Positions 1 through 63,442 of a DNA stretch of 63,442 bases are shown here, one piece after another; within the stretch, counting starts at the first letter, position 1; each line of letters starts with the position of its first letter. The DNA is taken from the NCBI RefSeq assembly GCF_900109225.1, contig NZ_FNZK01000024.1:1-63442 (forward strand). Reading direction: 5' to 3'. The notes under the pieces were generated by a model that saw only the letters and a program-made list of their open reading frames with translations, did no database searches and was not told the origin of the DNA. Made by a program: the position numbers and the translations under genes. The stretch is from Propionispira arboris. Its GTDB lineage: Bacteria; Bacillota; Negativicutes; Selenomonadales; Selenomonadaceae.

Positions 1-226
1 CATTTGTCATAAATCCGAATAAGATTGTTTTCAACATGCTGGTCGGGTTATACCTGATACGTCCAGCAAAGTGAGCTGGAACATTTTTCAGGTATTTCTC
101 CAAGTCGATTTCCTCCATAAATCGGTCAAAAACCAGCACGGGATCACAGATATTCAGATAATCTGAAATAAACAGTGGCAAAACTGCCTGTTTTGTTTTA
201 AAATAATGTATGTTTGAATTTTTCAT
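1..226 (-). CDS. IS1182-like transposase, N-terminal fragment cut by the window edge
   Basis: Read from the ATG at 226, the minus strand is open to base 1 with no stop (75 residues). The peptide has the N-terminal signature of IS1182/IS5-type DDE transposases: a DPVLVFDRFMEEIDLEKYL segment, then a GRIRYNPTSMLKTILFGFM block, which is the DUF772-type N-terminal domain preceding the catalytic core. The DDE catalytic residues would lie off the left edge, so intactness cannot be judged. The ribosome site is poor and a strong hairpin sits just upstream, as is common for IS elements. Family assignment to IS1182 is from memory of the motif; that it is a transposase is fairly sure. Confidence 0.75.
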   Translation of the reverse strand, partial: MKNSNIHYFKTKQAVLPLFISDYLNICDPVLVFDRFMEEIDLEKYLKNVPAHFAGRIRYNPTSMLKTILFGFMTN

Positions 227-246
227 GTGCTATGTAAAATTTTAAC

Positions 247-292
247 ACAAAAAGAGGATCAGCGGCTCTTTCGAGCTAGTGATCCTCTTTTG
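247..292 (-). terminator. Intrinsic terminator downstream of dctA
   Basis: A long stem (AAAGAGGATCA pairing with TGATCCTCTTT, continued by AGCGGCTC/GAGCTAGT with imperfections) is flanked by A and T runs on both sides, so it can stop transcription from either direction. It ends the dctA transcript and shields the adjoining transposase gene. Confidence 0.8.
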
Positions 293-339
293 TTTTTATA
301 GGGGCATTATTTCACAGCCCCTTTTTCATTCAATGAATT

Positions 340-1626
340 CTATACAGTATGAGCCGGCTCTACTTCCGGTTCTTTATGCTCATACATCACGTTTTGAAGC
401 TTTTCTACATCTAATTCATTTTCCCATTTTGCCACAACAAAGGTAGCAATTCCATTGCCAATGAGATTTGTAAGTGCACGACCTTGTGTCATAAAACGAT
501 CTACGCCAAAGATAAGGGCCAATGCGCCTACCGGAATGGAAGGAATGGTCGATAAGGTTGCCGCCAATACAATAAACCCACTGCCGGTAACACCCGAAGC
601 ACCTTTTGATGTTAAAAGCAAAACTGCAATAATTGTAAATTGCTGCATAAACGTAAGATCGGTATTCGTAGCCTGCGCTAAAAAGATAGCTGCAACTGTC
701 AAATAAATAGATGTCCCATCTAAATTAAATGAATAGCCCGTTGGTATAACAAGCCCTACAATCGATTTGGAGCAGCCAACTCGTTCCAATTTTTCCATCA
801 TACGAGGTAAAACACTTTCGGAAGATGCTGTACCAAACACGACCAATAATTCTTCTTTAAAATAAGCAATATATTTTGTAAAACTAATTCCTGCCCATTT
901 GGCAATCGGCCAAACAACCAAAACAATAAATAAGAAACAAGCAAAGTAAAAAGTTCCTAATAACTTCATCAAAGGACCTAAGGATGCAATCCCATATTTA
1001 CCGATTGTAAAAGCCATCGCCCCGAATGTACCAATTGGTGCCAAACGCATAATAAGATCAACAATACCAAAAAACACACGAGATACATCACCAATTACGC
1101 CTAAAAGCATTTTGCCTTTTTCACCAAACTTTGATAAAGCCCAGCCAAACATAACCGAAAATAAGAGGATCTGTAAAATTTCACCTTTCGCAAAACCATC
1201 CACTACGGTATTTGGAATAATATTCATAAAAAACTCACCGACCGTGTGGGTTTGCGCGCCCGTTGTGTACATTGCTACCGAGGCAGAGTCCAATGTACTA
1301 GCATCTACATTCATGCCAACCCCTGGTTGCAGCCAATTCACTAAAAAAATGCCAAAAAAAAGTGAACTCGTTGTAACCGCTTCAAAATAAAGCAAAGCTT
1401 TACCACCCACACGTCCAACTTTTTTCATATCGCCCATGCCTGCTATTCCACAAACAATTGTACAAAAAATAATTGGTCCAATAATCATTTTAATAAGTTT
1501 TATAAATGCATCCCCTAAAGGTTTCATACTTTCACCAACAGACGGATATAAATATCCCACTAAAATCCCAATGATAATAGACGCAAAAACCTGAAAATGC
1601 AATGATTTAAAAAAATCTTTTTTCAA
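340..1626 (-). CDS. dctA: C4-dicarboxylate:proton symporter DctA
   Basis: Inner-membrane symporter of the DAACS (SLC1) family importing succinate, fumarate and malate with protons. The protein shows the family layout: several N-terminal helices, the conserved [18 protein letters not shown] block, a serine-rich reentrant loop ([17 protein letters not shown]), the motif [14 protein letters not shown] and the late [12 protein letters not shown] loop that forms the substrate site. An upstream GTG at 1668 is possible, but the TTG at 1626 has GCAGGTG eight bases before it and gives the family-typical length of 428 residues and N terminus, so I use it. It stands alone as a single-gene unit with its own terminator. 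With fumC elsewhere in the window it fits C4-acid metabolism, but no direct link is visible. Confidence 0.93.
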
Positions 1627-1983
1627 AATGACTACACCTGCTTTCAGCTCATATGAATTCGTATACACATAAAACCTGTTACATATCTTCCTATAAAAAC
1701 TATCGCGCTATATATGAAAGTGCTTATATTCACAAATTGGCGCATTCTGCTGCTTTGCAAAAAGTCTTCTTAGAATATCGGCCTCCTTTTACGCTTAACC
1801 CATTAAAATTGTCTTTATCGATAGAATTAAACTATCAAAGCGATGCTTTCACGTTATTATACGCCTAAAATAAAAAAAATACCACCCAGTTTCATAGCAT
1901 TTTCTAATAAATTTTTTCATTTTATACACAATACACAAAAAAATCGTTAAAAGTATTATATTTTCTGATAATCAGCCATTATT
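1627..1983. other. Gene-free AT-rich spacer upstream of dctA
   Basis: About 360 bases without a credible gene; the open frames here lack ribosome sites and family resemblance. It must contain the dctA promoter on the minus strand, but I could not single out a convincing -35/-10 pair or a two-component (DctR-type) binding site. Confidence 0.5.
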
Positions 1984-2031
1984 AAAAAAAATAAAAGTTA
2001 GAGACGAAAAACATCTCCAGCTTTTATTTTA
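1984..2031 (-). terminator. Intrinsic terminator of the CHAP gene
   Basis: On the minus strand AAAATAAAAGCTGGAGA pairs with TCTCTAACTTTTATTTT around a T-rich loop and runs into a T tract, immediately after the stop at 2038. Confidence 0.8.
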
Positions 2032-2037
2032 ATCAAT

Positions 2038-3012
2038 CTATTTATTGATGCTATTTGTTGGAAGCCCTAAAGGGTTTTGCCTTACTGGCAAAATACACCC
2101 AAGCAGCAGATAGCCTTCTTTATCCGGCTTTTGCAAATCACTTGTTGTTACAGTTTCGCGAAAAGGTGACAAATCGCTTTTTCGTAAGTCAAGCGTAAGC
2201 AAATCTTTCTTGATCGCACAGATAAGACCAACCTTAACTAATTTGTCCACTGGGTTATATTGTATCGTGATTGTGCCGATTTGTACTTCATTACAGTCTA
2301 AAGCCGTCACCCAGCCTGCCGCCTGAGCATTTTGAATCCATTCTTTCACATTACCAGTCCAATTGGCTCCAGGAGCTGGTGCTATTTTATCAAATTCCTT
2401 AATCATATATGTTGGCGCCCAATATTCTTTGAAGCTCTTATAACGAGGTTCTTTCGTCTTCAGCTGATCCACAGAAGACACTGTATATTTATCTGGATTT
2501 TGCTCATAGTCACTTTGTCGTACCGGCCAGATATATCCCATAAATTTTTTATTATCCATTTTCAAAAGATCACTATATAAAATAGAACGTATGCTGATTT
2601 TATTCCAGCCATCCGTCACTGGTGATTGATGGCTTTCCCCGCCAAAATTATACACAGCCGTTCCCGTAGTAGTTCCTACGTTCATTTCTTCCACTATAAT
2701 ACGATTTGCCAAAACTCGCCTTACGATTGCAACATGACCGCCATCACGTTTAAGTCCCTGCCACTCAACAATAGCACCTGGTATCACATCTCGAACGCTC
2801 GTCTTAACAACCCAGCCTGCCTGCCTTGCCTGCAGTACCCAATCATAATTGTATTTCAACCAATTTACGCCTGGTTGAGGTGCAATTTTTTCAAATTCCT
2901 GGGCAGCATACTTTGCACAAATTCCATCAGGCAGTCCCTGCCAGCTGGCACCATATGCACTAGCATAAAAGCAAGCAAAAAAAACTCCTATAAATACAAG
3001 AACCTTCTGCAT
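2038..3012 (-). CDS. Secreted tandem-CHAP-domain protein, second domain degenerate
   Basis: Residues 1-22 form a signal peptide (hydrophobic core, then SAYGA), so the protein is exported. Residues about 27-115 look like a CHAP amidohydrolase/peptidase domain: candidate catalytic Cys32 in GICAKYAAQEF and His93 in GGHVAIV, followed by a VEEMN strand that could carry the third residue. Residues about 195-270 repeat the same architecture (KEFDKIAPAPGANW against QEFEKIAPQPGVNW; both halves end with a LPVRQ or WPVRQ motif), but the Cys position is Ala199 and the His position is Lys260, so this copy should be inactive. Likely role: peptidoglycan or peptide cleavage in the periplasm, with the second domain binding or structural. 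Ribosome site GAGGTG precedes the ATG. Substrate unknown. Confidence 0.7.
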   Translation of the reverse strand: MQKVLVFIGVFFACFYASAYGASWQGLPDGICAKYAAQEFEKIAPQPGVNWLKYNYDWVLQARQAGWVVKTSVRDVIPGAIVEWQGLKRDGGHVAIVRRVLANRIIVEEMNVGTTTGTAVYNFGGESHQSPVTDGWNKISIRSILYSDLLKMDNKKFMGYIWPVRQSDYEQNPDKYTVSSVDQLKTKEPRYKSFKEYWAPTYMIKEFDKIAPAPGANWTGNVKEWIQNAQAAGWVTALDCNEVQIGTITIQYNPVDKLVKVGLICAIKKDLLTLDLRKSDLSPFRETVTTSDLQKPDKEGYLLLGCILPVRQNPLGLPTNSINK

Positions 3013-3387
3013 AACAAAACACCTCTGTCCTACTACATCTCCCCTTATTCAAAATCAATACGAAATAATTACAATCAATTCAAAACAAAGGATGTTATTA
3101 TCTAGAATACCACATCAAAGCCCTTTTGTCCTTCTAAGATATTTTTTATTTTCCTGTTGAAAATTTACAAACTATAGCTAGATGAATAATCTTACGTAAG
3201 AATTATGAAAAAACTATTTATTTTAACGAAAAAAGCAAAATCGTGTAATATTATTTCAGCATATTTATGATTTTTTATTCAATATTGAAACAGCACTCCA
3301 AAAGGTGTTAAATCTATAGAATACCTTTTAGCTCAGTGCTATAGTGTAAACTAGTATATTCATAAATAAATTGAGGTGATCTACAAC
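3013..3387. promoter_or_regulatory. Divergent intergenic region with a leader hairpin before the acyltransferase
   Basis: No gene is seen. From 3292 to 3340 two nested inverted repeats (AGCACT/AGTGCT outside, AAAAGGTGTT/AATACCTTTT inside) form a long hairpin or cruciform 48 bases before the acyltransferase start. No T tract follows, so it is not a simple terminator. A small palindrome CTTACGTAAG lies near 3191. Function unknown; a transcript-leader or DNA-binding role are both possible. Confidence 0.45.
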
Positions 3388-4595
3388 ATGTCAAGGTTTT
3401 TAGGATTGGATGGTATAAGAACCATTGCCTGCTTGCTGGTAGTTTTTCATCACATGGTACAACGTTTTGGTGTACCAGCAACCAATGAATTTTTAGCGGC
3501 GCTCCAGCGAGCTTTTTGGATTACAGCACCATCCGGCGTCAGTATTTTTTTGTTTTAAGCGGCACCTTGCTTGCCTATCCTTTTTGGAAGCACTATTTAG
3601 ACAATCAACCGCTGCCGAATTTACGAGAGTATACCTTGCGACGGGCCGCTCGTATTGTACCTGGGTTTTATCTTGTCATAGCCGCGTCTCTGTTATTGGA
3701 AATGTTATTTTTGCCAAATTCACCAAACCGCCTTTTGCGCTTCCTAACTGCCCTTACGTTTACTGGTGGATTCCATTATACAACGTTTTTCCCTGTACCA
3801 GAACTAAACGGTCCCTTATGGTCCATTAGTTTTGAGGTTTTTTCATATATACTTCTGCCATTTTTCATGACTGGCTTATTTTACTTAGGAAAACGCCATA
3901 CCTTTCGCAAAGCCCTGTATTATTGGTTTATTGTATTGCTGGTAATTTTTGGTTTAAACAGCCTCATTCAAATGTATTGCCAGCCGGATAACATTAACCG
4001 GGGCTGGCAATATGGTGTTGTGGGGGGCGCCAAATATTGGATGCCGAATTACAATCCAATTGGGTTTTTCGCTCACTATATAATCGGAATTTTTGCTGCG
4101 GGCTTTTTGGTATGGTTCAGTAAACATCAAATAATTCGAGAAAAATTAGCTGGTTTTCATTTTTTTGATTTACTTTCCCTTGTTGGACTTTTTTCATTTA
4201 TAATGATTTTATGGACACAAAAAACAACCCCTGATTTTGGTTTCAGCTGGCAAAATCAACCATATTATTATCCATTTCTTGCTTTAAGCATAGGAATAGT
4301 CGTTGCAACAGTTCCTTATAGTAAAATTATTGGTCATATTCTAGATAACCCATTTTCTCGTTATACCGCTAAAATTTCCTTTGGCATTTACATTTGGCAT
4401 TATATTATCATGACACTTGTAATGGTATTTGCTGCACCAAACCATATTCCATCTCCCCTCAAAGATTTTTCCAGCTGGATCACTATTATGGGAATTTCTT
4501 TACTCTTAACCTATGCAATTGCTTCTTTATCATGGTACTACCTAGAAAAACCTATTTTGGATTTTGCCCATCAAAAGTTTAAACATCCCAAATAA
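3388..4595 (+). pseudogene. OafA/YrhL-type acyltransferase 3, interrupted by a one-base frameshift in a T tract
   Basis: Integral membrane acyltransferase-3 family, which O-acetylates cell-surface sugars such as LPS O-antigen. The start frame gives FLGLDGIRTIACLLVVFHHM (R and H of the family active-site helix) and runs to GVSIF, then meets a stop at 3556. The family motif continues in the next frame as FFVLSGTLLAYPF through to the C-terminal SWYYLEKPIL. The break lies in seven T at 3545-3551; one more T would restore the standard GVSIFFVLSG reading. The ATG at 3388 with GAGGTG nine bases upstream is preferred to an upstream GTG. It may be a true pseudogene, a phase-variable gene or a sequencing error; the rest of the frame is intact, which favours a recent change or error. 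Confidence 0.85.
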
Positions 4596-4641
4596 AAAAG
4601 AGGCTGTACATCTGCAAATAAATCTGCGGCTGCACAGCCCT
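4594..4641 (-). terminator. Terminator of the MFS gene, shared with the acyltransferase
   Basis: GGCTGTACA...TGCACAGCC with an inner TCTGCA/TGC pairing, followed on the minus strand by a run of T. It lies between convergent genes. Confidence 0.75.
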
Positions 4642-4680
4642 TGTTGTATAAAGATATAGTTTATAGCAAGGAAAAATTGT

Positions 4681-5871
4681 TCATGCTTTATTTTTTTGTT
4701 CTGTAAGATAATAAACAAAGGCAGCCAGCGGCATGCTCAGCCCAATTATAGATGTAAAAAACCATCCATACTGTGCATAAGACCAGCCGCCTATAGCAGA
4801 ACCAACCGCTCCGCCGAGGAAAAATATTGCCATAAAAATACCATTCAGCCGGCCTCGTATTTCACTTCCTAAAGAATAAATAGCTCGCTGTCCTAAAATT
4901 AAATTTCCAGAAACCGCCATATCTAACACAATAGCAGCCACAACCAAAATAGGTAAAGCAAAAACCGTATCTTGCAAAAAATGTGTTAACAAAAAGGCGA
5001 ATGATCCAAGTATAAAAGCTGCCCCCGTCAAGCAACGTGTCCATCCTCGGTCAGCAAGTCTTCCCGCAATTGGAGCGGCAAGCGCACCAGCAACTCCAGC
5101 TAAAGAAAACAAAGCTATACCATTTTGTGATAAAGCAAACGCATCTACCAGCCACAAAGGCATAACAGTCCAAAAAAGACTAAAGGCACTGAATAAAAAA
5201 GCTTGGTAGATGGCACGACGTCTTAAAATAGAAATTGTTGTAAAAAGGCCCCATAACGATTTGATCAGTTGTCCATACTTCATCGTAGGTACTGGCTTTC
5301 GTTCAGGAAGATATTTTCTAAGCATGACCATGATCAATACAATCAAAACTGCCGCTAAAATAAAGACTGCGTTCCAATCCCAGGCTGCCGTAATAAAGCT
5401 GGCTACTGGTCTGGCCAGCATAATACCAAATAGTAAACCACTCATTACATTTCCTACAGCCCGACCGCGTTGCTCATCGGAGCTGAGATACGCCGCATAC
5501 GGAACTAAAATTTGAACAGCAACCGCACCTATTCCAATAAAAAAAGATGCGATGAAAAATATGTTTGCTGTTGGAATTACGACGAGAGCCACCAATGCCA
5601 GTAACAGAATCACCAATACGGACAAAATTAATTTTCTATTTTCGATCAGATCACTCAACGGCACGATAAACAGAAGCCCTAGTCCATAACCAATTTGTGT
5701 CAACGTAACAATCATTCCTGATAGCTGTGGTGAAATGCCTAACGCTAGGCTGATTGGTCCGATGAGCGGCTGCGCAAAATATAAATTTGCTACAATAACA
5801 CCACAGGCTATTGCCAGCATAAGCATCAACCACTGCGGAATTTTTTGATTTTCCTGAGATTTTATATTCAT
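4681..5871 (-). CDS. MFS drug/metabolite efflux transporter (DHA1 type)
   Basis: Twelve predicted membrane helices in two halves. The N half shows NLYFAQPLIGPISLALGIS, the signature of the YnfM/YgaY-like MFS branch, and the loop 2-3 motif is degenerate (PLSDLIENRK). Length of 396 residues is usual. It is divergent from a TetR regulator across a large palindromic operator, so it is very probably the efflux pump that this regulator represses and that an unknown toxic ligand induces. Ribosome site AGAGGT precedes the ATG. Substrate cannot be read from the sequence. Confidence 0.88.
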   Translation of the reverse strand: MNIKSQENQKIPQWLMLMLAIACGVIVANLYFAQPLIGPISLALGISPQLSGMIVTLTQIGYGLGLLFIVPLSDLIENRKLILSVLVILLLALVALVVIPTANIFFIASFFIGIGAVAVQILVPYAAYLSSDEQRGRAVGNVMSGLLFGIMLARPVASFITAAWDWNAVFILAAVLIVLIMVMLRKYLPERKPVPTMKYGQLIKSLWGLFTTISILRRRAIYQAFLFSAFSLFWTVMPLWLVDAFALSQNGIALFSLAGVAGALAAPIAGRLADRGWTRCLTGAAFILGSFAFLLTHFLQDTVFALPILVVAAIVLDMAVSGNLILGQRAIYSLGSEIRGRLNGIFMAIFFLGGAVGSAIGGWSYAQYGWFFTSIIGLSMPLAAFVYYLTEQKNKA

Positions 5872-5900
5872 TATTCCTACCTCTATTCATTATTATTTCT

Positions 5901-5963
5901 TTTACAAAACTGAACGTTTAGTTTTATTAATTTAATAATAAACTAAACGTTCAGTTTTGTAAA
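5901..5963. promoter_or_regulatory. Double palindromic operator between MFS and TetR genes
   Basis: Two arms of 26 bases (5901-5926 and 5938-5963) are near-perfect reverse complements. Each arm itself contains a TetR-type half palindrome, CTGAACGTTTAG and CTAAACGTTCAG. This is the expected architecture for a TetR-family dimer-pair operator controlling both divergent promoters. Confidence 0.8.
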
Positions 5964-6054
5964 GTATTTTTTTATTCGCTTTCCAAATTTAATTTTATTT
6001 TATATAATGTACGTATAGTTTTATAATACAGGCCATAAATTGGGAGGTATTTTA

Positions 6055-6654
6055 TTGAATAAAAAAACTGGACGCCCCCGTAGTGCACAGACAGAACAAG
6101 CTATACTAGCCGCTTCCTATGATTTACTGCTCGAAAATAATTTTGCTGCGATAACCGTTGATAAAATAGCGGAACGAGCCAAAGTTAGTAAAGCCACAAT
6201 CTATAAATGGTGGCCAAATAAAGCCGCGGTAATCATGGACAGCTTTATGGCAACGGCTTCGGCAAAACTTCCGCCGCCTGATACTGGATCAGCGATTAAA
6301 GATATTACGCTGCAGGCAACAAACTTGGCAAATTTTTTAAATACGCACGAAGGTAAAATCTTAACTGCCTTAATTGGTCATGGACAATCCGATACCGGCC
6401 TGGCAGAAGCTTACTTACAACGCTATTTCAAGCCACGTCGTCTTGATTCTCATCATATTTTAAAACGAGGCATTGCCTCGGGTGAATTTAGGGCAGATAT
6501 CGATATTGAGTTATCAATTGATTTGATTTATGCCCCAATTTTTTATCGATTGTTAATAACTCATGAACCAGTGAACGATCGATTCGTTAATAAAGTAATA
6601 CAGACCTTACTGTTAGGCATTCAAGGCGCACTACAAGAAAAAGAACATAAATAA
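6055..6654 (+). CDS. TetR/AcrR-family repressor
   Basis: The N terminus is a TetR helix-turn-helix: ITVDKIAERAKVSKATIYKWWPNKAAV at about residues 35-60, preceded by the basic GRPRSAQTEQAIL. The C-terminal helical half is a ligand pocket of TetR_C_11 style. The TTG at 6055 is chosen because GGGAGGT sits six bases before it; an upstream TTG would overlap that site. It is divergent from the MFS pump and presumably binds the operator between them and represses both itself and the pump. Confidence 0.88.
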   Translation: MNKKTGRPRSAQTEQAILAASYDLLLENNFAAITVDKIAERAKVSKATIYKWWPNKAAVIMDSFMATASAKLPPPDTGSAIKDITLQATNLANFLNTHEGKILTALIGHGQSDTGLAEAYLQRYFKPRRLDSHHILKRGIASGEFRADIDIELSIDLIYAPIFYRLLITHEPVNDRFVNKVIQTLLLGIQGALQEKEHK

Positions 6655-6655
6655 C

Positions 6656-6702
6656 AAAAAGATAACTCGTATTCTATAAAAGAATTATGAGTTATCTTTT
6701 TT
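6656..6702. terminator. Bidirectional terminator between tetR and the HD-GYP gene
   Basis: AAAAGATAACTC pairs with GAGTTATCTTTT, flanked by A and T runs, directly after the TetR stop. Confidence 0.8.
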
Positions 6703-6741
6703 AGTTTCACTACACCTTACGGTATCTACTAAAATGAATTA

Positions 6742-7818
6742 TCAAAATGGTGATATCATTTTTGCAATATGAATATTTGTATTTTTGGATAAATCAATAA
6801 ATTCTCCATCCAATGTTTTTACAATCGGTAAGCTATAGGCACTAGAATTAAAAAAGACGATTTGCGCTTCTTTTCCATTCGAAAGCATAATCCGATTGTT
6901 AAGCAAGCTGTTCTTTATTTGGCCAATAAAAATCATGCAAATTTTCAAATCAAATTTATCAAACATACCTGCCGTAAGTGTATCTAAGACAGGAAATGGA
7001 TTATTACACGTATCCTTATAAGCTACATTATGAAAAAAATCAGCTACGCCAATGACTCTGGCATAAGGGTGAATCTTATCGCCTTGTGCACCAGTTGGAT
7101 ATCCACCACCATCCGAACGTTCTCGGTGCTGTACAATCCCCAAAATAACCTGATTGGAAAGGCCTTGTGTCTTTTTTAGCAACGCTGCTGTTTTTGCAAA
7201 ATCAGTTTTTGTCCGCAAATCATCAATTGAATGCATTGATAAATTCCCTATATCGTGCAGCAAACTTGCCATGACAACGCCCGCAATATCAGCTTCACTC
7301 CACTTTAGCTGATGGGCAATCATCCCTGAAAAATAAGCTACCATAACAGAATGACGAGGAATAAAGTCGGTCAATGTCGCTTGGTTAATAAGTAAGGCAT
7401 TCATCACTTCAAAACTATGAACCGGACTAATTGCCGAACAAATAAGCTGCACTGAATTTCTTATCTGTGCAACCGGAATAATATCAAATTTACGAACAAT
7501 ATCAAAATTCACGCCTACCGTTTGAACAATTTCATTCTGCTCATTTAAACAAGCTAAACACTCTAGACTTTCAGTCGGTCTTTCTGTTAACGTTTCCACT
7601 GGTTCAGCCTCTGCTTCGGTTGAATCAACAAAAACACTTTGGACATCCCAAGTTATCAATAAAGTGATATGTCGCGGTGTCAGGTCTACACCTTTACCGA
7701 GTAATACCTTTCCATTTAGTGAAAGTGCCGCATCCGCCAAAATCATTCCTGGTATCAAATTGTCTACTGGCATTAATTTAGCTGCCATACATCCATGTCT
7801 CCCTTCAATCAAGAGCAT
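6742..7818 (-). CDS. HD-GYP domain protein, probable cyclic-di-GMP phosphodiesterase
   Basis: The N-terminal part (about 1-120) is an uncharacterised region of the type often found before HD-GYP domains (LIPGMILADAALSLNGKVLLGKG). Residues about 150-290 hold the HD-GYP core: HDIGN (family usually HDIGK), HRERSDGGGYPTG and ARVIGVADFFHNV. The HD pair, the second His and the GYP triplet are present; the Asn in place of Lys is a minor departure. The expected role is hydrolysis of c-di-GMP, hence motility or biofilm control. The ATG at 7818 has GAGGG six bases before it; a later ATG at 7788 has AAGGGAG and gives MAAKLMPVDN, equally plausible. No dedicated neighbour. Confidence 0.82.
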   Translation of the reverse strand: MLLIEGRHGCMAAKLMPVDNLIPGMILADAALSLNGKVLLGKGVDLTPRHITLLITWDVQSVFVDSTEAEAEPVETLTERPTESLECLACLNEQNEIVQTVGVNFDIVRKFDIIPVAQIRNSVQLICSAISPVHSFEVMNALLINQATLTDFIPRHSVMVAYFSGMIAHQLKWSEADIAGVVMASLLHDIGNLSMHSIDDLRTKTDFAKTAALLKKTQGLSNQVILGIVQHRERSDGGGYPTGAQGDKIHPYARVIGVADFFHNVAYKDTCNNPFPVLDTLTAGMFDKFDLKICMIFIGQIKNSLLNNRIMLSNGKEAQIVFFNSSAYSLPIVKTLDGEFIDLSKNTNIHIAKMISPF

Positions 7819-7858
7819 TGATATCCCTCAATGCACAGCAAAATCAATATTATATATT

Positions 7859-8005
7859 TATATATAATGCATTAAAGAAATTATAACGTATTAGGCTGTC
7901 AGGAATTGGCTATAGGGCATCGTTTACGTCCTCCATAATGCCACTCAACCCTATATCCAATTCCTGACGATTGCCATATAAAATATTTAATTCAATTCTA
8001 TATAG
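7859..8005. repeat. MITE-like dispersed repeat, copy A (full length, reverse orientation)
   Basis: Ends in short inverted repeats (TATATAATGCATTAAA at one end, CTATATAGAATTG region at the other). The core 7908-7968 is a long hairpin with arms of 20 bases (GTCAGGAATTGG then CTATAGGG against CCCTATATCCAATTCCTGAC) around a loop containing CCACTCAACC. The reverse complement matches copy B at 34684-34827 over most of its length. It fills most of the gene-free 7819-8161 interval. Confidence 0.75.
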
Positions 8006-8161
8006 AGAGATACTTCAATTCTATTAATTACCTAAATACAGTTCAATCGCTTCAATATAGTTATCGGTTGTTTTGCAAAATACTTAATAAAAATTCATTT
8101 TTCATACAAAAAATAGAACTTTTGTCTAGCTTATCATAAACCATCAAAATAAAAGAGCCCT

Positions 8162-9301
8162 TTACACCGCGCAAATCCCATATTTCGGCAGCAATTCATT
8201 TAAGATATAGGTGCGGTGAATTTGCAAAGCATCATGAAATAATTTCCAATCCGACAGAAGAAAAGCATCGCTATATTCGACAGTCTGCTCAAGTTGATGA
8301 ACATCCAATTCTGTTCCCAACGCCAGATATTCCCATGATTTTTCACCTTGCTTATAATATTCTGGAATTTCATCAACACCAGGAATCGAATGACTATTTA
8401 TTTCTCGCTGCCAGTCAGTATGCCGCACCTCTGTTTCATGACCCGTAAAATTGGTAAATGTTTTCCGCAAAATTTGTTCTTGTTCCGCCGAAAGCCCAAT
8501 AGTCGTATCAAACATTGTTTCAATATCTTCAGGAATCGTGCCTTGTTTGAATAAACATAGTGTTTTATAAATATGGTTCGCTGCATCAATAAAAATCTCT
8601 ATGTTATTGCGCTTCATAAAGTTTTCCGTTCCGGCGCCCGGATTTCTGCCATCTTCATATTCAAAAGACCATTCGCTCACATAAGGTAAATCCGGATATG
8701 TGAATACAGCCCCATGACCGAGTGGCAGATATTTATTGATCCAAGCATGGGTTTTATCTTCCGCTTTAAGAATAAATTCATCAACAGTTTTTATAATTCC
8801 GGTACCACTTTCTTTATATTGCAGATTTTTTATTTGGTTCTTTTTACTGATGATCCCTGAAAACCCTTGATGTGCCCAGCTATCGGCATAGATATGCAGG
8901 GTAATACCCAAACGATGCAGCTCTGTTCGGCTGCCTTTTTGCTTTAGGCATTCCAATATCATTTCACGACCTACATAGCTGTTGGGATAGCAAATCAAGC
9001 GATCTGTCATGTCTTGTTCCGCTGCCTGTCCAGCAGGTAAGCCTAAGTTTCCTGGTAAAAAATGAAAAGGAACCCATACAAACTGATCTTCAATTTCATT
9101 TATATTATGGCATAGATCAAAAGCTGAATGAGCTGAACTCACCCTGGAAAACATTGCTCCATTGGTAAATTTGACGACACCAGAGTGAATGGCATCATCA
9201 ACATATTGTGAGCTATGCGCTATCGTATCCGATTCAACTGCACTATAGCCTGCCCATTGTGCTAAAACATAAACTACATCATAATGGAAATCTTTTTGCA
9301 T
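8162..9301 (-). CDS. DUF6765-like protein, possible metal-dependent hydrolase
   Basis: 379 residues, soluble, no signal peptide. Starts MQKDFHYDVVYVLAQWAGYS followed by IAHSSQYVDDA; a central HRLGITLHIYADSWAHQGFSG carries closely spaced His/Asp residues reminiscent of the zinc ligands of the phospholipase C/P1 nuclease fold. I associate it with the DUF6765 family of uncharacterised proteins from memory of the N-terminal pattern; no function is established. Ribosome site AAGGGAG precedes the ATG. It diverges from the ugp operon and shares the upstream region that holds PhoP-like boxes, so a phosphate-related role is conceivable but unproven. Confidence 0.6.
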   Translation of the reverse strand: MQKDFHYDVVYVLAQWAGYSAVESDTIAHSSQYVDDAIHSGVVKFTNGAMFSRVSSAHSAFDLCHNINEIEDQFVWVPFHFLPGNLGLPAGQAAEQDMTDRLICYPNSYVGREMILECLKQKGSRTELHRLGITLHIYADSWAHQGFSGIISKKNQIKNLQYKESGTGIIKTVDEFILKAEDKTHAWINKYLPLGHGAVFTYPDLPYVSEWSFEYEDGRNPGAGTENFMKRNNIEIFIDAANHIYKTLCLFKQGTIPEDIETMFDTTIGLSAEQEQILRKTFTNFTGHETEVRHTDWQREINSHSIPGVDEIPEYYKQGEKSWEYLALGTELDVHQLEQTVEYSDAFLLSDWKLFHDALQIHRTYILNELLPKYGICAV

Positions 9302-9544
9302 TATAACAACTCCCTTAAAATATATTTCATATACAGTTTTAAATTCTCTGTCATTACCAGATTTACTTCTTATTTATAAAAAAATCCATCCTGCTGTATT
9401 TACTTCGCTATATTCAGGGACATTTCCTTGTCCTTCTTGAAATATATCTATTTTCAAGCACTTTGCTTTACCCATTATAGTTTAACCAAACCCCCGTAAT
9501 ATAACGCAGTATCCTTTCATGCAGCCTATATTATATGTTCACTC

Positions 9545-9583
9545 TTAACAGAAATTTAAGTATTATTTAACAAATTAATAACA
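9545..9583 (+). promoter_or_regulatory. Four PhoP-box-like repeats upstream of ugp
   Basis: TTAACA, TTAAGT, TTAACA and ATAACA begin at 9545, 9556, 9567 and 9578, an exact 11-base spacing. Known Bacillus PhoP sites are direct repeats of TTAACA-like hexamers with spacers of about five bases. This predicts induction of the following glycerol-3-phosphate operon on phosphate starvation. Confidence 0.7.
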
Positions 9584-9592
9584 TGATTATCC

Positions 9593-9608
9593 GCATAGCG
9601 TGCTATGC
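9593..9608. promoter_or_regulatory. Perfect palindrome in the ugp promoter region
   Basis: GCATAGC-GT-GCTATGC, a 7-2-7 inverted repeat about 10 bases after the PhoP-like boxes and 50 before the ugpA start. Could be a second operator; the regulator is not in the window. Confidence 0.5.
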
Positions 9609-9657
9609 TTTTACCGTAATAAAAAATAGTATACTGCGATCTGAGAGGTGATCTTTA

Positions 9658-10551
9658 TTGTTTATTCCCCCCCAAAAGAAGAGTCTATGGCCACTGGTTC
9701 AAGGTTTATCCTATTTAGCTCCCTCCCTTTTATTGTTTATATGTTTTGTATTCTATCCTTTATTAAAATCAATCCAGCTCAGTCTCTTCAATACTGATTT
9801 AATCGGACAAGAAACAATATATATAGGCTTTCAACGCTATATCGACATGTTTTCTTCATTGCAGTTCCTTCATAGCTTATGGGCAACCGTGCTATTTACA
9901 ATATACACTGTATTGCCTGGTATGCTAATTGCGCTGGGTCTTGCCTATATTGCAAATTGGCAGCTGCGAGGTATTGCTGTTTTTCAGACAATTTTTGCCT
10001 TTCCCTTATCGATTGCCGTCGCTGGCGCATCCATGATTTTCATGATGCTTTTCAATCCAACGGCCGGAGTTTTTGCTTATTTTCTGCAAATATTTCATCT
10101 ACCGGCCATTTCTTGGCTAGCCGATCCAAATTGGGCTCTTATCTCTGTTTCCCTCGTGGCAATTTGGCGTGGTCTGGGGTTTAACATCATTATTTTCCTG
10201 GGCGGATTGCAATCCATTCCCAAGCACTTATATGAAAGTGCTGGAATGGACGGTGCCTCTCCCTGGCGGCAATTCATCGACATTACCTTGCCGCTTTTAT
10301 CTCCAACGAGCTTTTTTGTTTTTATTGTTTCTATTATTAATTCCATGCAGACTTTTGGTGAAATTAATATTTTAACCCAGGGCGGACCATCCGAAAGCAC
10401 CAATGTAATTGTGTATTCAATTTATCGAGAGGGTTTTTTTAACTTAAATTATAGTTATGCTAGTGCAGAATCGATTATATTATTCTTTATCATCCTGCTT
10501 CTTACTTTATTTGAATTCTGGTTATTGGAAAGAAAGGTGTTTTATCGATGA
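9658..10551 (+). CDS. ugpA: sn-Glycerol-3-phosphate ABC transporter permease UgpA
   Basis: Inner-membrane subunit of a carbohydrate-type (CUT1) importer, six helices, with the EAA loop ESAGMDGASPWRQFIDITLPLL that docks on the ATPase. Start is TTG with GAGAGGTG seven bases upstream. It overlaps ugpE by four bases (ATGA), indicating translational coupling. Identity as Ugp rather than another sugar permease rests on the downstream binding protein, which matches UgpB motifs. Confidence 0.88.
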   Translation: MFIPPQKKSLWPLVQGLSYLAPSLLLFICFVFYPLLKSIQLSLFNTDLIGQETIYIGFQRYIDMFSSLQFLHSLWATVLFTIYTVLPGMLIALGLAYIANWQLRGIAVFQTIFAFPLSIAVAGASMIFMMLFNPTAGVFAYFLQIFHLPAISWLADPNWALISVSLVAIWRGLGFNIIIFLGGLQSIPKHLYESAGMDGASPWRQFIDITLPLLSPTSFFVFIVSIINSMQTFGEINILTQGGPSESTNVIVYSIYREGFFNLNYSYASAESIILFFIILLLTLFEFWLLERKVFYR

Positions 10552-11357
10552 AAGATATCCTTCGATATTTCTTTTTAACAGCAGCCGCTTTTTTCATTCT
10601 AGCACCTTTTTTATATGCTGTTGCCGTCAGTTTTGAGACTGCATCAGAAGCTGCGACTTTCCCGCCCCAATTTATTCCTTCGGGCTTTTATACCGACAGT
10701 TATAGCAAAGCTATTGCTACTGCTCCCATTTTCCATTTCATTTTAAACAGTTTTATTGTTTCTATTTTAGTTACAGCCGGACAGGTATTTACCTGTAGTT
10801 TAGCGGCTTTCGCTTTTGCTTTTTTAGAGTTTCCTTATAAAAAATTACTATTTTCCTTATTTCTCTCTACCATGATGATTCCTTGGGAAGCTACCATTAT
10901 ACCGAATTATTTTACAATACGGTCCTTGGAATGGCTGGACACCTATCAAGGACTTTCCGTACCGTTTTTTGCTTCAGCTTTTGGCACTTTTTTATTGCGG
11001 CAATATTTTCAAACTTTACCGCGAGAAATTTTTGAAGCTGCCCGCATGGATGGCTGTGGGCATTTCCGTTTTTTTATCACGATGGTATTGCCATTATCGC
11101 GCCCGGCTCTGGCTACATTAACGATATATGCTTTTTTAACTACATATAATCAATATCTGTGGCCTTTATTAATAACCAATACCGATACTATGCGAACGGT
11201 ACAAATTGGTTTAGCCATGCTGCAATGGGATCAAGGAATCTCTTGGAATACGACAATGGCAGGTATCGTGCTTGTATCTTTACCTACCATCCTATTACTG
11301 GTCTTAGGGCAAAAACAATTAGTCCGAGGGCTGACTGCAGGATCTACAAAAGGTTAA
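10548..11357 (+). CDS. ugpE: sn-Glycerol-3-phosphate ABC transporter permease UgpE
   Basis: Second CUT1 permease subunit, six helices, EAA loop FEAARMDGCGHFRFFITMVLPLSRPALATL. FFASAFGTFLLRQYFQTLPRE precedes it as in MalG/UgpE proteins. Partner of UgpA in the translocation pore; start ATG overlaps the ugpA stop. Confidence 0.88.
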   Translation: MKDILRYFFLTAAAFFILAPFLYAVAVSFETASEAATFPPQFIPSGFYTDSYSKAIATAPIFHFILNSFIVSILVTAGQVFTCSLAAFAFAFLEFPYKKLLFSLFLSTMMIPWEATIIPNYFTIRSLEWLDTYQGLSVPFFASAFGTFLLRQYFQTLPREIFEAARMDGCGHFRFFITMVLPLSRPALATLTIYAFLTTYNQYLWPLLITNTDTMRTVQIGLAMLQWDQGISWNTTMAGIVLVSLPTILLLVLGQKQLVRGLTAGSTKG

Positions 11358-11382
11358 AGATAAAATATGAGGATGTGACAAA

Positions 11383-12738
11383 ATGACAAAAAGCTTTTTA
11401 AAAAAATTAATTACTTTCGCAACACTTATTATTACAGTATTTGCCATCAGTGGCTGCGGCACAAAAACTGAACCTGTCTCTGAAAACAAACCTGTAAAAA
11501 TCGTTTTTTGGTATGCAGTCGGTGGCAAAGTCGGTGAAGCCACAAAAACACTCGTTGATGAATTCAATTCCTCCCATCCCGATATTCAGGTTGAAGCTGT
11601 ATTTCAAGGTGATTATGATTCAGCCATTAACAAATTGAAACAATCCATCCCTTCGAAAGGGACACCAAATGTAATGCAGGTATATGATATTGGCACACGT
11701 TTTATGATTGACAGCAAAGCTGTCATCCCTGTTCAAAAATGGATTGACCAGGAAAAATTTGATATGTCCACTTATGAACCAAATATATTAGCCTATTATA
11801 CCGTCGATAATAAACTATATTCGATGCCATTTAATACATCCACACCAATTTTATATTATAACAAAACAATGTTTAAAGAAGCGGGATTAGATCCAGAAAA
11901 CTCGCCAAAAACATTTGAAGACGTTACAGCTGCGGCTCAAAAACTGACTAATAGAGATGCCAATGGTACTGTTACAAGACCAGGGCTTTCAGTAGCTATT
12001 TATGGTTGGTTTTTCGAACAATTTTTGGCTGAACAAAACGCTCCTTATACAAACAATGGGAATGGTCGTGACAGCCTGACAACTGCTGTTTCTTTTAATT
12101 CACCACAAGGCGAAAAAACACTAGCTTGGTGGTCCGGTATGGTCAAAGATGGTACGGCTTCCAATATGGGTCGAAAGACAGCGGATACATTAAAAGCCTT
12201 CATTGCCGGTCAGACAGCCATGACAATTGATTCTACTGGAAATCTTGGTGATATCATGGACGGTGTGAATGGAAAATTTGACGTAGGTACAGGGTTTATG
12301 CCGCATCCAGCTGATGCAAAAGACGGTGGAGTTATCATTGGCGGCGCTTCGCTCTGGATGCTTGCCGGTCATTCAGACCCTGAAGAAAAAGCCTCCTGGG
12401 AATTCATTAAATTCATGACAGCAGCAAAACAACAAGCATTTTGGCATATAAAAACAGGCTACTTCCCAGTAACAAAAGCAGCATATGATGACCCGGACTT
12501 GAAAAAATATGAGGAAAAATATCCACAATTTAAAGTTGCGATTGAACAGCTTCACAATACGCCAATTAATCGTAATACGCAGGGTGGCTTGCTTGGTGTA
12601 TTTACGCAGTCACGCCAAGAAATTGAAAGCGCGATCGAACAAGTATTAAATGGACAGAGTACGCCGCGTGATGCACTTCAGAAAGCATCTGATACGGTAA
12701 ACGGTGCAATCGAACGATATAATCAAACAACCAAGTAG
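11383..12738 (+). CDS. ugpB: Glycerol-3-phosphate-binding lipoprotein UgpB
   Basis: Lipoprotein signal peptide with lipobox ISGC at about residues 21-24, so it is anchored by Cys24. The mature protein is a type-1 extracellular solute-binding protein. Several blocks match enterobacterial UgpB: GTPNVMQVYDIGTRFMIDSKAV, MPFNTSTPILYYNKTMFKEAGLDPE, IIGGASLWMLAG and WHIKTGYFPVTKAAY. These support specificity for glycerol-3-phosphate or glycerophosphodiesters rather than a sugar. In a diderm it would sit in the periplasm, anchored to a membrane. GAGGATG ribosome site; third gene of the operon. Confidence 0.9.
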   Translation: MTKSFLKKLITFATLIITVFAISGCGTKTEPVSENKPVKIVFWYAVGGKVGEATKTLVDEFNSSHPDIQVEAVFQGDYDSAINKLKQSIPSKGTPNVMQVYDIGTRFMIDSKAVIPVQKWIDQEKFDMSTYEPNILAYYTVDNKLYSMPFNTSTPILYYNKTMFKEAGLDPENSPKTFEDVTAAAQKLTNRDANGTVTRPGLSVAIYGWFFEQFLAEQNAPYTNNGNGRDSLTTAVSFNSPQGEKTLAWWSGMVKDGTASNMGRKTADTLKAFIAGQTAMTIDSTGNLGDIMDGVNGKFDVGTGFMPHPADAKDGGVIIGGASLWMLAGHSDPEEKASWEFIKFMTAAKQQAFWHIKTGYFPVTKAAYDDPDLKKYEEKYPQFKVAIEQLHNTPINRNTQGGLLGVFTQSRQEIESAIEQVLNGQSTPRDALQKASDTVNGAIERYNQTTK

Positions 12739-12751
12739 AAAGGAATTGCCC

Positions 12752-13843
12752 ATGGCTACAATAAAACTACAACAAATAAGCAAATCATTTACAGATCATA
12801 TTGCCGTAGCGCCATTTGACTTAACAATAGAAGATGGTGAATTTCTCGTACTGGTTGGTCCCTCCGGCTGTGGCAAAACAACGACACTGCGAATATTAGC
12901 GGGCTTAGAGACACCAAGTGCCGGACAGCTGTTCCTTGATGAAAAAGATATTACAAATTGCGAACCTAAAGATCGTGATATTGCGATGGTTTTTCAAAAT
13001 TATGCTTTATATCCACATATGAATGTATATGATAATATGTCCTACGCCTTAAAACTGCGTAAATTATCAAAGTCACAAATTGCAGCTGCCGTTGAAAAAG
13101 CAGCTACAATGTTAGGACTGAAAGATTTGCTTAAACGATATCCCCGTGAACTGTCTGGCGGTCAGCAGCAACGGGTAGCATTAGGTCGGGCTATTGTGCG
13201 GCAGCCTAAGGTATTCCTTATGGATGAACCACTCAGTAATCTCGATGCCAAGCTCCGTGTTCAAACACGTGCTGAACTGATTGCTTTACACAATAAGCTC
13301 AAGACCACCATCGTCTACGTAACCCATGATCAAGTCGAAGCGATGACGATGGGGACTCGAATCGTCATTATGAAAGATGGTTTTGTTCAGCAAATAGGAA
13401 AACCGATCGACTTATATAATCGACCCGTCAATCGGTTTGTTGCCGAATTCATCGGTGCGCCGCCCATGCAATTTTTAAGTGGCTCTATTGTTAAAAATGA
13501 AGAAAATCTTATTTTCCAAGGCGATGGTTTTGCACTAAACCTACAAGGTCGAGGTGAAGCAGCGTCAGAAATTTATCTTGGTATACGTCCTGAAAATCTG
13601 CACCTGTGCACCGAAAAAACTCCCAATTCTTTTTCAGCCCAAGTATTGATTGTAGAAAATATCGGTTCCGAAGCCATTATTCATTGTGACGTGGGACATG
13701 AAAAAATAGCTATAAAAATCCCAGTACCACAAACTTTGCCAAAAATCAGCGAAATTCTATTTGTGATACCGGGTAAAGGTGATTTGCATATTTTTGCCAA
13801 AGGTAGCGAAAAGTCTATGGCTATTGTACAACTATCGCTTTAA
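12752..13843 (+). CDS. ugpC: ABC transporter ATPase UgpC (MalK type)
   Basis: ATP-hydrolysing subunit with Walker A GPSGCGKTT, signature LSGGQQQR, Walker B FLMDEPLSNLD, H-loop VTHDQVEAM and a C-terminal TOBE/regulatory domain (GIRPENLHL). The ATG at 12752 is preceded by AAAGGA; an upstream in-frame ATG lies inside ugpB and is rejected. 363 residues, as usual for UgpC/MalK. The 3-prime end overlaps the convergent glycerophosphodiesterase gene by 12 bases. Confidence 0.9.
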   Translation: MATIKLQQISKSFTDHIAVAPFDLTIEDGEFLVLVGPSGCGKTTTLRILAGLETPSAGQLFLDEKDITNCEPKDRDIAMVFQNYALYPHMNVYDNMSYALKLRKLSKSQIAAAVEKAATMLGLKDLLKRYPRELSGGQQQRVALGRAIVRQPKVFLMDEPLSNLDAKLRVQTRAELIALHNKLKTTIVYVTHDQVEAMTMGTRIVIMKDGFVQQIGKPIDLYNRPVNRFVAEFIGAPPMQFLSGSIVKNEENLIFQGDGFALNLQGRGEAASEIYLGIRPENLHLCTEKTPNSFSAQVLIVENIGSEAIIHCDVGHEKIAIKIPVPQTLPKISEILFVIPGKGDLHIFAKGSEKSMAIVQLSL

Positions 13844-14557
13844 CCAACAATCTGGATAATCGCTAAAAATCCCCTGAATGTTTAGCTTCTTGACAAAGTT
13901 AAATTCTTCCAAAGTATTCACTGTATAACTATTAACGCCGATTCCAGCATCATGTGCTATCTTGATCCATTTTGCATCAAGATAATACCAATGTGAATGC
14001 AGGTAATCGGCGTTTGTTTGTTTGATGAAGCTAAGAACATCCACCGGATAACAGGAAAATAATACGCCTGTTTTAAAATGATTATCTAACTCTTTAATTT
14101 TACATAAAGAAGGGTGATAAAACGAAGATATGTTGAGTCTACCATAAAGGTCAAAATCCTTCGGTGCAATTGTTTTCATGATATGAACTAATTTTTCTTC
14201 AATGCCTTCGTAAATGACTGGGCCATTTTTGATTTCAATATTTAAATACAAAGGCGTTTTTACATACCATGTAAAAAACTCAATGAATGTTGCGATTTTG
14301 ATTCCTACAAAAGACTCTCCATACCAAGACCCAAAATCAAATTGCTGGAGCTCTTGCAATGTAAAGTCACGAATCCAACCACTTCCATTACTGGTGCGAT
14401 CAATCGTATGGTCATGACAAATAACAAGTTCTCCATCTTTGGTCATCTGTACATCAAGTTCTATACCATCAACCTTTAGCTCTAATGCTTTTTGAAACGC
14501 AGCCATCGTATTTTCTGGTGTATAACCACGAGCACCGCGGTGGGCATAAATCATCAT
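13832..14557 (-). CDS. ugpQ: Cytosolic glycerophosphodiester phosphodiesterase
   Basis: GDPD-family TIM barrel: HRGARGYTPENTMAAFQKAL (His, Arg, Glu of the active site), GIELDVQMTKDGELVICHDHTIDRTSNGSG (metal Glu/Asp and catalytic His). It hydrolyses glycerophosphodiesters to glycerol-3-phosphate and an alcohol. No signal peptide, so it is the intracellular UgpQ type, which fits a role after import by the adjacent Ugp transporter. It faces the operon tail to tail rather than being in it. Ribosome site AAGGAGG. Confidence 0.9.
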   Translation of the reverse strand: MMIYAHRGARGYTPENTMAAFQKALELKVDGIELDVQMTKDGELVICHDHTIDRTSNGSGWIRDFTLQELQQFDFGSWYGESFVGIKIATFIEFFTWYVKTPLYLNIEIKNGPVIYEGIEEKLVHIMKTIAPKDFDLYGRLNISSFYHPSLCKIKELDNHFKTGVLFSCYPVDVLSFIKQTNADYLHSHWYYLDAKWIKIAHDAGIGVNSYTVNTLEEFNFVKKLNIQGIFSDYPDCWLKR

Positions 14558-14621
14558 GATAGTTTCCTCCTTACATTTAACAAACGAATATATGCAAACT
14601 ATTTAATTTTATACTACGACA

Positions 14622-16322
14622 TTAATTGACAGGCTTAATCTCTGTATCATAGTCACGACCTTGTACCATCCGTTTACGGCTGGCATCAAACTGAGAGTTA
14701 ATGATGCTTTTCGCCGGATCAAATTCACTGGTCTTTATGTCAACAAGATCCAAGACCGTATGAATCATATCATCCGTCATATAAGGCTTGTTTACAGCAG
14801 CTTGAATCTGTCGCCATTTTTCCGGATATTTCGCTTTAAACAGATCCGATGCCCAAATAATCATCGGTACTTCCAGCATATAACGATTCGGGTTTTCTTC
14901 CACATGACCAGCAAAATTGCTATTGTCATAAATCGTTTCACCATGATCTGGCAGATAAATAACCAGTGCTTCCTGCTCGCTGAACTTATCGATAATACCA
15001 CTTACAATATAGTCGTTATAGTAGATTGCATTCGCATATTGCGCCAAAACAATTTTCTGTTCCTCTGTCGCTTCGCGCGTAATATCATCTTTCGTAAATT
15101 TAGCAAAACTATAGGGAAAACGACTATAATACAAGCTATGTCCCCCCATAAGATGAATCACATAAAAATTTTTTGCTGCTTGTTCTTGCATAGCACCATC
15201 GAGCATCGGAAATAATTCTCCGTCTAAACTGCCAAAATCTTCATGAGAATCACGCAGCCGCGTAAATTCATGTTTGGTACTCCGTTTGGCATAAAGCTGG
15301 GCTACATTCCCCCAAATACCTGCACTTTCCTGATTGGACAGCCAAAATGTCTTGTAACCGGCGTTATTCATGACATCAATCAAATTATTGTACTCATACC
15401 ATTCTTTATCCGATTCATAGTCCGCAAAGGTAAATAAATCGCGTAGTACAGCCACCGTTGTTGAATGAGGACTGATACAATCGGTAAAAACACTGATTTC
15501 ATTTTTGCGTTTCAGTTCATCTAAATTGGGTGTGTTCGGTAAATCATAACCATATAAATGCATGTGATGACGACTCGTTGCCTCCCCTAAAATAAATACA
15601 ACCTGCGGAATCTCACTTTTATTATCCGTAATGCTGCTCTCCACATTGAGTTTCGAAGACAGTTCCTGATACGCTTCAATATTATTCACTGCCGTCTGTA
15701 TGGATGCATAGGTACGCTGTACAGGCAAGTCCAAGGAACCATTTTCAAGCAAACCTGCATAAGCTGTACAAATACGCAGAGTTGCAAGGCTGCTTACGAT
15801 TAATAATAAAAACACCAGTCGATTTTGTTTGCGCCGACTTATTTTTATACGAGCTAAGATACGATATCGCTGCACAAAAACTAAAAATAAAATCATACCA
15901 ACAACGGCTGCCACACCTTGAAAGCCAATGTACATTTTCCAAAACTCAACTGCTTCATGCGAGTTCGTTTCTAAAACAGCATTGATAATTCCGGCACCAA
16001 TTAATGCTTTATAATTATACATAGCAAACATTTCAATAAGAAACGGTAGACCACTGATGAAAAGCAAAATTCCCTTCAACACCTTTTTTATTTTAACGGT
16101 AGGAAAAATTTGCACCACCATAGTCACTGCCGTCACAGCCATAAAAAGACTAAATCCATACCCAATCACAAGTTCTATTTCTTTCGCACGCCAAAGCGAC
16201 CAAGCCATTGTCGTATAATTCAATAAAAACAGCAAACCCATAAACCCAAAATTATTTTGAAAAAGTTTTTGCACCCACCCTGCTACACGCAAAAGCTTCC
16301 ATTTTTTTTGATTTGTCCTCAC
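14622..16322 (-). CDS. LPS phosphoethanolamine transferase (EptA/EptC/CptA family)
   Basis: Five N-terminal membrane helices (about residues 25-190) are followed by a periplasmic alkaline-phosphatase-fold domain. Metal and catalytic residues are visible: Glu in FILGEATSRHHM, the nucleophile Thr in ISPHSTTVAVLRD, DHGETIYD and FAGHVEENPNR. Transfers phosphoethanolamine from phosphatidylethanolamine to lipid A or core sugars, conferring cationic-peptide resistance; which acceptor cannot be told. It implies an LPS outer membrane. GTG start with GAGG eight bases upstream. Follows the glycerophosphodiesterase divergently oriented operon; no clear functional coupling. Confidence 0.87.
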   Translation of the reverse strand: MRTNQKKWKLLRVAGWVQKLFQNNFGFMGLLFLLNYTTMAWSLWRAKEIELVIGYGFSLFMAVTAVTMVVQIFPTVKIKKVLKGILLFISGLPFLIEMFAMYNYKALIGAGIINAVLETNSHEAVEFWKMYIGFQGVAAVVGMILFLVFVQRYRILARIKISRRKQNRLVFLLLIVSSLATLRICTAYAGLLENGSLDLPVQRTYASIQTAVNNIEAYQELSSKLNVESSITDNKSEIPQVVFILGEATSRHHMHLYGYDLPNTPNLDELKRKNEISVFTDCISPHSTTVAVLRDLFTFADYESDKEWYEYNNLIDVMNNAGYKTFWLSNQESAGIWGNVAQLYAKRSTKHEFTRLRDSHEDFGSLDGELFPMLDGAMQEQAAKNFYVIHLMGGHSLYYSRFPYSFAKFTKDDITREATEEQKIVLAQYANAIYYNDYIVSGIIDKFSEQEALVIYLPDHGETIYDNSNFAGHVEENPNRYMLEVPMIIWASDLFKAKYPEKWRQIQAAVNKPYMTDDMIHTVLDLVDIKTSEFDPAKSIINSQFDASRKRMVQGRDYDTEIKPVN

Positions 16323-16461
16323 GAACTCAACCTCATTCTGCTCTTTTTATATGTTAAAAAGACTATTTTTTAAACAAGTTTAGCATTATCACTATAGCCC
16401 ATTCTTTTAAACTTTTCAATATTTTTCAGAAAATTTCCGACAACTTTTTAGGGTGCACTAG

Positions 16462-16492
16462 AAAAAAGACTACCTTACATTGTAAGGCAGTC
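16462..16492 (-). terminator. Terminator of the amino-acid permease
   Basis: GACT-CCTTACA/TGTAAGG-AGTC hairpin followed on the minus strand by TTTTTTC. Its core is nearly identical to the hairpin at 61007-61034. Confidence 0.78.
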
Positions 16493-16504
16493 CTAAGCAT
16501 TTTT

Positions 16505-17908
16505 TTATTTTCGTTCGATCAGAGCAGATAAAGATTCATCTGCCGATTCATCAATATTTTGTTTGTTAATACCAAAAGCATAATAGCAAATCGTGATAAT
16601 AATACAAAAAGCCGCGCCCACCAACAAGGATAGCTGCGTTTCTTCATTAAAGCACATCCCAATAAGAACCAAACATAAAAAAACAATTACAACATAATTA
16701 CTGATTGGGAAAAATAGGGATTTAAACGGATGATCTTTCATTTTCTCTGCCCATTTTTTCCGAAATTTAATTTGACTAATGCATAACACAACCCAGGGAA
16801 TCATCCCCGGCAAAATACTGGCACTATAAATATAAACAAAAAGCTTCGAATGAGGATAGATATAATTTAACAAGACACCCACTAGCAAACAGGCAATCGT
16901 CACCTTAATTGCATTCGCCGGGACACCATTTTTTGAAATTTTCCCTAAGAACTTTGGCGCCTGTCCATTTTTCGCTAACGTATAAAGCATGCGACCGGCA
17001 CTATAGATTCCGCTATTACAGCCTGACATTGCAGCTGTAAGCACCACAAAATTAATAATTCCAGCCGCTGCCGCAATACCTATTTTGGCAAAGGTCAAAA
17101 CAAATGGACTACCTAATGTGCTAATTTGATCCCATGGATAAATTGTTGTAATAACAAAAATTGCTCCAATATAAAAAATCAAAATACGCCAAATAATATT
17201 TTTCGTTGCCTTTCTAAGGGTATTTTTCGGGTCTTGTGCTTCGCCAGCTGTAATACCAACCAATTCAACCCCTTGGTAAGAAGCAGTTACCAGACAAAGC
17301 GCAAAGACAAACCCTTGCCAGCCACCGGCAAAAAATCCACCGTTATTATACAAATTCCCCAGGCCAACGGCCTGTCCGCCATTGCCAAAGCCAAAAAATA
17401 TCATACCAAAGCCAATCAACAGCATCGCTAAAATAGTCACAACTTTAATCAACGCAAACCAAAATTCACATTCACCATAATATTTTACAGAAGCTAAGTT
17501 AGCGGCAGCGACAATGCCCACACCAATCAAGGCCGGCAGCCAAGCTGGCAGATCCGTAAACCAATAATTCATATAAATACCAATGGCCGTAACTTCTGAC
17601 ATCCCGACAGTTACCCATAAAAACCAATAACACCAAGCGGTCAGATAACCAGCCCAAGGACTGATATACTTATTTGCATATGTTGCAAAAGAACCCGTAA
17701 CCGGTTCTAAAAAGAGCATTTCTCCCATAATACGCATGACAAAAAACATCACAGCTCCAGCTAAAGCATACGCAAGCAGCACGGATGGCCCCGCCCATTT
17801 AATCGTACTTGCTGATCCCATGAATAATCCTACGCCGATCGTACCGCCTAAAGCAATCAATTCAATATGGCGTGCTTTCAGCCCACGGCTTAATTCTTTC
17901 TCTTCCAC
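16505..17908 (-). CDS. Amino-acid permease, APC superfamily (AAT family)
   Basis: About 12 helices. The N-terminal signature [29 protein letters not shown] and the [14 protein letters not shown]-like block ([21 protein letters not shown]) place it with the AAT/YifK/proline-type permeases, proton-coupled importers. Substrate not determined. The GTG at 17908 sits seven bases after GAGGGG; a longer reading from 17926 would swallow the ribosome site. Single-gene unit. Confidence 0.85.
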
Positions 17909-18407
17909 CAAACGTTCCCCTCTCAAATCGTAATGAAATAAAACATTGAAACAATATTTGTCTTGTTACCATAGACTATTTTACTCTTTTATACACATTC
18001 TTGCAAAAAAATATTGAATTTATCACAACATATAAAGAATTATAAAAATATTGAATTTATATGTCCTCTTCACAGAGACTATTAATTGGAAACAATAATA
18101 ATCAGCAAATTCCAAACTCTTTAAATACACCAGTAAAATAGGTGCTTAATTTTACTAAACCTATTTTCATGATAAAACATGCCGAAAAGAAGAAAGATTT
18201 CTCATCAAAATGTACTCTCACAAAAAACATTCATTTGAAAATAATTTTGTTCTTTGTCTGAATACATTTCACAGTGCAAATCAATGTTTTCAATACTTTT
18301 ATTTCAAAAGTAAGGGGTATCGCACTAGACAAAAACATGTCTTGTTTTAATTTTCATACCAAACGTATGCTTTTGGTCCATCATAACTCATAAATATTAC
18401 GAGCAAA
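17909..18407. other. Gene-free AT-rich spacer, about 500 bases
   Basis: Separates the permease from the paralogue pair. I see no gene, tRNA or strong structure here other than the terminator at its right edge. It must hold the permease promoter on the minus strand. Confidence 0.5.
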
Positions 18408-18454
18408 ATAGAAAAAGTGGATTGTTTATATGCCTCAACATAAACAATCCACTT
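18408..18454 (-). terminator. Terminator of the paralogue pair
   Basis: AAGTGGATTGTTTAT pairs perfectly with ATAAACAATCCACTT, followed on the minus strand by TTTTTC. Confidence 0.85.
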
Positions 18455-18521
18455 GTCTTTCTTACTTCACAAAATTTTTTTGAGCGATTTCTCAACTAAT
18501 TAACAGCCAAGGATGCATCCC

Positions 18522-19136
18522 TTATACAGAATAATCGATTGTATGTGTTGTTGTTGGTATAATAGAACTTTTTGCATCTGGCAGGGAATTCAGCATAGAT
18601 GCCATACTATCTTGCTTTTGTTGATAATACTTGTCAATAATTGAATCAATCGTTGTACCATCATCTTTTACTTTTTCACCAAACATTTTTGCAACAGTCT
18701 TATCCGCAAGTTGTTCAATTTCATCCACCGCGGAAGAATTAATCGTTTTCGCCGCTTCACCTAGAGCATCTTGTGAGTCTTTGATATCTTTCGTATAGGT
18801 ATCCACTTGCTTACTCAAAGCATCTTCTTTTTTATCGCGAAGCGCCTGTGTTTCATCAGATACTGGACCATAAAGAGCAAATTCTGTATCTTGTTTTTTC
18901 ATAGATTCTAAGTCTTTTTTTGCACTTACCAGATAGCGCTGTGAACTCTTTAGTTTTATATTTAAACCAAATACCTGTTTAAATGAATTTCCAAATTTCG
19001 TGTAGGCATCCTCATCTCTTGCCGCGGCACTTATCGTTGCCGTATCCCGTTCACTGGCAACCTGCGTTTGACCGGTTCCACTTTTTTGTAAATACGGCTG
19101 AAATACACTTGCCGTACTCGTTTTACTAATATTCAT
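18522..19136 (-). CDS. Unrecognised protein, paralogue 2 of a tandem pair
   Basis: 204 residues, soluble, strongly helical and charged with no signal peptide or membrane segment. It is a clear duplicate of the next gene upstream: shared blocks are KTSTA at the N terminus, LDIKLKSSQRYL-type (here LNIKLKSSQRYLVSAKKDLESM), LYGPVSDETQALRDKKEDAL, KQVDTYTKDIKD, and EQLADKTVAKMFGEKVKDDGTTID. The ATG at 19136 follows GGAGG at eight bases; the ATG six codons earlier lies before that site. The regular Lys/Asp/Glu heptads suggest coiled coil. I cannot assign a function; a bundle-forming structural or secreted cargo protein is a guess. Confidence 0.7.
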   Translation of the reverse strand: MNISKTSTASVFQPYLQKSGTGQTQVASERDTATISAAARDEDAYTKFGNSFKQVFGLNIKLKSSQRYLVSAKKDLESMKKQDTEFALYGPVSDETQALRDKKEDALSKQVDTYTKDIKDSQDALGEAAKTINSSAVDEIEQLADKTVAKMFGEKVKDDGTTIDSIIDKYYQQKQDSMASMLNSLPDAKSSIIPTTTHTIDYSV

Positions 19137-19233
19137 ACCCGCTTCCTCCGCCATGATATTTATATCTCTTACATCCTACATAAATTATTCTCCACACAAA
19201 AAAAAAATCCTGTGAAACATCCTAAATTTAAAA

Positions 19234-19842
19234 TCATACCGTACAATCTACATTATGTGGCACAGAACTTCCGCCCCTGCCCGAATCATGAGCAGTTGCC
19301 GTACTCGGCAGTAAGCTGAGCATGGCGTTTTGACCTGCCTGATGTTTTTTATAATATTTAGCGATAATTGCATCAATCGTTACCCCATCATCTACGACTT
19401 TTTCCCCAAACATTCTCGCCACGTCTTTATCCGCCAACTCTGAAATCTCCGCGGCGGCCCCAGCATCTATATTTTTCACAGCTGTCCTTAATGAATCTTC
19501 CGTGTCTTTGATATCTTTTGTATACGTATCAACTTGTTTTGTCAAGACATCTTCTCTTTTCGTTCGCAGAGCCTTTGTTTCATCCAGTACAGGACCATAT
19601 AAAGACATTTCATGATCCTGCTGCTTCATTGATTCCAGATCTTTTTGCGTACTTTTTAAGTAACGCTGCGAACTCTTTAATTTGATATCCAGTCCATACA
19701 CTTGTTTATAAGGCATGCCAAAGTCATTCGAAGCTTCATTTTCGCTGTCATTCACTTCAACAACTGCGGCATCAGCCTTTTGCCGACTCGTTTGCAGCGT
19801 CTGTTGAAATATACGTGCCGTGCTTGTTTTGGTAATATACAT
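19234..19842 (-). CDS. Unrecognised protein, paralogue 1 of a tandem pair
   Basis: 202 residues, same architecture as its downstream neighbour, about half identical by eye, most strongly in the middle (DIKLKSSQRYLKSTQKDLES, LYGPVLDETKALRTKRED, KQVDTYTKDIKD) and in the ADKDVARMFGEKVVDDGVTIDAIIAKYY block. The N terminus MYITKTSTARIFQQTLQ resembles short N-terminal helices seen in flagellar-type or secreted rod proteins, but this is only a resemblance. The C terminus diverges and is Ser/His/Gly rich. ATG at 19842 with GGAGGAGG eight bases upstream. The two genes are likely one transcript. Confidence 0.7.
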   Translation of the reverse strand: MYITKTSTARIFQQTLQTSRQKADAAVVEVNDSENEASNDFGMPYKQVYGLDIKLKSSQRYLKSTQKDLESMKQQDHEMSLYGPVLDETKALRTKREDVLTKQVDTYTKDIKDTEDSLRTAVKNIDAGAAAEISELADKDVARMFGEKVVDDGVTIDAIIAKYYKKHQAGQNAMLSLLPSTATAHDSGRGGSSVPHNVDCTV

Positions 19843-20078
19843 AATATCGTCCTCCTCCATGATATTGACTAGAGATGTATATCAATCCATTGATACACAG
19901 ATAAGTCTAGTTTTTGTACCCTGCATAAATTATTCTTCACAAAAAAAAAAATCCTGCGAATGTTCCATAATTTTTCAGTCATTCAGGGACACTCGTAAAA
20001 AATGACAAGCAAGCCTGCAGCATTATGATGGCAATAAACATCACTTTTCACCTTCTTTTGAAAACATGTATGTTAAAA
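19843..20078. other. Gene-free spacer upstream of the paralogue pair
   Basis: About 240 bases between the pair and the suf terminator; presumably the promoter of the pair on the minus strand. No further structure is recognised. Confidence 0.4.
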
Positions 20079-20131
20079 CAAAAATAGGCCATCTTTTATA
20101 TAGAATTCAATTCCAGATAAAAGATGGCCTA
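20079..20131 (-). terminator. Terminator of the suf operon
   Basis: TAGGCCATCTTTTAT pairs perfectly with ATAAAAGATGGCCTA, followed by TTTTTG on the minus strand, just after the sufU stop. Confidence 0.88.
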
Positions 20132-20149
20132 CACTTCTTACTATTTATA

Positions 20150-20581
20150 TTATTTTTCGTCTTTAATGGCCGATTCAAGCGTATGCCAGGATAAAACAGC
20201 ACACTTCACCCTTGCCGGCATATTCGAAATGTTTTTTAAAGCAATAGCTTCATCTAAAATTTCCAAATCATCATCATCCGTAATTTCACGTTTAATCATG
20301 CCTAAAAATGTATCAATGAATTCTTGGGCTTTTTCAACATTCTGTCCACGAATCAGATCAATCATCATTGAAGTAGATGCCTGTGATATGGCACAACCAA
20401 TTCCGGTAAAGGCTGCATCTTCAATCACACCATTACAAACTTTCAATTCCAAAGAAATTTCATCGCCACAGCTTGGATTTCGTCCCTTTAGCACAATCGT
20501 CGGTTCCACTAAATGTTTTTTATTACGACCCGATTTATTATGCTCGGCAATCATTTCTGTATAGACACCACTAAGATCCAT
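20150..20581 (-). CDS. sufU: SufU, sulfur-relay protein of the SUF Fe-S cluster machinery
   Basis: 143 residues of the IscU/SufU fold. The three zinc/sulfur cysteines are in NPSCGDEI, GIGCAISQAS and VKCAVLSWHTL, with the SufU-specific insertion between the second and third. It accepts persulfide from SufS and passes it to SufBCD. Overlaps sufS by 11 bases, last gene of sufCBDSU. Confidence 0.93.
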   Translation of the reverse strand: MDLSGVYTEMIAEHNKSGRNKKHLVEPTIVLKGRNPSCGDEISLELKVCNGVIEDAAFTGIGCAISQASTSMMIDLIRGQNVEKAQEFIDTFLGMIKREITDDDDLEILDEAIALKNISNMPARVKCAVLSWHTLESAIKDEK

Positions 20582-21797
20582 AACCTAATACTCCTCTCAC
20601 GCGGCTTAGGCTGTCAATCAGCTTATCTACATCCTCACGTGTATTATAAAAATAAAGACTCGCCCTGCATGTTGCATTCACACCTAAATACTGCATCAAT
20701 GGATGCGCACAATGATGACCGGCACGAATCGCAACACCATCCGCATCTAAGATCGTCGATACATCATGTGGATGTATATCGGCAACATTAAAAGCAATAA
20801 CGCCTGTTTTAACCGATAAATCGTCACTGCCATAAAGTGTAATATAGGGAAGTGCCTTCAATTTTGGAATGGCATACTGAATCAAATCCGCTTCAATCGC
20901 TTCTATTTTGTCAAAGCCAATTTTCCCAATATATTCAATAGCTGCTGCGAGACCTGCCGCCCCCCCGACATTTTGCGTACCAGCTTCAAATTTAGCCGGA
21001 AGCGGTGCAAAGGTCGTCTCTTGCTCCCATACATAATCAATCATATCACCACCGCATAAAAATGGCGGCATTTTATCAAGAAGTGCTTCTTTTCCATAAA
21101 GTACGCCAATCCCCATTGGTGAAAGCATCTTATGACCGGAAAAAACAAGAAAATCAATATCTAACGCTTGTACATCAACTTTAAAATGTGGTACACTTTG
21201 TGCCCCATCCACAATCACTATAGCGCCTACACTGTGCGCTTTTTTCACAATATCAGCGATCGGATTTATAATCCCCAAAACATTTGAGACTTGCGTTACC
21301 GCAACAATTTTTGTTTTATCAGTAATTTTCGCATCAATTTCTTGTTGCGTAATCCGTCCGACTGAATCCAGATATATATATTTTAAAGTAGCACCTTTGG
21401 CTTTCGCCACCTGCTGCCATGGCACAAGATTACTATGATGTTCGGCAATCGAAATTACAATCTCATCGCCAGATTCAATAAAATTCATTCCATAACTATA
21501 GGCTAATAAATTTAAAGATTCTGTCGCATTTTTCGTAAAAATAACTTCATACGAGTTTGCCGCACCAATAAATTTTTGTACCGTTTCACGAGCACCTTCA
21601 TAGATTTCTGTAGCCTTAACGCTTAAATCATAAGCCCCACGATGCGGGTTGGCATTAAATGTCGTGTAATAGTCATCAACCGCTTGAATTACCGAAAGAG
21701 GTTTTTGCGTTGTTGCCCCATTATCTAAGTAAACCAGCGATTTGCCATTCATTGGTTTTTGTAAAATCGGAAAATCTTTTATATATTCATTCGGCAT
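20571..21797 (-). CDS. sufS: Cysteine desulfurase SufS
   Basis: PLP-dependent group II cysteine desulfurase, 408 residues. PLP-binding Lys in FSGHKMLSPMGIGVLYG, cofactor-binding HHSNLVPWQ and DGAQSVPHFKVDVQ, and the catalytic Cys near the C terminus in NATCRASLYFYNT. Provides sulfur for cluster assembly with SufU. Overlaps both neighbours by about 11 bases, so it is translationally coupled. Confidence 0.94.
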   Translation of the reverse strand: MPNEYIKDFPILQKPMNGKSLVYLDNGATTQKPLSVIQAVDDYYTTFNANPHRGAYDLSVKATEIYEGARETVQKFIGAANSYEVIFTKNATESLNLLAYSYGMNFIESGDEIVISIAEHHSNLVPWQQVAKAKGATLKYIYLDSVGRITQQEIDAKITDKTKIVAVTQVSNVLGIINPIADIVKKAHSVGAIVIVDGAQSVPHFKVDVQALDIDFLVFSGHKMLSPMGIGVLYGKEALLDKMPPFLCGGDMIDYVWEQETTFAPLPAKFEAGTQNVGGAAGLAAAIEYIGKIGFDKIEAIEADLIQYAIPKLKALPYITLYGSDDLSVKTGVIAFNVADIHPHDVSTILDADGVAIRAGHHCAHPLMQYLGVNATCRASLYFYNTREDVDKLIDSLSRVRGVLGYGS

Positions 21798-22887
21798 GGC
21801 TCAACCGCCTCCTAATATAAGTCGAAATTTGTGTTTTGATTTCAGACACGGGGATTTTATCAAGCGCTGGCTGAAAAGAAGCTTCTACAACTAATTTTTC
21901 TGCATCACTCAAACTAAGTCCCCGGCTCATGAGATAAAATAATTTATCTTCATCCATTTTCCCGATACTGACGGCATGATGACCTTCAACATCTGATTCA
22001 CCCGAAAGCATAAGTGGCACGGAACGATTTCGCACGTTAGGACTGAGCAAAACAATTTCTTCCGCTTCATTGCCAATTGCACCACGAGAACCTTTGAGAA
22101 AATCTAATGTTCCTCTAAATGTTTTTTGACTTTTATCCATCAATGCACCATGAATTTCCATGTTCCCGATTGATTTTTTACCTTTATGTGAAACTACATA
22201 ATTCATATCCAATTTGCGTTCTTTATCACCAAAGTAAATCGCCTGTACCTGCACCGTGCTGTTATCACCTGCTAAGTTCGTCCTACAGCTTGTAATTGCC
22301 TGTGCTGCGCCAAGCTCAACCGTTGTAATATCCACCTGTGCATCCGATTCAGCAAATACATTGATGGCATCTAGATGAATATCCTGCTCGGATAACATTT
22401 GTACTTTTATCAAATGAACGCTGGCACCTTGTTCGGCATAAACTTTGGTAATCCCATTATGAAATCCTCTGGATTCATCCGCTGCTTGATAGCCAATGAC
22501 GATTGTGGCTTCACTGTTTTTGCGAGCAAGAATCATATGCTGATCAACAAGCGTCTTATCTTGATCATCAAGTTCATATTGAAGCAAAATCGGATCTTTC
22601 ACCTGATCGTTTGCTGCTATTTCAATGTAAAAGCCGCTGTTTTGATTGACTTGCACAAATTCTTGCAATTCTTCATTTAGCCCTGCATTCAATTCGTCTA
22701 AAACCGGATACTCTTGATTGTTCTGATCCAGATTTATAATTGAAACAGCCGGATTGCTTGTTTTAAGCGGCTGCTTTTTATAGGTCCCGATTGCTGGGAT
22801 TTCATTTTCCAGCTTGGTTCCATTAACCCCCAACCAGTTCCAAGTCCGTACTGGAATAGGATTTACAATTGTATTATATTTTTCCAT
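21787..22887 (-). CDS. sufD: SufD, scaffold subunit of SufBCD
   Basis: 366 residues, right-handed beta-helix scaffold typical of SufB/D. C-terminal LFYLMSRGLSLSDAEKLVVEASFQPALDKIP is the conserved SufB/D end; HHAVSIGKMDEDKLFYL just before it holds the conserved His. Lies between sufB and sufS in the canonical Firmicute order. Confidence 0.92.
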   Translation of the reverse strand: MEKYNTIVNPIPVRTWNWLGVNGTKLENEIPAIGTYKKQPLKTSNPAVSIINLDQNNQEYPVLDELNAGLNEELQEFVQVNQNSGFYIEIAANDQVKDPILLQYELDDQDKTLVDQHMILARKNSEATIVIGYQAADESRGFHNGITKVYAEQGASVHLIKVQMLSEQDIHLDAINVFAESDAQVDITTVELGAAQAITSCRTNLAGDNSTVQVQAIYFGDKERKLDMNYVVSHKGKKSIGNMEIHGALMDKSQKTFRGTLDFLKGSRGAIGNEAEEIVLLSPNVRNRSVPLMLSGESDVEGHHAVSIGKMDEDKLFYLMSRGLSLSDAEKLVVEASFQPALDKIPVSEIKTQISTYIRRRLSHAE

Positions 22888-22898
22888 ACTATCATCCC

Positions 22899-24305
22899 CT
22901 ATCCCATCGTACCTTCAAGTTCAAGATTAACTAAGTTATTCATTTCCACCGCATATTCGAGTGGCAGTTCTTTCGCAATCGGTTCCACAAAACCTCTGAC
23001 AATCATTGCTTTTGCTTCTTCTTCGCTAATGCCACGACTCATCAAGTAAAAAATCGCCTCATCACTGATACGACCAATTTTCGCTTCATGACCGATATCT
23101 ACATCATCATTTAAAATATCCATAACTGGGAGTGTATCCGACCGTGAAAGATCATCCAGCATCAACGATTCGCAATTAACCGAGGATTTCGAATGATGCG
23201 CATTCGGAGCAACTTTAATAGCACCACGATATACAACAACCCCACCATCTTTGGAAATAGAACGTGTACTAATATTAGAAGAGGTATACGGTGCCGCATG
23301 AATCACAGCCGCGCCTGTATCCAAGGTCTGCCCTTTCGCCGCAAACGTAACACCCGTAAATTCTGCCCGAGCATGCTCGCCACGCAAAATACTACGCGGA
23401 TACAGCATTGAAATTTTCGATCCGAATGATCCCGAAACCCATTCAATTAAACCATCTTTATCCACTAAGGCACGTTTGGTATTGAGATTCAACATATTAC
23501 GTGACCAGTTTTCAATTGTTGAATACCGGAGACGTGCCCCTTCTTTTACATATAATTCTACACAACCAGCATGTAGATTCGTTACATTATATTTCGGTGC
23601 CGAACAACCTTCGATAAAGTGAAGGCTCGCCTCTTTATCAACAATAATCAACGTATGTTCAAACTGCCCGGCTCCTGGTGAATTTAAACGAAAATACGAT
23701 TGCAACGGAATATCAACATGCACGCCAGGTGGTACATAAACAAAAGATCCTCCTGACCATACTGCACCATGCAATGCGACAAATTTATGATCTTTTGGTG
23801 TCACCAACTGCATAAAATATTCTTTGACCATGGATTCATAGTCGCGAAGCGCACTTTCCATATCTGTGTAAACTACACCCTGCTTCACCAAATCTTCTTT
23901 AATGCTATGGTAAACAACTTCTGAATCATATTGCGCACCGACTCCAGCGAGTGATTCTTTCTCTGCTTGTGGAATACCCAAACGATCAAACGTATTTTTA
24001 ATATCTTCTGGAACTTCTTTCCAATCGCCCTTCATTGTCGTGTCAGGGCGAACGTAGGTAACAATATGATCCATATCTAGTTCATCAAGGGCTGGTCCCC
24101 AACTAGGAAGTGCTGTATTATTATAAACTTCAAGTGACCGAAGCCTGAAATCCAGCATCCAATCCGGATCATTTTTTTCTTTTGAAATTGCTCGGACGAT
24201 GTCTTCCGTCAAGCCTTGGTTTGCTTTATAACTATAGCGATCTTCATTTTTTATATCATAAAGACTGCGTTCAATATCTTCGACAAATGTTTTTTTCTTC
24301 TCCAT
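22899..24305 (-). CDS. sufB: SufB, Fe-S cluster scaffold
   Basis: 468 residues, the usual SufB size. Recognisable blocks are WSGGSFVYVPPGVHVDIPLQSYFR, HFIEGCSAPKY, NAHHSKSSVNCESLMLDDLSRSDTLP (with the conserved cysteine) and IFYLMSRGISEEEAKAMIVRGF. Forms the SufBC2D complex on which clusters are built. Spaced 11 bases before sufD. Confidence 0.95.
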   Translation of the reverse strand: MEKKKTFVEDIERSLYDIKNEDRYSYKANQGLTEDIVRAISKEKNDPDWMLDFRLRSLEVYNNTALPSWGPALDELDMDHIVTYVRPDTTMKGDWKEVPEDIKNTFDRLGIPQAEKESLAGVGAQYDSEVVYHSIKEDLVKQGVVYTDMESALRDYESMVKEYFMQLVTPKDHKFVALHGAVWSGGSFVYVPPGVHVDIPLQSYFRLNSPGAGQFEHTLIIVDKEASLHFIEGCSAPKYNVTNLHAGCVELYVKEGARLRYSTIENWSRNMLNLNTKRALVDKDGLIEWVSGSFGSKISMLYPRSILRGEHARAEFTGVTFAAKGQTLDTGAAVIHAAPYTSSNISTRSISKDGGVVVYRGAIKVAPNAHHSKSSVNCESLMLDDLSRSDTLPVMDILNDDVDIGHEAKIGRISDEAIFYLMSRGISEEEAKAMIVRGFVEPIAKELPLEYAVEMNNLVNLELEGTMG

Positions 24306-24364
24306 AAACTTGGATCACCTCACTTATATCAATTCTAAATCAAAAAATCCTGTTTATACCTTCA

Positions 24365-25102
24365 TTATTTCAAATGAAGGAAACCATTTTCACTAATTTC
24401 ATCAATAAGTGTCGCATCACCATGTTTAATAATCTTCCCATCCATTAAGATATGTACATGATCCACTTTTAGATGTTCTAATATCTTTGTGTTATGTGTA
24501 ATAATCAAACAGGAATTTTCTTTGGTATGAAAATGTTTTACACCAGCCGATACGATCTGCACTGCATCGACATCAAGCCCGGAATCCGTTTCATCTAGCA
24601 TTGCCAGTTTTGGATTAATCATCATCATTTGCAAAATTTCATTGCGTTTTTTTTCACCGCCGGAAAAGCCAACATTCATATAACGAGATGCATAAGACTC
24701 ATCCATTTTTAGAGTTGCCATCGTTTTTTCTAATGATTTTTTAAAAGCCATTATTTTTATATTTTCGCCATCAATCGATTTTTTTGCTGTCCGAAGTAAG
24801 TTTTCCACCGTAATACCAGGAATTTCTTCTGGATTTTGAAACGATAAAAAAAGACCCCTTCTCGCACGTTCATACGTTTTAAGTGTTGTAAGGTCTTCTC
24901 CTTCAAAAGCAATTGATCCCGCGATTATTTCATATTTTGGATGTCCCATAATCAAATTCATTAATGTAGATTTTCCTGAACCATTCGGACCTAAGATGAC
25001 ATGAATTTCACCTTTATTTACTTGAAGATCTAACCCCTTCAAGATTTCTTTTCCGTCAATGGCTGCATGTAACCCACGTATTTCTAAAAATTTTTCTGCC
25101 AT
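24365..25102 (-). CDS. sufC: SufC, ATPase of SufBCD
   Basis: ABC-type ATPase with Walker A GPNGSGKST, SufC-specific FLSFQNPEEIPGI Q-loop, signature GFSGGEKKRNEI, Walker B LAMLDETDSGLDVD and H-loop ITHNTK. The ATG at 25102 follows AGAGGTG; the in-frame ATG further upstream is too early. First gene of the operon with a good promoter about 85-110 bases upstream. Confidence 0.94.
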   Translation of the reverse strand: MAEKFLEIRGLHAAIDGKEILKGLDLQVNKGEIHVILGPNGSGKSTLMNLIMGHPKYEIIAGSIAFEGEDLTTLKTYERARRGLFLSFQNPEEIPGITVENLLRTAKKSIDGENIKIMAFKKSLEKTMATLKMDESYASRYMNVGFSGGEKKRNEILQMMMINPKLAMLDETDSGLDVDAVQIVSAGVKHFHTKENSCLIITHNTKILEHLKVDHVHILMDGKIIKHGDATLIDEISENGFLHLK

Positions 25103-25184
25103 TTTTACACCTCTTATTCTAGCAATCATCTGCAATTTATATTAAAAGTAAACTATCCTTATCGAAATACTAGGAATTAAATTT

Positions 25185-25213
25185 ATTGTATTGCTTTTTT
25201 TATCCGCTGTCAA
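25185..25213 (-). promoter_or_regulatory. Housekeeping promoter of the suf operon
   Basis: On the minus strand TTGACA (25213-25208), a 17-base spacer and TACAAT (25190-25185). No IscR site was recognised around it. Confidence 0.7.
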
Positions 25214-25638
25214 GATATGCAATAAATCAAAATCACAGATTTATGAGTTTTATCATTAATATCATTTATACTTGTTTTTCTTATCAAATACGCTGTCATA
25301 CTCTTGAGCAACGCTCAGCCCTTATGATATAAGGGTTAGTCAAATTTCTATAGCAGGCATTGATAAATCTGATATGAAAGTATGCTTTTTTTCTCTTCAC
25401 ATAATAATTTTATTTAGTGTGAATTATTATTAAATAAAAATTAATATCCGTACTATATCTTGTTAAATCTAAACCAGAAAAAATATTCGCTTAGTATTTC
25501 ATCTATTTTAACCTATAACTTTAAAAGCAACGCAAATAAATCCCGTTTTATTAATCTCAACATACGTAAAGAATTGCATCAAAATCACAAGCTCCTTTAA
25601 CATCTTAGTCAATCCACAAAATGTAACCCGTATCAGCC
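25214..25638. other. Gene-free interval between suf promoter and def
   Basis: AT-rich. Two inverted repeats stand out: AGCCCTTAT/ATAAGGGTT at 25317-25337 and TTCACA/TGTGAA at 25396-25423. Either could be an operator or a weak terminator after def; no T tract supports the second. No gene recognised. Confidence 0.4.
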
Positions 25639-26118
25639 TTATTTTAAAGCCAGAGAACGTTTATCTATGGCACGCTCTGTCGCTAAGATACCATCTAAAT
25701 GGTCATATTCATGCTGAATCAATTCAGCTAAATCACCTTCTAATAAAGTGCTTTGCTGTTTACCAAAAAAATCTGTATATTCAAGCTGGCAGCGTTTGAA
25801 CCGCTGTACCTTGACCAACAAATTAGGAAAGCTCATGCAATCATCCCATAACTCTATCATCTCCGTATCGGGAAAGCACAGACTTGGATTCACTAAAAGT
25901 TTAGGTTCACCTATATTCAAATAAATAATCCGCTTCATAACACCAATCTGCGGTGCAGCTACAGCCCGCCCCGCTTTATATGTATGTCGAAAGTCCATTA
26001 AAGTATCATGAAGATCTTTCATAACCACTTCCAGCATAGACCATTCTTTGAGCAAAACAGGTTTTGATATATCGTAAAGACATGAATTACCTAATTTAAG
26101 TATTTCTTTCACTGCCAT
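25639..26118 (-). CDS. def: Peptide deformylase, variant type
   Basis: Removes the formyl group from nascent N-terminal methionine. Motif 1 GRAVAAPQIG, motif 2 DDCMSF (family usually EGCLS) and motif 3 QHEYDHLDG supply the metal Cys and two His and the catalytic Glu. The altered motif 2 suggests a divergent second deformylase rather than the main one. The ATG at 26118 follows AAGGAGG; the longer reading begins in the ribosome region. 159 residues. Confidence 0.87.
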   Translation of the reverse strand: MAVKEILKLGNSCLYDISKPVLLKEWSMLEVVMKDLHDTLMDFRHTYKAGRAVAAPQIGVMKRIIYLNIGEPKLLVNPSLCFPDTEMIELWDDCMSFPNLLVKVQRFKRCQLEYTDFFGKQQSTLLEGDLAELIQHEYDHLDGILATERAIDKRSLALK

Positions 26119-26145
26119 CAAAATCCGCCTCCTTATATACATGTA

Positions 26146-26181
26146 TAAAAAGCAGACAACTTTTCAGTTCTCTGCTTTTTG
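26146..26181 (-). terminator. Terminator of the YitT/YheO-like unit
   Basis: AGCAGA/TCTGCT hairpin followed on the minus strand by TTTTTAT, between the regulator stop and def. Confidence 0.7.
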
Positions 26182-26199
26182 TTTTCTATTTTATACGAA

Positions 26200-26811
26200 T
26201 TAAGCCCTAGGCTTTAAGTATTTATAAATTGTATAACGAGAAATGTTTAATTTTTCAGCAATAATTGGAATGCCCTTCGTAAAGTCAAAAGCACCACGTT
26301 CCATAAGCAATTCAATCATTTTTAGACGATCGCCTCGATTAAACATAGCCACTGGCTTTCCCACTATTTTCAAACATTCATCAAAAATATCCTGCAATAA
26401 ATTACCCGATGAAGAAATGGCTTCTTCAATCGGCTGCCCGACCGCCGTAAATTCTTCTAAGGATGCTTTTGCCATAGCCAAATGCGTGTAATCATAATTG
26501 ATGCCTAATGCATAATGATAATCGTCGCCGCGTAAATGAAACGTTGAGCTTTTAAGCAAACGTCCATCTTTCATTTTGCCTAAACAATTAACCAAATCTT
26601 TGCCCTCAAAAAAATCATCAACCTCTTTGACTCCCAAAATTGTCAGGCTCTCACCCTGTTTACGCTGTGTTACTTGTCCGTGATAGATGGAAACAATCGA
26701 TGATTTTTTATTGTTCATATCGTGAATGAGTGTCTCACAAGAATTTCCAAACATGTTTGCCAAACCAGCCGCAACTCGGTTCAAAAATTCTAAGGCTTCT
26801 TTTTTTTCCAA
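26200..26811 (-). CDS. YheO/DauR-type transcriptional regulator
   Basis: N-terminal PAS_6-like sensor (about 1-120: NSCETLIHDMNNKKSSIVSIYHG...) and a C-terminal HTH_22 motif (KGIPIIAEKLNISRYTIYKYL). This is the architecture of YheO and of DauR, a D-arginine-responsive repressor. Start: TTG at 26811 with GGCGGTGG upstream is preferred to the ATG at 26844, which has no ribosome site. Second gene after yitT, 50 bases apart, so it may regulate the transporter-like YitT protein through the AACAAA palindromes near 27540. Confidence 0.75.
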   Translation of the reverse strand: MEKKEALEFLNRVAAGLANMFGNSCETLIHDMNNKKSSIVSIYHGQVTQRKQGESLTILGVKEVDDFFEGKDLVNCLGKMKDGRLLKSSTFHLRGDDYHYALGINYDYTHLAMAKASLEEFTAVGQPIEEAISSSGNLLQDIFDECLKIVGKPVAMFNRGDRLKMIELLMERGAFDFTKGIPIIAEKLNISRYTIYKYLKPRA

Positions 26812-26864
26812 AACTGCCACCGCCTTCTCTATATAAAATACCATTTGCGGCAGTTTTTTTCAAT

Positions 26865-27473
26865 TCAATTATTTACTCGAAGGTTTACCACTGCCGGTTC
26901 AGAGCTATACGTATTGGCAATACGATTTTTGAAAAAGCTTAAAATAAGCGATATTACAACAATCGACAATGCGGAAAACAAAGTATCCGTTAAACTCACA
27001 GCAAATGTTCCTATGCCGATAATAACACTGTCAAAAACCAAATTAAGCCGCCCTGGATTCCAGCCAAAACGCTTTTGCAGATAAACAGTTACGACACCCG
27101 TTCCAGCGATTGAACTTCGACCCGAAAATAAAGCAGCGAGTCCAATGCCCATTAAACAGCCGCCAAATAAAGCACCGCCCCATGGTGAAATCACAAGTTC
27201 CGGTAAAAAGCGTTCGATACCAGTAAAACAAGAAACGATTCCCACCGAAAAAACCGTTGCCACTGTGAAGTTCCATCCCATGCCACGAATCGATAATATA
27301 TAAAATGGTAAGTTGACCATAAAAAATACATAATCAAACGGAACCGATAATATATAGGATAAATTCAATGCAAGCCCCGTTGTTCCGCCCGTCGTAATAT
27401 GTGCATGTTTAAAAATCAAAATGCTTAGACTTATCAATAAACACCCTAAAATAAGTTTTATACCTCGTTTCAT
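26865..27473 (-). CDS. YitT-family membrane protein lacking the DUF2179 domain
   Basis: Five or six helices with the DUF161 pattern (HITTGGTTGLALNLSYIL, GGALFGGCLMGIGLAALFSGRSSIAGTGVV). Most YitT proteins carry a C-terminal cytosolic DUF2179 domain; this 202-residue form ends right after the last helix. Function of the family is not settled. ATG at 27473 with AAGGGAG eight bases upstream. First gene of a two-gene unit with the YheO-like regulator. Confidence 0.82.
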   Translation of the reverse strand: MKRGIKLILGCLLISLSILIFKHAHITTGGTTGLALNLSYILSVPFDYVFFMVNLPFYILSIRGMGWNFTVATVFSVGIVSCFTGIERFLPELVISPWGGALFGGCLMGIGLAALFSGRSSIAGTGVVTVYLQKRFGWNPGRLNLVFDSVIIGIGTFAVSLTDTLFSALSIVVISLILSFFKNRIANTYSSEPAVVNLRVNN

Positions 27474-27505
27474 TGTCTGCACTCCCTTTGTTTGTTAATG
27501 TATCT

Positions 27506-27558
27506 ATCATAAGTCGAATTATTTTTATTGTCAACAAAGTTTGTTCATTATAAACAAA
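27506..27558 (-). promoter_or_regulatory. yitT promoter with overlapping AACAAA palindromes
   Basis: Minus strand TTGACA (27534-27529), 17-base spacer, TATGAT (27511-27506). The perfect palindrome AACAAA-G-TTTGTT (27533-27545) overlaps the -35 box, and TTTGTT/AACAAA again flank 27540-27558. Three half-sites over the -35 region suggest repressor control, plausibly by the YheO-like protein. Confidence 0.65.
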
Positions 27559-27580
27559 GTGTTTATTTGTGAAAAAGAGG

Positions 27581-27614
27581 TATATATAACTTGCATTAAA
27601 TATTCTATATGGCA
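27581..27614. repeat. MITE-like dispersed repeat, copy F (left-end fragment)
   Basis: TATATAACTTGCATTAAA then TATTCTATATGGCAA, the same left end as copy C at 38162, here without the rest of the element. Lies upstream of the PhoH gene. Confidence 0.6.
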
Positions 27615-27720
27615 AAACTTTAAAAATATTAACACAACATTAATCATTTCTTAACGCAAACAAACGTTATAAACTCTATTCTAGAGTTGAGAAGATGTTC
27701 TCAGTGAAGAGGGGGATACT

Positions 27721-29106
27721 ATGAAAAAGTACTATGTCATAGATACCAATGTTTTGCTGCATTCACCGAATGCTTTATATGCATTTAGTGAACACAATGT
27801 CGTCATTCCTGAAGTTGTTATCGAGGAATTAGATCGCTTTAAAAAAGAATCCACGGAACGTGGTGCAAACAGCCGTCATATTAGCCGTATCATTGATCGG
27901 CTGCGCCTGCAGGGAAATTTACTCGAAGGCGTCCCACTGAATGATAACGGTGGTATTTTGATTCTGGAAGCAAACCATACAGCTACACAAATGCCGTCAC
28001 ATTGGGACAAATCAAATGCCGACAATCGTATCCTGCAAGTCTGCAAAGGTTTAGCAGAAAGCGGCAATCAAACGATTTTAGTCAGCCGTGATACAAATAT
28101 GCGAGTAAAAGCCTCCATTTTAAATATTCAAGCTGAAGACTTTCGTAACGACAAAGTTTCCAGTATTGATCAACAATATACTGGACGTGTCGTTGCCTAT
28201 ACTTCGAGTGATATCATCAATGACTTCCACAAAGACGAAACGCAAACGATTGATCCAGCAAATTTGTATATTTTTGATGAATCAGCCAGCGTCTTAACTT
28301 CAGCCACGTTCGTCACCAACCAATTTCTCTTGATAAAATCAACCGACAAAGAGCGGCATACCGCTCTAGGACGTTTTGATGGGAAAAAAATCGTTCATTT
28401 GCGCTATCAAAAAACCAATCCATTTGGCGTTACACCAAAAAATGTTGGGCAGATCTTTATGCAAGAATGTCTCATGATGAACTCTACCGAAGCTCCGCTT
28501 GTTATCTTAAAAGGAATCTCTGGAACTGCCAAAACGTTTTATTCCTTAGCCGTGGGGCTCCACAATTACATGGACTGCCAGCCAAAAGTATATCAGCATA
28601 TCCTGATTTGCCGCCCCAATGCCATGCTTGATGAAGGGATTGGTTTCCTGCCTGGTACGGAAGCCGAAAAAATTGAACCTTATATGCGTGCCATTAAAGA
28701 CAATTTATTTACCTTAATGTCAGGAAGCAACTCTACGGAAGAAAAAGATGTCCTGCAAACCGAAGATACAGTCAATATGTTATTTGAAAAACGAATCATC
28801 CAAACCGAAGCACTGGCTTACCAACGCGGTCGTTCCTTGCAAAAATACTGGGTAATTTTTGATGAAATGCAAAACTCTACCCCACGCCAGGCAAAAGCCG
28901 TTTTAACCAGACCGGGGCTTGGCACAAAAATAATTTTACTTGGCGATCCAGCACAAATCGATAATCCATTGTTGGACAGCCAATCAAATGGTCTCAGTTA
29001 TGCGAGTGAAAAAATGATGGGTTCCAAACTCTGCTTTCAAGTGACGATGCTGCCAGAAGAATGTGAACGATCACCGCTTGCCGCCGAAGCTGCTATGCGG
29101 TTATAA
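27721..29106 (+). CDS. PhoH-family protein with N-terminal PIN domain (YlaK type)
   Basis: Residues 1-130 are a PIN RNase domain (DTNVLLHSP, EELDRFK, SADNRIL and VSRDTNMRVKA give the acidic cluster). Residues about 230-461 are the PhoH P-loop ATPase: Walker A GISGTAKT (family usually GxAGTGKT), Walker B VIFDEMQN and GDPAQIDNP. PhoH2-type proteins are RNA helicase/RNase enzymes. The altered Walker A keeps the Lys-Thr pair. Ribosome site GAGGGGG. Single gene with a short palindrome AACTCTA-TTC-TAGAGTT about 40 bases upstream. Confidence 0.9.
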   Translation: MKKYYVIDTNVLLHSPNALYAFSEHNVVIPEVVIEELDRFKKESTERGANSRHISRIIDRLRLQGNLLEGVPLNDNGGILILEANHTATQMPSHWDKSNADNRILQVCKGLAESGNQTILVSRDTNMRVKASILNIQAEDFRNDKVSSIDQQYTGRVVAYTSSDIINDFHKDETQTIDPANLYIFDESASVLTSATFVTNQFLLIKSTDKERHTALGRFDGKKIVHLRYQKTNPFGVTPKNVGQIFMQECLMMNSTEAPLVILKGISGTAKTFYSLAVGLHNYMDCQPKVYQHILICRPNAMLDEGIGFLPGTEAEKIEPYMRAIKDNLFTLMSGSNSTEEKDVLQTEDTVNMLFEKRIIQTEALAYQRGRSLQKYWVIFDEMQNSTPRQAKAVLTRPGLGTKIILLGDPAQIDNPLLDSQSNGLSYASEKMMGSKLCFQVTMLPEECERSPLAAEAAMRL

Positions 29107-29153
29107 AATAAAAGAGCACCGGGCGCAAAAATGCACGGTGCTCTTTTATTTTT
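29106..29153. terminator. Bidirectional terminator between phoH and the CMD-like gene
   Basis: AAATAAAAGAGCACCG pairs with CGGTGCTCTTTTATTT and is flanked by A and T tracts. Confidence 0.88.
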
Positions 29154-29177
29154 CATTCATCGTCAATAACAAATCTG

Positions 29178-29492
29178 TTAATCTTCTTCATCATAGGCAT
29201 GCAGCGCTATTGGTAAAGCCGCAACAACTTTATTGCCAACGGCTGGAAGTGGCAGCAAAACTGCACTTTTTATTTCGTCTCTTGTTGCGCCTAATTCTTT
29301 TGCATGTTTTACGTGAAATGGCAGCCCCGTCAATAGTCCAACCGTACTAAGTACTGCAATATACGCAATTTCTTCTGTTTTTGCATCCAAGGTACTGGCA
29401 TCATCTAATTTTTTTACCGCATCCAGCCAAACCTGAGCGTGCTTTGGGGCTTCTTTTAAAAAAGTTTCAAATGTCGTACTTACTTGCTTCAT
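29178..29492 (-). CDS. Carboxymuconolactone decarboxylase-like (AhpD fold) protein without the CxxC
   Basis: 104 residues, all-helical CMD/AhpD fold with conserved EIAYIAVLSTVGLL and HVKHAKELGATRDEIKSA. The redox CxxC normally found seven and four residues before the first His is replaced by Leu and Gly, so it cannot act as an AhpD-type peroxidase partner. ATG at 29492 follows GGGGAGG. Sits 31 bases after a heme-b-like membrane protein and is likely cotranscribed with it; joint role unknown. Confidence 0.75.
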   Translation of the reverse strand: MKQVSTTFETFLKEAPKHAQVWLDAVKKLDDASTLDAKTEEIAYIAVLSTVGLLTGLPFHVKHAKELGATRDEIKSAVLLPLPAVGNKVVAALPIALHAYDEED

Positions 29493-29523
29493 AACAATTC
29501 CTCCCCTATTTCCCTTGATACAA

Positions 29524-30090
29524 TCAATCACCTTTTATGGCAATATGTAAAACATAAAAGACCAAAAATGAATATGCTATCATTTTATGGATCGTTCGCA
29601 GCTTTTTATTTTGCGGCATGCATCGAATTTTATGTCCTATATACAATAAAAATAATAACAACAAAAGTGCCAAAATCCCAAAAGCAATACTAAGATTAAA
29701 ATTATGTACCCCACGAAACCACACAAAATAAACGTGCAAGATTCCGGCATAAATTGCTACCGTACCGACCAAAGGATGCAACAAGCGAACATCTTTCATT
29801 AGATTCTTATATAGCTGGTTCATCGTTTGCGAAAGAGCAATTTTATTGCGTGTGATTTGAAGATAAATTTCCCGCAATACGTAATTCATAAAAGCAATTA
29901 TGGCGATGATAATTGTTATAGTACCAAATTCTTTACCAATTCCTTTGATCGCACGAAAGGACAAATTCGTCCCTAAATACCCCATATGATCCATGCCAAT
30001 GACCAAAAAAGCTAAAATCAATAAGCTTATATTTAACCCAATTAAATTTTCACTCAAATGAGCTACTCTATTTTCAATTGGTTTGTACAT
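29524..30090 (-). CDS. Membrane protein with heme-b-like histidine pattern
   Basis: Five predicted helices at about residues 15-40, 55-75, 102-128, 132-155 and 165-185. Histidines occur in the helix RLLHPLVGTVAIYAGILHVYFVW, and two more in IHKMIAYSFLVFYVLHIAIKG, the spacing expected for bis-His heme b ligands in cytochrome b561/ferric-reductase-like proteins. This suggests transmembrane electron transfer, by inference only. Upstream partner of the CMD-like gene. Confidence 0.6.
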   Translation of the reverse strand: MYKPIENRVAHLSENLIGLNISLLILAFLVIGMDHMGYLGTNLSFRAIKGIGKEFGTITIIIAIIAFMNYVLREIYLQITRNKIALSQTMNQLYKNLMKDVRLLHPLVGTVAIYAGILHVYFVWFRGVHNFNLSIAFGILALLLLLFLLYIGHKIRCMPQNKKLRTIHKMIAYSFLVFYVLHIAIKGD

Positions 30091-30161
30091 ACGACCACAC
30101 TCCTTTTTTCTAAAACCGACCCGTTATTTTTTTATATTGCCTAATTTATTTGTAGTCTTAT

Positions 30162-30225
30162 CTATATATGGCATTAAACATTTTATATGGCAATCGGATG
30201 TAATTTCTTTAATGCGTTCTATATA
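30162..30225. repeat. MITE-like dispersed repeat, copy D (internally deleted)
   Basis: CTATATATGGCATTAAA at the left and TTTAATGCGTTCTATATA at the right are inverted repeats; between them only TATATGGCAATCG joined to GATGTAATTTC remains. It shows both ends of the element with the central hairpin missing, which defines the terminal repeats best. Confidence 0.72.
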
Positions 30226-30328
30226 CATAAGTAATTTCTGTATTTTATCTTTAACTCCTTTGATTCATTAAGAATAATATTTTTCAGCCACCATTAAAGG
30301 GCAAAATATCATGCTGAAATATTGACCC

Positions 30329-31585
30329 TTAATGCATATCCGAGCGATAAACAGGTTCTGCTTTTCGAGTGCGTTTATGTCTTTGATGGGCTTTCCATGA
30401 TACGAAAAAGACCAGCACAAAAATGAACATACTCCAGAGTGTTGCTTTGCTTAGTAAGCCTGCGAAAGCGATCATTAAAATTGAAATCGCAAATTTCAAT
30501 TTTACATTATCTAAAATACGAAACCCTGCCGCTAAACCAATCATGGCATTTGCCAAGAAAAAAACATTAGCACAGGCAACCAAACTATCCAATGTTAAAA
30601 CATCCCCAGCAAGCAAACTCAGTGTAATCATATGAATTCCCGTAAGTGTAAAAATAGCATTGACCGGACTTCCATAGCGATTCGTTTGTGCCAAATAAGC
30701 TGGCAGCCTGCCATTTTCAGCTCGTTTTGCATTCATTCTGGTAACAGCACCAACAATCATAAGATATGTAGAAATACAAAGTCCTGCCGCTACAATACTT
30801 AAAAACGGCACAGCTAGACTACCAAATAAAGGCTGCATGATAGCGATTATTGTATGTTCACCTAAAAAGCTCTGCAGTGATAAGGCCACCAGAAGGTATA
30901 CACCAGTTATAATGATAACACTGATCGTCATGGCTTTACGTAATGTTCTTTCAGGATTCTTGATGTCCTCGATATAATTACCAATAACCTCCCAGCCAAC
31001 AATAGCCCAAAACAAAAGTAACAAGCTATAACCAAAATCAGGCAAGGAGACCATCGTCTGTGGTAATTGAATATCGGCTGCCGTCACTAAAGTATATAAA
31101 CTACCGGCCGCTAATGAGACAACCGTACAAGCCGTAACGAGTAAATTAAACCGAGCAAAGGATTTAACGCCGCTTACAAGTAAGCCAATACAAATAAAAA
31201 CTAAAATACATACAATAAATTCGCTATTTAGCATCTTAAGAAAGCTGAAGTTTTTTAAAAATCCAGCTGCCGTCAACAAAACCGCCATCGGACCGAAGAA
31301 AACAGCCGTCGTAAGAAAATTAGAGCAAAGTTCTTGCCAGAAAGGCCCCAGCATTTTCCCCACCGCCAAAGCAACCCCTTCATTCCCTGGACTTTTCAAA
31401 CTTAAATAGATAAATACATAGGCAAATACACTGCCTAATATCATAATCACCAACCAAGCCACAATTGCCCAGTCACCAATTTTGTCATAAACAATCGGCG
31501 GCAGTAATAAAATTGCTGACCCAATAATCGGACCAATAATAAGTCCACAAAGTGAAAAAAGACCAATACCCTTACTTTTATTCAT
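30329..31585 (-). CDS. Amino-acid/polyamine permease, APC family
   Basis: About 12 helices, N-terminal GIGLFSLCGLIIGPIIGSAILLLPP (the APC unwound helix 1) and GWEVIGNYIEDIKNPERTLRKA (helix 6 and loop). Substrate not determined. The ATG at 31585 has AAGGAG six bases upstream; the long N-terminal extension of the open frame is not coding. Divergent from an AraC regulator across about 200 bases, so probably its target. Confidence 0.83.
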   Translation of the reverse strand: MNKSKGIGLFSLCGLIIGPIIGSAILLLPPIVYDKIGDWAIVAWLVIMILGSVFAYVFIYLSLKSPGNEGVALAVGKMLGPFWQELCSNFLTTAVFFGPMAVLLTAAGFLKNFSFLKMLNSEFIVCILVFICIGLLVSGVKSFARFNLLVTACTVVSLAAGSLYTLVTAADIQLPQTMVSLPDFGYSLLLLFWAIVGWEVIGNYIEDIKNPERTLRKAMTISVIIITGVYLLVALSLQSFLGEHTIIAIMQPLFGSLAVPFLSIVAAGLCISTYLMIVGAVTRMNAKRAENGRLPAYLAQTNRYGSPVNAIFTLTGIHMITLSLLAGDVLTLDSLVACANVFFLANAMIGLAAGFRILDNVKLKFAISILMIAFAGLLSKATLWSMFIFVLVFFVSWKAHQRHKRTRKAEPVYRSDMH

Positions 31586-31790
31586 TAAATTCTCCTTCTT
31601 AGCGAAATTTATTCCTATTAGAATACCACCCACCTGCTGATTTGTAAAACAATTCACATAAAAAAATTTTCTATTACAAAGCGGTTGTACAATAGTTTCT
31701 TTACCTTGGTACAAAATAGGTCAATATCATACAAGAAATCCCTATTGTTTTATAGTATGATTACGGAAGACGAACAAAGGAGCGATGTCG

Positions 31791-32624
31791 ATGGTACCTG
31801 AAACAAGGACTGTTTGTTTTGATGCCGATTTAAATATTGAAGCCTATAGTTTTAAAGGAATCAGGCAAAAATTTCCTACACATTTCCATGAATATTATGT
31901 AATCGGTTTTATTGAAAATGGTCGACGGGAATTATTTTGTAAAAACAAACATTATATAGTAGAACGCGACACTTTAATTATTTTTAATCCACAAGACAGC
32001 CATATGTGTCAGCAGCTGGATAACCAGCCTTTAGATTATCGCTGTATTAACATTTCTGTAGACAATATGCAAAAAATCGTCCGGGAAATAACGCAGAAAA
32101 CATATCTGCCCTACTTTACAGAGCCAGTATTATGCGACAGCGAATTGGTCTCTGCCTTACATGATTTGCATGAAATGCTTATGCATCAGGAAAAAGACTT
32201 CAAAAAAGATGAATTGTTTTTGCTGATCATGGAAGAATTAATTTTTGAACACGCCGATACGATCTTTGATCAAAATTCAATAGAACCTTCCGCTGAAATA
32301 AAAATCATTTGTGATTTTTTACAAGCGAATTACAGTGAAAACATAAAATTAAATGATCTGAGTCAGTTAGCTAACATAAGCAAATACCACTTATTACGAT
32401 CGTTCACAAAACAAAAAGGCATATCGCCTTACTGTTATTTAGAAGCGATTCGTATCAGCGCAGCAAAAAAACTGCTAGAACAACAATGTTCACCCCTAAA
32501 CGTCGCCTTGCAAACAGGTTTCTCAGACCAAAGTCATTTTTCAAATTTCTTCAAAAGAATCATTGGGCTCACACCAAAACAATATATGAATATTTTTATA
32601 ACGGAGACAAAACATAAAAAATGA
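31791..32624 (+). CDS. AraC-family transcriptional regulator
   Basis: N-terminal cupin sensor (FPTHFHEYYVIGFIENGRRELF...FNPQDSHMCQ) and C-terminal double helix-turn-helix with the AraC signature ALQTGFSDQSHFSNFFKRIIGLTPKQYM. The second ATG (31791) is used since GGAG lies eight bases before it. Followed 12 bases later by a DUF2000 gene; divergent permease is the likely target. AraC-DUF2000-transporter groups are a recurrent arrangement in Firmicutes, from memory. Confidence 0.87.
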   Translation: MVPETRTVCFDADLNIEAYSFKGIRQKFPTHFHEYYVIGFIENGRRELFCKNKHYIVERDTLIIFNPQDSHMCQQLDNQPLDYRCINISVDNMQKIVREITQKTYLPYFTEPVLCDSELVSALHDLHEMLMHQEKDFKKDELFLLIMEELIFEHADTIFDQNSIEPSAEIKIICDFLQANYSENIKLNDLSQLANISKYHLLRSFTKQKGISPYCYLEAIRISAAKKLLEQQCSPLNVALQTGFSDQSHFSNFFKRIIGLTPKQYMNIFITETKHKK

Positions 32625-32636
32625 GGAGAATTTTGT

Positions 32637-33059
32637 ATGTCAATAGAAGAAAATAAATGTGTAATGATTATCGATTCAACCCTGCCGCTTGGCTTGATTG
32701 CCAACACTTCAGCAATTCTTGGTATTACTCTTGGCCATAAACTCAATAGCATTATCGGAGAAGATCTCATTGACGCTTCTCAGACAAAACATCTTGGTAT
32801 AACCAATATTCCCATCCCAATTTTAAACGGGAGCACGACAACAATACATGAAGTACTAGAAAAAATCAAGAATAATAACTGGAATGATCTAGTCATCGTT
32901 GATTTTTCTAACACGGCCCAAACTTGCAAAGATTATCAAATTTATAAAGAAAAAGTTAAATCCATTCCCTCTGCCATGTTTCAGTACTTAGGTATCGGCC
33001 TCTATGGTTCGAGCCGCAAAATAAACAAATTGACTGGCAATATGCCCTTACTGCGATAA
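32637..33059 (+). CDS. DUF2000-family protein
   Basis: 140 residues. MIIDSTLPLGLIANTSAILGITLGHK and IPIPILNGSTTTIHEVLEKI fit the DUF2000 family, which has a peptidyl-tRNA-hydrolase-II-like fold but no established activity. Same transcript as the AraC gene just upstream. Ribosome site GAGGAG. Confidence 0.75.
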   Translation: MSIEENKCVMIIDSTLPLGLIANTSAILGITLGHKLNSIIGEDLIDASQTKHLGITNIPIPILNGSTTTIHEVLEKIKNNNWNDLVIVDFSNTAQTCKDYQIYKEKVKSIPSAMFQYLGIGLYGSSRKINKLTGNMPLLR

Positions 33060-33213
33060 AAAAGCCCTCTACCTTTGACTTTGTTGTGATTTTATACTAA
33101 ACTATAATTGATAACAATACTCATCTATTTAACATTTGAATTTTCTTACAATTTGCTATATCCTATAAGTGGTAGTCTAAAATTAAAACAAAGTAGTTAA
33201 AGGAGTGATTTAC

Positions 33214-34608
33214 ATGGAATATCGTATTGAAACAGACTCGCTCGGAGAAATTAAGGTTCCAGCAGATAAGTTATGGGGTGCTCAAACACAGCGTTCTTTC
33301 GAAAACTTTCAAATTGGCACCGAAAAAATCCCCCAGGAAATGGTGGAAGTCTTCGCTTTATTAAAACGTGCCTCTGCGGCCGTAAACAAAAATTTAGAAA
33401 CACTAGATTCTGGCAGAGCTGATGCAATTATTGAAGCCTGTGACGAAGTATTAGCTGGTAAACTTGACGGGAATTTTCCACTAGCTGTATGGCAGACAGG
33501 CAGCGGCACACAGTTTAATATGAATATGAATGAAGTTCTGGCTCATCGGGCTGCACAAATTTTAGCCGAACAAGGCAAAGAAATTGCCGTCCATCCAAAT
33601 GATCATGTAAATTGCTCTCAAAGCTCAAATGATATATTTCCCACCGCCCTACATGTAGTTGGGCTCACCCTCATTAAAAAACAGCTTTTTCCCGCACTGG
33701 ACGATCTAGCTGCAACGCTTGAAAAAAAGTCAAAAGATTTTATGGATGTTGTCAAAACCGGACGCACACATCTTATGGATGCTACCCCACTCACATTAGG
33801 GCAGGAAATTAGCGGCTGGGCACGAATGATACGCCGCAATCAGGAAATGTTGACTGCTGGTATCAATTTTCTGCGTGATCTCGCTATGGGAGGCACTGCC
33901 GTCGGAACAGGAATCAATACCCATCCCCTGTTCGCCGTAAAAATTGCCGAAGAAATCAGCAAATTGACTAATGAACATTTCCAAACCGCACCCAATAAGT
34001 TCCAAGCATTATCGAGCCGAGATGAAATTGCTGCTGTCCATGGCTTGCTCAAAGCATTAGCCGCTGATCTTATGAAAATAGCCAATGATGTACGGTGGCT
34101 TGCCAGCGGACCTCGTTGCGGACTCGGTGAAATCACGATTCCTGCCAACGAACCAGGCAGTTCAATCATGCCATCAAAAGTAAATCCAACCCAGGCTGAA
34201 GCCTTAACCATGGTGGTCACACAAGTCTTTGGCAATGATACTACCGTTTCATTTGCGGCCAGTCAGGGAAATTTCCAGTTGAATGTATTTATGCCAGTTA
34301 TGGCTTATAACTTAATTCAAAGCATCCGCTTACTGAGTGACAGTATGAATTCTTTTAATCATAACTGTCTGGTTGGTATTGAACCAAACCGCGAAAAAAT
34401 TGAATTCAACTTAAGTCAATCCCTTATTTTAGTTACTGGTTTAGTACCATTAATTGGCTACGATAAAGCCGCTGAAATTGCCCATCGAGCTGAAAAAGAA
34501 GGCATTACGCTAAAAGAAGCTGCTTTAGCAACTGGCTATGTAGATGCAGCCATCTATAATCATTACATGGACCCCGCCCGCCTCACAAAACCACAATCAC
34601 AAGGCTAA
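33214..34608 (+). CDS. fumC: Class II fumarate hydratase
   Basis: Interconverts fumarate and malate without an Fe-S cluster. 464 residues with the superfamily signature GSSIMPSKVNPTQAE, TGRTHLMDATPLTLGQE and HPNDHVNCSQSSNDIFPTALH, which provide the active-site Ser, His and substrate residues. ATG at 33214 with AAAGGAGTGA upstream. Alone on the plus strand, convergent with the nitrogenase operon. With dctA it could serve fumarate metabolism. Confidence 0.95.
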   Translation: MEYRIETDSLGEIKVPADKLWGAQTQRSFENFQIGTEKIPQEMVEVFALLKRASAAVNKNLETLDSGRADAIIEACDEVLAGKLDGNFPLAVWQTGSGTQFNMNMNEVLAHRAAQILAEQGKEIAVHPNDHVNCSQSSNDIFPTALHVVGLTLIKKQLFPALDDLAATLEKKSKDFMDVVKTGRTHLMDATPLTLGQEISGWARMIRRNQEMLTAGINFLRDLAMGGTAVGTGINTHPLFAVKIAEEISKLTNEHFQTAPNKFQALSSRDEIAAVHGLLKALAADLMKIANDVRWLASGPRCGLGEITIPANEPGSSIMPSKVNPTQAEALTMVVTQVFGNDTTVSFAASQGNFQLNVFMPVMAYNLIQSIRLLSDSMNSFNHNCLVGIEPNREKIEFNLSQSLILVTGLVPLIGYDKAAEIAHRAEKEGITLKEAALATGYVDAAIYNHYMDPARLTKPQSQG

Positions 34609-34612
34609 CTTA

Positions 34613-34672
34613 AAAGACATATCAAGCAAAAGATTCGATTTTTCAACCTTTGCTTGATATGTCTTTTTTTTA
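34613..34672. terminator. Strong terminator after fumC, probably bidirectional
   Basis: AAAGACATATCAAGCAAA pairs with TTTGCTTGATATGTC and runs into eight T. The A run on the other side lets it also stop the convergent nitrogenase operon transcript. Confidence 0.9.
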
Positions 34673-34683
34673 TAAAATATAGT

Positions 34684-34827
34684 CATATATAGAACGCATT
34701 AAACATTTTATATAGCAATCGTCAGGAATGGGGTATAAGGTTGAGTGGCGTTACGTAGGAAGCAAACGATGCCCTATACCCCATTTCTGGCAGACTGATA
34801 GACTTGGATGTACTTTCCGTTCTATCT
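34684..34827. repeat. MITE-like dispersed repeat, copy B (full length)
   Basis: Left end CATATATAGAACGCATTAAA, then TATATAGCAATCGTCAGG. The core hairpin 34721-34793 pairs GTCAGGAATGGGGTATA with TATACCCCATTTCTGGC. The loop TTGAGTGGCGTTACGTAGGA matches the reverse complement of copy A. Right end diverged (TGGATGTA...GTTCTATCTA). Lies just downstream of the last gene of the nitrogenase operon. Confidence 0.75.
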
Positions 34828-34898
34828 AAATGAAGTATTCTCAACCTTATAATTCCTGTCTGGTAAACGAATCAGCAGTTTAATATTCCTCAATTTAT

Positions 34899-35417
34899 CT
34901 AGAAAATAGTTTGAGAATTTACGGCATTTTCTTTAGCAGTTACGATATCCGCCTGAATTCGATATATACCTACACCATTTCCATCGAGTGAAGATTTATA
35001 TTTTTCCATTAGATTTCCCGTTAACGGCTGACTATAATAGTTTGGCATATATTTGTCTATCATTTTTTGCATAACAACTGCCGATTCTGCAAAATCAATT
35101 AATTTTTCTGCTTTGCCAAAAATCATGACACTCATATAAGCTGTATCAGCATGACACGGTACTGGATCGATTACAGTACCGTGTTCTGCATAAATCGTAA
35201 AACACACTGGCGGGTTCTGAGCAAGAAGGACATTTTTCTTGCCTGATCCCATTCCATGAAAATAGATGGCATTTTTATGCCAGATATAATTAACCGGTAC
35301 TGCATAGGGAAAAGACTCACCCGTTAAAGCAAGTATACCAATACGGGATGATAAAAGAAAAGCTTCGATTTGTTGTTGATCACTGCAAATCCGTTGTGTA
35401 TAACGAACCGTCTCCAT
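34899..35417 (-). CDS. Pyridoxamine 5-phosphate oxidase-fold flavoprotein (NimA-like)
   Basis: 172 residues, split-barrel FMN-binding fold (IGILALTGESFPYAVPVNYIWH, IYFHGMGSGKKNVLLAQNPPVCFTI, YMSVMIFGKAEKL). Such proteins reduce nitroaromatics or bind heme/flavin. ATG at 35417 shares its A with the stop of the preceding amidotransferase (TAATG), so translation is coupled. Last gene of the putative nine-gene anf transcript; role there unknown. Confidence 0.82.
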   Translation of the reverse strand: METVRYTQRICSDQQQIEAFLLSSRIGILALTGESFPYAVPVNYIWHKNAIYFHGMGSGKKNVLLAQNPPVCFTIYAEHGTVIDPVPCHADTAYMSVMIFGKAEKLIDFAESAVVMQKMIDKYMPNYYSQPLTGNLMEKYKSSLDGNGVGIYRIQADIVTAKENAVNSQTIF

Positions 35418-36130
35418 TAAAGAACACCCTCTCTGTCCATTTTTTCCAATTGCGTGAGAAAACAAAACATCCATTGATTATCCTGTTTGATATATTCCAC
35501 ATGAGCCTCTAATTCTTCCGCCGACTGCACATAGGGGCCTGGTCTCATTTCATTTTTACAATGCTCAACCAGCGCCCGGATAATTTCAACTGTATTTTCC
35601 AGATGGAACTGAAATCCAAAAATTTTTCTCTTATAGATAAAAGCTTGGTTTTTACAAGCTTCATTTTCAGCAATACATATTGCATCCTCGGACAAAATAC
35701 TGAAGGTATCTCCATGCCACTCAAAAACAATGGGTTCTGGTGGAAAAAAGGAAAACAAGGGAGATTTCCTTGCTTCTTCACTTAACTGAACCGGAAACCA
35801 GCCAATTTCCAGCTGCGGATTTTTGGTAACTTTCCCGCCAATCACGTCGGCAATGAGTTGTGCGCCCAGACATAAACCAATAATAACCTTCCCTTGCTGA
35901 ATGGATTTTTTTATGAAATCTTTTTCAGCTGCCAGCCAAGGATAATGTTCTTCCTCGTAAATATTCATTGGCCCGCCCATAATAACCAGCCAGTCAAACT
36001 CGCTCTGTTTCGGTAAAATTTCATTTTTATATAAATGAGTACTCGTTACGGTATACTGATTTTTTTCAGCCCAGACCAAGATACTACCAGGATTTTCAAA
36101 TGGAACATGCTGTAAATAATGGAGTCGCAT
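35417..36130 (-). CDS. Class I glutamine amidotransferase-like protein
   Basis: 237 residues, stand-alone GATase1: oxyanion loop VIMGGPMNIYEEEHYPWL, nucleophile Cys in IIGLCLGAQLIADVIGG, and catalytic His-x-Glu in GFQFHLENT. No synthetase domain is fused, so either it acts with a partner or as a gamma-glutamyl hydrolase/peptidase (GuaA-like or YfeJ-like). ATG at 36130 preceded by AAGGGA. Its place after the Anf genes suggests a link to nitrogen status, by inference. Confidence 0.82.
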   Translation of the reverse strand: MRLHYLQHVPFENPGSILVWAEKNQYTVTSTHLYKNEILPKQSEFDWLVIMGGPMNIYEEEHYPWLAAEKDFIKKSIQQGKVIIGLCLGAQLIADVIGGKVTKNPQLEIGWFPVQLSEEARKSPLFSFFPPEPIVFEWHGDTFSILSEDAICIAENEACKNQAFIYKRKIFGFQFHLENTVEIIRALVEHCKNEMRPGPYVQSAEELEAHVEYIKQDNQWMFCFLTQLEKMDREGVL

Positions 36131-36163
36131 CGTTTTCAATCCCTTCTTAACGGCTCGTAAAGC

Positions 36164-36589
36164 TCAGATTTTACTTTTCAATGCAGAAATTTTATGTTGA
36201 TCAAATAGCCCTTGTACTTTTTGGCATAACCTAATAACTCGCTTACCATCTTCTTCCTCTGGTGTGCCATGCTGATAATTTTCCAGTGAACAAATCCCAA
36301 AAATCACATCCAACGATCTTATTTCGGCACTTAATAAAGGCGGAATGATCATAAAAGTTTCAATGGAGTCCATAAGGCAGATATAATTATGATTTCGTGG
36401 CTCTACACCATGCAGATTCGATAAGGCAATTAAATAATTTTCCAAGGCAATAGCCGCCACATTGAACACCACACTATTCGCTTGACCTTCTTGTAAAAAA
36501 TTCTCCGCTCGATGATGAAAACCCTGCGCCGTATGATAGGCTTCGACAAAACTATCGATGTCTGCTTCATTTTGTATGCTATTAATCAT
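36164..36589 (-). CDS. Small helical protein, HEPN-like, in the anf operon
   Basis: 141 residues, no membrane or export signal. Pattern HHRAENFLQEGQANSVVFNVAAIALENYLIAL followed by NHNYICLMDSIE is like the paired helices of HEPN domains, but the RNase-type R-x4-6-H motif is absent, so an RNase role is not supported. It occupies the place where AnfO/AnfR-like accessory genes occur in other Fe-only nitrogenase operons, but does not look like AnfO from memory. Could be a nitrogenase accessory or regulatory protein. GAGG ribosome site eight to nine bases before the ATG. Confidence 0.55.
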   Translation of the reverse strand: MINSIQNEADIDSFVEAYHTAQGFHHRAENFLQEGQANSVVFNVAAIALENYLIALSNLHGVEPRNHNYICLMDSIETFMIIPPLLSAEIRSLDVIFGICSLENYQHGTPEEEDGKRVIRLCQKVQGLFDQHKISALKSKI

Positions 36590-36613
36590 AATTTTTCAGC
36601 CTCTTTTTTTAGG

Positions 36614-36654
36614 AATGCTGCCAGAACTGATCGACATCAGAAACTGACAGCATT
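36614..36654 (-). other. Stable intercistronic hairpin after anfK
   Basis: AATGCTG-TCAG...CTGG-CAGCATT with an inner CTGAT/ATCAG, no T tract on either side. Lies within the spacer between anfK and the HEPN-like gene; probably an mRNA processing or stability element that sets lower expression of the distal genes. Confidence 0.6.
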
Positions 36655-36708
36655 GCCTGCTATTTATTCTATTTACAATGCCGCTGCACTGCTAAAATGT
36701 GATTCAGT

Positions 36709-38100
36709 TTACCATACATTGAGTAACCATTCTTTATTTTTCTTATGTTCCATATCCTCAAATATCGTATTGGCCATGGTTTCCGCTAACCAAGTAGCAC
36801 CAGCATAACCCACAACCGGGTGACGATACAAACCCGCACGATCATAGGTTGGGAAGCCGACACGTACCATCGGGATATTATAATCAATGGATATAAACCT
36901 GCCTTTGGAGTGTCCTAAAATAAGATCCAATTCAATTTCTTTATTTTTGATCCGACTTTCCAGTTCCCATAAATCGGCATTGGTTATGACCTCCATCTCG
37001 AAATCGACTTTTTCTTCAAAAGCTTTGAGACGAGCATCTTTCTTATAAGTTGAATTATCATCCCCTAAAAGCAGTAATACCGGTTTCATTTCCAAATCCA
37101 GACAAAATTCAGCCAAACCAATCACCAAATCCGGATGTCCATAGATAGCAACTTTTTTATCCGCAAAAAACATGTGTACCAAATCCGTGAGTGCATCAAT
37201 CGCAATACCGCGTTCCCTAACTAAAGAAAGAGGAATTTCTTTACCTGTCATTTTTTTTAGATTTTGTAAAAATGTGTCCGTATTACGTATACCAATCGGT
37301 GTTGGTCCAATCACCGCCGGAACGTTAAATTCACTTTCTAGGTATTCCGCTGCAGCGCCGCCCTCATACCGATTTAAGGCAATCGTCCCCATAGCATTCG
37401 CCGTTCCAATGATATCTTCAACTGGTGTACTGCCATGTGAAACAGCATCACCATTTGGCATTAATGGTGAATCAAAACTCTCGATTTCAAACAGAACCGT
37501 AGCTGCAATATCCATTTCAGCCAAAAGATGCTTCAGTGCCGTTACATCTCCCGGATTAACCCAACCCGTAAACAAGTTAATTTTCCCATTGGGTTGATCT
37601 TTTTTCGCCAAAGTTCTGACAAAAGCATCCAAAGCCACATCATAGCCAGTAACCTGACTTCCTTTAAAGCTTGGCGTATGAACACTAATCAAATGAACTT
37701 CACGACCAGCATATTTTTCTTTCAATAGTCCAGCATTTAATTTACGAACAACCCCATCAACATCATCACCAATGACTTCCGTTGAACAAGTTGTGATGAT
37801 TGGAATCACCTTCACATCCGGATATCGCATCAAAAGAACATCTACCGCTTCTTCAACACGATGAACCGCCCCGAATACAGCACCATCTTCATGTACGGAC
37901 GAAGATGCTATATCAAAATTATCTTTAAAATGCTGGGCAAATAGCAGCCGAACAAACATTACGCAGCCTTGACCGCCATGAACAATCGCAATACAATCTT
38001 TGATTCCGATGCTGGCATATTGAGCACCGCAAGGCTGACAGGTAAATATCGGGTTGATAATGCCGGCACGCTCTTTTTCTTTCACTTCACAAGACATCAT
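36709..38100 (-). CDS. anfK: Fe-only nitrogenase FeFe protein beta subunit AnfK
   Basis: 463 residues from the ATG at 38100 (AAGGGAG upstream), matching AnfK size. P-cluster cysteines are in [25 protein letters not shown] and [11 protein letters not shown]. Blocks such as [56 protein letters not shown] and [14 protein letters not shown] are those of AnfK rather than NifK. With AnfD and AnfG it forms the alpha2beta2delta2 catalytic component. An open frame upstream of this start would include the ribosome site and is not used. A MITE-like repeat separates it from anfG. Confidence 0.96.
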
Positions 38101-38161
38101 AAAAAATCGACTCCCTTTTTGATTTTCTTTGCCGCTGTAACAGCGCACCGTATTTATTTAA

Positions 38162-38274
38162 CTATATAAGTTGCATTAAATATTCTATATGGCAATCGTT
38201 AGGAATGGGGTATAGGGTTGAGTGGAATTAAGACTGCTAGGCTAGATGTAATTTCTTTAGTGCATTATATATAG
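38162..38274. repeat. MITE-like dispersed repeat, copy C, inside the nitrogenase operon
   Basis: Left end CTATATAAGTTGCATTAAA, then CTATATGGCAATCGTTAGG and the left hairpin arm GGAATGGGGTATAGGG with TTGAGTGG. The right hairpin arm is deleted and the element ends with GATGTAATTTCTTTAGTGCA and TTATATATAG. It ends two bases before the anfG stop codon and lies wholly in the anfG-anfK spacer, so it is transcribed with the operon. Confidence 0.75.
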
Positions 38275-38275
38275 T

Positions 38276-38626
38276 TTAATACCGTTGATCGGTAAGTTCT
38301 TTATTTAATGAACCCGTAATTGTCAAATAATCTATGCGATCTTTCAGGTCCTGCATAAGAAGTTTAATATCCTTTTTATCCATTGCACCAAGCCATGGAT
38401 AGGTTGCTTTAAAATCTTTAGCTAAAACCATTGCATCGACCCAATAACATTTATCAGCAGGCGTTTCACAATCAACCGGTTCTTCACATAAAAGCTGCAT
38501 CGTTTTCGTTAATACACCCTCATTTTGTTTTTCACGATCCCAGGCCCGTGAATGAAACTGCCATAAACACCATTTCATTATATAATCCACAAGCTGCTCA
38601 ACCTTGTCTTTTCTTGAATCATCCAT
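38276..38626 (-). CDS. anfG: Fe-only nitrogenase delta subunit AnfG
   Basis: 116 residues. [54 protein letters not shown] and [17 protein letters not shown] are diagnostic of AnfG/VnfG. This subunit exists only in alternative nitrogenases and thus rules out a molybdenum NifDK. GGAGGTG ribosome site; starts 14 bases after the anfD stop. Confidence 0.97.
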
Positions 38627-38640
38627 TCTCCAGCACCTCC

Positions 38641-40212
<1,572 letters not shown>

Positions 40213-40245
40213 TCACAAAAATTCGTTCATTCACTGAGCAGCCTC

Positions 40246-40653
40246 TTAAATTGCGGCATCGCCATGTTCATTCGTTCTGACACGAACAGCATCTAATAAT
40301 GGCAGAATAAATATTTTCCCATCGCCCACATTATGCTGGGTTTTATTAACTTTAATAATGGCTTGAACGATTGTTTGAACCTGCTCATCATGAGCCAAAA
40401 TCGTAAACATTCGGCAGGGAAATAATCCCCGGCCATCTAAAAACTCGGTTGCCACCTGTTCTGCCTTGGGATCTTCCGGATTCGTCTTTGCCAGTAATTG
40501 TTTTTTGCGGTCAGCAATGATTTCTATATTTTCGACAACTTTACCGCGGCCTATCGCTTTTAAAGCAGTAAACCCCGCCACACCAGCCTCAACTAAAGCT
40601 TTTTTTGTAGGACCAACTTTATTCATTCGAATCACAGCTATGATTTCTTTCAT
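40246..40653 (-). CDS. nifI2: NifI2, PII-type regulator of nitrogenase
   Basis: 135 residues, PII fold with the NifI2-type long T-loop (ENIEIIADRKKQLLAKTNPEDPKAEQVATEFLDG) and GRGKVVEN and VGDGKIFILPL. With NifI1 it forms a complex that senses 2-oxoglutarate/ATP and inhibits dinitrogenase when ammonium is present. Position between H and D genes is the canonical archaeal/clostridial arrangement. Confidence 0.93.
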   Translation of the reverse strand: MKEIIAVIRMNKVGPTKKALVEAGVAGFTALKAIGRGKVVENIEIIADRKKQLLAKTNPEDPKAEQVATEFLDGRGLFPCRMFTILAHDEQVQTIVQAIIKVNKTQHNVGDGKIFILPLLDAVRVRTNEHGDAAI

Positions 40654-40665
40654 AACGCCACTCCC

Positions 40666-40992
40666 TTATAACCCAGCTAAACCGCTGGAAACCGTATAAA
40701 CTTCGTCGATTGCACTGATAAAGATTTTTCCATCACCAAATGATCCATTTTCACCGACTTTTGCATGACGTAAAATAACATCCAGTATTTTATCTTTTTC
40801 GGCCTCTTCAATAACTACCATAATAAGGCTTTTCGGAATCTCATCATAAACAATATCGCCAAATTTAATACCATTTTGTTTTCCGCGCCCCACAACATCA
40901 ACAACAGTGGCGGCATTAAACCCCGCTCGTGAAAGTTCCTGAAGAACACTATCTTTTTTATCTGGTCTGATAATTGCACGAACCATAATCAT
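40666..40992 (-). CDS. nifI1: NifI1, PII-type regulator of nitrogenase
   Basis: 108 residues, PII fold: MVRAIIRPDKKDSVLQEL, VVDVVGRGKQNGIKFGDIVYDEIPKSLIMVVIEE (T-loop) and GENGSFGDGKIFISAIDEVYTV. NifI1 partner of NifI2. GGGGG ribosome site. Spaced 12 bases from nifI2 and 28 from anfH. Confidence 0.93.
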   Translation of the reverse strand: MIMVRAIIRPDKKDSVLQELSRAGFNAATVVDVVGRGKQNGIKFGDIVYDEIPKSLIMVVIEEAEKDKILDVILRHAKVGENGSFGDGKIFISAIDEVYTVSSGLAGL

Positions 40993-41020
40993 AAATAACT
41001 ACCCCCTTACGTTTTAGTAT

Positions 41021-41860
<840 letters not shown>

Positions 41861-41998
41861 TCATATTTACATACTTTTTATCCATTGCTAAAAAAACAAA
41901 CTCTTTGTATAAAAAGTGCTGCTCCCACGATTGCCAAAATTCGCCCGCCTCTTTTTACATTGTTCTTGAAAAAAGAAAATCAACCTGTTATAATCGAG

Positions 41999-42081
41999 AA
42001 TGGGTAAATTAAATAGACCTAGTACCACTGGGAATAAAAGATTTGCCTGCGCTTCATGGATATTCGTGGTATCCATGAAGC
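41999..42081 (-). ncRNA. Tandem structured leader element, copy 1 (proximal to anfH)
   Basis: On the minus strand: stem GCTTCATGGATA / TATCCATGAAGC with loop CCACGAA, then after a variable spacer a conserved block CCCAGTGGTACTAGGTCT followed by ATTTAATTTACCCATT. The loop CCAC can pair with GTGG of the second block, giving a pseudoknot. It lies 150 bases before the anfH start, within the predicted leader. Short open frames that cross it change frame between the two copies, so RNA, not protein, appears conserved. It matches no riboswitch class that I recognise. Confidence 0.6.
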
Positions 42082-42185
42082 TTTTTATTTTTTCGGATTT
42101 TATTCGTTTGACCACCTCCTTGCGATATACTCTTAAAATCAAATGAGTTTGCCTGTACGGCAATAGCTAGCGTCTTGAATATAAA

Positions 42186-42275
42186 AATGGGTAAAGTTAA
42201 TAGACCTAGCACCACTGGGATAGAAAAACGATAAAGCTGGCAAAGTTCCCTGGATATTCGTGGTATCCATGAAAC
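42186..42275 (-). ncRNA. Tandem structured leader element, copy 2 (distal)
   Basis: Same architecture as copy 1: stem GTTTCATGGATA / TATCCAGGGAAC with loop CCACGAA and a second block CCCAGTGGTGCTAGGTCT followed by ATTAACTTTACCCATT. Twenty bases of the hairpin are identical between copies. At the second base pair C-G in copy 1 is T-A here, a compensatory change. The spacer between blocks is seven bases longer than in copy 1. Confidence 0.6.
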
Positions 42276-42301
42276 AATTTTGTTCAATTGTCAAAATAAA
42301 A

Positions 42302-42342
42302 TAAAAAAAATCAACCAACCGAATTGCAAAACGGTCAATTGA
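42302..42342 (-). terminator. Promoter-proximal terminator (putative attenuator) of the anf leader
   Basis: TCAATTGACCG pairs with CGGTTGGTTGA over 11 positions (three G-T wobbles), loop of 10, followed by eight T. It lies only about 30 bases after the predicted transcription start and before both structured elements, so reading through it would be needed to express anf. It might instead end readthrough from mmuM, which however has its own terminator. Confidence 0.65.
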
Positions 42343-42381
42343 TACCTCTTTGTACCTGTATTTAATTTTGGATTTACATAT

Positions 42382-42410
42382 AACATATACCAAAAAAGAT
42401 AGAGAGTCAA
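42382..42410 (-). promoter_or_regulatory. Predicted anf operon promoter
   Basis: Minus strand TTGACT (42410-42405), 17-base spacer, TATGTT (42387-42382). It is sigma-A type; no sigma-54 -24/-12 element was found near it. Confidence 0.55.
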
Positions 42411-42522
42411 CATATTTTTCACGAAATACGGACAATTGTGTAATTATAGTGAATTGTTAATACAATTCAAAAAAAACATTATTAAATTCGGCAAATCATT
42501 TTTTAACTTAATATAAGCAGAT

Positions 42523-42580
42523 AAAAGAAAAGAAAACCTGTTATTTCATTGAACATCTGTAAAATGAATGCCAGGTTTTC
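42523..42580 (-). terminator. Terminator of mmuM
   Basis: GAAAACCTG pairs with CAGGTTTTC around a structured loop (CATT/AATG) and is followed on the minus strand by TTTTCTTTT. Confidence 0.75.
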
Positions 42581-42599
42581 CCTGTTTTTATATGTTTTT

Positions 42600-43541
42600 T
42601 TACTTATTACGAGCCCATTTTGCAATCGCCCGAATATCATCCGGCGTTGTTCGGCAGCAACCGCCAATTGCCCGCGCCCCGGCCTTATACCATTGTTTTG
42701 TATAATCAACAAAAGAATTTTCCGCCGCAGCCCCATGCCAGTCTTTCGTTGTTGCATCATATTGTTCACCTGAGTTTGGATAAACAAGAATTGGTTTATT
42801 TGTTTGTGAACGAATGATTTCTATAAGCGATTTTACATATTGCGGCGCCGTGCAATTGATGCCAATCGCCGCTACCTGATTCTGCTGGTCAAGCCAGGCT
42901 GCACAATCCAGTATTTTTTCGCCACTACTAATATGTTCTTCATCTTTGGCACTAAAACTAATCCATGCCGACATATCTTTATACGTTTGCAGTACGGCAA
43001 CAATCGCTTTTGCCTCCGCTAAACACGGCAAGGTTTCACAAGCTAAAATATCCGGCTGTGCCTCAATCAAAGCTTTTAAACGCGGTGCGTGAAAATCACG
43101 TAATTCACATTCCCCAATCTTATAATGACCTCGATATTCAGACCCATCTGCTAAAAAAGCTCCATAAGGCCCTACAGATGCGGCAACCACAGGTTTGGGA
43201 CGATTCGACCTGTTTTCAGGATGCACCCAAAATTCATCACGCTCTTTTTTAGCAATCTCGACCGACAAACGGATTAATGACAAAGCTTCTTCTTTTGTCA
43301 TCCCTCGACGCATAAACCCTTCAATCGTTGCCTGATAACTTGCTGTAATTGCCACATCGGCACCCGCGGCAAAATAATCAGCATGGACTTTCCCAATCAT
43401 CTCCGGCTGCTCCATTAAAATTTTAGCAGACCAAAGTTCATCATTAATATCGCAGCCCCGCCGCTCAAGTTCCGTTGAAAAAGCTCCATCTAAAATAACC
43501 AAGGGAAACTCTTTTAATATAGATTGAATTGCATTATTCAT
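42600..43541 (-). CDS. mmuM: Homocysteine S-methyltransferase
   Basis: 313 residues, TIM barrel of the homocysteine S-methyltransferase family. Zinc cysteines are in GINCTAP and GGCCRT; the N-terminal DGAFSTELERRGCDINDELWSA is characteristic of MmuM. It transfers a methyl group from S-methylmethionine (or SAM) to homocysteine, making methionine. No B12 domains are attached. Follows an amino-acid-binding lipoprotein by 66 bases, which may supply its substrate. Ribosome site GGAGG. Confidence 0.9.
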   Translation of the reverse strand: MNNAIQSILKEFPLVILDGAFSTELERRGCDINDELWSAKILMEQPEMIGKVHADYFAAGADVAITASYQATIEGFMRRGMTKEEALSLIRLSVEIAKKERDEFWVHPENRSNRPKPVVAASVGPYGAFLADGSEYRGHYKIGECELRDFHAPRLKALIEAQPDILACETLPCLAEAKAIVAVLQTYKDMSAWISFSAKDEEHISSGEKILDCAAWLDQQNQVAAIGINCTAPQYVKSLIEIIRSQTNKPILVYPNSGEQYDATTKDWHGAAAENSFVDYTKQWYKAGARAIGGCCRTTPDDIRAIAKWARNK

Positions 43542-43607
43542 TTTTCCTAACCTCCAGCTTGCATTTTCTCTCTTCTATTATACGTAAAGAGGCGAACTTA
43601 CGGCAAC

Positions 43608-44381
43608 CTATTCAACTGGCGGTTTTTTACCAAACCATTTCACATAGATCTTTTCATATTCTCCGTTTTGTTTGATCTCTGCCAAACCCTTATCAATTTT
43701 AGCCAAGAGTTCCGTATTGTTTTTTGCCACAGCAATTCCTAGATCTTCACTATTAATTGGTGTATCAACCGTTTTGGTTTCTTTGCTTTTATCTTGTAAT
43801 GTGTAATATTCATTTACCGGAATATCATTAATAACGGCATCTACACCACCCGCCTTTAATTCCAAAAAGGCATCTGCAATGGTATTGAATTCACGGATTT
43901 TTACATTTTCTATCTTACGTGCGGCTTCAGCTCCAGTCGAACCAATCGAGACCGCCACATTTTTCCCTGCTAAATCAGCTACCGACTTAATATCAGTATT
44001 ATTCGCACGAACCACAATGCCTAAACCTGCTTTATAATAGGATTGTGAAAACTCCACTTTTTGCGATCGATCGTCATCGATTGTCATATCAGAAATGGCA
44101 ATGTCCAAATTACCAGTCTGTAATGCCGGGATTAATCCATCAAAATTCAAATTATTAATTTCCACGTCAAACCCGGCTTGTTTGGCAACCGCTTTAATCA
44201 AATCAATATCAAAGCCAATATAATCCTTCGTCTTTTCATCTTGAAAACCAAATGGTGCATAAGAAGCATCCATTCCGACTTGAAGGGTTTTACCTGCGGT
44301 AGTCTCTTGTTTGCCGCACCCCGCTAATCCTATAATGAAAAGGAATAATAACAAAATTACACTTACAGTTTTTTTTGACAC
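43608..44381 (-). CDS. Amino-acid ABC transporter substrate-binding lipoprotein, orphan
   Basis: Lipobox LAGC at about residues 19-22. Type-3 solute-binding fold: LQVGMDASYAPFGFQDE, GFDIDLIKAVAKQAGF, FDGLIPALQTGNLDIAISDMTI. No permease or ATPase adjoins it, so it must use a transporter encoded elsewhere. Upstream of mmuM, so S-methylmethionine or methionine is a candidate ligand (inference). Start GTG with GGGAGG seven bases upstream. Preceded by a leader with an internal terminator. Confidence 0.87.
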   Translation of the reverse strand: MSKKTVSVILLLFLFIIGLAGCGKQETTAGKTLQVGMDASYAPFGFQDEKTKDYIGFDIDLIKAVAKQAGFDVEINNLNFDGLIPALQTGNLDIAISDMTIDDDRSQKVEFSQSYYKAGLGIVVRANNTDIKSVADLAGKNVAVSIGSTGAEAARKIENVKIREFNTIADAFLELKAGGVDAVINDIPVNEYYTLQDKSKETKTVDTPINSEDLGIAVAKNNTELLAKIDKGLAEIKQNGEYEKIYVKWFGKKPPVE

Positions 44382-44421
44382 TAAAAAAACCTCCCAGTCT
44401 CGTTTGCAATAAATATAGGCT

Positions 44422-44463
44422 AAAAAAGGTCAAAGTCCACCCTATCCAGAGTAACTTTGACCT
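44422..44463 (-). terminator. Leader terminator before the binding protein gene (candidate attenuator)
   Basis: AAGGTCAAAGT pairs with ACTTTGACCTT and is followed by TTTTTT on the minus strand. It lies about 30 bases after the predicted start of the transcript and 40 before the GTG. An upstream hairpin CAGA/TCTG and the loop containing GGATAGGGTGG are the only candidate sensor parts. Confidence 0.7.
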
Positions 44464-44494
44464 TCAGATGTCTGATCAGCCTTTGCTGTGTAAT

Positions 44495-44523
44495 ATAATA
44501 CCATTATATTTTTTATAATGCAA
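44495..44523 (-). promoter_or_regulatory. Promoter of the binding protein/mmuM unit
   Basis: Minus strand TTGCAT (44523-44518), 17-base spacer, TATTAT (44500-44495). The stretch from here to 44863 (about 340 bases) contains no gene and presumably also the promoter of the divergent chemoreceptor. Confidence 0.6.
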
Positions 44524-44863
44524 TATTTTATTCCCATTTTACTTTGCTATAAATCCACAACCATTAGACAATCTTCTATGAAACTGAATATAGTTTTTCT
44601 TTAATATACATCTATGCTGTTTTTTTAAGATACGATTGTGCATTCCGTCAAACAATAAAAGCTAAATTTTATCTTTGCAGACTTGTTTTTCTTACTTTAG
44701 CATACCATAATTTATTTTGAAATTCACGGACTTGCTTGGACGAAACACAAAAAAGGGGGTATAATAGGAAATAAATACTACATGGTTTTTTCTTAATATT
44801 CTATACATACTTGATGACAAAGTGCACCAAAATAATAGATGTAGACTTAAGAAAAAGGGGCGT

Positions 44864-46591
44864 ATGATGATGAATCCATTGAATGCTTTAAATGTAAAAC
44901 AAAAATTACTTCTTTTGATTGGCGTATTCAGCATTGGTCTAATAGGAGTTGGGTTTGTAGGATTTTATTCGTTACAGCAAGTAAATCAAAATATGAATTC
45001 ACTGTATACGAATGAATTAACTGGTATTGATTTAGCACATTCTAACAAATTTATCACCGGTCGAATCGAATCCAATATGGCAAGTTTAATGGCGACTACA
45101 AATATCACCGAAAAAAAGACATTTTATAATGATATCAACCAAAAAGTCAATGATTTTGATGAAAATCTTGACAAGTATGAAAAATTATCATTAAATTCAG
45201 AAGAAACAAATAATTTAGATGAACTTCGTAAAGCACTGCCAGCCTATCGCACAGCGCGCAAAGAAACCATTGAATTATCCATGCAAAATAAAAATGCCGA
45301 AGCCAGCCTCTTATATAAAACAAAAGTTGCTCCGCTATCAAGAGAATTTGTTCATAAAATGGAAGTCATGACCGATTTAGCAAAAAAAGCCGCTGATCAA
45401 ATGAATCAGACTGCTCAAGCGAGCTTTACAACTACCATCGCTATATTTTCCGGTATTATTGTGATTTCAATTTTGGCCGGACTCACTTTGGGATTCATTA
45501 TTGTTACACAAATTAGTACAAGACTGAATGATGCTGTCCATTTTTTAGCTAAAATTGCCGATGGTGATTTTTCTCAAGATGTCCCCCAGCACAGTCTGCT
45601 TGATCGCAGTGAATTTGGCACCTTATCCAAAGCGGTCGACAAAATGAATAAAAGCAACCGCAATTTAATTCAACAACTTACAACTACCTCAGCGAACCTC
45701 GCCGATTCCTCACAAGGTTTATCGGCAAGTGCTGAACAATCAGCGCAAGCATCCAATCAAGTGGCCCAGTCTATAACCACCGTTGCCCTGGGAGCCAATA
45801 AACAACTGGAACTAGCCAATATAACGAGTACAGTCGTCAATGAAATGACAAAAGGTATTCAGCAGGTTACAAACAATACCATGATTGTCGCAGAATCTGC
45901 CCAAAAAACATCATTAACCGCAGATGAAGGCGGAAAAGCAATCCAGACTGCAGTACACCAAATGCAGGTCATTGAAGAAAAGACGCACCATACCGCTGCT
46001 GTTGTCAGTGAATTAGAAGAAAAGTCCAAACAAATTGGTAAGATTGTGGAAGTCATCTCCACTATAGCCGGACAAACAAATCTGCTGGCTTTAAATGCAG
46101 CCATTGAAGCAGCCCGTGCTGGAGATGCCGGTCGCGGCTTTTCCGTTGTTGCTGAAGAGGTCCGAAAGCTTGCTGAGCAATCCAGTCAATCGACAAAAGA
46201 AATCATCGATTTAATCACAGAAATTCAAGCTAAAACAAATAATGCTGTAACGTTTATGACAGACAGCAAAAAGGAAGTAAATGCCGGAACTGCCGTTGTA
46301 AATATCGCCGGACAAAGTTTTACTGGCATCGTGCAAATGGTACAACAGATCTCTGAACAGATCCATGAAATTTCCGCTGCCAGTGAGCAGTTAGCCAGTG
46401 GCAGCCAAAGTGTTATCGATTCAGCAGAGAAAATTGCACAGGAAAGCAAGCGTAGTGCCGAACAAACGCAGACCATCTCCGCTGCAACCGAAGAGCAATC
46501 TGCCTCGATGGAGGAAATCGCTGCCTCGAGTCAAAAGTTAAACAGTATGGCTCTCGACCTGCAGACAACGATTCACAATTTCAAAGTTTAG
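44864..46591 (+). CDS. Methyl-accepting chemotaxis protein with 4HB_MCP-type sensor
   Basis: Helix 1 at about residues 12-32 and helix 2 at about 190-215 flank a periplasmic four-helix-bundle domain ([22 protein letters not shown]...). HAMP follows, then a cytoplasmic signalling domain with the hairpin tip [38 protein letters not shown]. Senses a small ligand and controls CheA; ligand unknown. Three ATG codons in a row follow AAAGGGG; I take the first. Confidence 0.92.
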
Positions 46592-47042
46592 AAAATTTTT
46601 AAATCAGGCAATTTTTTTATTCATGTCCACAAATACAATATCATTTGAAAATAAAATACTATTTTTATGGACATATGCGACACCGTATATTATTCTATAG
46701 ATAGTACTTGTGTATGAGATTTCATAGGCGAAATCTCCGTTCGATTCGATAAAGCATCGTCTCTTGCGGGAATTTTTACTATGAAATTTTTTTGTCTAAA
46801 TTCACTTGATGCAGGATAATATTTGGCTTTTACACAAATAAAAAATAGCGTATAATTTTATTTTCGTGTAAAATAAGAATATCGTGCCTATGTTTTACAT
46901 CTTTTGTCGAAAAGAGACCTTTACACATCCCTTTTCCAGAAAAGATGTAATCTCAATATAGAAGCTACAGTTGCAGCAAAATGAAAATCAGGCAAAAGAT
47001 AAACGGTAAAACTTTTAGTTTAAAGAGAATGGAGTGTATTCG
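46592..47042 (+). promoter_or_regulatory. lysP upstream region: promoter and structured leader
   Basis: No gene seen in 450 bases. A promoter TTTACA (46829-46834), 16-base spacer, TATAAT (46851-46856) gives a leader of about 180 bases. In it TTACATCTTTT (46895-46905) pairs with AAAAGATGTAA (46940-46950). The hairpin lacks a T tract, and conserved lysine-riboswitch sequences were not found. Confidence 0.55.
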
Positions 47043-48548
47043 GTGAGTATTAACGAAGAAGAACTTTCCCTCCCTATGGGAAAAGAAGCAGAGGCTGCGC
47101 AGCCACAACAACTTAAAAGAAGTCTTAAGACGCGTCATATGAATATGATTGCCATCGGCGGGGCCCTGGGAACAGGCTTATTTTTAGCAAGTGGTGCTTC
47201 CATCAGCACAGCAGGTCCAGGCGGTGCTTTAACTGCATACGCCGTAATCGGTATTATGGTATATTTTATTATGACAAGTTTAGGCGAAATGGCAACGTAT
47301 TTGCCGGTATCAGGCTCATTCGGCACCTATGCTTCGCGGTTTGTCGACCCCGCTTTAGGCTTTGCAATTGGCTGGAATTATTGGCTTAACTGGGCCATTA
47401 CATTAGCGGTAGAAATCGTTGCGGGTGCATTGGTCATGAAATTTTGGTTTCCCGATACGCCCGCAATTATCTGGAGTGCTGCTTTTTTAATTATTTTATT
47501 TGTATTGAATTATTTATCAACCCGCGCCTATGGCGAAAGTGAATATTGGTTTGCCAGTATTAAAGTTGCGATGGTTGTGGTTTTTCTAATTATTGGTACC
47601 TTGTTGATTTTTGGTGTAATCGGTGGACCATCGCCTGGTTTTTCCAACTGGACAAATGGTGATGCACCATTTGTTGGCGGTGCTGGTTCCATTGTCGGCA
47701 TCTTCATGATTGCTGCCTTTTCTTTCCAAGGAACTGAATTAGTCGGCATTGCTGCCGGCGAGAGTGAAGACCCTGAAAAAAATGTTCCGAAAGCAATTAA
47801 TAATGTTTTTTGGCGCATCTTGCTATTTTATATTGGTACCATGATTGTCATCGGTTTTCTATTACCGTATACGGATGCTAACCTTTTAAAAACAGATGTT
47901 GAAAGCGTTGCGGTAAGTCCATTTACCCTGGCACTTGATCGTGCCGGCTTCAATGCTGCTGCATCATTAATGAACTTTGTTATTTTAACCTCCGTATTAT
48001 CCTGCGGAAATTCCGGACTTTATGCTTCAACACGCATGTTATATGCAATGGCAAAAGAAGGCAAAGCACCAGCTATGTTTACCAAAGTCAATCGTCGCGG
48101 AGTACCGACAAATGCGTTATTCCTTACAACGATCTTCGGTTTATTAGCATTTCTTACCTCTTTACTCGGGGAAGGAACAGCTTATACCTGGCTGCTCAAT
48201 CTATCAGGCATGACTGGATTTGTCGTTTGGGTAGGCATCGCCATTTGCCATTATCGCTTTCGCCGTGCCTTTGTTGCACAGGGAAAAGATTTAAGTACTT
48301 TAAAATATCGTGCTACACTATTCCCTTTCGGTTCATTTTTCGCTTTAGCATTATGCCTGGTCGTAATGCTTGGACAAAATTATGGTGCCTTTATGGGAAG
48401 TTCCGTCGACTGGAACGGTGCCTTAGCAACTTATATTGGTATTCCTATTATATTGATTTTCTATTTCTGGTATAAAATTAAACATAAAACAAAATTAATT
48501 CCATTAAAAGAAATTGATCTTGACCCAACAAACTTAAGCGATCACTAA
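47043..48548 (+). CDS. lysP: Lysine-specific permease LysP
   Basis: 501 residues, about 12 helices, AAT family. Close to E. coli LysP in many blocks: LKRSLKTRHMNMIAIGGALGTGLFLASGA, SFQGTELVGIAAGESEDPEKN, SVAVSPFTLALDRAGF, GLYASTRMLYAMAKEGKAP and YTWLLNLSGMTGFVVWVGIAICHYRFRR. Proton-driven lysine import. GTG at 47043 with TGGAGTG six bases upstream; an earlier GTG overlaps that site. Flanked by chemoreceptors with no visible functional tie. Confidence 0.88.
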   Translation: MSINEEELSLPMGKEAEAAQPQQLKRSLKTRHMNMIAIGGALGTGLFLASGASISTAGPGGALTAYAVIGIMVYFIMTSLGEMATYLPVSGSFGTYASRFVDPALGFAIGWNYWLNWAITLAVEIVAGALVMKFWFPDTPAIIWSAAFLIILFVLNYLSTRAYGESEYWFASIKVAMVVVFLIIGTLLIFGVIGGPSPGFSNWTNGDAPFVGGAGSIVGIFMIAAFSFQGTELVGIAAGESEDPEKNVPKAINNVFWRILLFYIGTMIVIGFLLPYTDANLLKTDVESVAVSPFTLALDRAGFNAAASLMNFVILTSVLSCGNSGLYASTRMLYAMAKEGKAPAMFTKVNRRGVPTNALFLTTIFGLLAFLTSLLGEGTAYTWLLNLSGMTGFVVWVGIAICHYRFRRAFVAQGKDLSTLKYRATLFPFGSFFALALCLVVMLGQNYGAFMGSSVDWNGALATYIGIPIILIFYFWYKIKHKTKLIPLKEIDLDPTNLSDH

Positions 48549-48577
48549 TCCTATTGATAAAGATTATATAACATAAC

Positions 48578-48626
48578 AAAAGCCGATGAAACTAGCAGTC
48601 CCCCTGCAGGTTTCATCGGCTTTTTT
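48578..48626. terminator. Bidirectional terminator between lysP and the Cache chemoreceptor
   Basis: AAAAGCCGATGAAAC pairs with GTTTCATCGGCTTTT, with A and T runs on both sides. Confidence 0.9.
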
Positions 48627-48639
48627 CATTTTCTACTAT

Positions 48640-50673
48640 TTAGACTTTAAACTTAACAATGAGATCTTGCAGTTCTGTGGCCAAATGAGCCAGGCTCTGA
48701 CTGGCTGAGGCAATTTCCTGCATTGATGCGGATTGTTCTTCGGTTGCCGCAGATACAGACTGTGCTTCCGCTGAACTGTTTTTACTGATTGCATCAATTT
48801 CTTCTATCGAGTGCAGCATAGCCTTACTACCATCCGCCATAGAATCAATCGATCCAGAAATGGCTGCTATCTCATCCGATAGATGATGGATAACTTGAAC
48901 TATATTTTTAAATGTTTCATCGGCTGAATTCACAGCTTCGATACCACTAATAATACTTGCTTTTCCATCTTTACTAACCATAACGGCTTTTTCCATATCT
49001 ATTTGATTGCGCTTCACAAGTTCAGCAATTTGTTGCGATGATTTATGCGATTCTTCCGCTAGTTTCCGTACTTCTTCAGCGACAACCGCAAAACCGCGAC
49101 CTTGCTCCCCAGCTCTGGCTGCTTCAATCGCAGCATTCAGTGCCAGCAAATTGGTCTGCCCGGCAATGTTTGCGATTAAATCAACGATATTGCTGATTTC
49201 TTGTGATCCTTGTGCTAATTCTTCTACTGCCTGCTGAATTTGTTCTGACCCAGTGCTGATCTGCTGCATCTGTTCCACCGCATTCGCAATTGCACTGCGT
49301 CCTAAATCAACATCACCGTTCGCCTTATGAGTAACTTCCCCCACACCTTTAGCCTTCAAAGCGATTTCCGCTGCCGTCTGAGCAACGCCATTCGCAATCC
49401 CATTCACTTTTTTAGCTGCGTTGGATTGTTTTTCTACACCTTCGGCAATACCAGTAATGGAAACAGCCACCTGATTAGATGCTTCGGCGGATTGGCCAGC
49501 ACTTTCTTTGAGCATTTCACTGGATGAGGCAACTTGCTGCGATTCATTTTGGATCTTTTTAATGAGCGTACGTAAGGTGGTCCTCATATCACGGAATCCT
49601 TTTGCGAGCTGCCCAAATTCATCTTCCCCCTCAACACTAAGAGGCTTATCTTGAAAGTCTCCATCATTTAAGAGTTTGCATTCATCACGAATCAATTGGA
49701 TTGGTTCAGCAATTTTTTTTGCAAATAAATAAATGAATAAACTAGCAATTATAATAAAAAAGATTGATATACCAATCATATATGTGGATAATTTCTTAAT
49801 TGGAGCTGCAACTTCAGCTTCTGGAGCCGTAATGATCATAACCCACCGTTGTCCATAAAGTTCAATCGGCGTCAATTCAGCTATATCTTCACGACCAAAT
49901 AAATCCGTATAAGAAACCACTTCGGCGGTCCCTTTTTCCACGACCGTTTTAAATGCTGCCATCAAATTTTTGTCCAATTCCGTTTTATCAGCTTTGATAG
50001 CTGGATTAATCTGCTTTTCTGTCAAATTCAAAGTGTTAATCAGTTCAGGGTTTTTGTTATTTGCAATAACGATCCCTTCGGTTTCAGCGATATATCCATA
50101 TCCTGAAGTCTGGAATTCGACTTGATCCAATACTTTTGACAATTTTTCCAGCGTAATGCTCCCCATCATCATACCAACAAATTTACCATTTTCAAAAGCT
50201 GGTGCTGTCAAAACCAAAATAAGTTTACCAGTATCTGCCGAAACTACCGGCGATGGTACATAGGCTTTTTTTGTTTCTTTTACTTTTTTGAAGTATTCCC
50301 GATCAGCCCGATTAAAATGCTTACCATCGGCACGAACACAGTTCCCATTCAAATCTGAATAATATAAGGAGTCAAAACCCAATCGTTTTTGTGATTCTGC
50401 CAAATATGCTATTTTAGCGTTATCATCTGCGCCCCGTAGGACTTTATCCGTTCCCAGCTCTTCCAACCGAATAACGCGTTCATCGATTCCCTGTTCCACT
50501 TCTGTTGCAGCTTTTTGTCCCATTGCCTTTACTGTTTCATTATTTGCCCTATTTAACGAAGTATTCGCCATATAATAGCTGATACTCGATAAAATAAGAA
50601 AGCTTAAAATAAAGATCGGCATTAGCATGACTAAAAATTTTGTCTGCACATTTTTAAAATTCAAATTTACCAC
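48640..50673 (-). CDS. Methyl-accepting chemotaxis protein with double Cache sensor
   Basis: 677 residues. N-terminal helix (12-35), a periplasmic dCache domain (about 40-285, with the [28 protein letters not shown] and [15 protein letters not shown] segments), second helix 290-315, HAMP, and the signalling tip [38 protein letters not shown]. dCache domains commonly bind amino acids or purines. Start is probably GTG at 50673, with a weak ribosome site; a TTG a few codons later is possible. Directly upstream are the genes of an amino-acid ABC system, but transcribed separately. Confidence 0.9.
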
Positions 50674-50993
50674 AACCCTATTCTTTTTCTTTTTATAATA
50701 AAAACCACAAATTTGAAATTACTTTTGAAAATTCTTGCGATAAGACAAGCTGCCCTCTACTTTCAGCAAAATCAATTGCAGTTCCATTTTTTGCAATTAT
50801 CGAAACAATAACTATAGTTTATAATTATATCATATGAAAAATACACTGCACAGTAGCCAAAGTGCTTATTTTTACCAGTTTACAAAAATGTAAAATATTT
50901 CTATTTTGTATTACACCTCCAAAGCATATTTATTGTAGAGTCAAAAAAACAAGCTGAAAACGCTCTCATAAGAGTTATTTCAGCTTGTTTTTT
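50674..50993 (-). terminator. Gene-free spacer ending in a bidirectional terminator
   Basis: The interval to 51006 holds the promoter of the chemoreceptor on the minus strand and, at 50942-50993, a strong hairpin (ACAAGCTGAAA / TTTCAGCTTGT with T tracts) ending the ABC-transporter transcript. No gene is seen. Confidence 0.75.
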
Positions 50994-51006
50994 CTAAATA
51001 CTATTA

Positions 51007-51903
51007 TTATTTTGTGTTCGTAGTTTTGCCTTCATCTACTGATACAACATAATCTTTATTCAACCCAAAACCTTCTAATATTTTAGTCAATGTTCCATCC
51101 GCTTTCATATCATTGAGCGTTTTATTGACTTCCGCTAAGAAATCTTTGTCTTCAAAGCGTAAAGCCGCCCCTATTTTACCGGCTGCTTCTGCATCATATG
51201 GACTTAAAACACGAAGATCCAAACTAGAATTTTGTTTAAGTGTATAAGAAGCTACAATACCATCTGTGACACAGGCATCAATCTTCCCCGTATTAACTGC
51301 CATCATCAGTTCAGCCTGGCTGTTGAATATCTTTAGGTCTTTGGCTTTGCCAGCATCCAGCCATTTTTGAGCAACTTCCAGGAAGGCTGTTCCTTTTTGT
51401 CCACCGAGAACTTTATCTTTTAAATCATCTTTTGTTTGAATCGTAGAATCTTTTTTCACAACAACGGCTTCACCCTCTTTATACCAAACATCGGTAAACA
51501 AGGCTTTATCCAACCGTTCTTTTTTGATATACATCGCATCCGTTACCATATCAATCGTTTTATTATTTAACTCCAATAAGAGATTCTCAAACGGAATCTG
51601 TTTCATTTCCACTTTCTCAATGCCCAGTCGTTTTGCAACTTCTTTAATAATCACCGCATCAACGCCAGAAAATTGATTTGTACTTGCATCCATATAAGCA
51701 AACGGAGCATCATTGGATGATCCTACAACCAATACCCCTTTTTCTCTTAAAGCCGTCAAGGTTTTACTGGTTCCAGAATCAGCTTTCGCCGCTGGAGCAC
51801 TTGATTTTGCCGCCTCGTCAGAAGACCCACATCCGGATACAAGCATAGCGAATACAAACATGCACACTGTCAAAAAGGTAAATTTTTTACACAAATTATT
51901 CAT
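51007..51903 (-). CDS. Polar amino-acid ABC transporter, substrate-binding lipoprotein
   Basis: Lipobox LVSGC at about residues 21-25 after an export signal, then a Ser/Ala linker and a type-3 binding fold (LREKGVLVVGSSNDAPFAYMD, FSGVDAVIIKEVAKRLGI, FENLLLELNNKTIDMVTDAMYI). Third gene of an ATPase-permease-binding protein operon. The ligand could be a polar amino acid or ectoine-like compound; nothing in the sequence decides it. Confidence 0.9.
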   Translation of the reverse strand: MNNLCKKFTFLTVCMFVFAMLVSGCGSSDEAAKSSAPAAKADSGTSKTLTALREKGVLVVGSSNDAPFAYMDASTNQFSGVDAVIIKEVAKRLGIEKVEMKQIPFENLLLELNNKTIDMVTDAMYIKKERLDKALFTDVWYKEGEAVVVKKDSTIQTKDDLKDKVLGGQKGTAFLEVAQKWLDAGKAKDLKIFNSQAELMMAVNTGKIDACVTDGIVASYTLKQNSSLDLRVLSPYDAEAAGKIGAALRFEDKDFLAEVNKTLNDMKADGTLTKILEGFGLNKDYVVSVDEGKTTNTK

Positions 51904-51986
51904 AGTTTATCAGCCTCTCTTTAATAAAAATAAATTATAACGGAAAACTCGCAATATACCCTATTTTCTAGTTATTACAACAAAAC

Positions 51987-52697
51987 TCAACGCCGATTTG
52001 TTTTTAATTTATATTCAATGAATTTTACAAGATGTGACAATGGTATACTAATCACCAAATATGCCAAAGCCAAATACGTATAAGATTCTATTGTAAAAAA
52101 TGTTTGTGAGGCAAAGCTCTGTGTCCTAAGCAGCAATTCATTCACTGCAACATATGCCAGCAGCGAGGTATCTTTTACCATCATAACCAAATAATTACCT
52201 AATGATGGAATAATACTTCGTAAGGCCTGCGGAATCACAATCCGAAACAAGGCTTGGTATTTACCGAAACCCAATACCAGAGCAGCTTCCGTCTGTCCAC
52301 TATCCACGGCAACAATAGCCCCGCGAATGACTTCAGACATATAACAACCATAGTTGACACCAAGCCCCAAGATCCCTGCGGTCAGCGGTGCTATCTGCAT
52401 ATCTACTTTATAGCCAAATAAACTTGCCAGTAAATTAATTAATAATGGTACTACATAGTAGATATAAACCAACTGTACCAAAAGTGGCGTGCCACGAATT
52501 ATTTCCAAAAAAACATATAAAATGCCTTTGATGATTTTCAGACTGGAAAGTCTGCCGATAGCAATAATCATCCCAATGATGGTTGCCAGTAAAAAACCTA
52601 AAATAGTTGCTTGAATAACAACGCCAAAACCATGCATAAGGGAAGGAACTAATAATTCAGCGGCTTGGCCAAAATGAAGCTGCATTAAAGTGTTCAT
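51987..52697 (-). CDS. Polar amino-acid ABC transporter permease
   Basis: 236 residues, five helices, HisM/GlnP family. FLEIIRGTPLLVQLVYIYY and the EAA loop AALVLGFGKYQALFRIVIPQALRSIIPSLGNYLVMMVKDTSL. As the only permease in the operon it should act as a homodimer. Starts 14 bases after the ATPase stop. Confidence 0.92.
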   Translation of the reverse strand: MNTLMQLHFGQAAELLVPSLMHGFGVVIQATILGFLLATIIGMIIAIGRLSSLKIIKGILYVFLEIIRGTPLLVQLVYIYYVVPLLINLLASLFGYKVDMQIAPLTAGILGLGVNYGCYMSEVIRGAIVAVDSGQTEAALVLGFGKYQALFRIVIPQALRSIIPSLGNYLVMMVKDTSLLAYVAVNELLLRTQSFASQTFFTIESYTYLALAYLVISIPLSHLVKFIEYKLKTNRR

Positions 52698-52711
52698 ATA
52701 ATCTGACCTCC

Positions 52712-53431
52712 TTATAAAACTCTTGCCAAAAACGCCTGTGTACGCTCGTGTTTGGGGTTGTTAAATATTTTTTCTGGTGGACCTTCTTCGACAATATAGC
52801 CCTTATCCATAAAAATAACACGGTCGGCCACATCTCTCGCAAATCCCATTTCATGTGTCACAACCACCATTGTCATTCCATCAGCTGCCAGCTGTTTCAT
52901 GACTTCCAAGACATCGCCCACGAGTTCAGGGTCTAAAGCGGATGTTGGTTCATCAAACAAGAGCATATTCGGCTGCATAGCCAGAGCCCGAGCAATCGCT
53001 ACGCGCTGCTGCTGTCCACCTGATAATGTGGCTGGATAGACATCAGCTTTATCAGCTAATCCGACTTTTTCCAGCAAACTCATAGCCAGTTCCTTTGCCG
53101 CTTCTTTTTTCATATGATTGATATGGATCGGTGCATACGTAATATTTTTCAATACCGTAAACATCGGAAAGAGATTAAACCGCTGAAAAACCATGCCCAC
53201 TTCCCGGCGAAGCTTCTTACTATCTAAATCCGCATCCAAAATTATTCCATTATAATAAACCTTCCCACTCGTTGGTACTTCTAATAAATTCAAGCACCGC
53301 AAAAATGTGCTTTTCCCTGAGCCCGACGGTCCAATAATGCAAACGACTTCACCTTTTTCAATATTCATGCTGATACTCTTTAATACGTCTAAATCACCAA
53401 ATTTTTTCCCTAACTTATATATATTAAACAT
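52712..53431 (-). CDS. Polar amino-acid ABC transporter ATPase
   Basis: 239 residues, GlnQ/HisP type. Walker [11 protein letters not shown]-loop [17 protein letters not shown], signature [15 protein letters not shown], Walker [17 protein letters not shown]-loop [18 protein letters not shown] at 53431 follows TGGAGG; first gene of the transporter operon. A terminator-like hairpin lies about 90 bases upstream (53523-53559). Confidence 0.93.
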
Positions 53432-53522
53432 AATTACCTCCAGCATCTTTCCGTGTTATTCAACACCCTATTTCAACAATTGGAATATCTCCTGTGAAGG
53501 AAATCACTACTAAAAAAAGCAC

Positions 53523-53559
53523 AAAAAGCAAAGATCTTTTATTAGCATCTTTGCTTTTT
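53523..53559 (-). terminator. Hairpin with T tract upstream of the ABC operon
   Basis: AAAAAGCAAAGAT pairs with ATCTTTGCTTTTT. It may be a second terminator for the HD-domain gene or a leader attenuator of the ABC operon; the promoter was not identified, so I cannot decide. Confidence 0.65.
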
Positions 53560-53607
53560 AACTCTGCTTTATTCACTTATTGATTCTAACCATCGGTAAT
53601 AACTAAA

Positions 53608-53649
53608 AATGGCGCTCACAAGTATTCTAAAATACTCGTGAGCGCCATT
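53608..53649 (-). terminator. Terminator of the HD-domain gene
   Basis: AATGGCGCTCAC-AGTAT pairs with ATACT-GTGAGCGCCATT, followed by TTTTTAG on the minus strand. Confidence 0.88.
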
Positions 53650-53781
53650 ACTCAACAAATTTATTATTTCTTTCATTCTACCATTCAATAATCCTGTCGT
53701 CAATGTTAATAATGCACAAAGATCATTTATTTTTTTAGTAAATATTTTGATTTTGAATTTAGGCTTTTTTGTTTTCCACAA

Positions 53782-54291
53782 TCAACAACTATACATTGTT
53801 TCCAGTAAATGTTTACCCGTTTTTGTTTTAAAAATTTTCTCTTCAATGCTTTGAATTGCCTGTTGTGACATCCCGTCTTCATATATATTTACCAAAAAAT
53901 CCGCTTCTACCAGAATTTGATAATCGAGCCCATCAATATCCTTATAGGTGTGATGATGCCCTATCAAATAGCAGACTCGCTCAATTACCGCTTCGGTATA
54001 ACCTACGGAAACCAACATAGGTTTGGCAATGGCAGGACCTTCTTTTTCCTGATAAGTTCCCGCACTGCTCTGATATTTTTCTTCACTCACTTTAATGCCA
54101 ATATCATGAACAATCGCTGTTATTTCTAAAAGAAACTGCACATCTTCCGGCAAATTTTCTGATTTTCCAATAAGTCTTGCAAAGTCATAAACTTTTAGAA
54201 AATGCTGAACCCGTTTTGCATCTCCAGCATAATAATCAATCATTTTATGAAGTAATTTAACCTGCATAACATCGGCCACAGCTCTATCCAT
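53782..54291 (-). CDS. HD-domain phosphohydrolase-like protein
   Basis: 169 residues. Metal-binding HD pattern: an early His in KRVQHFLKVYDFARLIG, AIVHDIGIKVSEEKY, YLIGHHHTYKDID and VEADFLVNIYED. The HD superfamily hydrolyses phosphate esters of nucleotides or similar compounds; substrate unknown. ATG at 54291 has AAGGAGG upstream; the longer reading has none. Lies 80 bases after a glycerol-1-phosphate dehydrogenase homologue. Confidence 0.85.
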   Translation of the reverse strand: MDRAVADVMQVKLLHKMIDYYAGDAKRVQHFLKVYDFARLIGKSENLPEDVQFLLEITAIVHDIGIKVSEEKYQSSAGTYQEKEGPAIAKPMLVSVGYTEAVIERVCYLIGHHHTYKDIDGLDYQILVEADFLVNIYEDGMSQQAIQSIEEKIFKTKTGKHLLETMYSC

Positions 54292-54372
54292 AAGGTTTCC
54301 TCCTTTTTTCTCACAGTACAACTATAGAATATAGTTTACCGTAGTCAGATGCTTCTAGCAATAAAAATTTCA

Positions 54373-55713
54373 CTATCTATATTGTTCAATCTGTTTGCAT
54401 ACACAGTCCGCGGCATTTTCCAGCTCGCCCATATCAAACAATAATTGTAATATTCCATAACGATTACGTAATTCTTTAGCGTAAACAATACTATTTTTGA
54501 GCAATTCGGGCGTCACACCAATCTCTTTTGGCAGATATGGTGCCTGAATTTTTTTCATGGCAGCAATGATTTTTTCCGGTGTAGGCAAGGCATCCGCCAA
54601 TTTTATAAAATCTTCTCGATGCTGCTGCAATACGGCTAATCGTTTAGCTACTGCGACATCACTATTTTTGTGTACATTTTCTTCTAAAGACAAAACCCCA
54701 GGAGCAGATATTCCATAGGCTTTTTTGATGGATTTTATCCAGATCTTCTCATCAAAGGAAGGCTGTGGAAAAGCTTTGCCGCTTGCCAATATTTTTTTTG
54801 CATATTGATAAAGTAATAATGCAATAACCGTACCGACACCGACCTTTGTTCCATGCAACGGATCCTCTTGACCACTTTGTAAAAACATCATCTCCCAATA
54901 ATGCGCTAAATGATGTTCGCTGCCCGATGCAGGTCTTGAATTGCCTACATAACTCATCCCTACTCCGGCGAGTACCAAGCCCTCCATAATAGCTCCCATC
55001 GCTTTTTTATTGCGTGATGGGATACCATCAATCGAGGTTTCCAAAGCTTTTAAGGCATCCTGCATAATACCATCAACAAACTCACAATAATATTCTCCCG
55101 TAATCAAATGAGATAGTTTCCATTCCGTAAGGCAGATATATTTGCCAAAAACATCGCCGACACCAGCCGTAATCATACACATAGGTGCTTTTGACAAAAC
55201 ATCCACATCACCAAGAATCGCTTTAGCATGACCCATTTTTTCATAAGTTGTTTTTAAATTATGAATCAGCATTGGTGTAACATCCGAAGCATAACCGTCC
55301 ATAGATGGTGCTGTTCCAACAATAAAATAATCAATTTTCATCTTGTGAGAAATGAACCGACAGGAATCATTGATCGTTCCTGAACCTACGGCTATAATCA
55401 AATCTGTTTCCGCTGCTATATCAGCAATAAGATTTCCTAGCGTAATTTCATCCGGGATGATTTCAGCGGCTTCTAATCTGATTTTGTCAAAAAAGATTCC
55501 GCCCTTTTCTAAAACGCCATACACCGTCTCTCCGGCTGCTTTTTCTGTGTTTTTATCAACAACTACGGCCACATGCTGATAACCTTTTTCTTTGATATAC
55601 GCTGTTAAAGATGCAATGGCAGCAACGCCAATAGCAACATTCTTAATATCGCAACGATGTTTCCTGCCGCAGGAACATTCTATTTCTTTATTCAAATAAC
55701 GGTTCCAATCCAT
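54373..55713 (-). CDS. Glycerol-1-phosphate dehydrogenase family protein (AraM/EgsA type)
   Basis: 446 residues, iron/nickel-dependent dehydrogenase fold. NAD-binding IIAVGSGTINDSCRFISHKMKIDYFIVGTAPSMDGYAS and metal-site residues in DVFGKYICLTEWKL (Asp), SEHHLAHYWEMM and DPLHGTKVGVGT (His). AraM reduces dihydroxyacetone phosphate to sn-glycerol-1-phosphate, known in Bacillus and archaea. ATG at 55713 with TGGAGG upstream. A stand-alone gene; the pathway using G1P here is unknown. Confidence 0.85.
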   Translation of the reverse strand: MDWNRYLNKEIECSCGRKHRCDIKNVAIGVAAIASLTAYIKEKGYQHVAVVVDKNTEKAAGETVYGVLEKGGIFFDKIRLEAAEIIPDEITLGNLIADIAAETDLIIAVGSGTINDSCRFISHKMKIDYFIVGTAPSMDGYASDVTPMLIHNLKTTYEKMGHAKAILGDVDVLSKAPMCMITAGVGDVFGKYICLTEWKLSHLITGEYYCEFVDGIMQDALKALETSIDGIPSRNKKAMGAIMEGLVLAGVGMSYVGNSRPASGSEHHLAHYWEMMFLQSGQEDPLHGTKVGVGTVIALLLYQYAKKILASGKAFPQPSFDEKIWIKSIKKAYGISAPGVLSLEENVHKNSDVAVAKRLAVLQQHREDFIKLADALPTPEKIIAAMKKIQAPYLPKEIGVTPELLKNSIVYAKELRNRYGILQLLFDMGELENAADCVCKQIEQYR

Positions 55714-55819
55714 TTTATATGCCTCCATCTATTTTTAGTTCTTCTTAAAAGCCTATGATAAAAATCGGTAATTTAGCGTAATTCATTTTACCAAAAGCAC
55801 TACCAGTAAAATCGGATTT

Positions 55820-55906
55820 TTTTATATGGCAATCCTCCGTAATAGGCTATAGGGTTTAATTGTCTTACGGAGAAAGTAGCTTCACTAGATGTCTTTATTA
55901 TAACAT
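55820..55906. repeat. MITE-like dispersed repeat, copy E (diverged)
   Basis: TTATATGGCAATC then GGCTATAGGGTTTAATTG and a right part CTAGATGTCTTTATTATA. Here the hairpin arms are CTCCGTAA/TTACGGAG instead of the GTCAGGAAT type. It shares the ends and the TATAGGG core with the other copies. Confidence 0.6.
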
Positions 55907-55933
55907 ATTGGGAAAAAATGCCGCGAGCTCTTA

Positions 55934-55967
55934 TAAAAAACAACACATACCATCAGCATGTGTTGTT
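55934..55967 (-). terminator. Terminator of the xanthine dehydrogenase gene
   Basis: AACAACACAT pairs with ATGTGTTGTT, followed by TTTTTTATAA on the minus strand. Confidence 0.88.
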
Positions 55968-55979
55968 CGAAGAAAAATT

Positions 55980-58538
55980 TTATTTTTTATAATAGGTTTC
56001 CCGAAGTGGCAGTGACGTCCTGAATTTCCCATCATAACGATAATATGCATGAGAGCAGGCTGGTGAGGTCGGAATGAGGCAAAGTTCGCCAACGCCTTTG
56101 GCTCCAAATGCATACGGAAGTTTTTCGCCAGGCGCTTGTACCAGATGAACTTCAATTGGCGGCGCCTCCGTTGCCCGCATCAGTCCGAGTGTCCCGAATT
56201 TTAACAGTGGATATCCACCTTGAACGGGAAAATCCTCGGTAAGGGCAAATCCCAGCCCCATGATGATGCCGCCCTCAATCTGACCTTCAACCGATTGAAT
56301 ATTGACTGGTGTTCCAACATCATATGCTGCAACTACTTTTTCAACTTTTCCCTGCGAATCTAAAACGACAACCTGTGCCCCATAGCTATAGCTTACATGG
56401 CTGACAGGAAAATCCTTTGGTGCTCCCATCGGATCAGTAATAGCAGAAAATTCATCATAAAATTCCTGTCCGTTTAAATCTACCACACTTTTGCCGTCAG
56501 CTAAAGCCACTTTGAGTTTTTGCGCGGCACGCCGTGTAGCTTCTCCTGTCACGACGGTCTGCCTGGAGGCTGTACTAGTTCCTGAATTGGGTGTTCTGTT
56601 GGTATCGGGACGTTCATGCACAATCAGAGCTGGATCTAAACCGGTTTCCTGACACACCATATGCGTACACATTGTCGCAATTCCCTGCCCCATACAAGCT
56701 GCAGAAGTTCGAATGTGGACGAGTCCCTTTTCAATCGAGAGCAAGCAGCGACCAATATCCTTAAGTCCCACACCGGTACCACTGTTTTTAAAAGCACAAG
56801 CAATTCCAGCGTAAGGATTCGCTTCGTAAACAGCCTTAACTGCCTCTAAACATTCCACCATCGCACAATTTGGATCTGCGATCTGTCCATTTGGCAAAAC
56901 CTGCCCCGGACGGATTGCATTTTTATAACGCATTTCCCATGGAGAAAGTCCTGCCATTTCAGCTAAAAGGTTGATATTATTTTCCGTGGCAAAACAACTT
57001 TGGGTTACGCCAAAACCTCGATAAGCTCCACCAATTACATTATTCGTATAAACCGACATCCCTAAAATATCTATATTTTGATAATTATAAGGACCAGCCG
57101 CATGGGTACAGGCGCGTTGGAGTACTGGCCCTCCCAACGATGCATATGCTCCCGTATCGGCAAGCAAAATTGCTTTCATTGCCGTAAGGATTCCCTGTTC
57201 ATCACAGGCCGTCGTAAATTCCATTTCCATTGCGTGACGTTTTGTATGATAATTTAAACTTTCCTGTCGCGAAAACTTCACTTTCACCGGTTTTTTCGTA
57301 TACCAAGCCATCAATGCGGCATGATGCTGCACACTCATATCTTCTTTTCCGCCAAATCCGCCCCCAACCAGCATTGAATGGCAATGTATTTTTTCTTCAG
57401 GAATCGCTAACATATGCGAAATTTCATGGCGTTCATCATAAACGGATTGTGACCCTGTATAAAGTAAGAGACCATCCTCTCCTTCTGGTAATGCAATTGC
57501 ACATTCTGGTTCCATAAATGCATGATCATTAAAAGGCGTACTGTATTTACGTGTCACAACATACTTTGATTTTTTAATCGCCGCATCGGCATTGCCGCGT
57601 TTGAGAACTTCTTTGCGCATAATATTGCCCTGCTCATGGATAAGCGGTGCCGATGCTTTCAGAGCATCGGTCGGGCAGGTGATTGGTACTAACTCGGTAT
57701 ACTCAACTTCAATTAAAGCTAGGACTTCATCGAGCGTTTCTTTGTGCTGTGTAGCAACTAGGGCTAAGGCATCACCAATATAGCGTGTCGTTCCCCCCTC
57801 TGCAATCATCACATCCCAATCCGTAACCAGATGACCAATTTTTTTATTCGGTACATCTTTTTCCGTTAAAATTCTTATACAATCTGGATGCGCCAAAGCT
57901 TTCGACAAGTCAATCCGGTTGACAACCGCTCGTGGATATTTTGAGCGTAATGCCTTCGCATAAATCATATCCGGCAAAATCAAATCATCAACAAACTGTC
58001 CCGTACCCAATATTTTTTCTTCTGCATCCACTCTTTTAAACCGAGTATTAAGCAGCGCCTGCGTCTCACGCTGTGGAATTGGCAAATCCTCACGAAAAAA
58101 ATCTGCTGCCTGTAAAATAGCTTCTTCGATTTTAACATAACCAGTACAGCGGCAAAGATTGCCACGAATTGCCTTTTTTACCTCTAACCGGGTCGGGTTT
58201 AGATTTCCATCGAGCAGACTCTTTGCCGAAATCACCATTCCTGGAATACAATACCCACACTGTACCGCCCCTGCCTGGGCAAAACAATGCACGTAGACTT
58301 CTTTTTCCCTTGGGGAAAGACCTTCAACTGTAACAATCGATTTGCCAACAAGGGAAGAAAGTTTAGGTATACAGGCTTTAATTTTTTTGCCATCAATCAG
58401 AACCGTACAAGTTCCGCAGGCACCTTCACTACAGCCATCCTTTACCGATGTCACTCGTAACTCATCTCTTAGATAGGTCAATAAATTTTGCTCTTTATCG
58501 GCTGTAACCGACGTTCCATTCACTTTAAATGTAAACAT
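55980..58538 (-). CDS. Molybdenum hydroxylase, probable selenium-dependent xanthine dehydrogenase
   Basis: 852 residues in one chain. Residues 1-80 are a plant-type [2Fe-2S] domain (DGCSEGACGTCTVLIDG), 80-160 the [2Fe-2S]-binding helical domain (QCGYCIPGMVISAKSLL, RGNLCRCTGYVKI), and 170-852 the molybdopterin domains (QSVYDERHEISHML, GGGFGGKEDMSVQHHAALMAW, GAYRGFGVTQS, FGAKGVGELCLIPTSPA with the catalytic Glu). An FAD domain is absent. This fused 2Fe2S-Mo layout and size match the family annotated as selenium-dependent xanthine dehydrogenase, from memory. Selenium would be a labile ligand, not selenocysteine. Behind a leader with a terminator. Confidence 0.82.
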   Translation of the reverse strand: MFTFKVNGTSVTADKEQNLLTYLRDELRVTSVKDGCSEGACGTCTVLIDGKKIKACIPKLSSLVGKSIVTVEGLSPREKEVYVHCFAQAGAVQCGYCIPGMVISAKSLLDGNLNPTRLEVKKAIRGNLCRCTGYVKIEEAILQAADFFREDLPIPQRETQALLNTRFKRVDAEEKILGTGQFVDDLILPDMIYAKALRSKYPRAVVNRIDLSKALAHPDCIRILTEKDVPNKKIGHLVTDWDVMIAEGGTTRYIGDALALVATQHKETLDEVLALIEVEYTELVPITCPTDALKASAPLIHEQGNIMRKEVLKRGNADAAIKKSKYVVTRKYSTPFNDHAFMEPECAIALPEGEDGLLLYTGSQSVYDERHEISHMLAIPEEKIHCHSMLVGGGFGGKEDMSVQHHAALMAWYTKKPVKVKFSRQESLNYHTKRHAMEMEFTTACDEQGILTAMKAILLADTGAYASLGGPVLQRACTHAAGPYNYQNIDILGMSVYTNNVIGGAYRGFGVTQSCFATENNINLLAEMAGLSPWEMRYKNAIRPGQVLPNGQIADPNCAMVECLEAVKAVYEANPYAGIACAFKNSGTGVGLKDIGRCLLSIEKGLVHIRTSAACMGQGIATMCTHMVCQETGLDPALIVHERPDTNRTPNSGTSTASRQTVVTGEATRRAAQKLKVALADGKSVVDLNGQEFYDEFSAITDPMGAPKDFPVSHVSYSYGAQVVVLDSQGKVEKVVAAYDVGTPVNIQSVEGQIEGGIIMGLGFALTEDFPVQGGYPLLKFGTLGLMRATEAPPIEVHLVQAPGEKLPYAFGAKGVGELCLIPTSPACSHAYYRYDGKFRTSLPLRETYYKK

Positions 58539-58585
58539 ACCATTCTCCTTCTCTATGCAGCGACTACGATGGCAGCTTAATTAAT

Positions 58586-58613
58586 AAAAAAAGCATCCAC
58601 AAATGTGAACGCT
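58586..58613 (-). terminator. Leader terminator before the xanthine dehydrogenase gene (candidate riboswitch platform)
   Basis: AGCGTTCACA and TGTGGATGCT pair (with G-T wobbles) around TTT and are followed by TTTTTTT. It lies about 95 bases after the predicted transcription start and 47 before the ATG. The preceding leader contains CAGC/GCTG, TTCC/GGAA and GCA/TGC pairings. Confidence 0.65.
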
Positions 58614-58689
58614 TTAGAAATGCAACGTGCAATTCCATAGTAGACCCGCGGAACAGCTTCATTGCTGATTTAAATCTTATTTTATAAAA

Positions 58690-58718
58690 ATTCTATCAGC
58701 AATAAGACGTTTCGTCAA
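58690..58718 (-). promoter_or_regulatory. Promoter of the xanthine dehydrogenase gene
   Basis: Minus strand TTGACG (58718-58713), 17-base spacer, TAGAAT (58695-58690). Confidence 0.68.
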
Positions 58719-58720
58719 GG

Positions 58721-58754
58721 AAAAAATCTCAATATGAGACATGCTGTGAGATTT
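58721..58754 (-). terminator. Terminator of the radical SAM gene
   Basis: AAATCTCA/TGAGATTT hairpin followed on the minus strand by TTTTTTCC, directly abutting the next promoter. Confidence 0.78.
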
Positions 58755-58758
58755 CTAT

Positions 58759-59673
58759 TTATTCAGTATCGGCCGTTAAAACACCACGACCATTAAATAC
58801 TGGTACAAAGTCGACGGACGACGTTTTACCTTCTTGAATAAAGCACTGCTTTATTCCTAAATTCAGTGCATGATCAACAACTTGATCATATTCATAGGTT
58901 GTAAGCTTGCGGTTAATCTCTTTATACGCATGAACTTCATATAAAGGTGTAAATTGATTCATTAAACTTAAATAAATTCGATCGCCAAACGTATTCCACA
59001 ACCAATCCAGCAGAGCCTTGCTATCTTTCATTTGCCCAGGAATGATAAGATGCCGAACTAATACACCTCGTTTCATCATACCCTGCGCATCAAAAGCAGG
59101 CGGTCCAACCAGCTCAACCATTTTTTTTATCGCCTTACTTGCCACGGAAAAATAATCCGCCGCCTGAGAATATTTCTGTGCAGCCGCGATGTCTTTATAC
59201 TTTAAATCTGGCAGAAACACATCTACATACCCAGCTAAAGACTCCAGTGTTTGCACATTTTCATAGCCATTTGAATTATATACGACAGGTAGACAAAGAC
59301 CACTGGCCTTAGCAATATCCAAAGCTTCAATAATTTGCGGCACATACTGGGTAGGCGATACCAAATCTAAAGACTGAGCGCCTCTATTTTGCTGTTCTAA
59401 AAAAATTTCAGCCAATCTGGCAATCAATATTTCTTCTCCCACCCCAGCTTGACTAATCTCATGATTTTGACAAAAAACACAATGTAGATTACAATATGAA
59501 AAAAACACAGTTCCCGCTCCATGTTCACCGACAAAACAAGGTTCTTCCCATTGATGAAGCGAAACCAATGCCACCTTTGGCAAAGCACCTGCGCCACAGG
59601 CACCTGTCTCACCAGCTAAGCGATTAACGCCGCACTGCCATGGACAAACTGTACAAATCCCTAAATCAAGCAA
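58759..59673 (-). CDS. PflA-like radical SAM protein
   Basis: 304 residues. Radical SAM cluster motif C-x3-C-x2-C in SYCNLHCVFCQNHEIS; an N-terminal cysteine set CTVCPWQCG and GACGAG may bind a second metal centre. Resembles the COG1313 group of uncharacterised PflX/PflA-like proteins. No glycyl-radical enzyme gene is near. Start TTG at 59673 with GAAGG upstream is reasonable but not certain. Confidence 0.85.
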   Translation of the reverse strand: MLDLGICTVCPWQCGVNRLAGETGACGAGALPKVALVSLHQWEEPCFVGEHGAGTVFFSYCNLHCVFCQNHEISQAGVGEEILIARLAEIFLEQQNRGAQSLDLVSPTQYVPQIIEALDIAKASGLCLPVVYNSNGYENVQTLESLAGYVDVFLPDLKYKDIAAAQKYSQAADYFSVASKAIKKMVELVGPPAFDAQGMMKRGVLVRHLIIPGQMKDSKALLDWLWNTFGDRIYLSLMNQFTPLYEVHAYKEINRKLTTYEYDQVVDHALNLGIKQCFIQEGKTSSVDFVPVFNGRGVLTADTE

Positions 59674-59750
59674 ATATCTCGACCTTCTTTTCTAATATCA
59701 TCTACCTATAATTATAATAGAAGCACTTTAAAAATCAAACCATAGACAAT

Positions 59751-59798
59751 AAAAAAGCAAGACTCGAAAAAACAGTTTATATGTTTTATCCGAGTCTT
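59751..59798 (-). terminator. Terminator of padC
   Basis: AAGACTCG/CGAGTCTT with inner AAAAC/GTTTT pairs, then a T tract on the minus strand. Confidence 0.82.
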
Positions 59799-59813
59799 AC
59801 GGTGCATACTATC

Positions 59814-60323
59814 TTAATTTTCACGTAGGGTATAACCTTCCGGCAAATCTTTTGAAGCACAATTTATAACATCATCACGATCACGTCCACATTCTTCTAA
59901 GAACGTTATTTCCGCAAACTCATCTACTACCATTTTAGGATACGTCGGTCCCTGATCGCGATATTTCTGCATGAGATCTAAATGTTCATTTTGATAACAT
60001 ACTGTTTTTTGTGGATCTTTGCCAACCCAGGCGGGGAAGAAAATCGTACCATGGATTTTACGTGTTGCTAAATTGAATGCCAAGCTTACACAGGTCCCCG
60101 TTGGTTCATCCCACGAAATCTTAAAAACATCCTCAGACATTTTTACAATATAGGCTTCTTGCCCAGTTACCCAGCGTCCACCAACGATACCACTATGAAT
60201 CCGATAATCAAAAACTGTTTCACTTTTTATATAAACTTCATACTGCCAGCCATTATCATATGTATAAATAAAATGTTTACCAACTAAATTTTTCAATTCT
60301 TCTTTACGTGAAGATTCACTCAT
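59814..60323 (-). CDS. padC: Phenolic acid decarboxylase
   Basis: 169 residues, beta-barrel of the PadC family. LVGKHFIYTYDNGWQYEVYIKSE, DYRIHSGIVGGRWVTGQEAYIVK and FKISWDEPTGTCVSLAFNL contain the active-site Tyr, Arg and Glu; FFPAWVGKDPQKTVCYQNEHLDLM is also typical. Converts p-coumarate, ferulate and caffeate to vinylphenols, detoxifying plant acids. Divergent from a PadR repressor with an intervening operator, the classical inducible arrangement. Ribosome site GAGGTAA. Confidence 0.94.
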   Translation of the reverse strand: MSESSRKEELKNLVGKHFIYTYDNGWQYEVYIKSETVFDYRIHSGIVGGRWVTGQEAYIVKMSEDVFKISWDEPTGTCVSLAFNLATRKIHGTIFFPAWVGKDPQKTVCYQNEHLDLMQKYRDQGPTYPKMVVDEFAEITFLEECGRDRDDVINCASKDLPEGYTLREN

Positions 60324-60360
60324 GTAAATTACCTCTTTCTATTAATTCTTTCATTTTAAT

Positions 60361-60396
60361 AAATTACAACATGTTACTTTATACATGTTGTAATTT
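60361..60396. promoter_or_regulatory. PadR operator
   Basis: A perfect inverted repeat with arms of 14 bases (AAATTACAACATGT and its complement) around eight bases. It contains ATGT-N8-ACAT (60371-60386), the established PadR recognition sequence. Confidence 0.93.
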
Positions 60397-60458
60397 ATGT
60401 ATTTATTATATATAATAGAAGAAACAAAGTCAAGTCAAATTGTTAGGAGAAATATGCC

Positions 60459-60992
60459 ATGAATACATTAGCTTATGCCATTTTGGGATTAATTGATAAA
60501 GATAAAGTCACTGGCTATGATTTAACAAAAATTTTCAGTGATAGTGTTGCTGATTTTTGGAGTGCCAAACAAAGTCAAATTTATACGGAATTAAAAAAGC
60601 TCGTTGATGCTGCTTTGATTGAATATGAAGTTGTCATTCAAGGCGAAGTGCTTGAAAAAAAAGTTTATTCCATTACAACAAAAGGAAAAGAAGAACTCGC
60701 TGCCTGGATGCATGAAGATGAACCACCACTTTCACAGAGTAAGGACATTTTCAAGCTTCGCCTTTATTTTTCCGAACAACTCACCAGCCAAGAACTCTGC
60801 GGCAAATTTGAAAAACAGCTTGAAAAATGTCAGCTTTTACTGACCCGCTATACAATCAAATTCAATGAATATGATTCCTCTGATATTCCTACCGCAAAAA
60901 TCGGTGATTATCTTTTACTAAAAGGAGCCATTGCTCATCTACGCACGCAAATCGAATGGCTCAACGAATCGCTTGCTTATATACAAAAATAA
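60459..60992 (+). CDS. padR: PadR, phenolic-acid-responsive repressor
   Basis: 177 residues. Winged-helix N domain (NTLAYAILGLIDKDKVTGYDLTKIFSDSVADFWSAKQSQIYTELKKLVDAALI) and Vir/C-terminal dimerisation helices, as in Bacillus PadR. Represses padC and itself until phenolic acids bind. Ribosome site AGGAG. Followed by a hairpin at 61007-61034. Confidence 0.92.
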   Translation: MNTLAYAILGLIDKDKVTGYDLTKIFSDSVADFWSAKQSQIYTELKKLVDAALIEYEVVIQGEVLEKKVYSITTKGKEELAAWMHEDEPPLSQSKDIFKLRLYFSEQLTSQELCGKFEKQLEKCQLLLTRYTIKFNEYDSSDIPTAKIGDYLLLKGAIAHLRTQIEWLNESLAYIQK

Positions 60993-61006
60993 CAATAACC
61001 AAAACT

Positions 61007-61034
61007 AGGGCTACCTTACATGTAAGGCAGCCCT
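61007..61034. repeat. Hairpin resembling the one at 16462-16492
   Basis: AGGGCT-CCTTACATGTAAGG-AGCCCT, with no strong T tract. Core CTACCTTACAT-GTAAGGCAG is shared with the terminator at 16468-16492. Probably a terminator after padR or a small repeated module. Confidence 0.5.
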
Positions 61035-61194
61035 CAGTGGAGTAACTGTTAATTGCTAAAAATGTTCATTCAAAAGATTTTCTGAATGTCGAACTCAATG
61101 CATGTAAAAACAGAGTCAACATGATTATGATATTCATTATCACAACGTAATTATATACTAACATGCTTAGATCTAAGATGCAAGGCTTTTAAAA

Positions 61195-61249
61195 TATAAA
61201 ACAGGCAAGTTATTCACAGGGTTGTGCATAAAGTAGTGGATAACTTGCC
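61195..61249 (-). terminator. Terminator of the iron alcohol dehydrogenase gene
   Basis: GGCAAGTTAT-CAC pairs with GTG-ATAACTTGCC; the following T tract on the minus strand is short (GTTTTATATTTT). Confidence 0.7.
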
Positions 61250-61256
61250 CATTTAT

Positions 61257-62437
61257 TTATTTATTTGCCATTTTATAAATATTATACATATCTTCGCGGG
61301 TAAGTTTTTTGAAATTAGCCACCGTTTTTTTACCATAATCACTGCACCGATCAGCAAGATATTGTAAAGATTTTTCATCTTGCTTGCCGATACCTAATTC
61401 GCTAAAGTTTGTTGGCATATGAATCGAAGCAAAATAAGCTTCTGTAGCAGCAATTCCCGCCAAAGCCGTTTCATTCAAATCCTCATGATGTATCCCCCAG
61501 ACACGTTCAGCAAAAATAGCAAATCGCTGCGGCTCTTCTTTATAGACATATCGCGCCCAAGAAGCCCAAAGCGCCGATAAAGACGCTCCATGGGGCACAT
61601 CAAATTTTCCACTGAGCTCATGTCCCAGTTTATGCGTAGCAAAATCGATTTCAGCCCCCAGTCCCGTCAACCCATTATGTGATAAACTGCCGCACCACAT
61701 AATTTCACTCATCGCTTCATAATCATCATGCTTGTCTAAGACAATTCTGCCATTTTTCGCTACATTCTTCAATAATACTTCGGCAATTGCATCGGTCATC
61801 TCATTGCCTTTTGTATGAGTAAAATAACGGTCAAGCGTATGCATCATAATATCTGTTATCCCGCAGGCAATCTGCCGTTCCGGCAAGGTATACGTTAATT
61901 CAGGATTCATCACCGCAAAACAAGGTCGATTGAAATCGGTATTAATACCAGCTTTTTTACCAGTTTCTTCATTCGTTAACACAGCGGAATTACTCGTTTC
62001 ACTGCCCGCTGCTGAAATCGTGAGCACTACCCCAACCGGTAATGATTTTGTAAGCTCTGCTTTTCCAGACCAAAAATCCCAAATGTCCGTATCTGGATTC
62101 GCCCGTCCATGCGCAATAGCCTTACTTGTATCAATTACACTACCGCCGCCAACAGCTAAAATAAAATCAGCTTTAAATTTATTTGCCTGTTGTACGCCAG
62201 TTCGTGCGAGTTCAAGCCGAGGATTTGGTTGTACCCCCCCAGCGTTTCATAAGGCAATTCTGCTTTTTGCAGTAAGTCGGTTATTTTTTGCAATAAACCA
62301 CTGCGAACAACACTGCCACCACCATAAACGACAAGCACTTTCGTACCACCATATTTTTTAATTTTATCCGCAGCTTTCAGTTCAGCTCCCTTGCCAAAAA
62401 TAATTTCTGTCGGACAATGATATTCAAAACTCTGCAT
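61257..62437 (-). pseudogene. Iron-containing alcohol dehydrogenase (butanol dehydrogenase type), frameshifted in a C7 tract
   Basis: Fe-ADH of the YugJ/BdhA group, NAD(P)H-dependent alcohol/aldehyde oxidoreductase. The N-terminal part (MQSFEYHCPTEIIFGKGAE... to ETLGG) and the C-terminal part (from VQPNPRLE..., including GGGSVIDTSKA, LTISAAGSETSNSAVLTNE and the metal His residues in HKLGHELSGKFDVPHGASL) are in different frames. They join at 62234-62240, seven C on the plus strand, where eight would restore ETLGGVQPNPRLE. ATG at 62437 follows AAAGGAG. Everything else is intact, so a sequencing error or very recent mutation is likely. Confidence 0.87.
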
Positions 62438-62564
62438 AAAAAAATCTCCTTTTTCCAAAACTATTTCATCGTACAGTTTCTATAATTAGGCGTTTTTTTT
62501 ACTTTTCCTGCGTAACACAATAAAACCGTTTAAACACCTACTAACGATTAAACTGCTCAAAATT

Positions 62565-63215
62565 TTAATTCCTTAAATATAGACTCAAATCAATGCTTTT
62601 AATCGATGGCACAATGATATCAGCCTGCCGTAAATCCTGACATCCGGAATTCTTATTTTGATGAGCAATACAATACATTCCAGCAGCTTTCGCCGCTTGT
62701 ACGCCCGATGATGTATCTTCAATGACAATACAGTCAGTTGGCGATACACCTAAACGTTCTGCGGTAAGTAGATAAACCGCTGGATCTGGTTTACTTTTTG
62801 GCAGATCCGCACCGCTGATAATGGACTGAAAATAAGATTTCAGTTGGAATTTTTTCACAACAGCATCGATAATTTCCCGTCCCGATGAAGAACCAATCGC
62901 AGTGGGAATAGCTTCTTGTTTTAAATATCTTAACAAATCTAAAATACCCTCAATTGGTTGAATTGATTTATTATTATCTAGAATATCCAAATATAATTTA
63001 TACTTAAGTGCTACCATTTCAGATACCGAAATATCGCGATTATGTTGCTCAATCAAAGCAGCAAATAACGATTTTGTTGTCTGCCCCATATATTTTTCAC
63101 AATCTTTTTCAGCAAAAGGAATGCCATAATGTTTAAACGTCTGCATCTTGGTGATGGTATGAATTGGCTCACTATCAATAATCACACCATCCATATCAAA
63201 TATAACTGCTTTCAA
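62565..63215 (-). CDS. HAD-superfamily phosphatase, beta-phosphoglucomutase-like
   Basis: 216 residues. FDMDGVIIDSEP is the DxD nucleophile motif, IGSSSGRE motif II, KSKPDPAVYLLTAERLGVSP motif III Lys and IEDTSSGVQAAKAAGM motif IV. The helical cap is of the subfamily I type found in phosphoglucomutases and small phosphatases. Substrate unknown. Last gene before the rRNA operon end. Confidence 0.88.
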   Translation of the reverse strand: MKAVIFDMDGVIIDSEPIHTITKMQTFKHYGIPFAEKDCEKYMGQTTKSLFAALIEQHNRDISVSEMVALKYKLYLDILDNNKSIQPIEGILDLLRYLKQEAIPTAIGSSSGREIIDAVVKKFQLKSYFQSIISGADLPKSKPDPAVYLLTAERLGVSPTDCIVIEDTSSGVQAAKAAGMYCIAHQNKNSGCQDLRQADIIVPSIKSIDLSLYLRN

Positions 63216-63313
63216 AAAAAGTACCTCACTTTATTTTTATCCTGTATAGAAAAGTATACCATAAGCCCTATAAAAAATCTCTTTTTAAGCAGAGTTAAAA
63301 ATTTTTTCCATAC

Positions 63314-63345
63314 AAAAAAAGCACTCATATACATGAGTGCTTTTT
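63314..63345. terminator. rRNA operon terminator, bidirectional
   Basis: GCACTCAT/ATGAGTGC hairpin with seven A on one side and five T on the other. It ends the rRNA operon on the minus strand and may block the opposite direction too. Confidence 0.85.
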
Positions 63346-63352
63346 AGTTTAA

Positions 63353-63442
63353 CTGGCAGTTTTCTATCCTCCCAGGGCGTTTCCACCCAAGTACTTTCGA
63401 CGTTCAAGTGCTTAACTACTGTGTTCGGTATGGGAACAGGTG
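63353..63442 (-). rRNA. rrf: 5S ribosomal RNA, 3-prime part, cut by the window edge
   Basis: Read on the minus strand the sequence CACCTGTTCCCATACCGAAC, then AGTTAAGCACTTGAACG, CGAAAGTACTTGG and GGGTGGAAACGCCC-TGGGAGGATAG is the conserved 5S core and 3-prime end. About 90 of 115-120 bases are present; the 5-prime end lies beyond the window. Confidence 0.95.

Follow-up and report, generated by a model that had tools for sequence, protein, structure and literature searches.

The window, the whole stretch of Propionispira arboris DNA that was analysed (63,442 nucleotides), contains an Fe-only nitrogenase operon. The operon was recognised in a preliminary description of the same DNA and is borne out here by profile matches: anfH is followed by two P-II-type genes, anfD, anfG and anfK, all on the minus strand. 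Beyond anfK lies a gene of 141 amino acids (36164–36589, minus strand) with no NCBIfam or Pfam match; similar-looking open reading frames were noticed by eye after anfK at two further loci (L055 and L057). The features of anfH and the region upstream of it are listed below; R1 and R2 are covariance models defined in the text.

41021–41848, minus strand: anfH, the first gene of the operon (TIGR01287, above cut-off)
41966–41994, plus strand: predicted small-RNA promoter, –35 TTGAAA at 41966–41971 and –10 TATAAT at 41989–41994 (promoter scan, 11/12)
42000–42091, plus strand: predicted small RNA of about 90 nt (start placed from the spacing to the –10, end from the terminator)
42002–42048, plus strand: 5′ domain, or ‘block’ (RNAfold of the small-RNA strand; alignment fold for P2)
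42002–42010 with 42040–42048, plus strand: stem P1 (RNAfold; P1 permutation test)
42018–42023 with 42027–42032, plus strand: stem P2, inside P1 across an internal loop (RNAfold and alignment fold)
42051–42093, plus strand: intrinsic terminator, a 12-pair stem (42051–42062/42070–42081) and a T-rich tail (42082–42093) (terminator scan, covariation)
42111–42121, minus strand: AAGGAGGTGGT, Shine-Dalgarno-like, located between the two copies and lacking an obvious start codon (by eye)
42186–42275, plus strand: distal copy, block 42186–42220 and hairpin 42245–42275 (R2 match 42153–42287, plus strand, 50 bits)
42310–42356, minus strand: ANTAR-type attenuator, hairpin GGTAC-AAAGAG-GTATC (42356–42341) whose 3′ arm overlaps a terminator at 42343–42310, then a T-tract
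42382–42410, minus strand: candidate anf mRNA promoter TTGACT-17-TATGTT (promoter scan, 9/12)

Much of what was first described in this leader is present. The promoter TTGACT-17-TATGTT lies on the minus strand as noted and carries nine of the twelve consensus letters; the scan returned 4 promoter-like sites against 3.5 expected, and taken by itself the call is weak. The early sense terminator is there, its stem being 12 pairs by our count where 11 had been given. The two element copies are real (35 nt at 91% and 30 nt at 90% identity), as are the 7-base difference in their spacers and the change from C-G to T-A at stem position 2, and the 20-base core of the block occurs at just these two places in the genome when up to three mismatches are allowed. 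That no Rfam class was recognised agrees with our scans: Rfam 15 gave nothing above gathering threshold in the window except 5S rRNA at its end, eight further loci gave no family above that threshold, and a relaxed scan of the leader gave sub-threshold matches alone. Inspection by eye shows, in many nitrogenase leaders, a motif close to AAGGAGGTGRTTnTATnG just 5′ (in the sense direction) of the proximal hairpin; it looks like a strong Shine-Dalgarno sequence, but no AUG follows. A leader peptide from the AAGGAGGTG motif was considered and rejected: frames and stops vary between leaders, and no common start codon was seen by eye.

The preliminary description proposed that a covariance model of the two copies be run against Negativicutes genomes. 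Such a model (R1, hairpin and block only, with no promoter) did find nitrogenase-linked homologues. Matches were obtained in 27 of 200 relatives at E ≤ 0.1, with nitrogenase-linked homologues in other genera reaching E-values down to 1e-19, and in 25 of 380 members of the class at E ≤ 0.01, all 25 falling below 1e-3. In 24 of these 25 genomes the match adjoins a nitrogenase operon with nifH, anfH or nifI as its first gene, and several have two or three copies; a match in genome G366 (E 3.4e-5), which lies by non-nitrogenase genes, and weak matches at L026–L029 were kept out of the counts. A second model (R2), built from 27 units and extending from the –35 through the T-tract, was run on 80 fetched regions: 79 upstream of nifH, chosen among the matches listed and three of them shortened by contig ends, plus L159, which is the second R2 place of genome G006. 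In 32 of the 79 nifH-upstream regions R2 detected a unit (E < 1e-3) oriented divergently to the nitrogenase genes, and one of these regions (L119) was already known from the phylum search; R2 found none in the other 47, which include both other nifH loci of the P. arboris genome. Five R2 matches (L163, L164, L167, L178 and L179) were inspected and dropped as unlike the family.

For scale, nifH itself is above cut-off in 98 of the 380 class genomes. R2 matched at least two of 398 genomes across the phylum, eight candidates per genome being scored. A search of contigs with a strict pattern that passes over many true units returned 16 stretches, assigned to Pelosinus, Sporomusa, Propionispora, Propionispira, Sporomusaceae, Selenomonadales and unspecified Bacillota; a search of plasmids gave zero matches. 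In total 68 units were gathered, 67 of them at nitrogenase operons, and removal of 16 by a non-redundancy filter left 52; the 35 units collected by an expression that requires the promoter exclude exact duplicates. The unit is spread over 18 family labels of Negativicutes. Nor is the unit confined to Fe-only nitrogenase. Pelosinus-type genomes (g35) have it at the anf operon and again at a second nif operon, and Mo-type nifD is above the NCBIfam cut-off at two Pelosinus loci with a unit (L184, L186) and in three other genera with one (L051, L052, L054). A divergent copy with promoter and terminator occupies L159 668–775 on the minus strand (also L061, in G006), a region without a nitrogenase gene; its neighbours in G006 are ACT-domain and homoserine dehydrogenase genes.

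A critical issue is the strand on which the element is expressed. Simple scans alone already flag the plus strand for the anfH-proximal copy, with TTGAAA-17-TATAAT at 11/12 and a hairpin plus TTTTTATTTT; the 17-base spacer of this promoter ends in TGT, as in an extended –10. R2 matches 41966–42093 on the same strand with 130 bits, the window unit being itself among the model's 27 training units. Across the 52 non-redundant units the –35 reads TTGAAA in 45 and the –10 reads TATAAT in 44 and TATACT in 7, spacing is 17 in 49, and every unit has 10–11 of the 12 consensus letters; these counts are biased upward, some units having been picked by the promoter-requiring expression and others by R2, which contains the promoter. 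The presence of the promoter in at least one unit of all 24 nitrogenase-linked R1 genomes is by contrast an independent result, because R1 has no promoter part. Information is concentrated where a promoter of the unit's own would require it (–35, 1.5–2.0 bits per position; –10, 1.4–2.0 bits) and is low in the spacer (0.28 bits), in the 40 bases upstream (0.24) and in the 40 bases past the terminator (0.15): the TTGAAA-17-TATAAT letters are conserved and the spacer is free. Only on this strand does a T-tract come after the 12-pair hairpin, and over the 52 units the nine nucleotides after the hairpin contain on average 6.5 T on the small-RNA strand versus 1.4 on the other.

The same signals appear in mirror image when the leaders are read in the sense direction. 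Beyond the proximal block, sense leaders with a unit show ATTATA-N17-TTTCAA or near variants, which is TTGAAA-N17-TATAAT on the opposite strand, and the A-rich stretch before the hairpin is the T-tract after it on the other strand. A reading of ATTATAA as a sense-strand nif promoter, considered by eye, was discarded: the conserved –35 sits on the other strand. We are therefore highly confident in predicting that the anfH-proximal copy is a gene for a small RNA on the plus strand, with transcription directed away from anfH. Its transcript would run from a sigma-A-type promoter through a structured 5′ domain (P1, internal loop, P2) to an intrinsic terminator.

Structure comparisons support an RNA product. 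The expectation of a structured, nitrogenase-linked RNA with compensatory changes was borne out: RNAalifold on an alignment of 27 units recovers the terminator stem and P2, the inner stem of the 5′ domain, and at 9 of the 18 pairs both sides vary between units with pairing kept. In many units, folds of single sequences also pair the 5′ end with the linker, giving the outer stem P1. When linkers were permuted among 51 units (segmentation having failed for one of the 52), none of 2000 permutations did as well as the units' own linkers, a result that kinship inflates. The 5′ domain is more stable on the small-RNA strand than on the other in 38 of 52 units. Within the ten innermost terminator pairs, G-U outnumbers A-C by 23 to 2 on the small-RNA strand (52 units, p 2e-5).

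These comparisons bear on the reading originally given to the locus, namely that two tandem copies of a cis-regulatory RNA (a riboswitch, protein site or antiterminator) act on the sense strand of the leader. The leader is probably transcribed in that direction and the stems do covary; moreover, in the hairpins of 14 distal copies (two of them near-identical) A-C exceeds G-U by 10 to 4 on the small-RNA strand, so that these hairpins favour sense G-U and lean to the sense strand. For the proximal copy the promoter, the T-tract and the 23 to 2 excess of G-U all place the RNA on the opposite strand, and the pair asymmetry that a sense riboswitch should show on the mRNA strand is missing from the 52 units, the distal copies alone leaning that way. 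A pseudoknot between loop CCAC and block GTGG had also been proposed, and such pairing is possible in 7 of the 52 non-redundant units. In the genus Pelosinus the hairpin loop is reverse-complemented with the orientation of the block unchanged, which breaks the pseudoknot and fits a terminator rather than a recognised sense loop. In addition, the Mo-type leaders examined give one copy apart from weak model matches. We consider the tandem sense RNA unsupported as an interpretation of the proximal copy and very unlikely overall.

Loop reversal raises a different possibility: that the palindrome is a double-stranded DNA operator, the binding site of an undescribed activator. The occurrence of the loop in both orientations would suit such a site, as would the distal copies, which keep the block without a consensus promoter. 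But the arms vary while pairing is kept, and G-U falls on one strand, neither of which a dimer site requires, and the promoter and T-tract fit a transcription unit. After the promoter, the T-tract and the G-U asymmetry had been weighed the operator was set aside; we give it scarcely any credence.

The distal copy differs from the small-RNA gene beside it. In the window its block is kept with no consensus promoter (best score 8/12), and the same holds at anf loci generally, where the block is closely kept and the best promoter score is 6–8/12 in 13 copies versus 10–11 in the 52 units. In most of 14 distal copies (L008 and L011 excepted) a T-rich stretch comes after the hairpin on the small-RNA strand; P1 was not evident in the folds of the distal copies. 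By eye, the proximal and distal blocks of some genomes share unusual letters (GTGCAGC in L012, ACCAC in the window), as would fit either pairing or gene conversion, with L033 (CTAC versus CCAC) a counter-example. The distal copy may offer the small RNA a second place to pair, or it may itself be a small-RNA gene whose promoter depends on an activator. The Pelosinus anf loci (L014–L018, L020) show one more hairpin of this type upstream of the distal copy (clear in L016, suggested in the others by minus-strand matches) and an open reading frame of 326–359 amino acids upstream, near the leader.

The early terminator probably belongs to a second regulatory element. ANTAR hexaloops had been said not to fit. 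That judgement stands for the two copies (1 of 52 units has an A1/G4 hexaloop), but the terminator described along with them is itself ANTAR-like: at 42310–42356 a hexaloop with A1 and G4 overlaps the terminator, and a leader from another family (L012) has GGTAC-AAAGGG-GTATC. Of 47 leaders given to the scan, 46 were parsed, and 29 of these have an A1/G4 hexaloop with its 3′ arm over an intrinsic terminator (shuffle mean 0.5, maximum 4), while 26 have a sense promoter of the form TTG-17-TGnTATRnT (shuffle mean 0.44, maximum 3), close relatives among the 46 inflating both counts relative to shuffles. Promoters and attenuators alike are located upstream of the small-RNA unit. The window's sense promoter does not match the stricter TGn form; its start lies 59 nt before the hexaloop, similar to the 54, 55 and 62 nt of L039, L024 and L012. 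Known ANTAR targets consist of two hexaloop hairpins. With stems of at least four pairs, 10 of 46 leaders had two hexaloops and 19 had one, and the window has one before its terminator; the g35 (Pelosinus) anf leaders among those scanned showed no hexaloop.

ANTAR control of a nitrogenase regulon was predicted earlier in Pelobacter carbinolicus, according to the accessible portion of PMC3369931, and the attenuators described here resemble ANTAR targets, that case included, in having an A1/G4 hexaloop over an intrinsic terminator before nitrogenase genes. They differ in that a convergent small-RNA gene comes after, and in that, with stems of at least four pairs, one hexaloop was found more often than two. 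The P. arboris genome encodes two pairs of a HisKA_2 kinase and an ANTAR response regulator (L196 and L197, on contigs C30 and C19), which are candidates for reading the nif/anf attenuators; one pair lies beside a chaperonin (cpn60) gene and the other beside a permease-like gene.

The proximity of ANTAR-type attenuators to the small-RNA gene, together with the two kinase/regulator pairs of the genome, makes it worth asking whether the small RNA acts in trans by binding a protein, for example as an EutX/Rli55-like decoy that captures an ANTAR regulator. Our predicted gene shares with EutX/Rli55 its place at an ANTAR-controlled operon, and EutX is a small RNA under a constitutive promoter in what is available of PMC5821096. 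It departs from that model in the near absence of the A1/G4 signature, which makes a decoy of the known type unlikely and led us to reject it, and in that no cobalamin riboswitch match was returned by Rfam for the window and eight loci. Protein binding more broadly strikes us as improbable, yet less so than either the sense RNA or the operator.

We favour instead a small-RNA gene that lies behind an ANTAR-type attenuator and whose likeliest action is to brake the leader as an antisense RNA, and regard this account as a whole as likely to be correct. The distance from the nifH ATG to the –35 of the small-RNA gene is 19–117 nt in 45 of 46 leaders (300 nt in L011), which leaves scant space for a distinct nif promoter; going by these sequences, transcription of the nif/anf mRNA very probably begins upstream and crosses the small-RNA gene. 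On this arrangement the mRNA would first meet the ANTAR-type attenuator and would then pass through the convergent small-RNA gene, so that leader and small RNA would be complementary over the whole of the small RNA. Pairing, convergent transcription or both could hold leaky nitrogenase expression down, and strong antiterminated transcription might eventually overrun the small-RNA promoter and lift the brake. The braking role itself, taken as a separate claim, we advance tentatively, as a plausible function that may well prove wrong.

A more elaborate and speculative version, which we think doubtful, is a two-layer switch: the ANTAR attenuator would admit transcription and the convergent antisense RNA, its 5′ domain possibly sensing a ligand or protein, would set a threshold, with cross-talk between Mo-nif and anf and with the distal anf copies as landing sites for the small RNA. 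If this were true, then in genomes with both Mo-nif and anf one nitrogenase system could signal to the other.

Antisense RNAs of the CopA/RNAI type act in cis, are about 90 nt long, and have their own promoter, a 5′ stem-loop with an internal loop and a terminator, opposite a leader. The predicted small RNA matches them in size, in its own promoter, in its 5′ stem-loop with internal loop, in its terminator and in being encoded opposite a leader; it is unlike them in being chromosomal, tied to nitrogenase and conserved in sequence between families, and its target is a proposal. To our knowledge, transcriptional control of nitrogenase in Negativicutes has been little studied. Non-coding RNAs linked to nitrogen fixation, as the predicted RNA is, are reviewed in PMC9170634 (NfiS, NfiR, NsiR4, sRNA154 and ArrF), where the accessible text gives targets that include nifK, nifD and nifH mRNA and hosts that, where named, are Pseudomonas, Azotobacter and Methanosarcina, none of them Negativicutes. 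Neither that part of the review nor our search of the literature, in which subscription journals are thinly covered, yielded a small RNA at Negativicutes nif operons. As far as these searches go, antisense small RNAs and ANTAR attenuators are known kinds of element, whereas no description came to light of this small-RNA family, of its link with nitrogenase in Negativicutes or of the two elements nested together.

The small-RNA gene and the ANTAR-type attenuator constitute two defined, mutable control points before Mo and Fe-only operons, and they occur in genera with named isolates (Pelosinus, Sporomusa, Propionispora and Propionispira). The locus also illustrates that a gene on one strand can pass for a tandem leader RNA on the other.

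The conservation of the 5′ block calls for comment. A purely cis-acting antisense RNA need not conserve its sequence, and the fact that the block is conserved all the same points to a further partner. One form that such a partner could take is an mRNA outside the nitrogenase operon, paired in trans by the conserved 5′ part. In its favour the block is conserved beyond the need of cis pairing, including in distal copies that have no consensus promoter; but in the folds P1 takes up much of the 5′ part, and limited target searches, over eight nitrogenase loci and in two genomes, found no target. We rate pairing in trans as unlikely, if somewhat less so than the binding of a protein. RNAduplex over the eight loci gave no site common to all, with energies inflated by long internal loops; a similar site within anfK was among the four best-ranked in the window and L056 and not in the other anf loci scanned. 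A search for the 20-base complement with three mismatches in genomes G000 and G001 returned the two copies and, in each genome, a single additional site that falls on the non-coding strand of a cysK-like gene; the gene, read in G000 only, was rejected as a target, the site being on the wrong strand. The start of this cysK-like gene (L202 1501–1520, contig C32 of the P. arboris genome, a few kb from a nifH locus) reads ATGGGTAAAATAAATAAATC and is conserved in G001; its likeness to the 5′ end of the small RNA is probably a coincidence.
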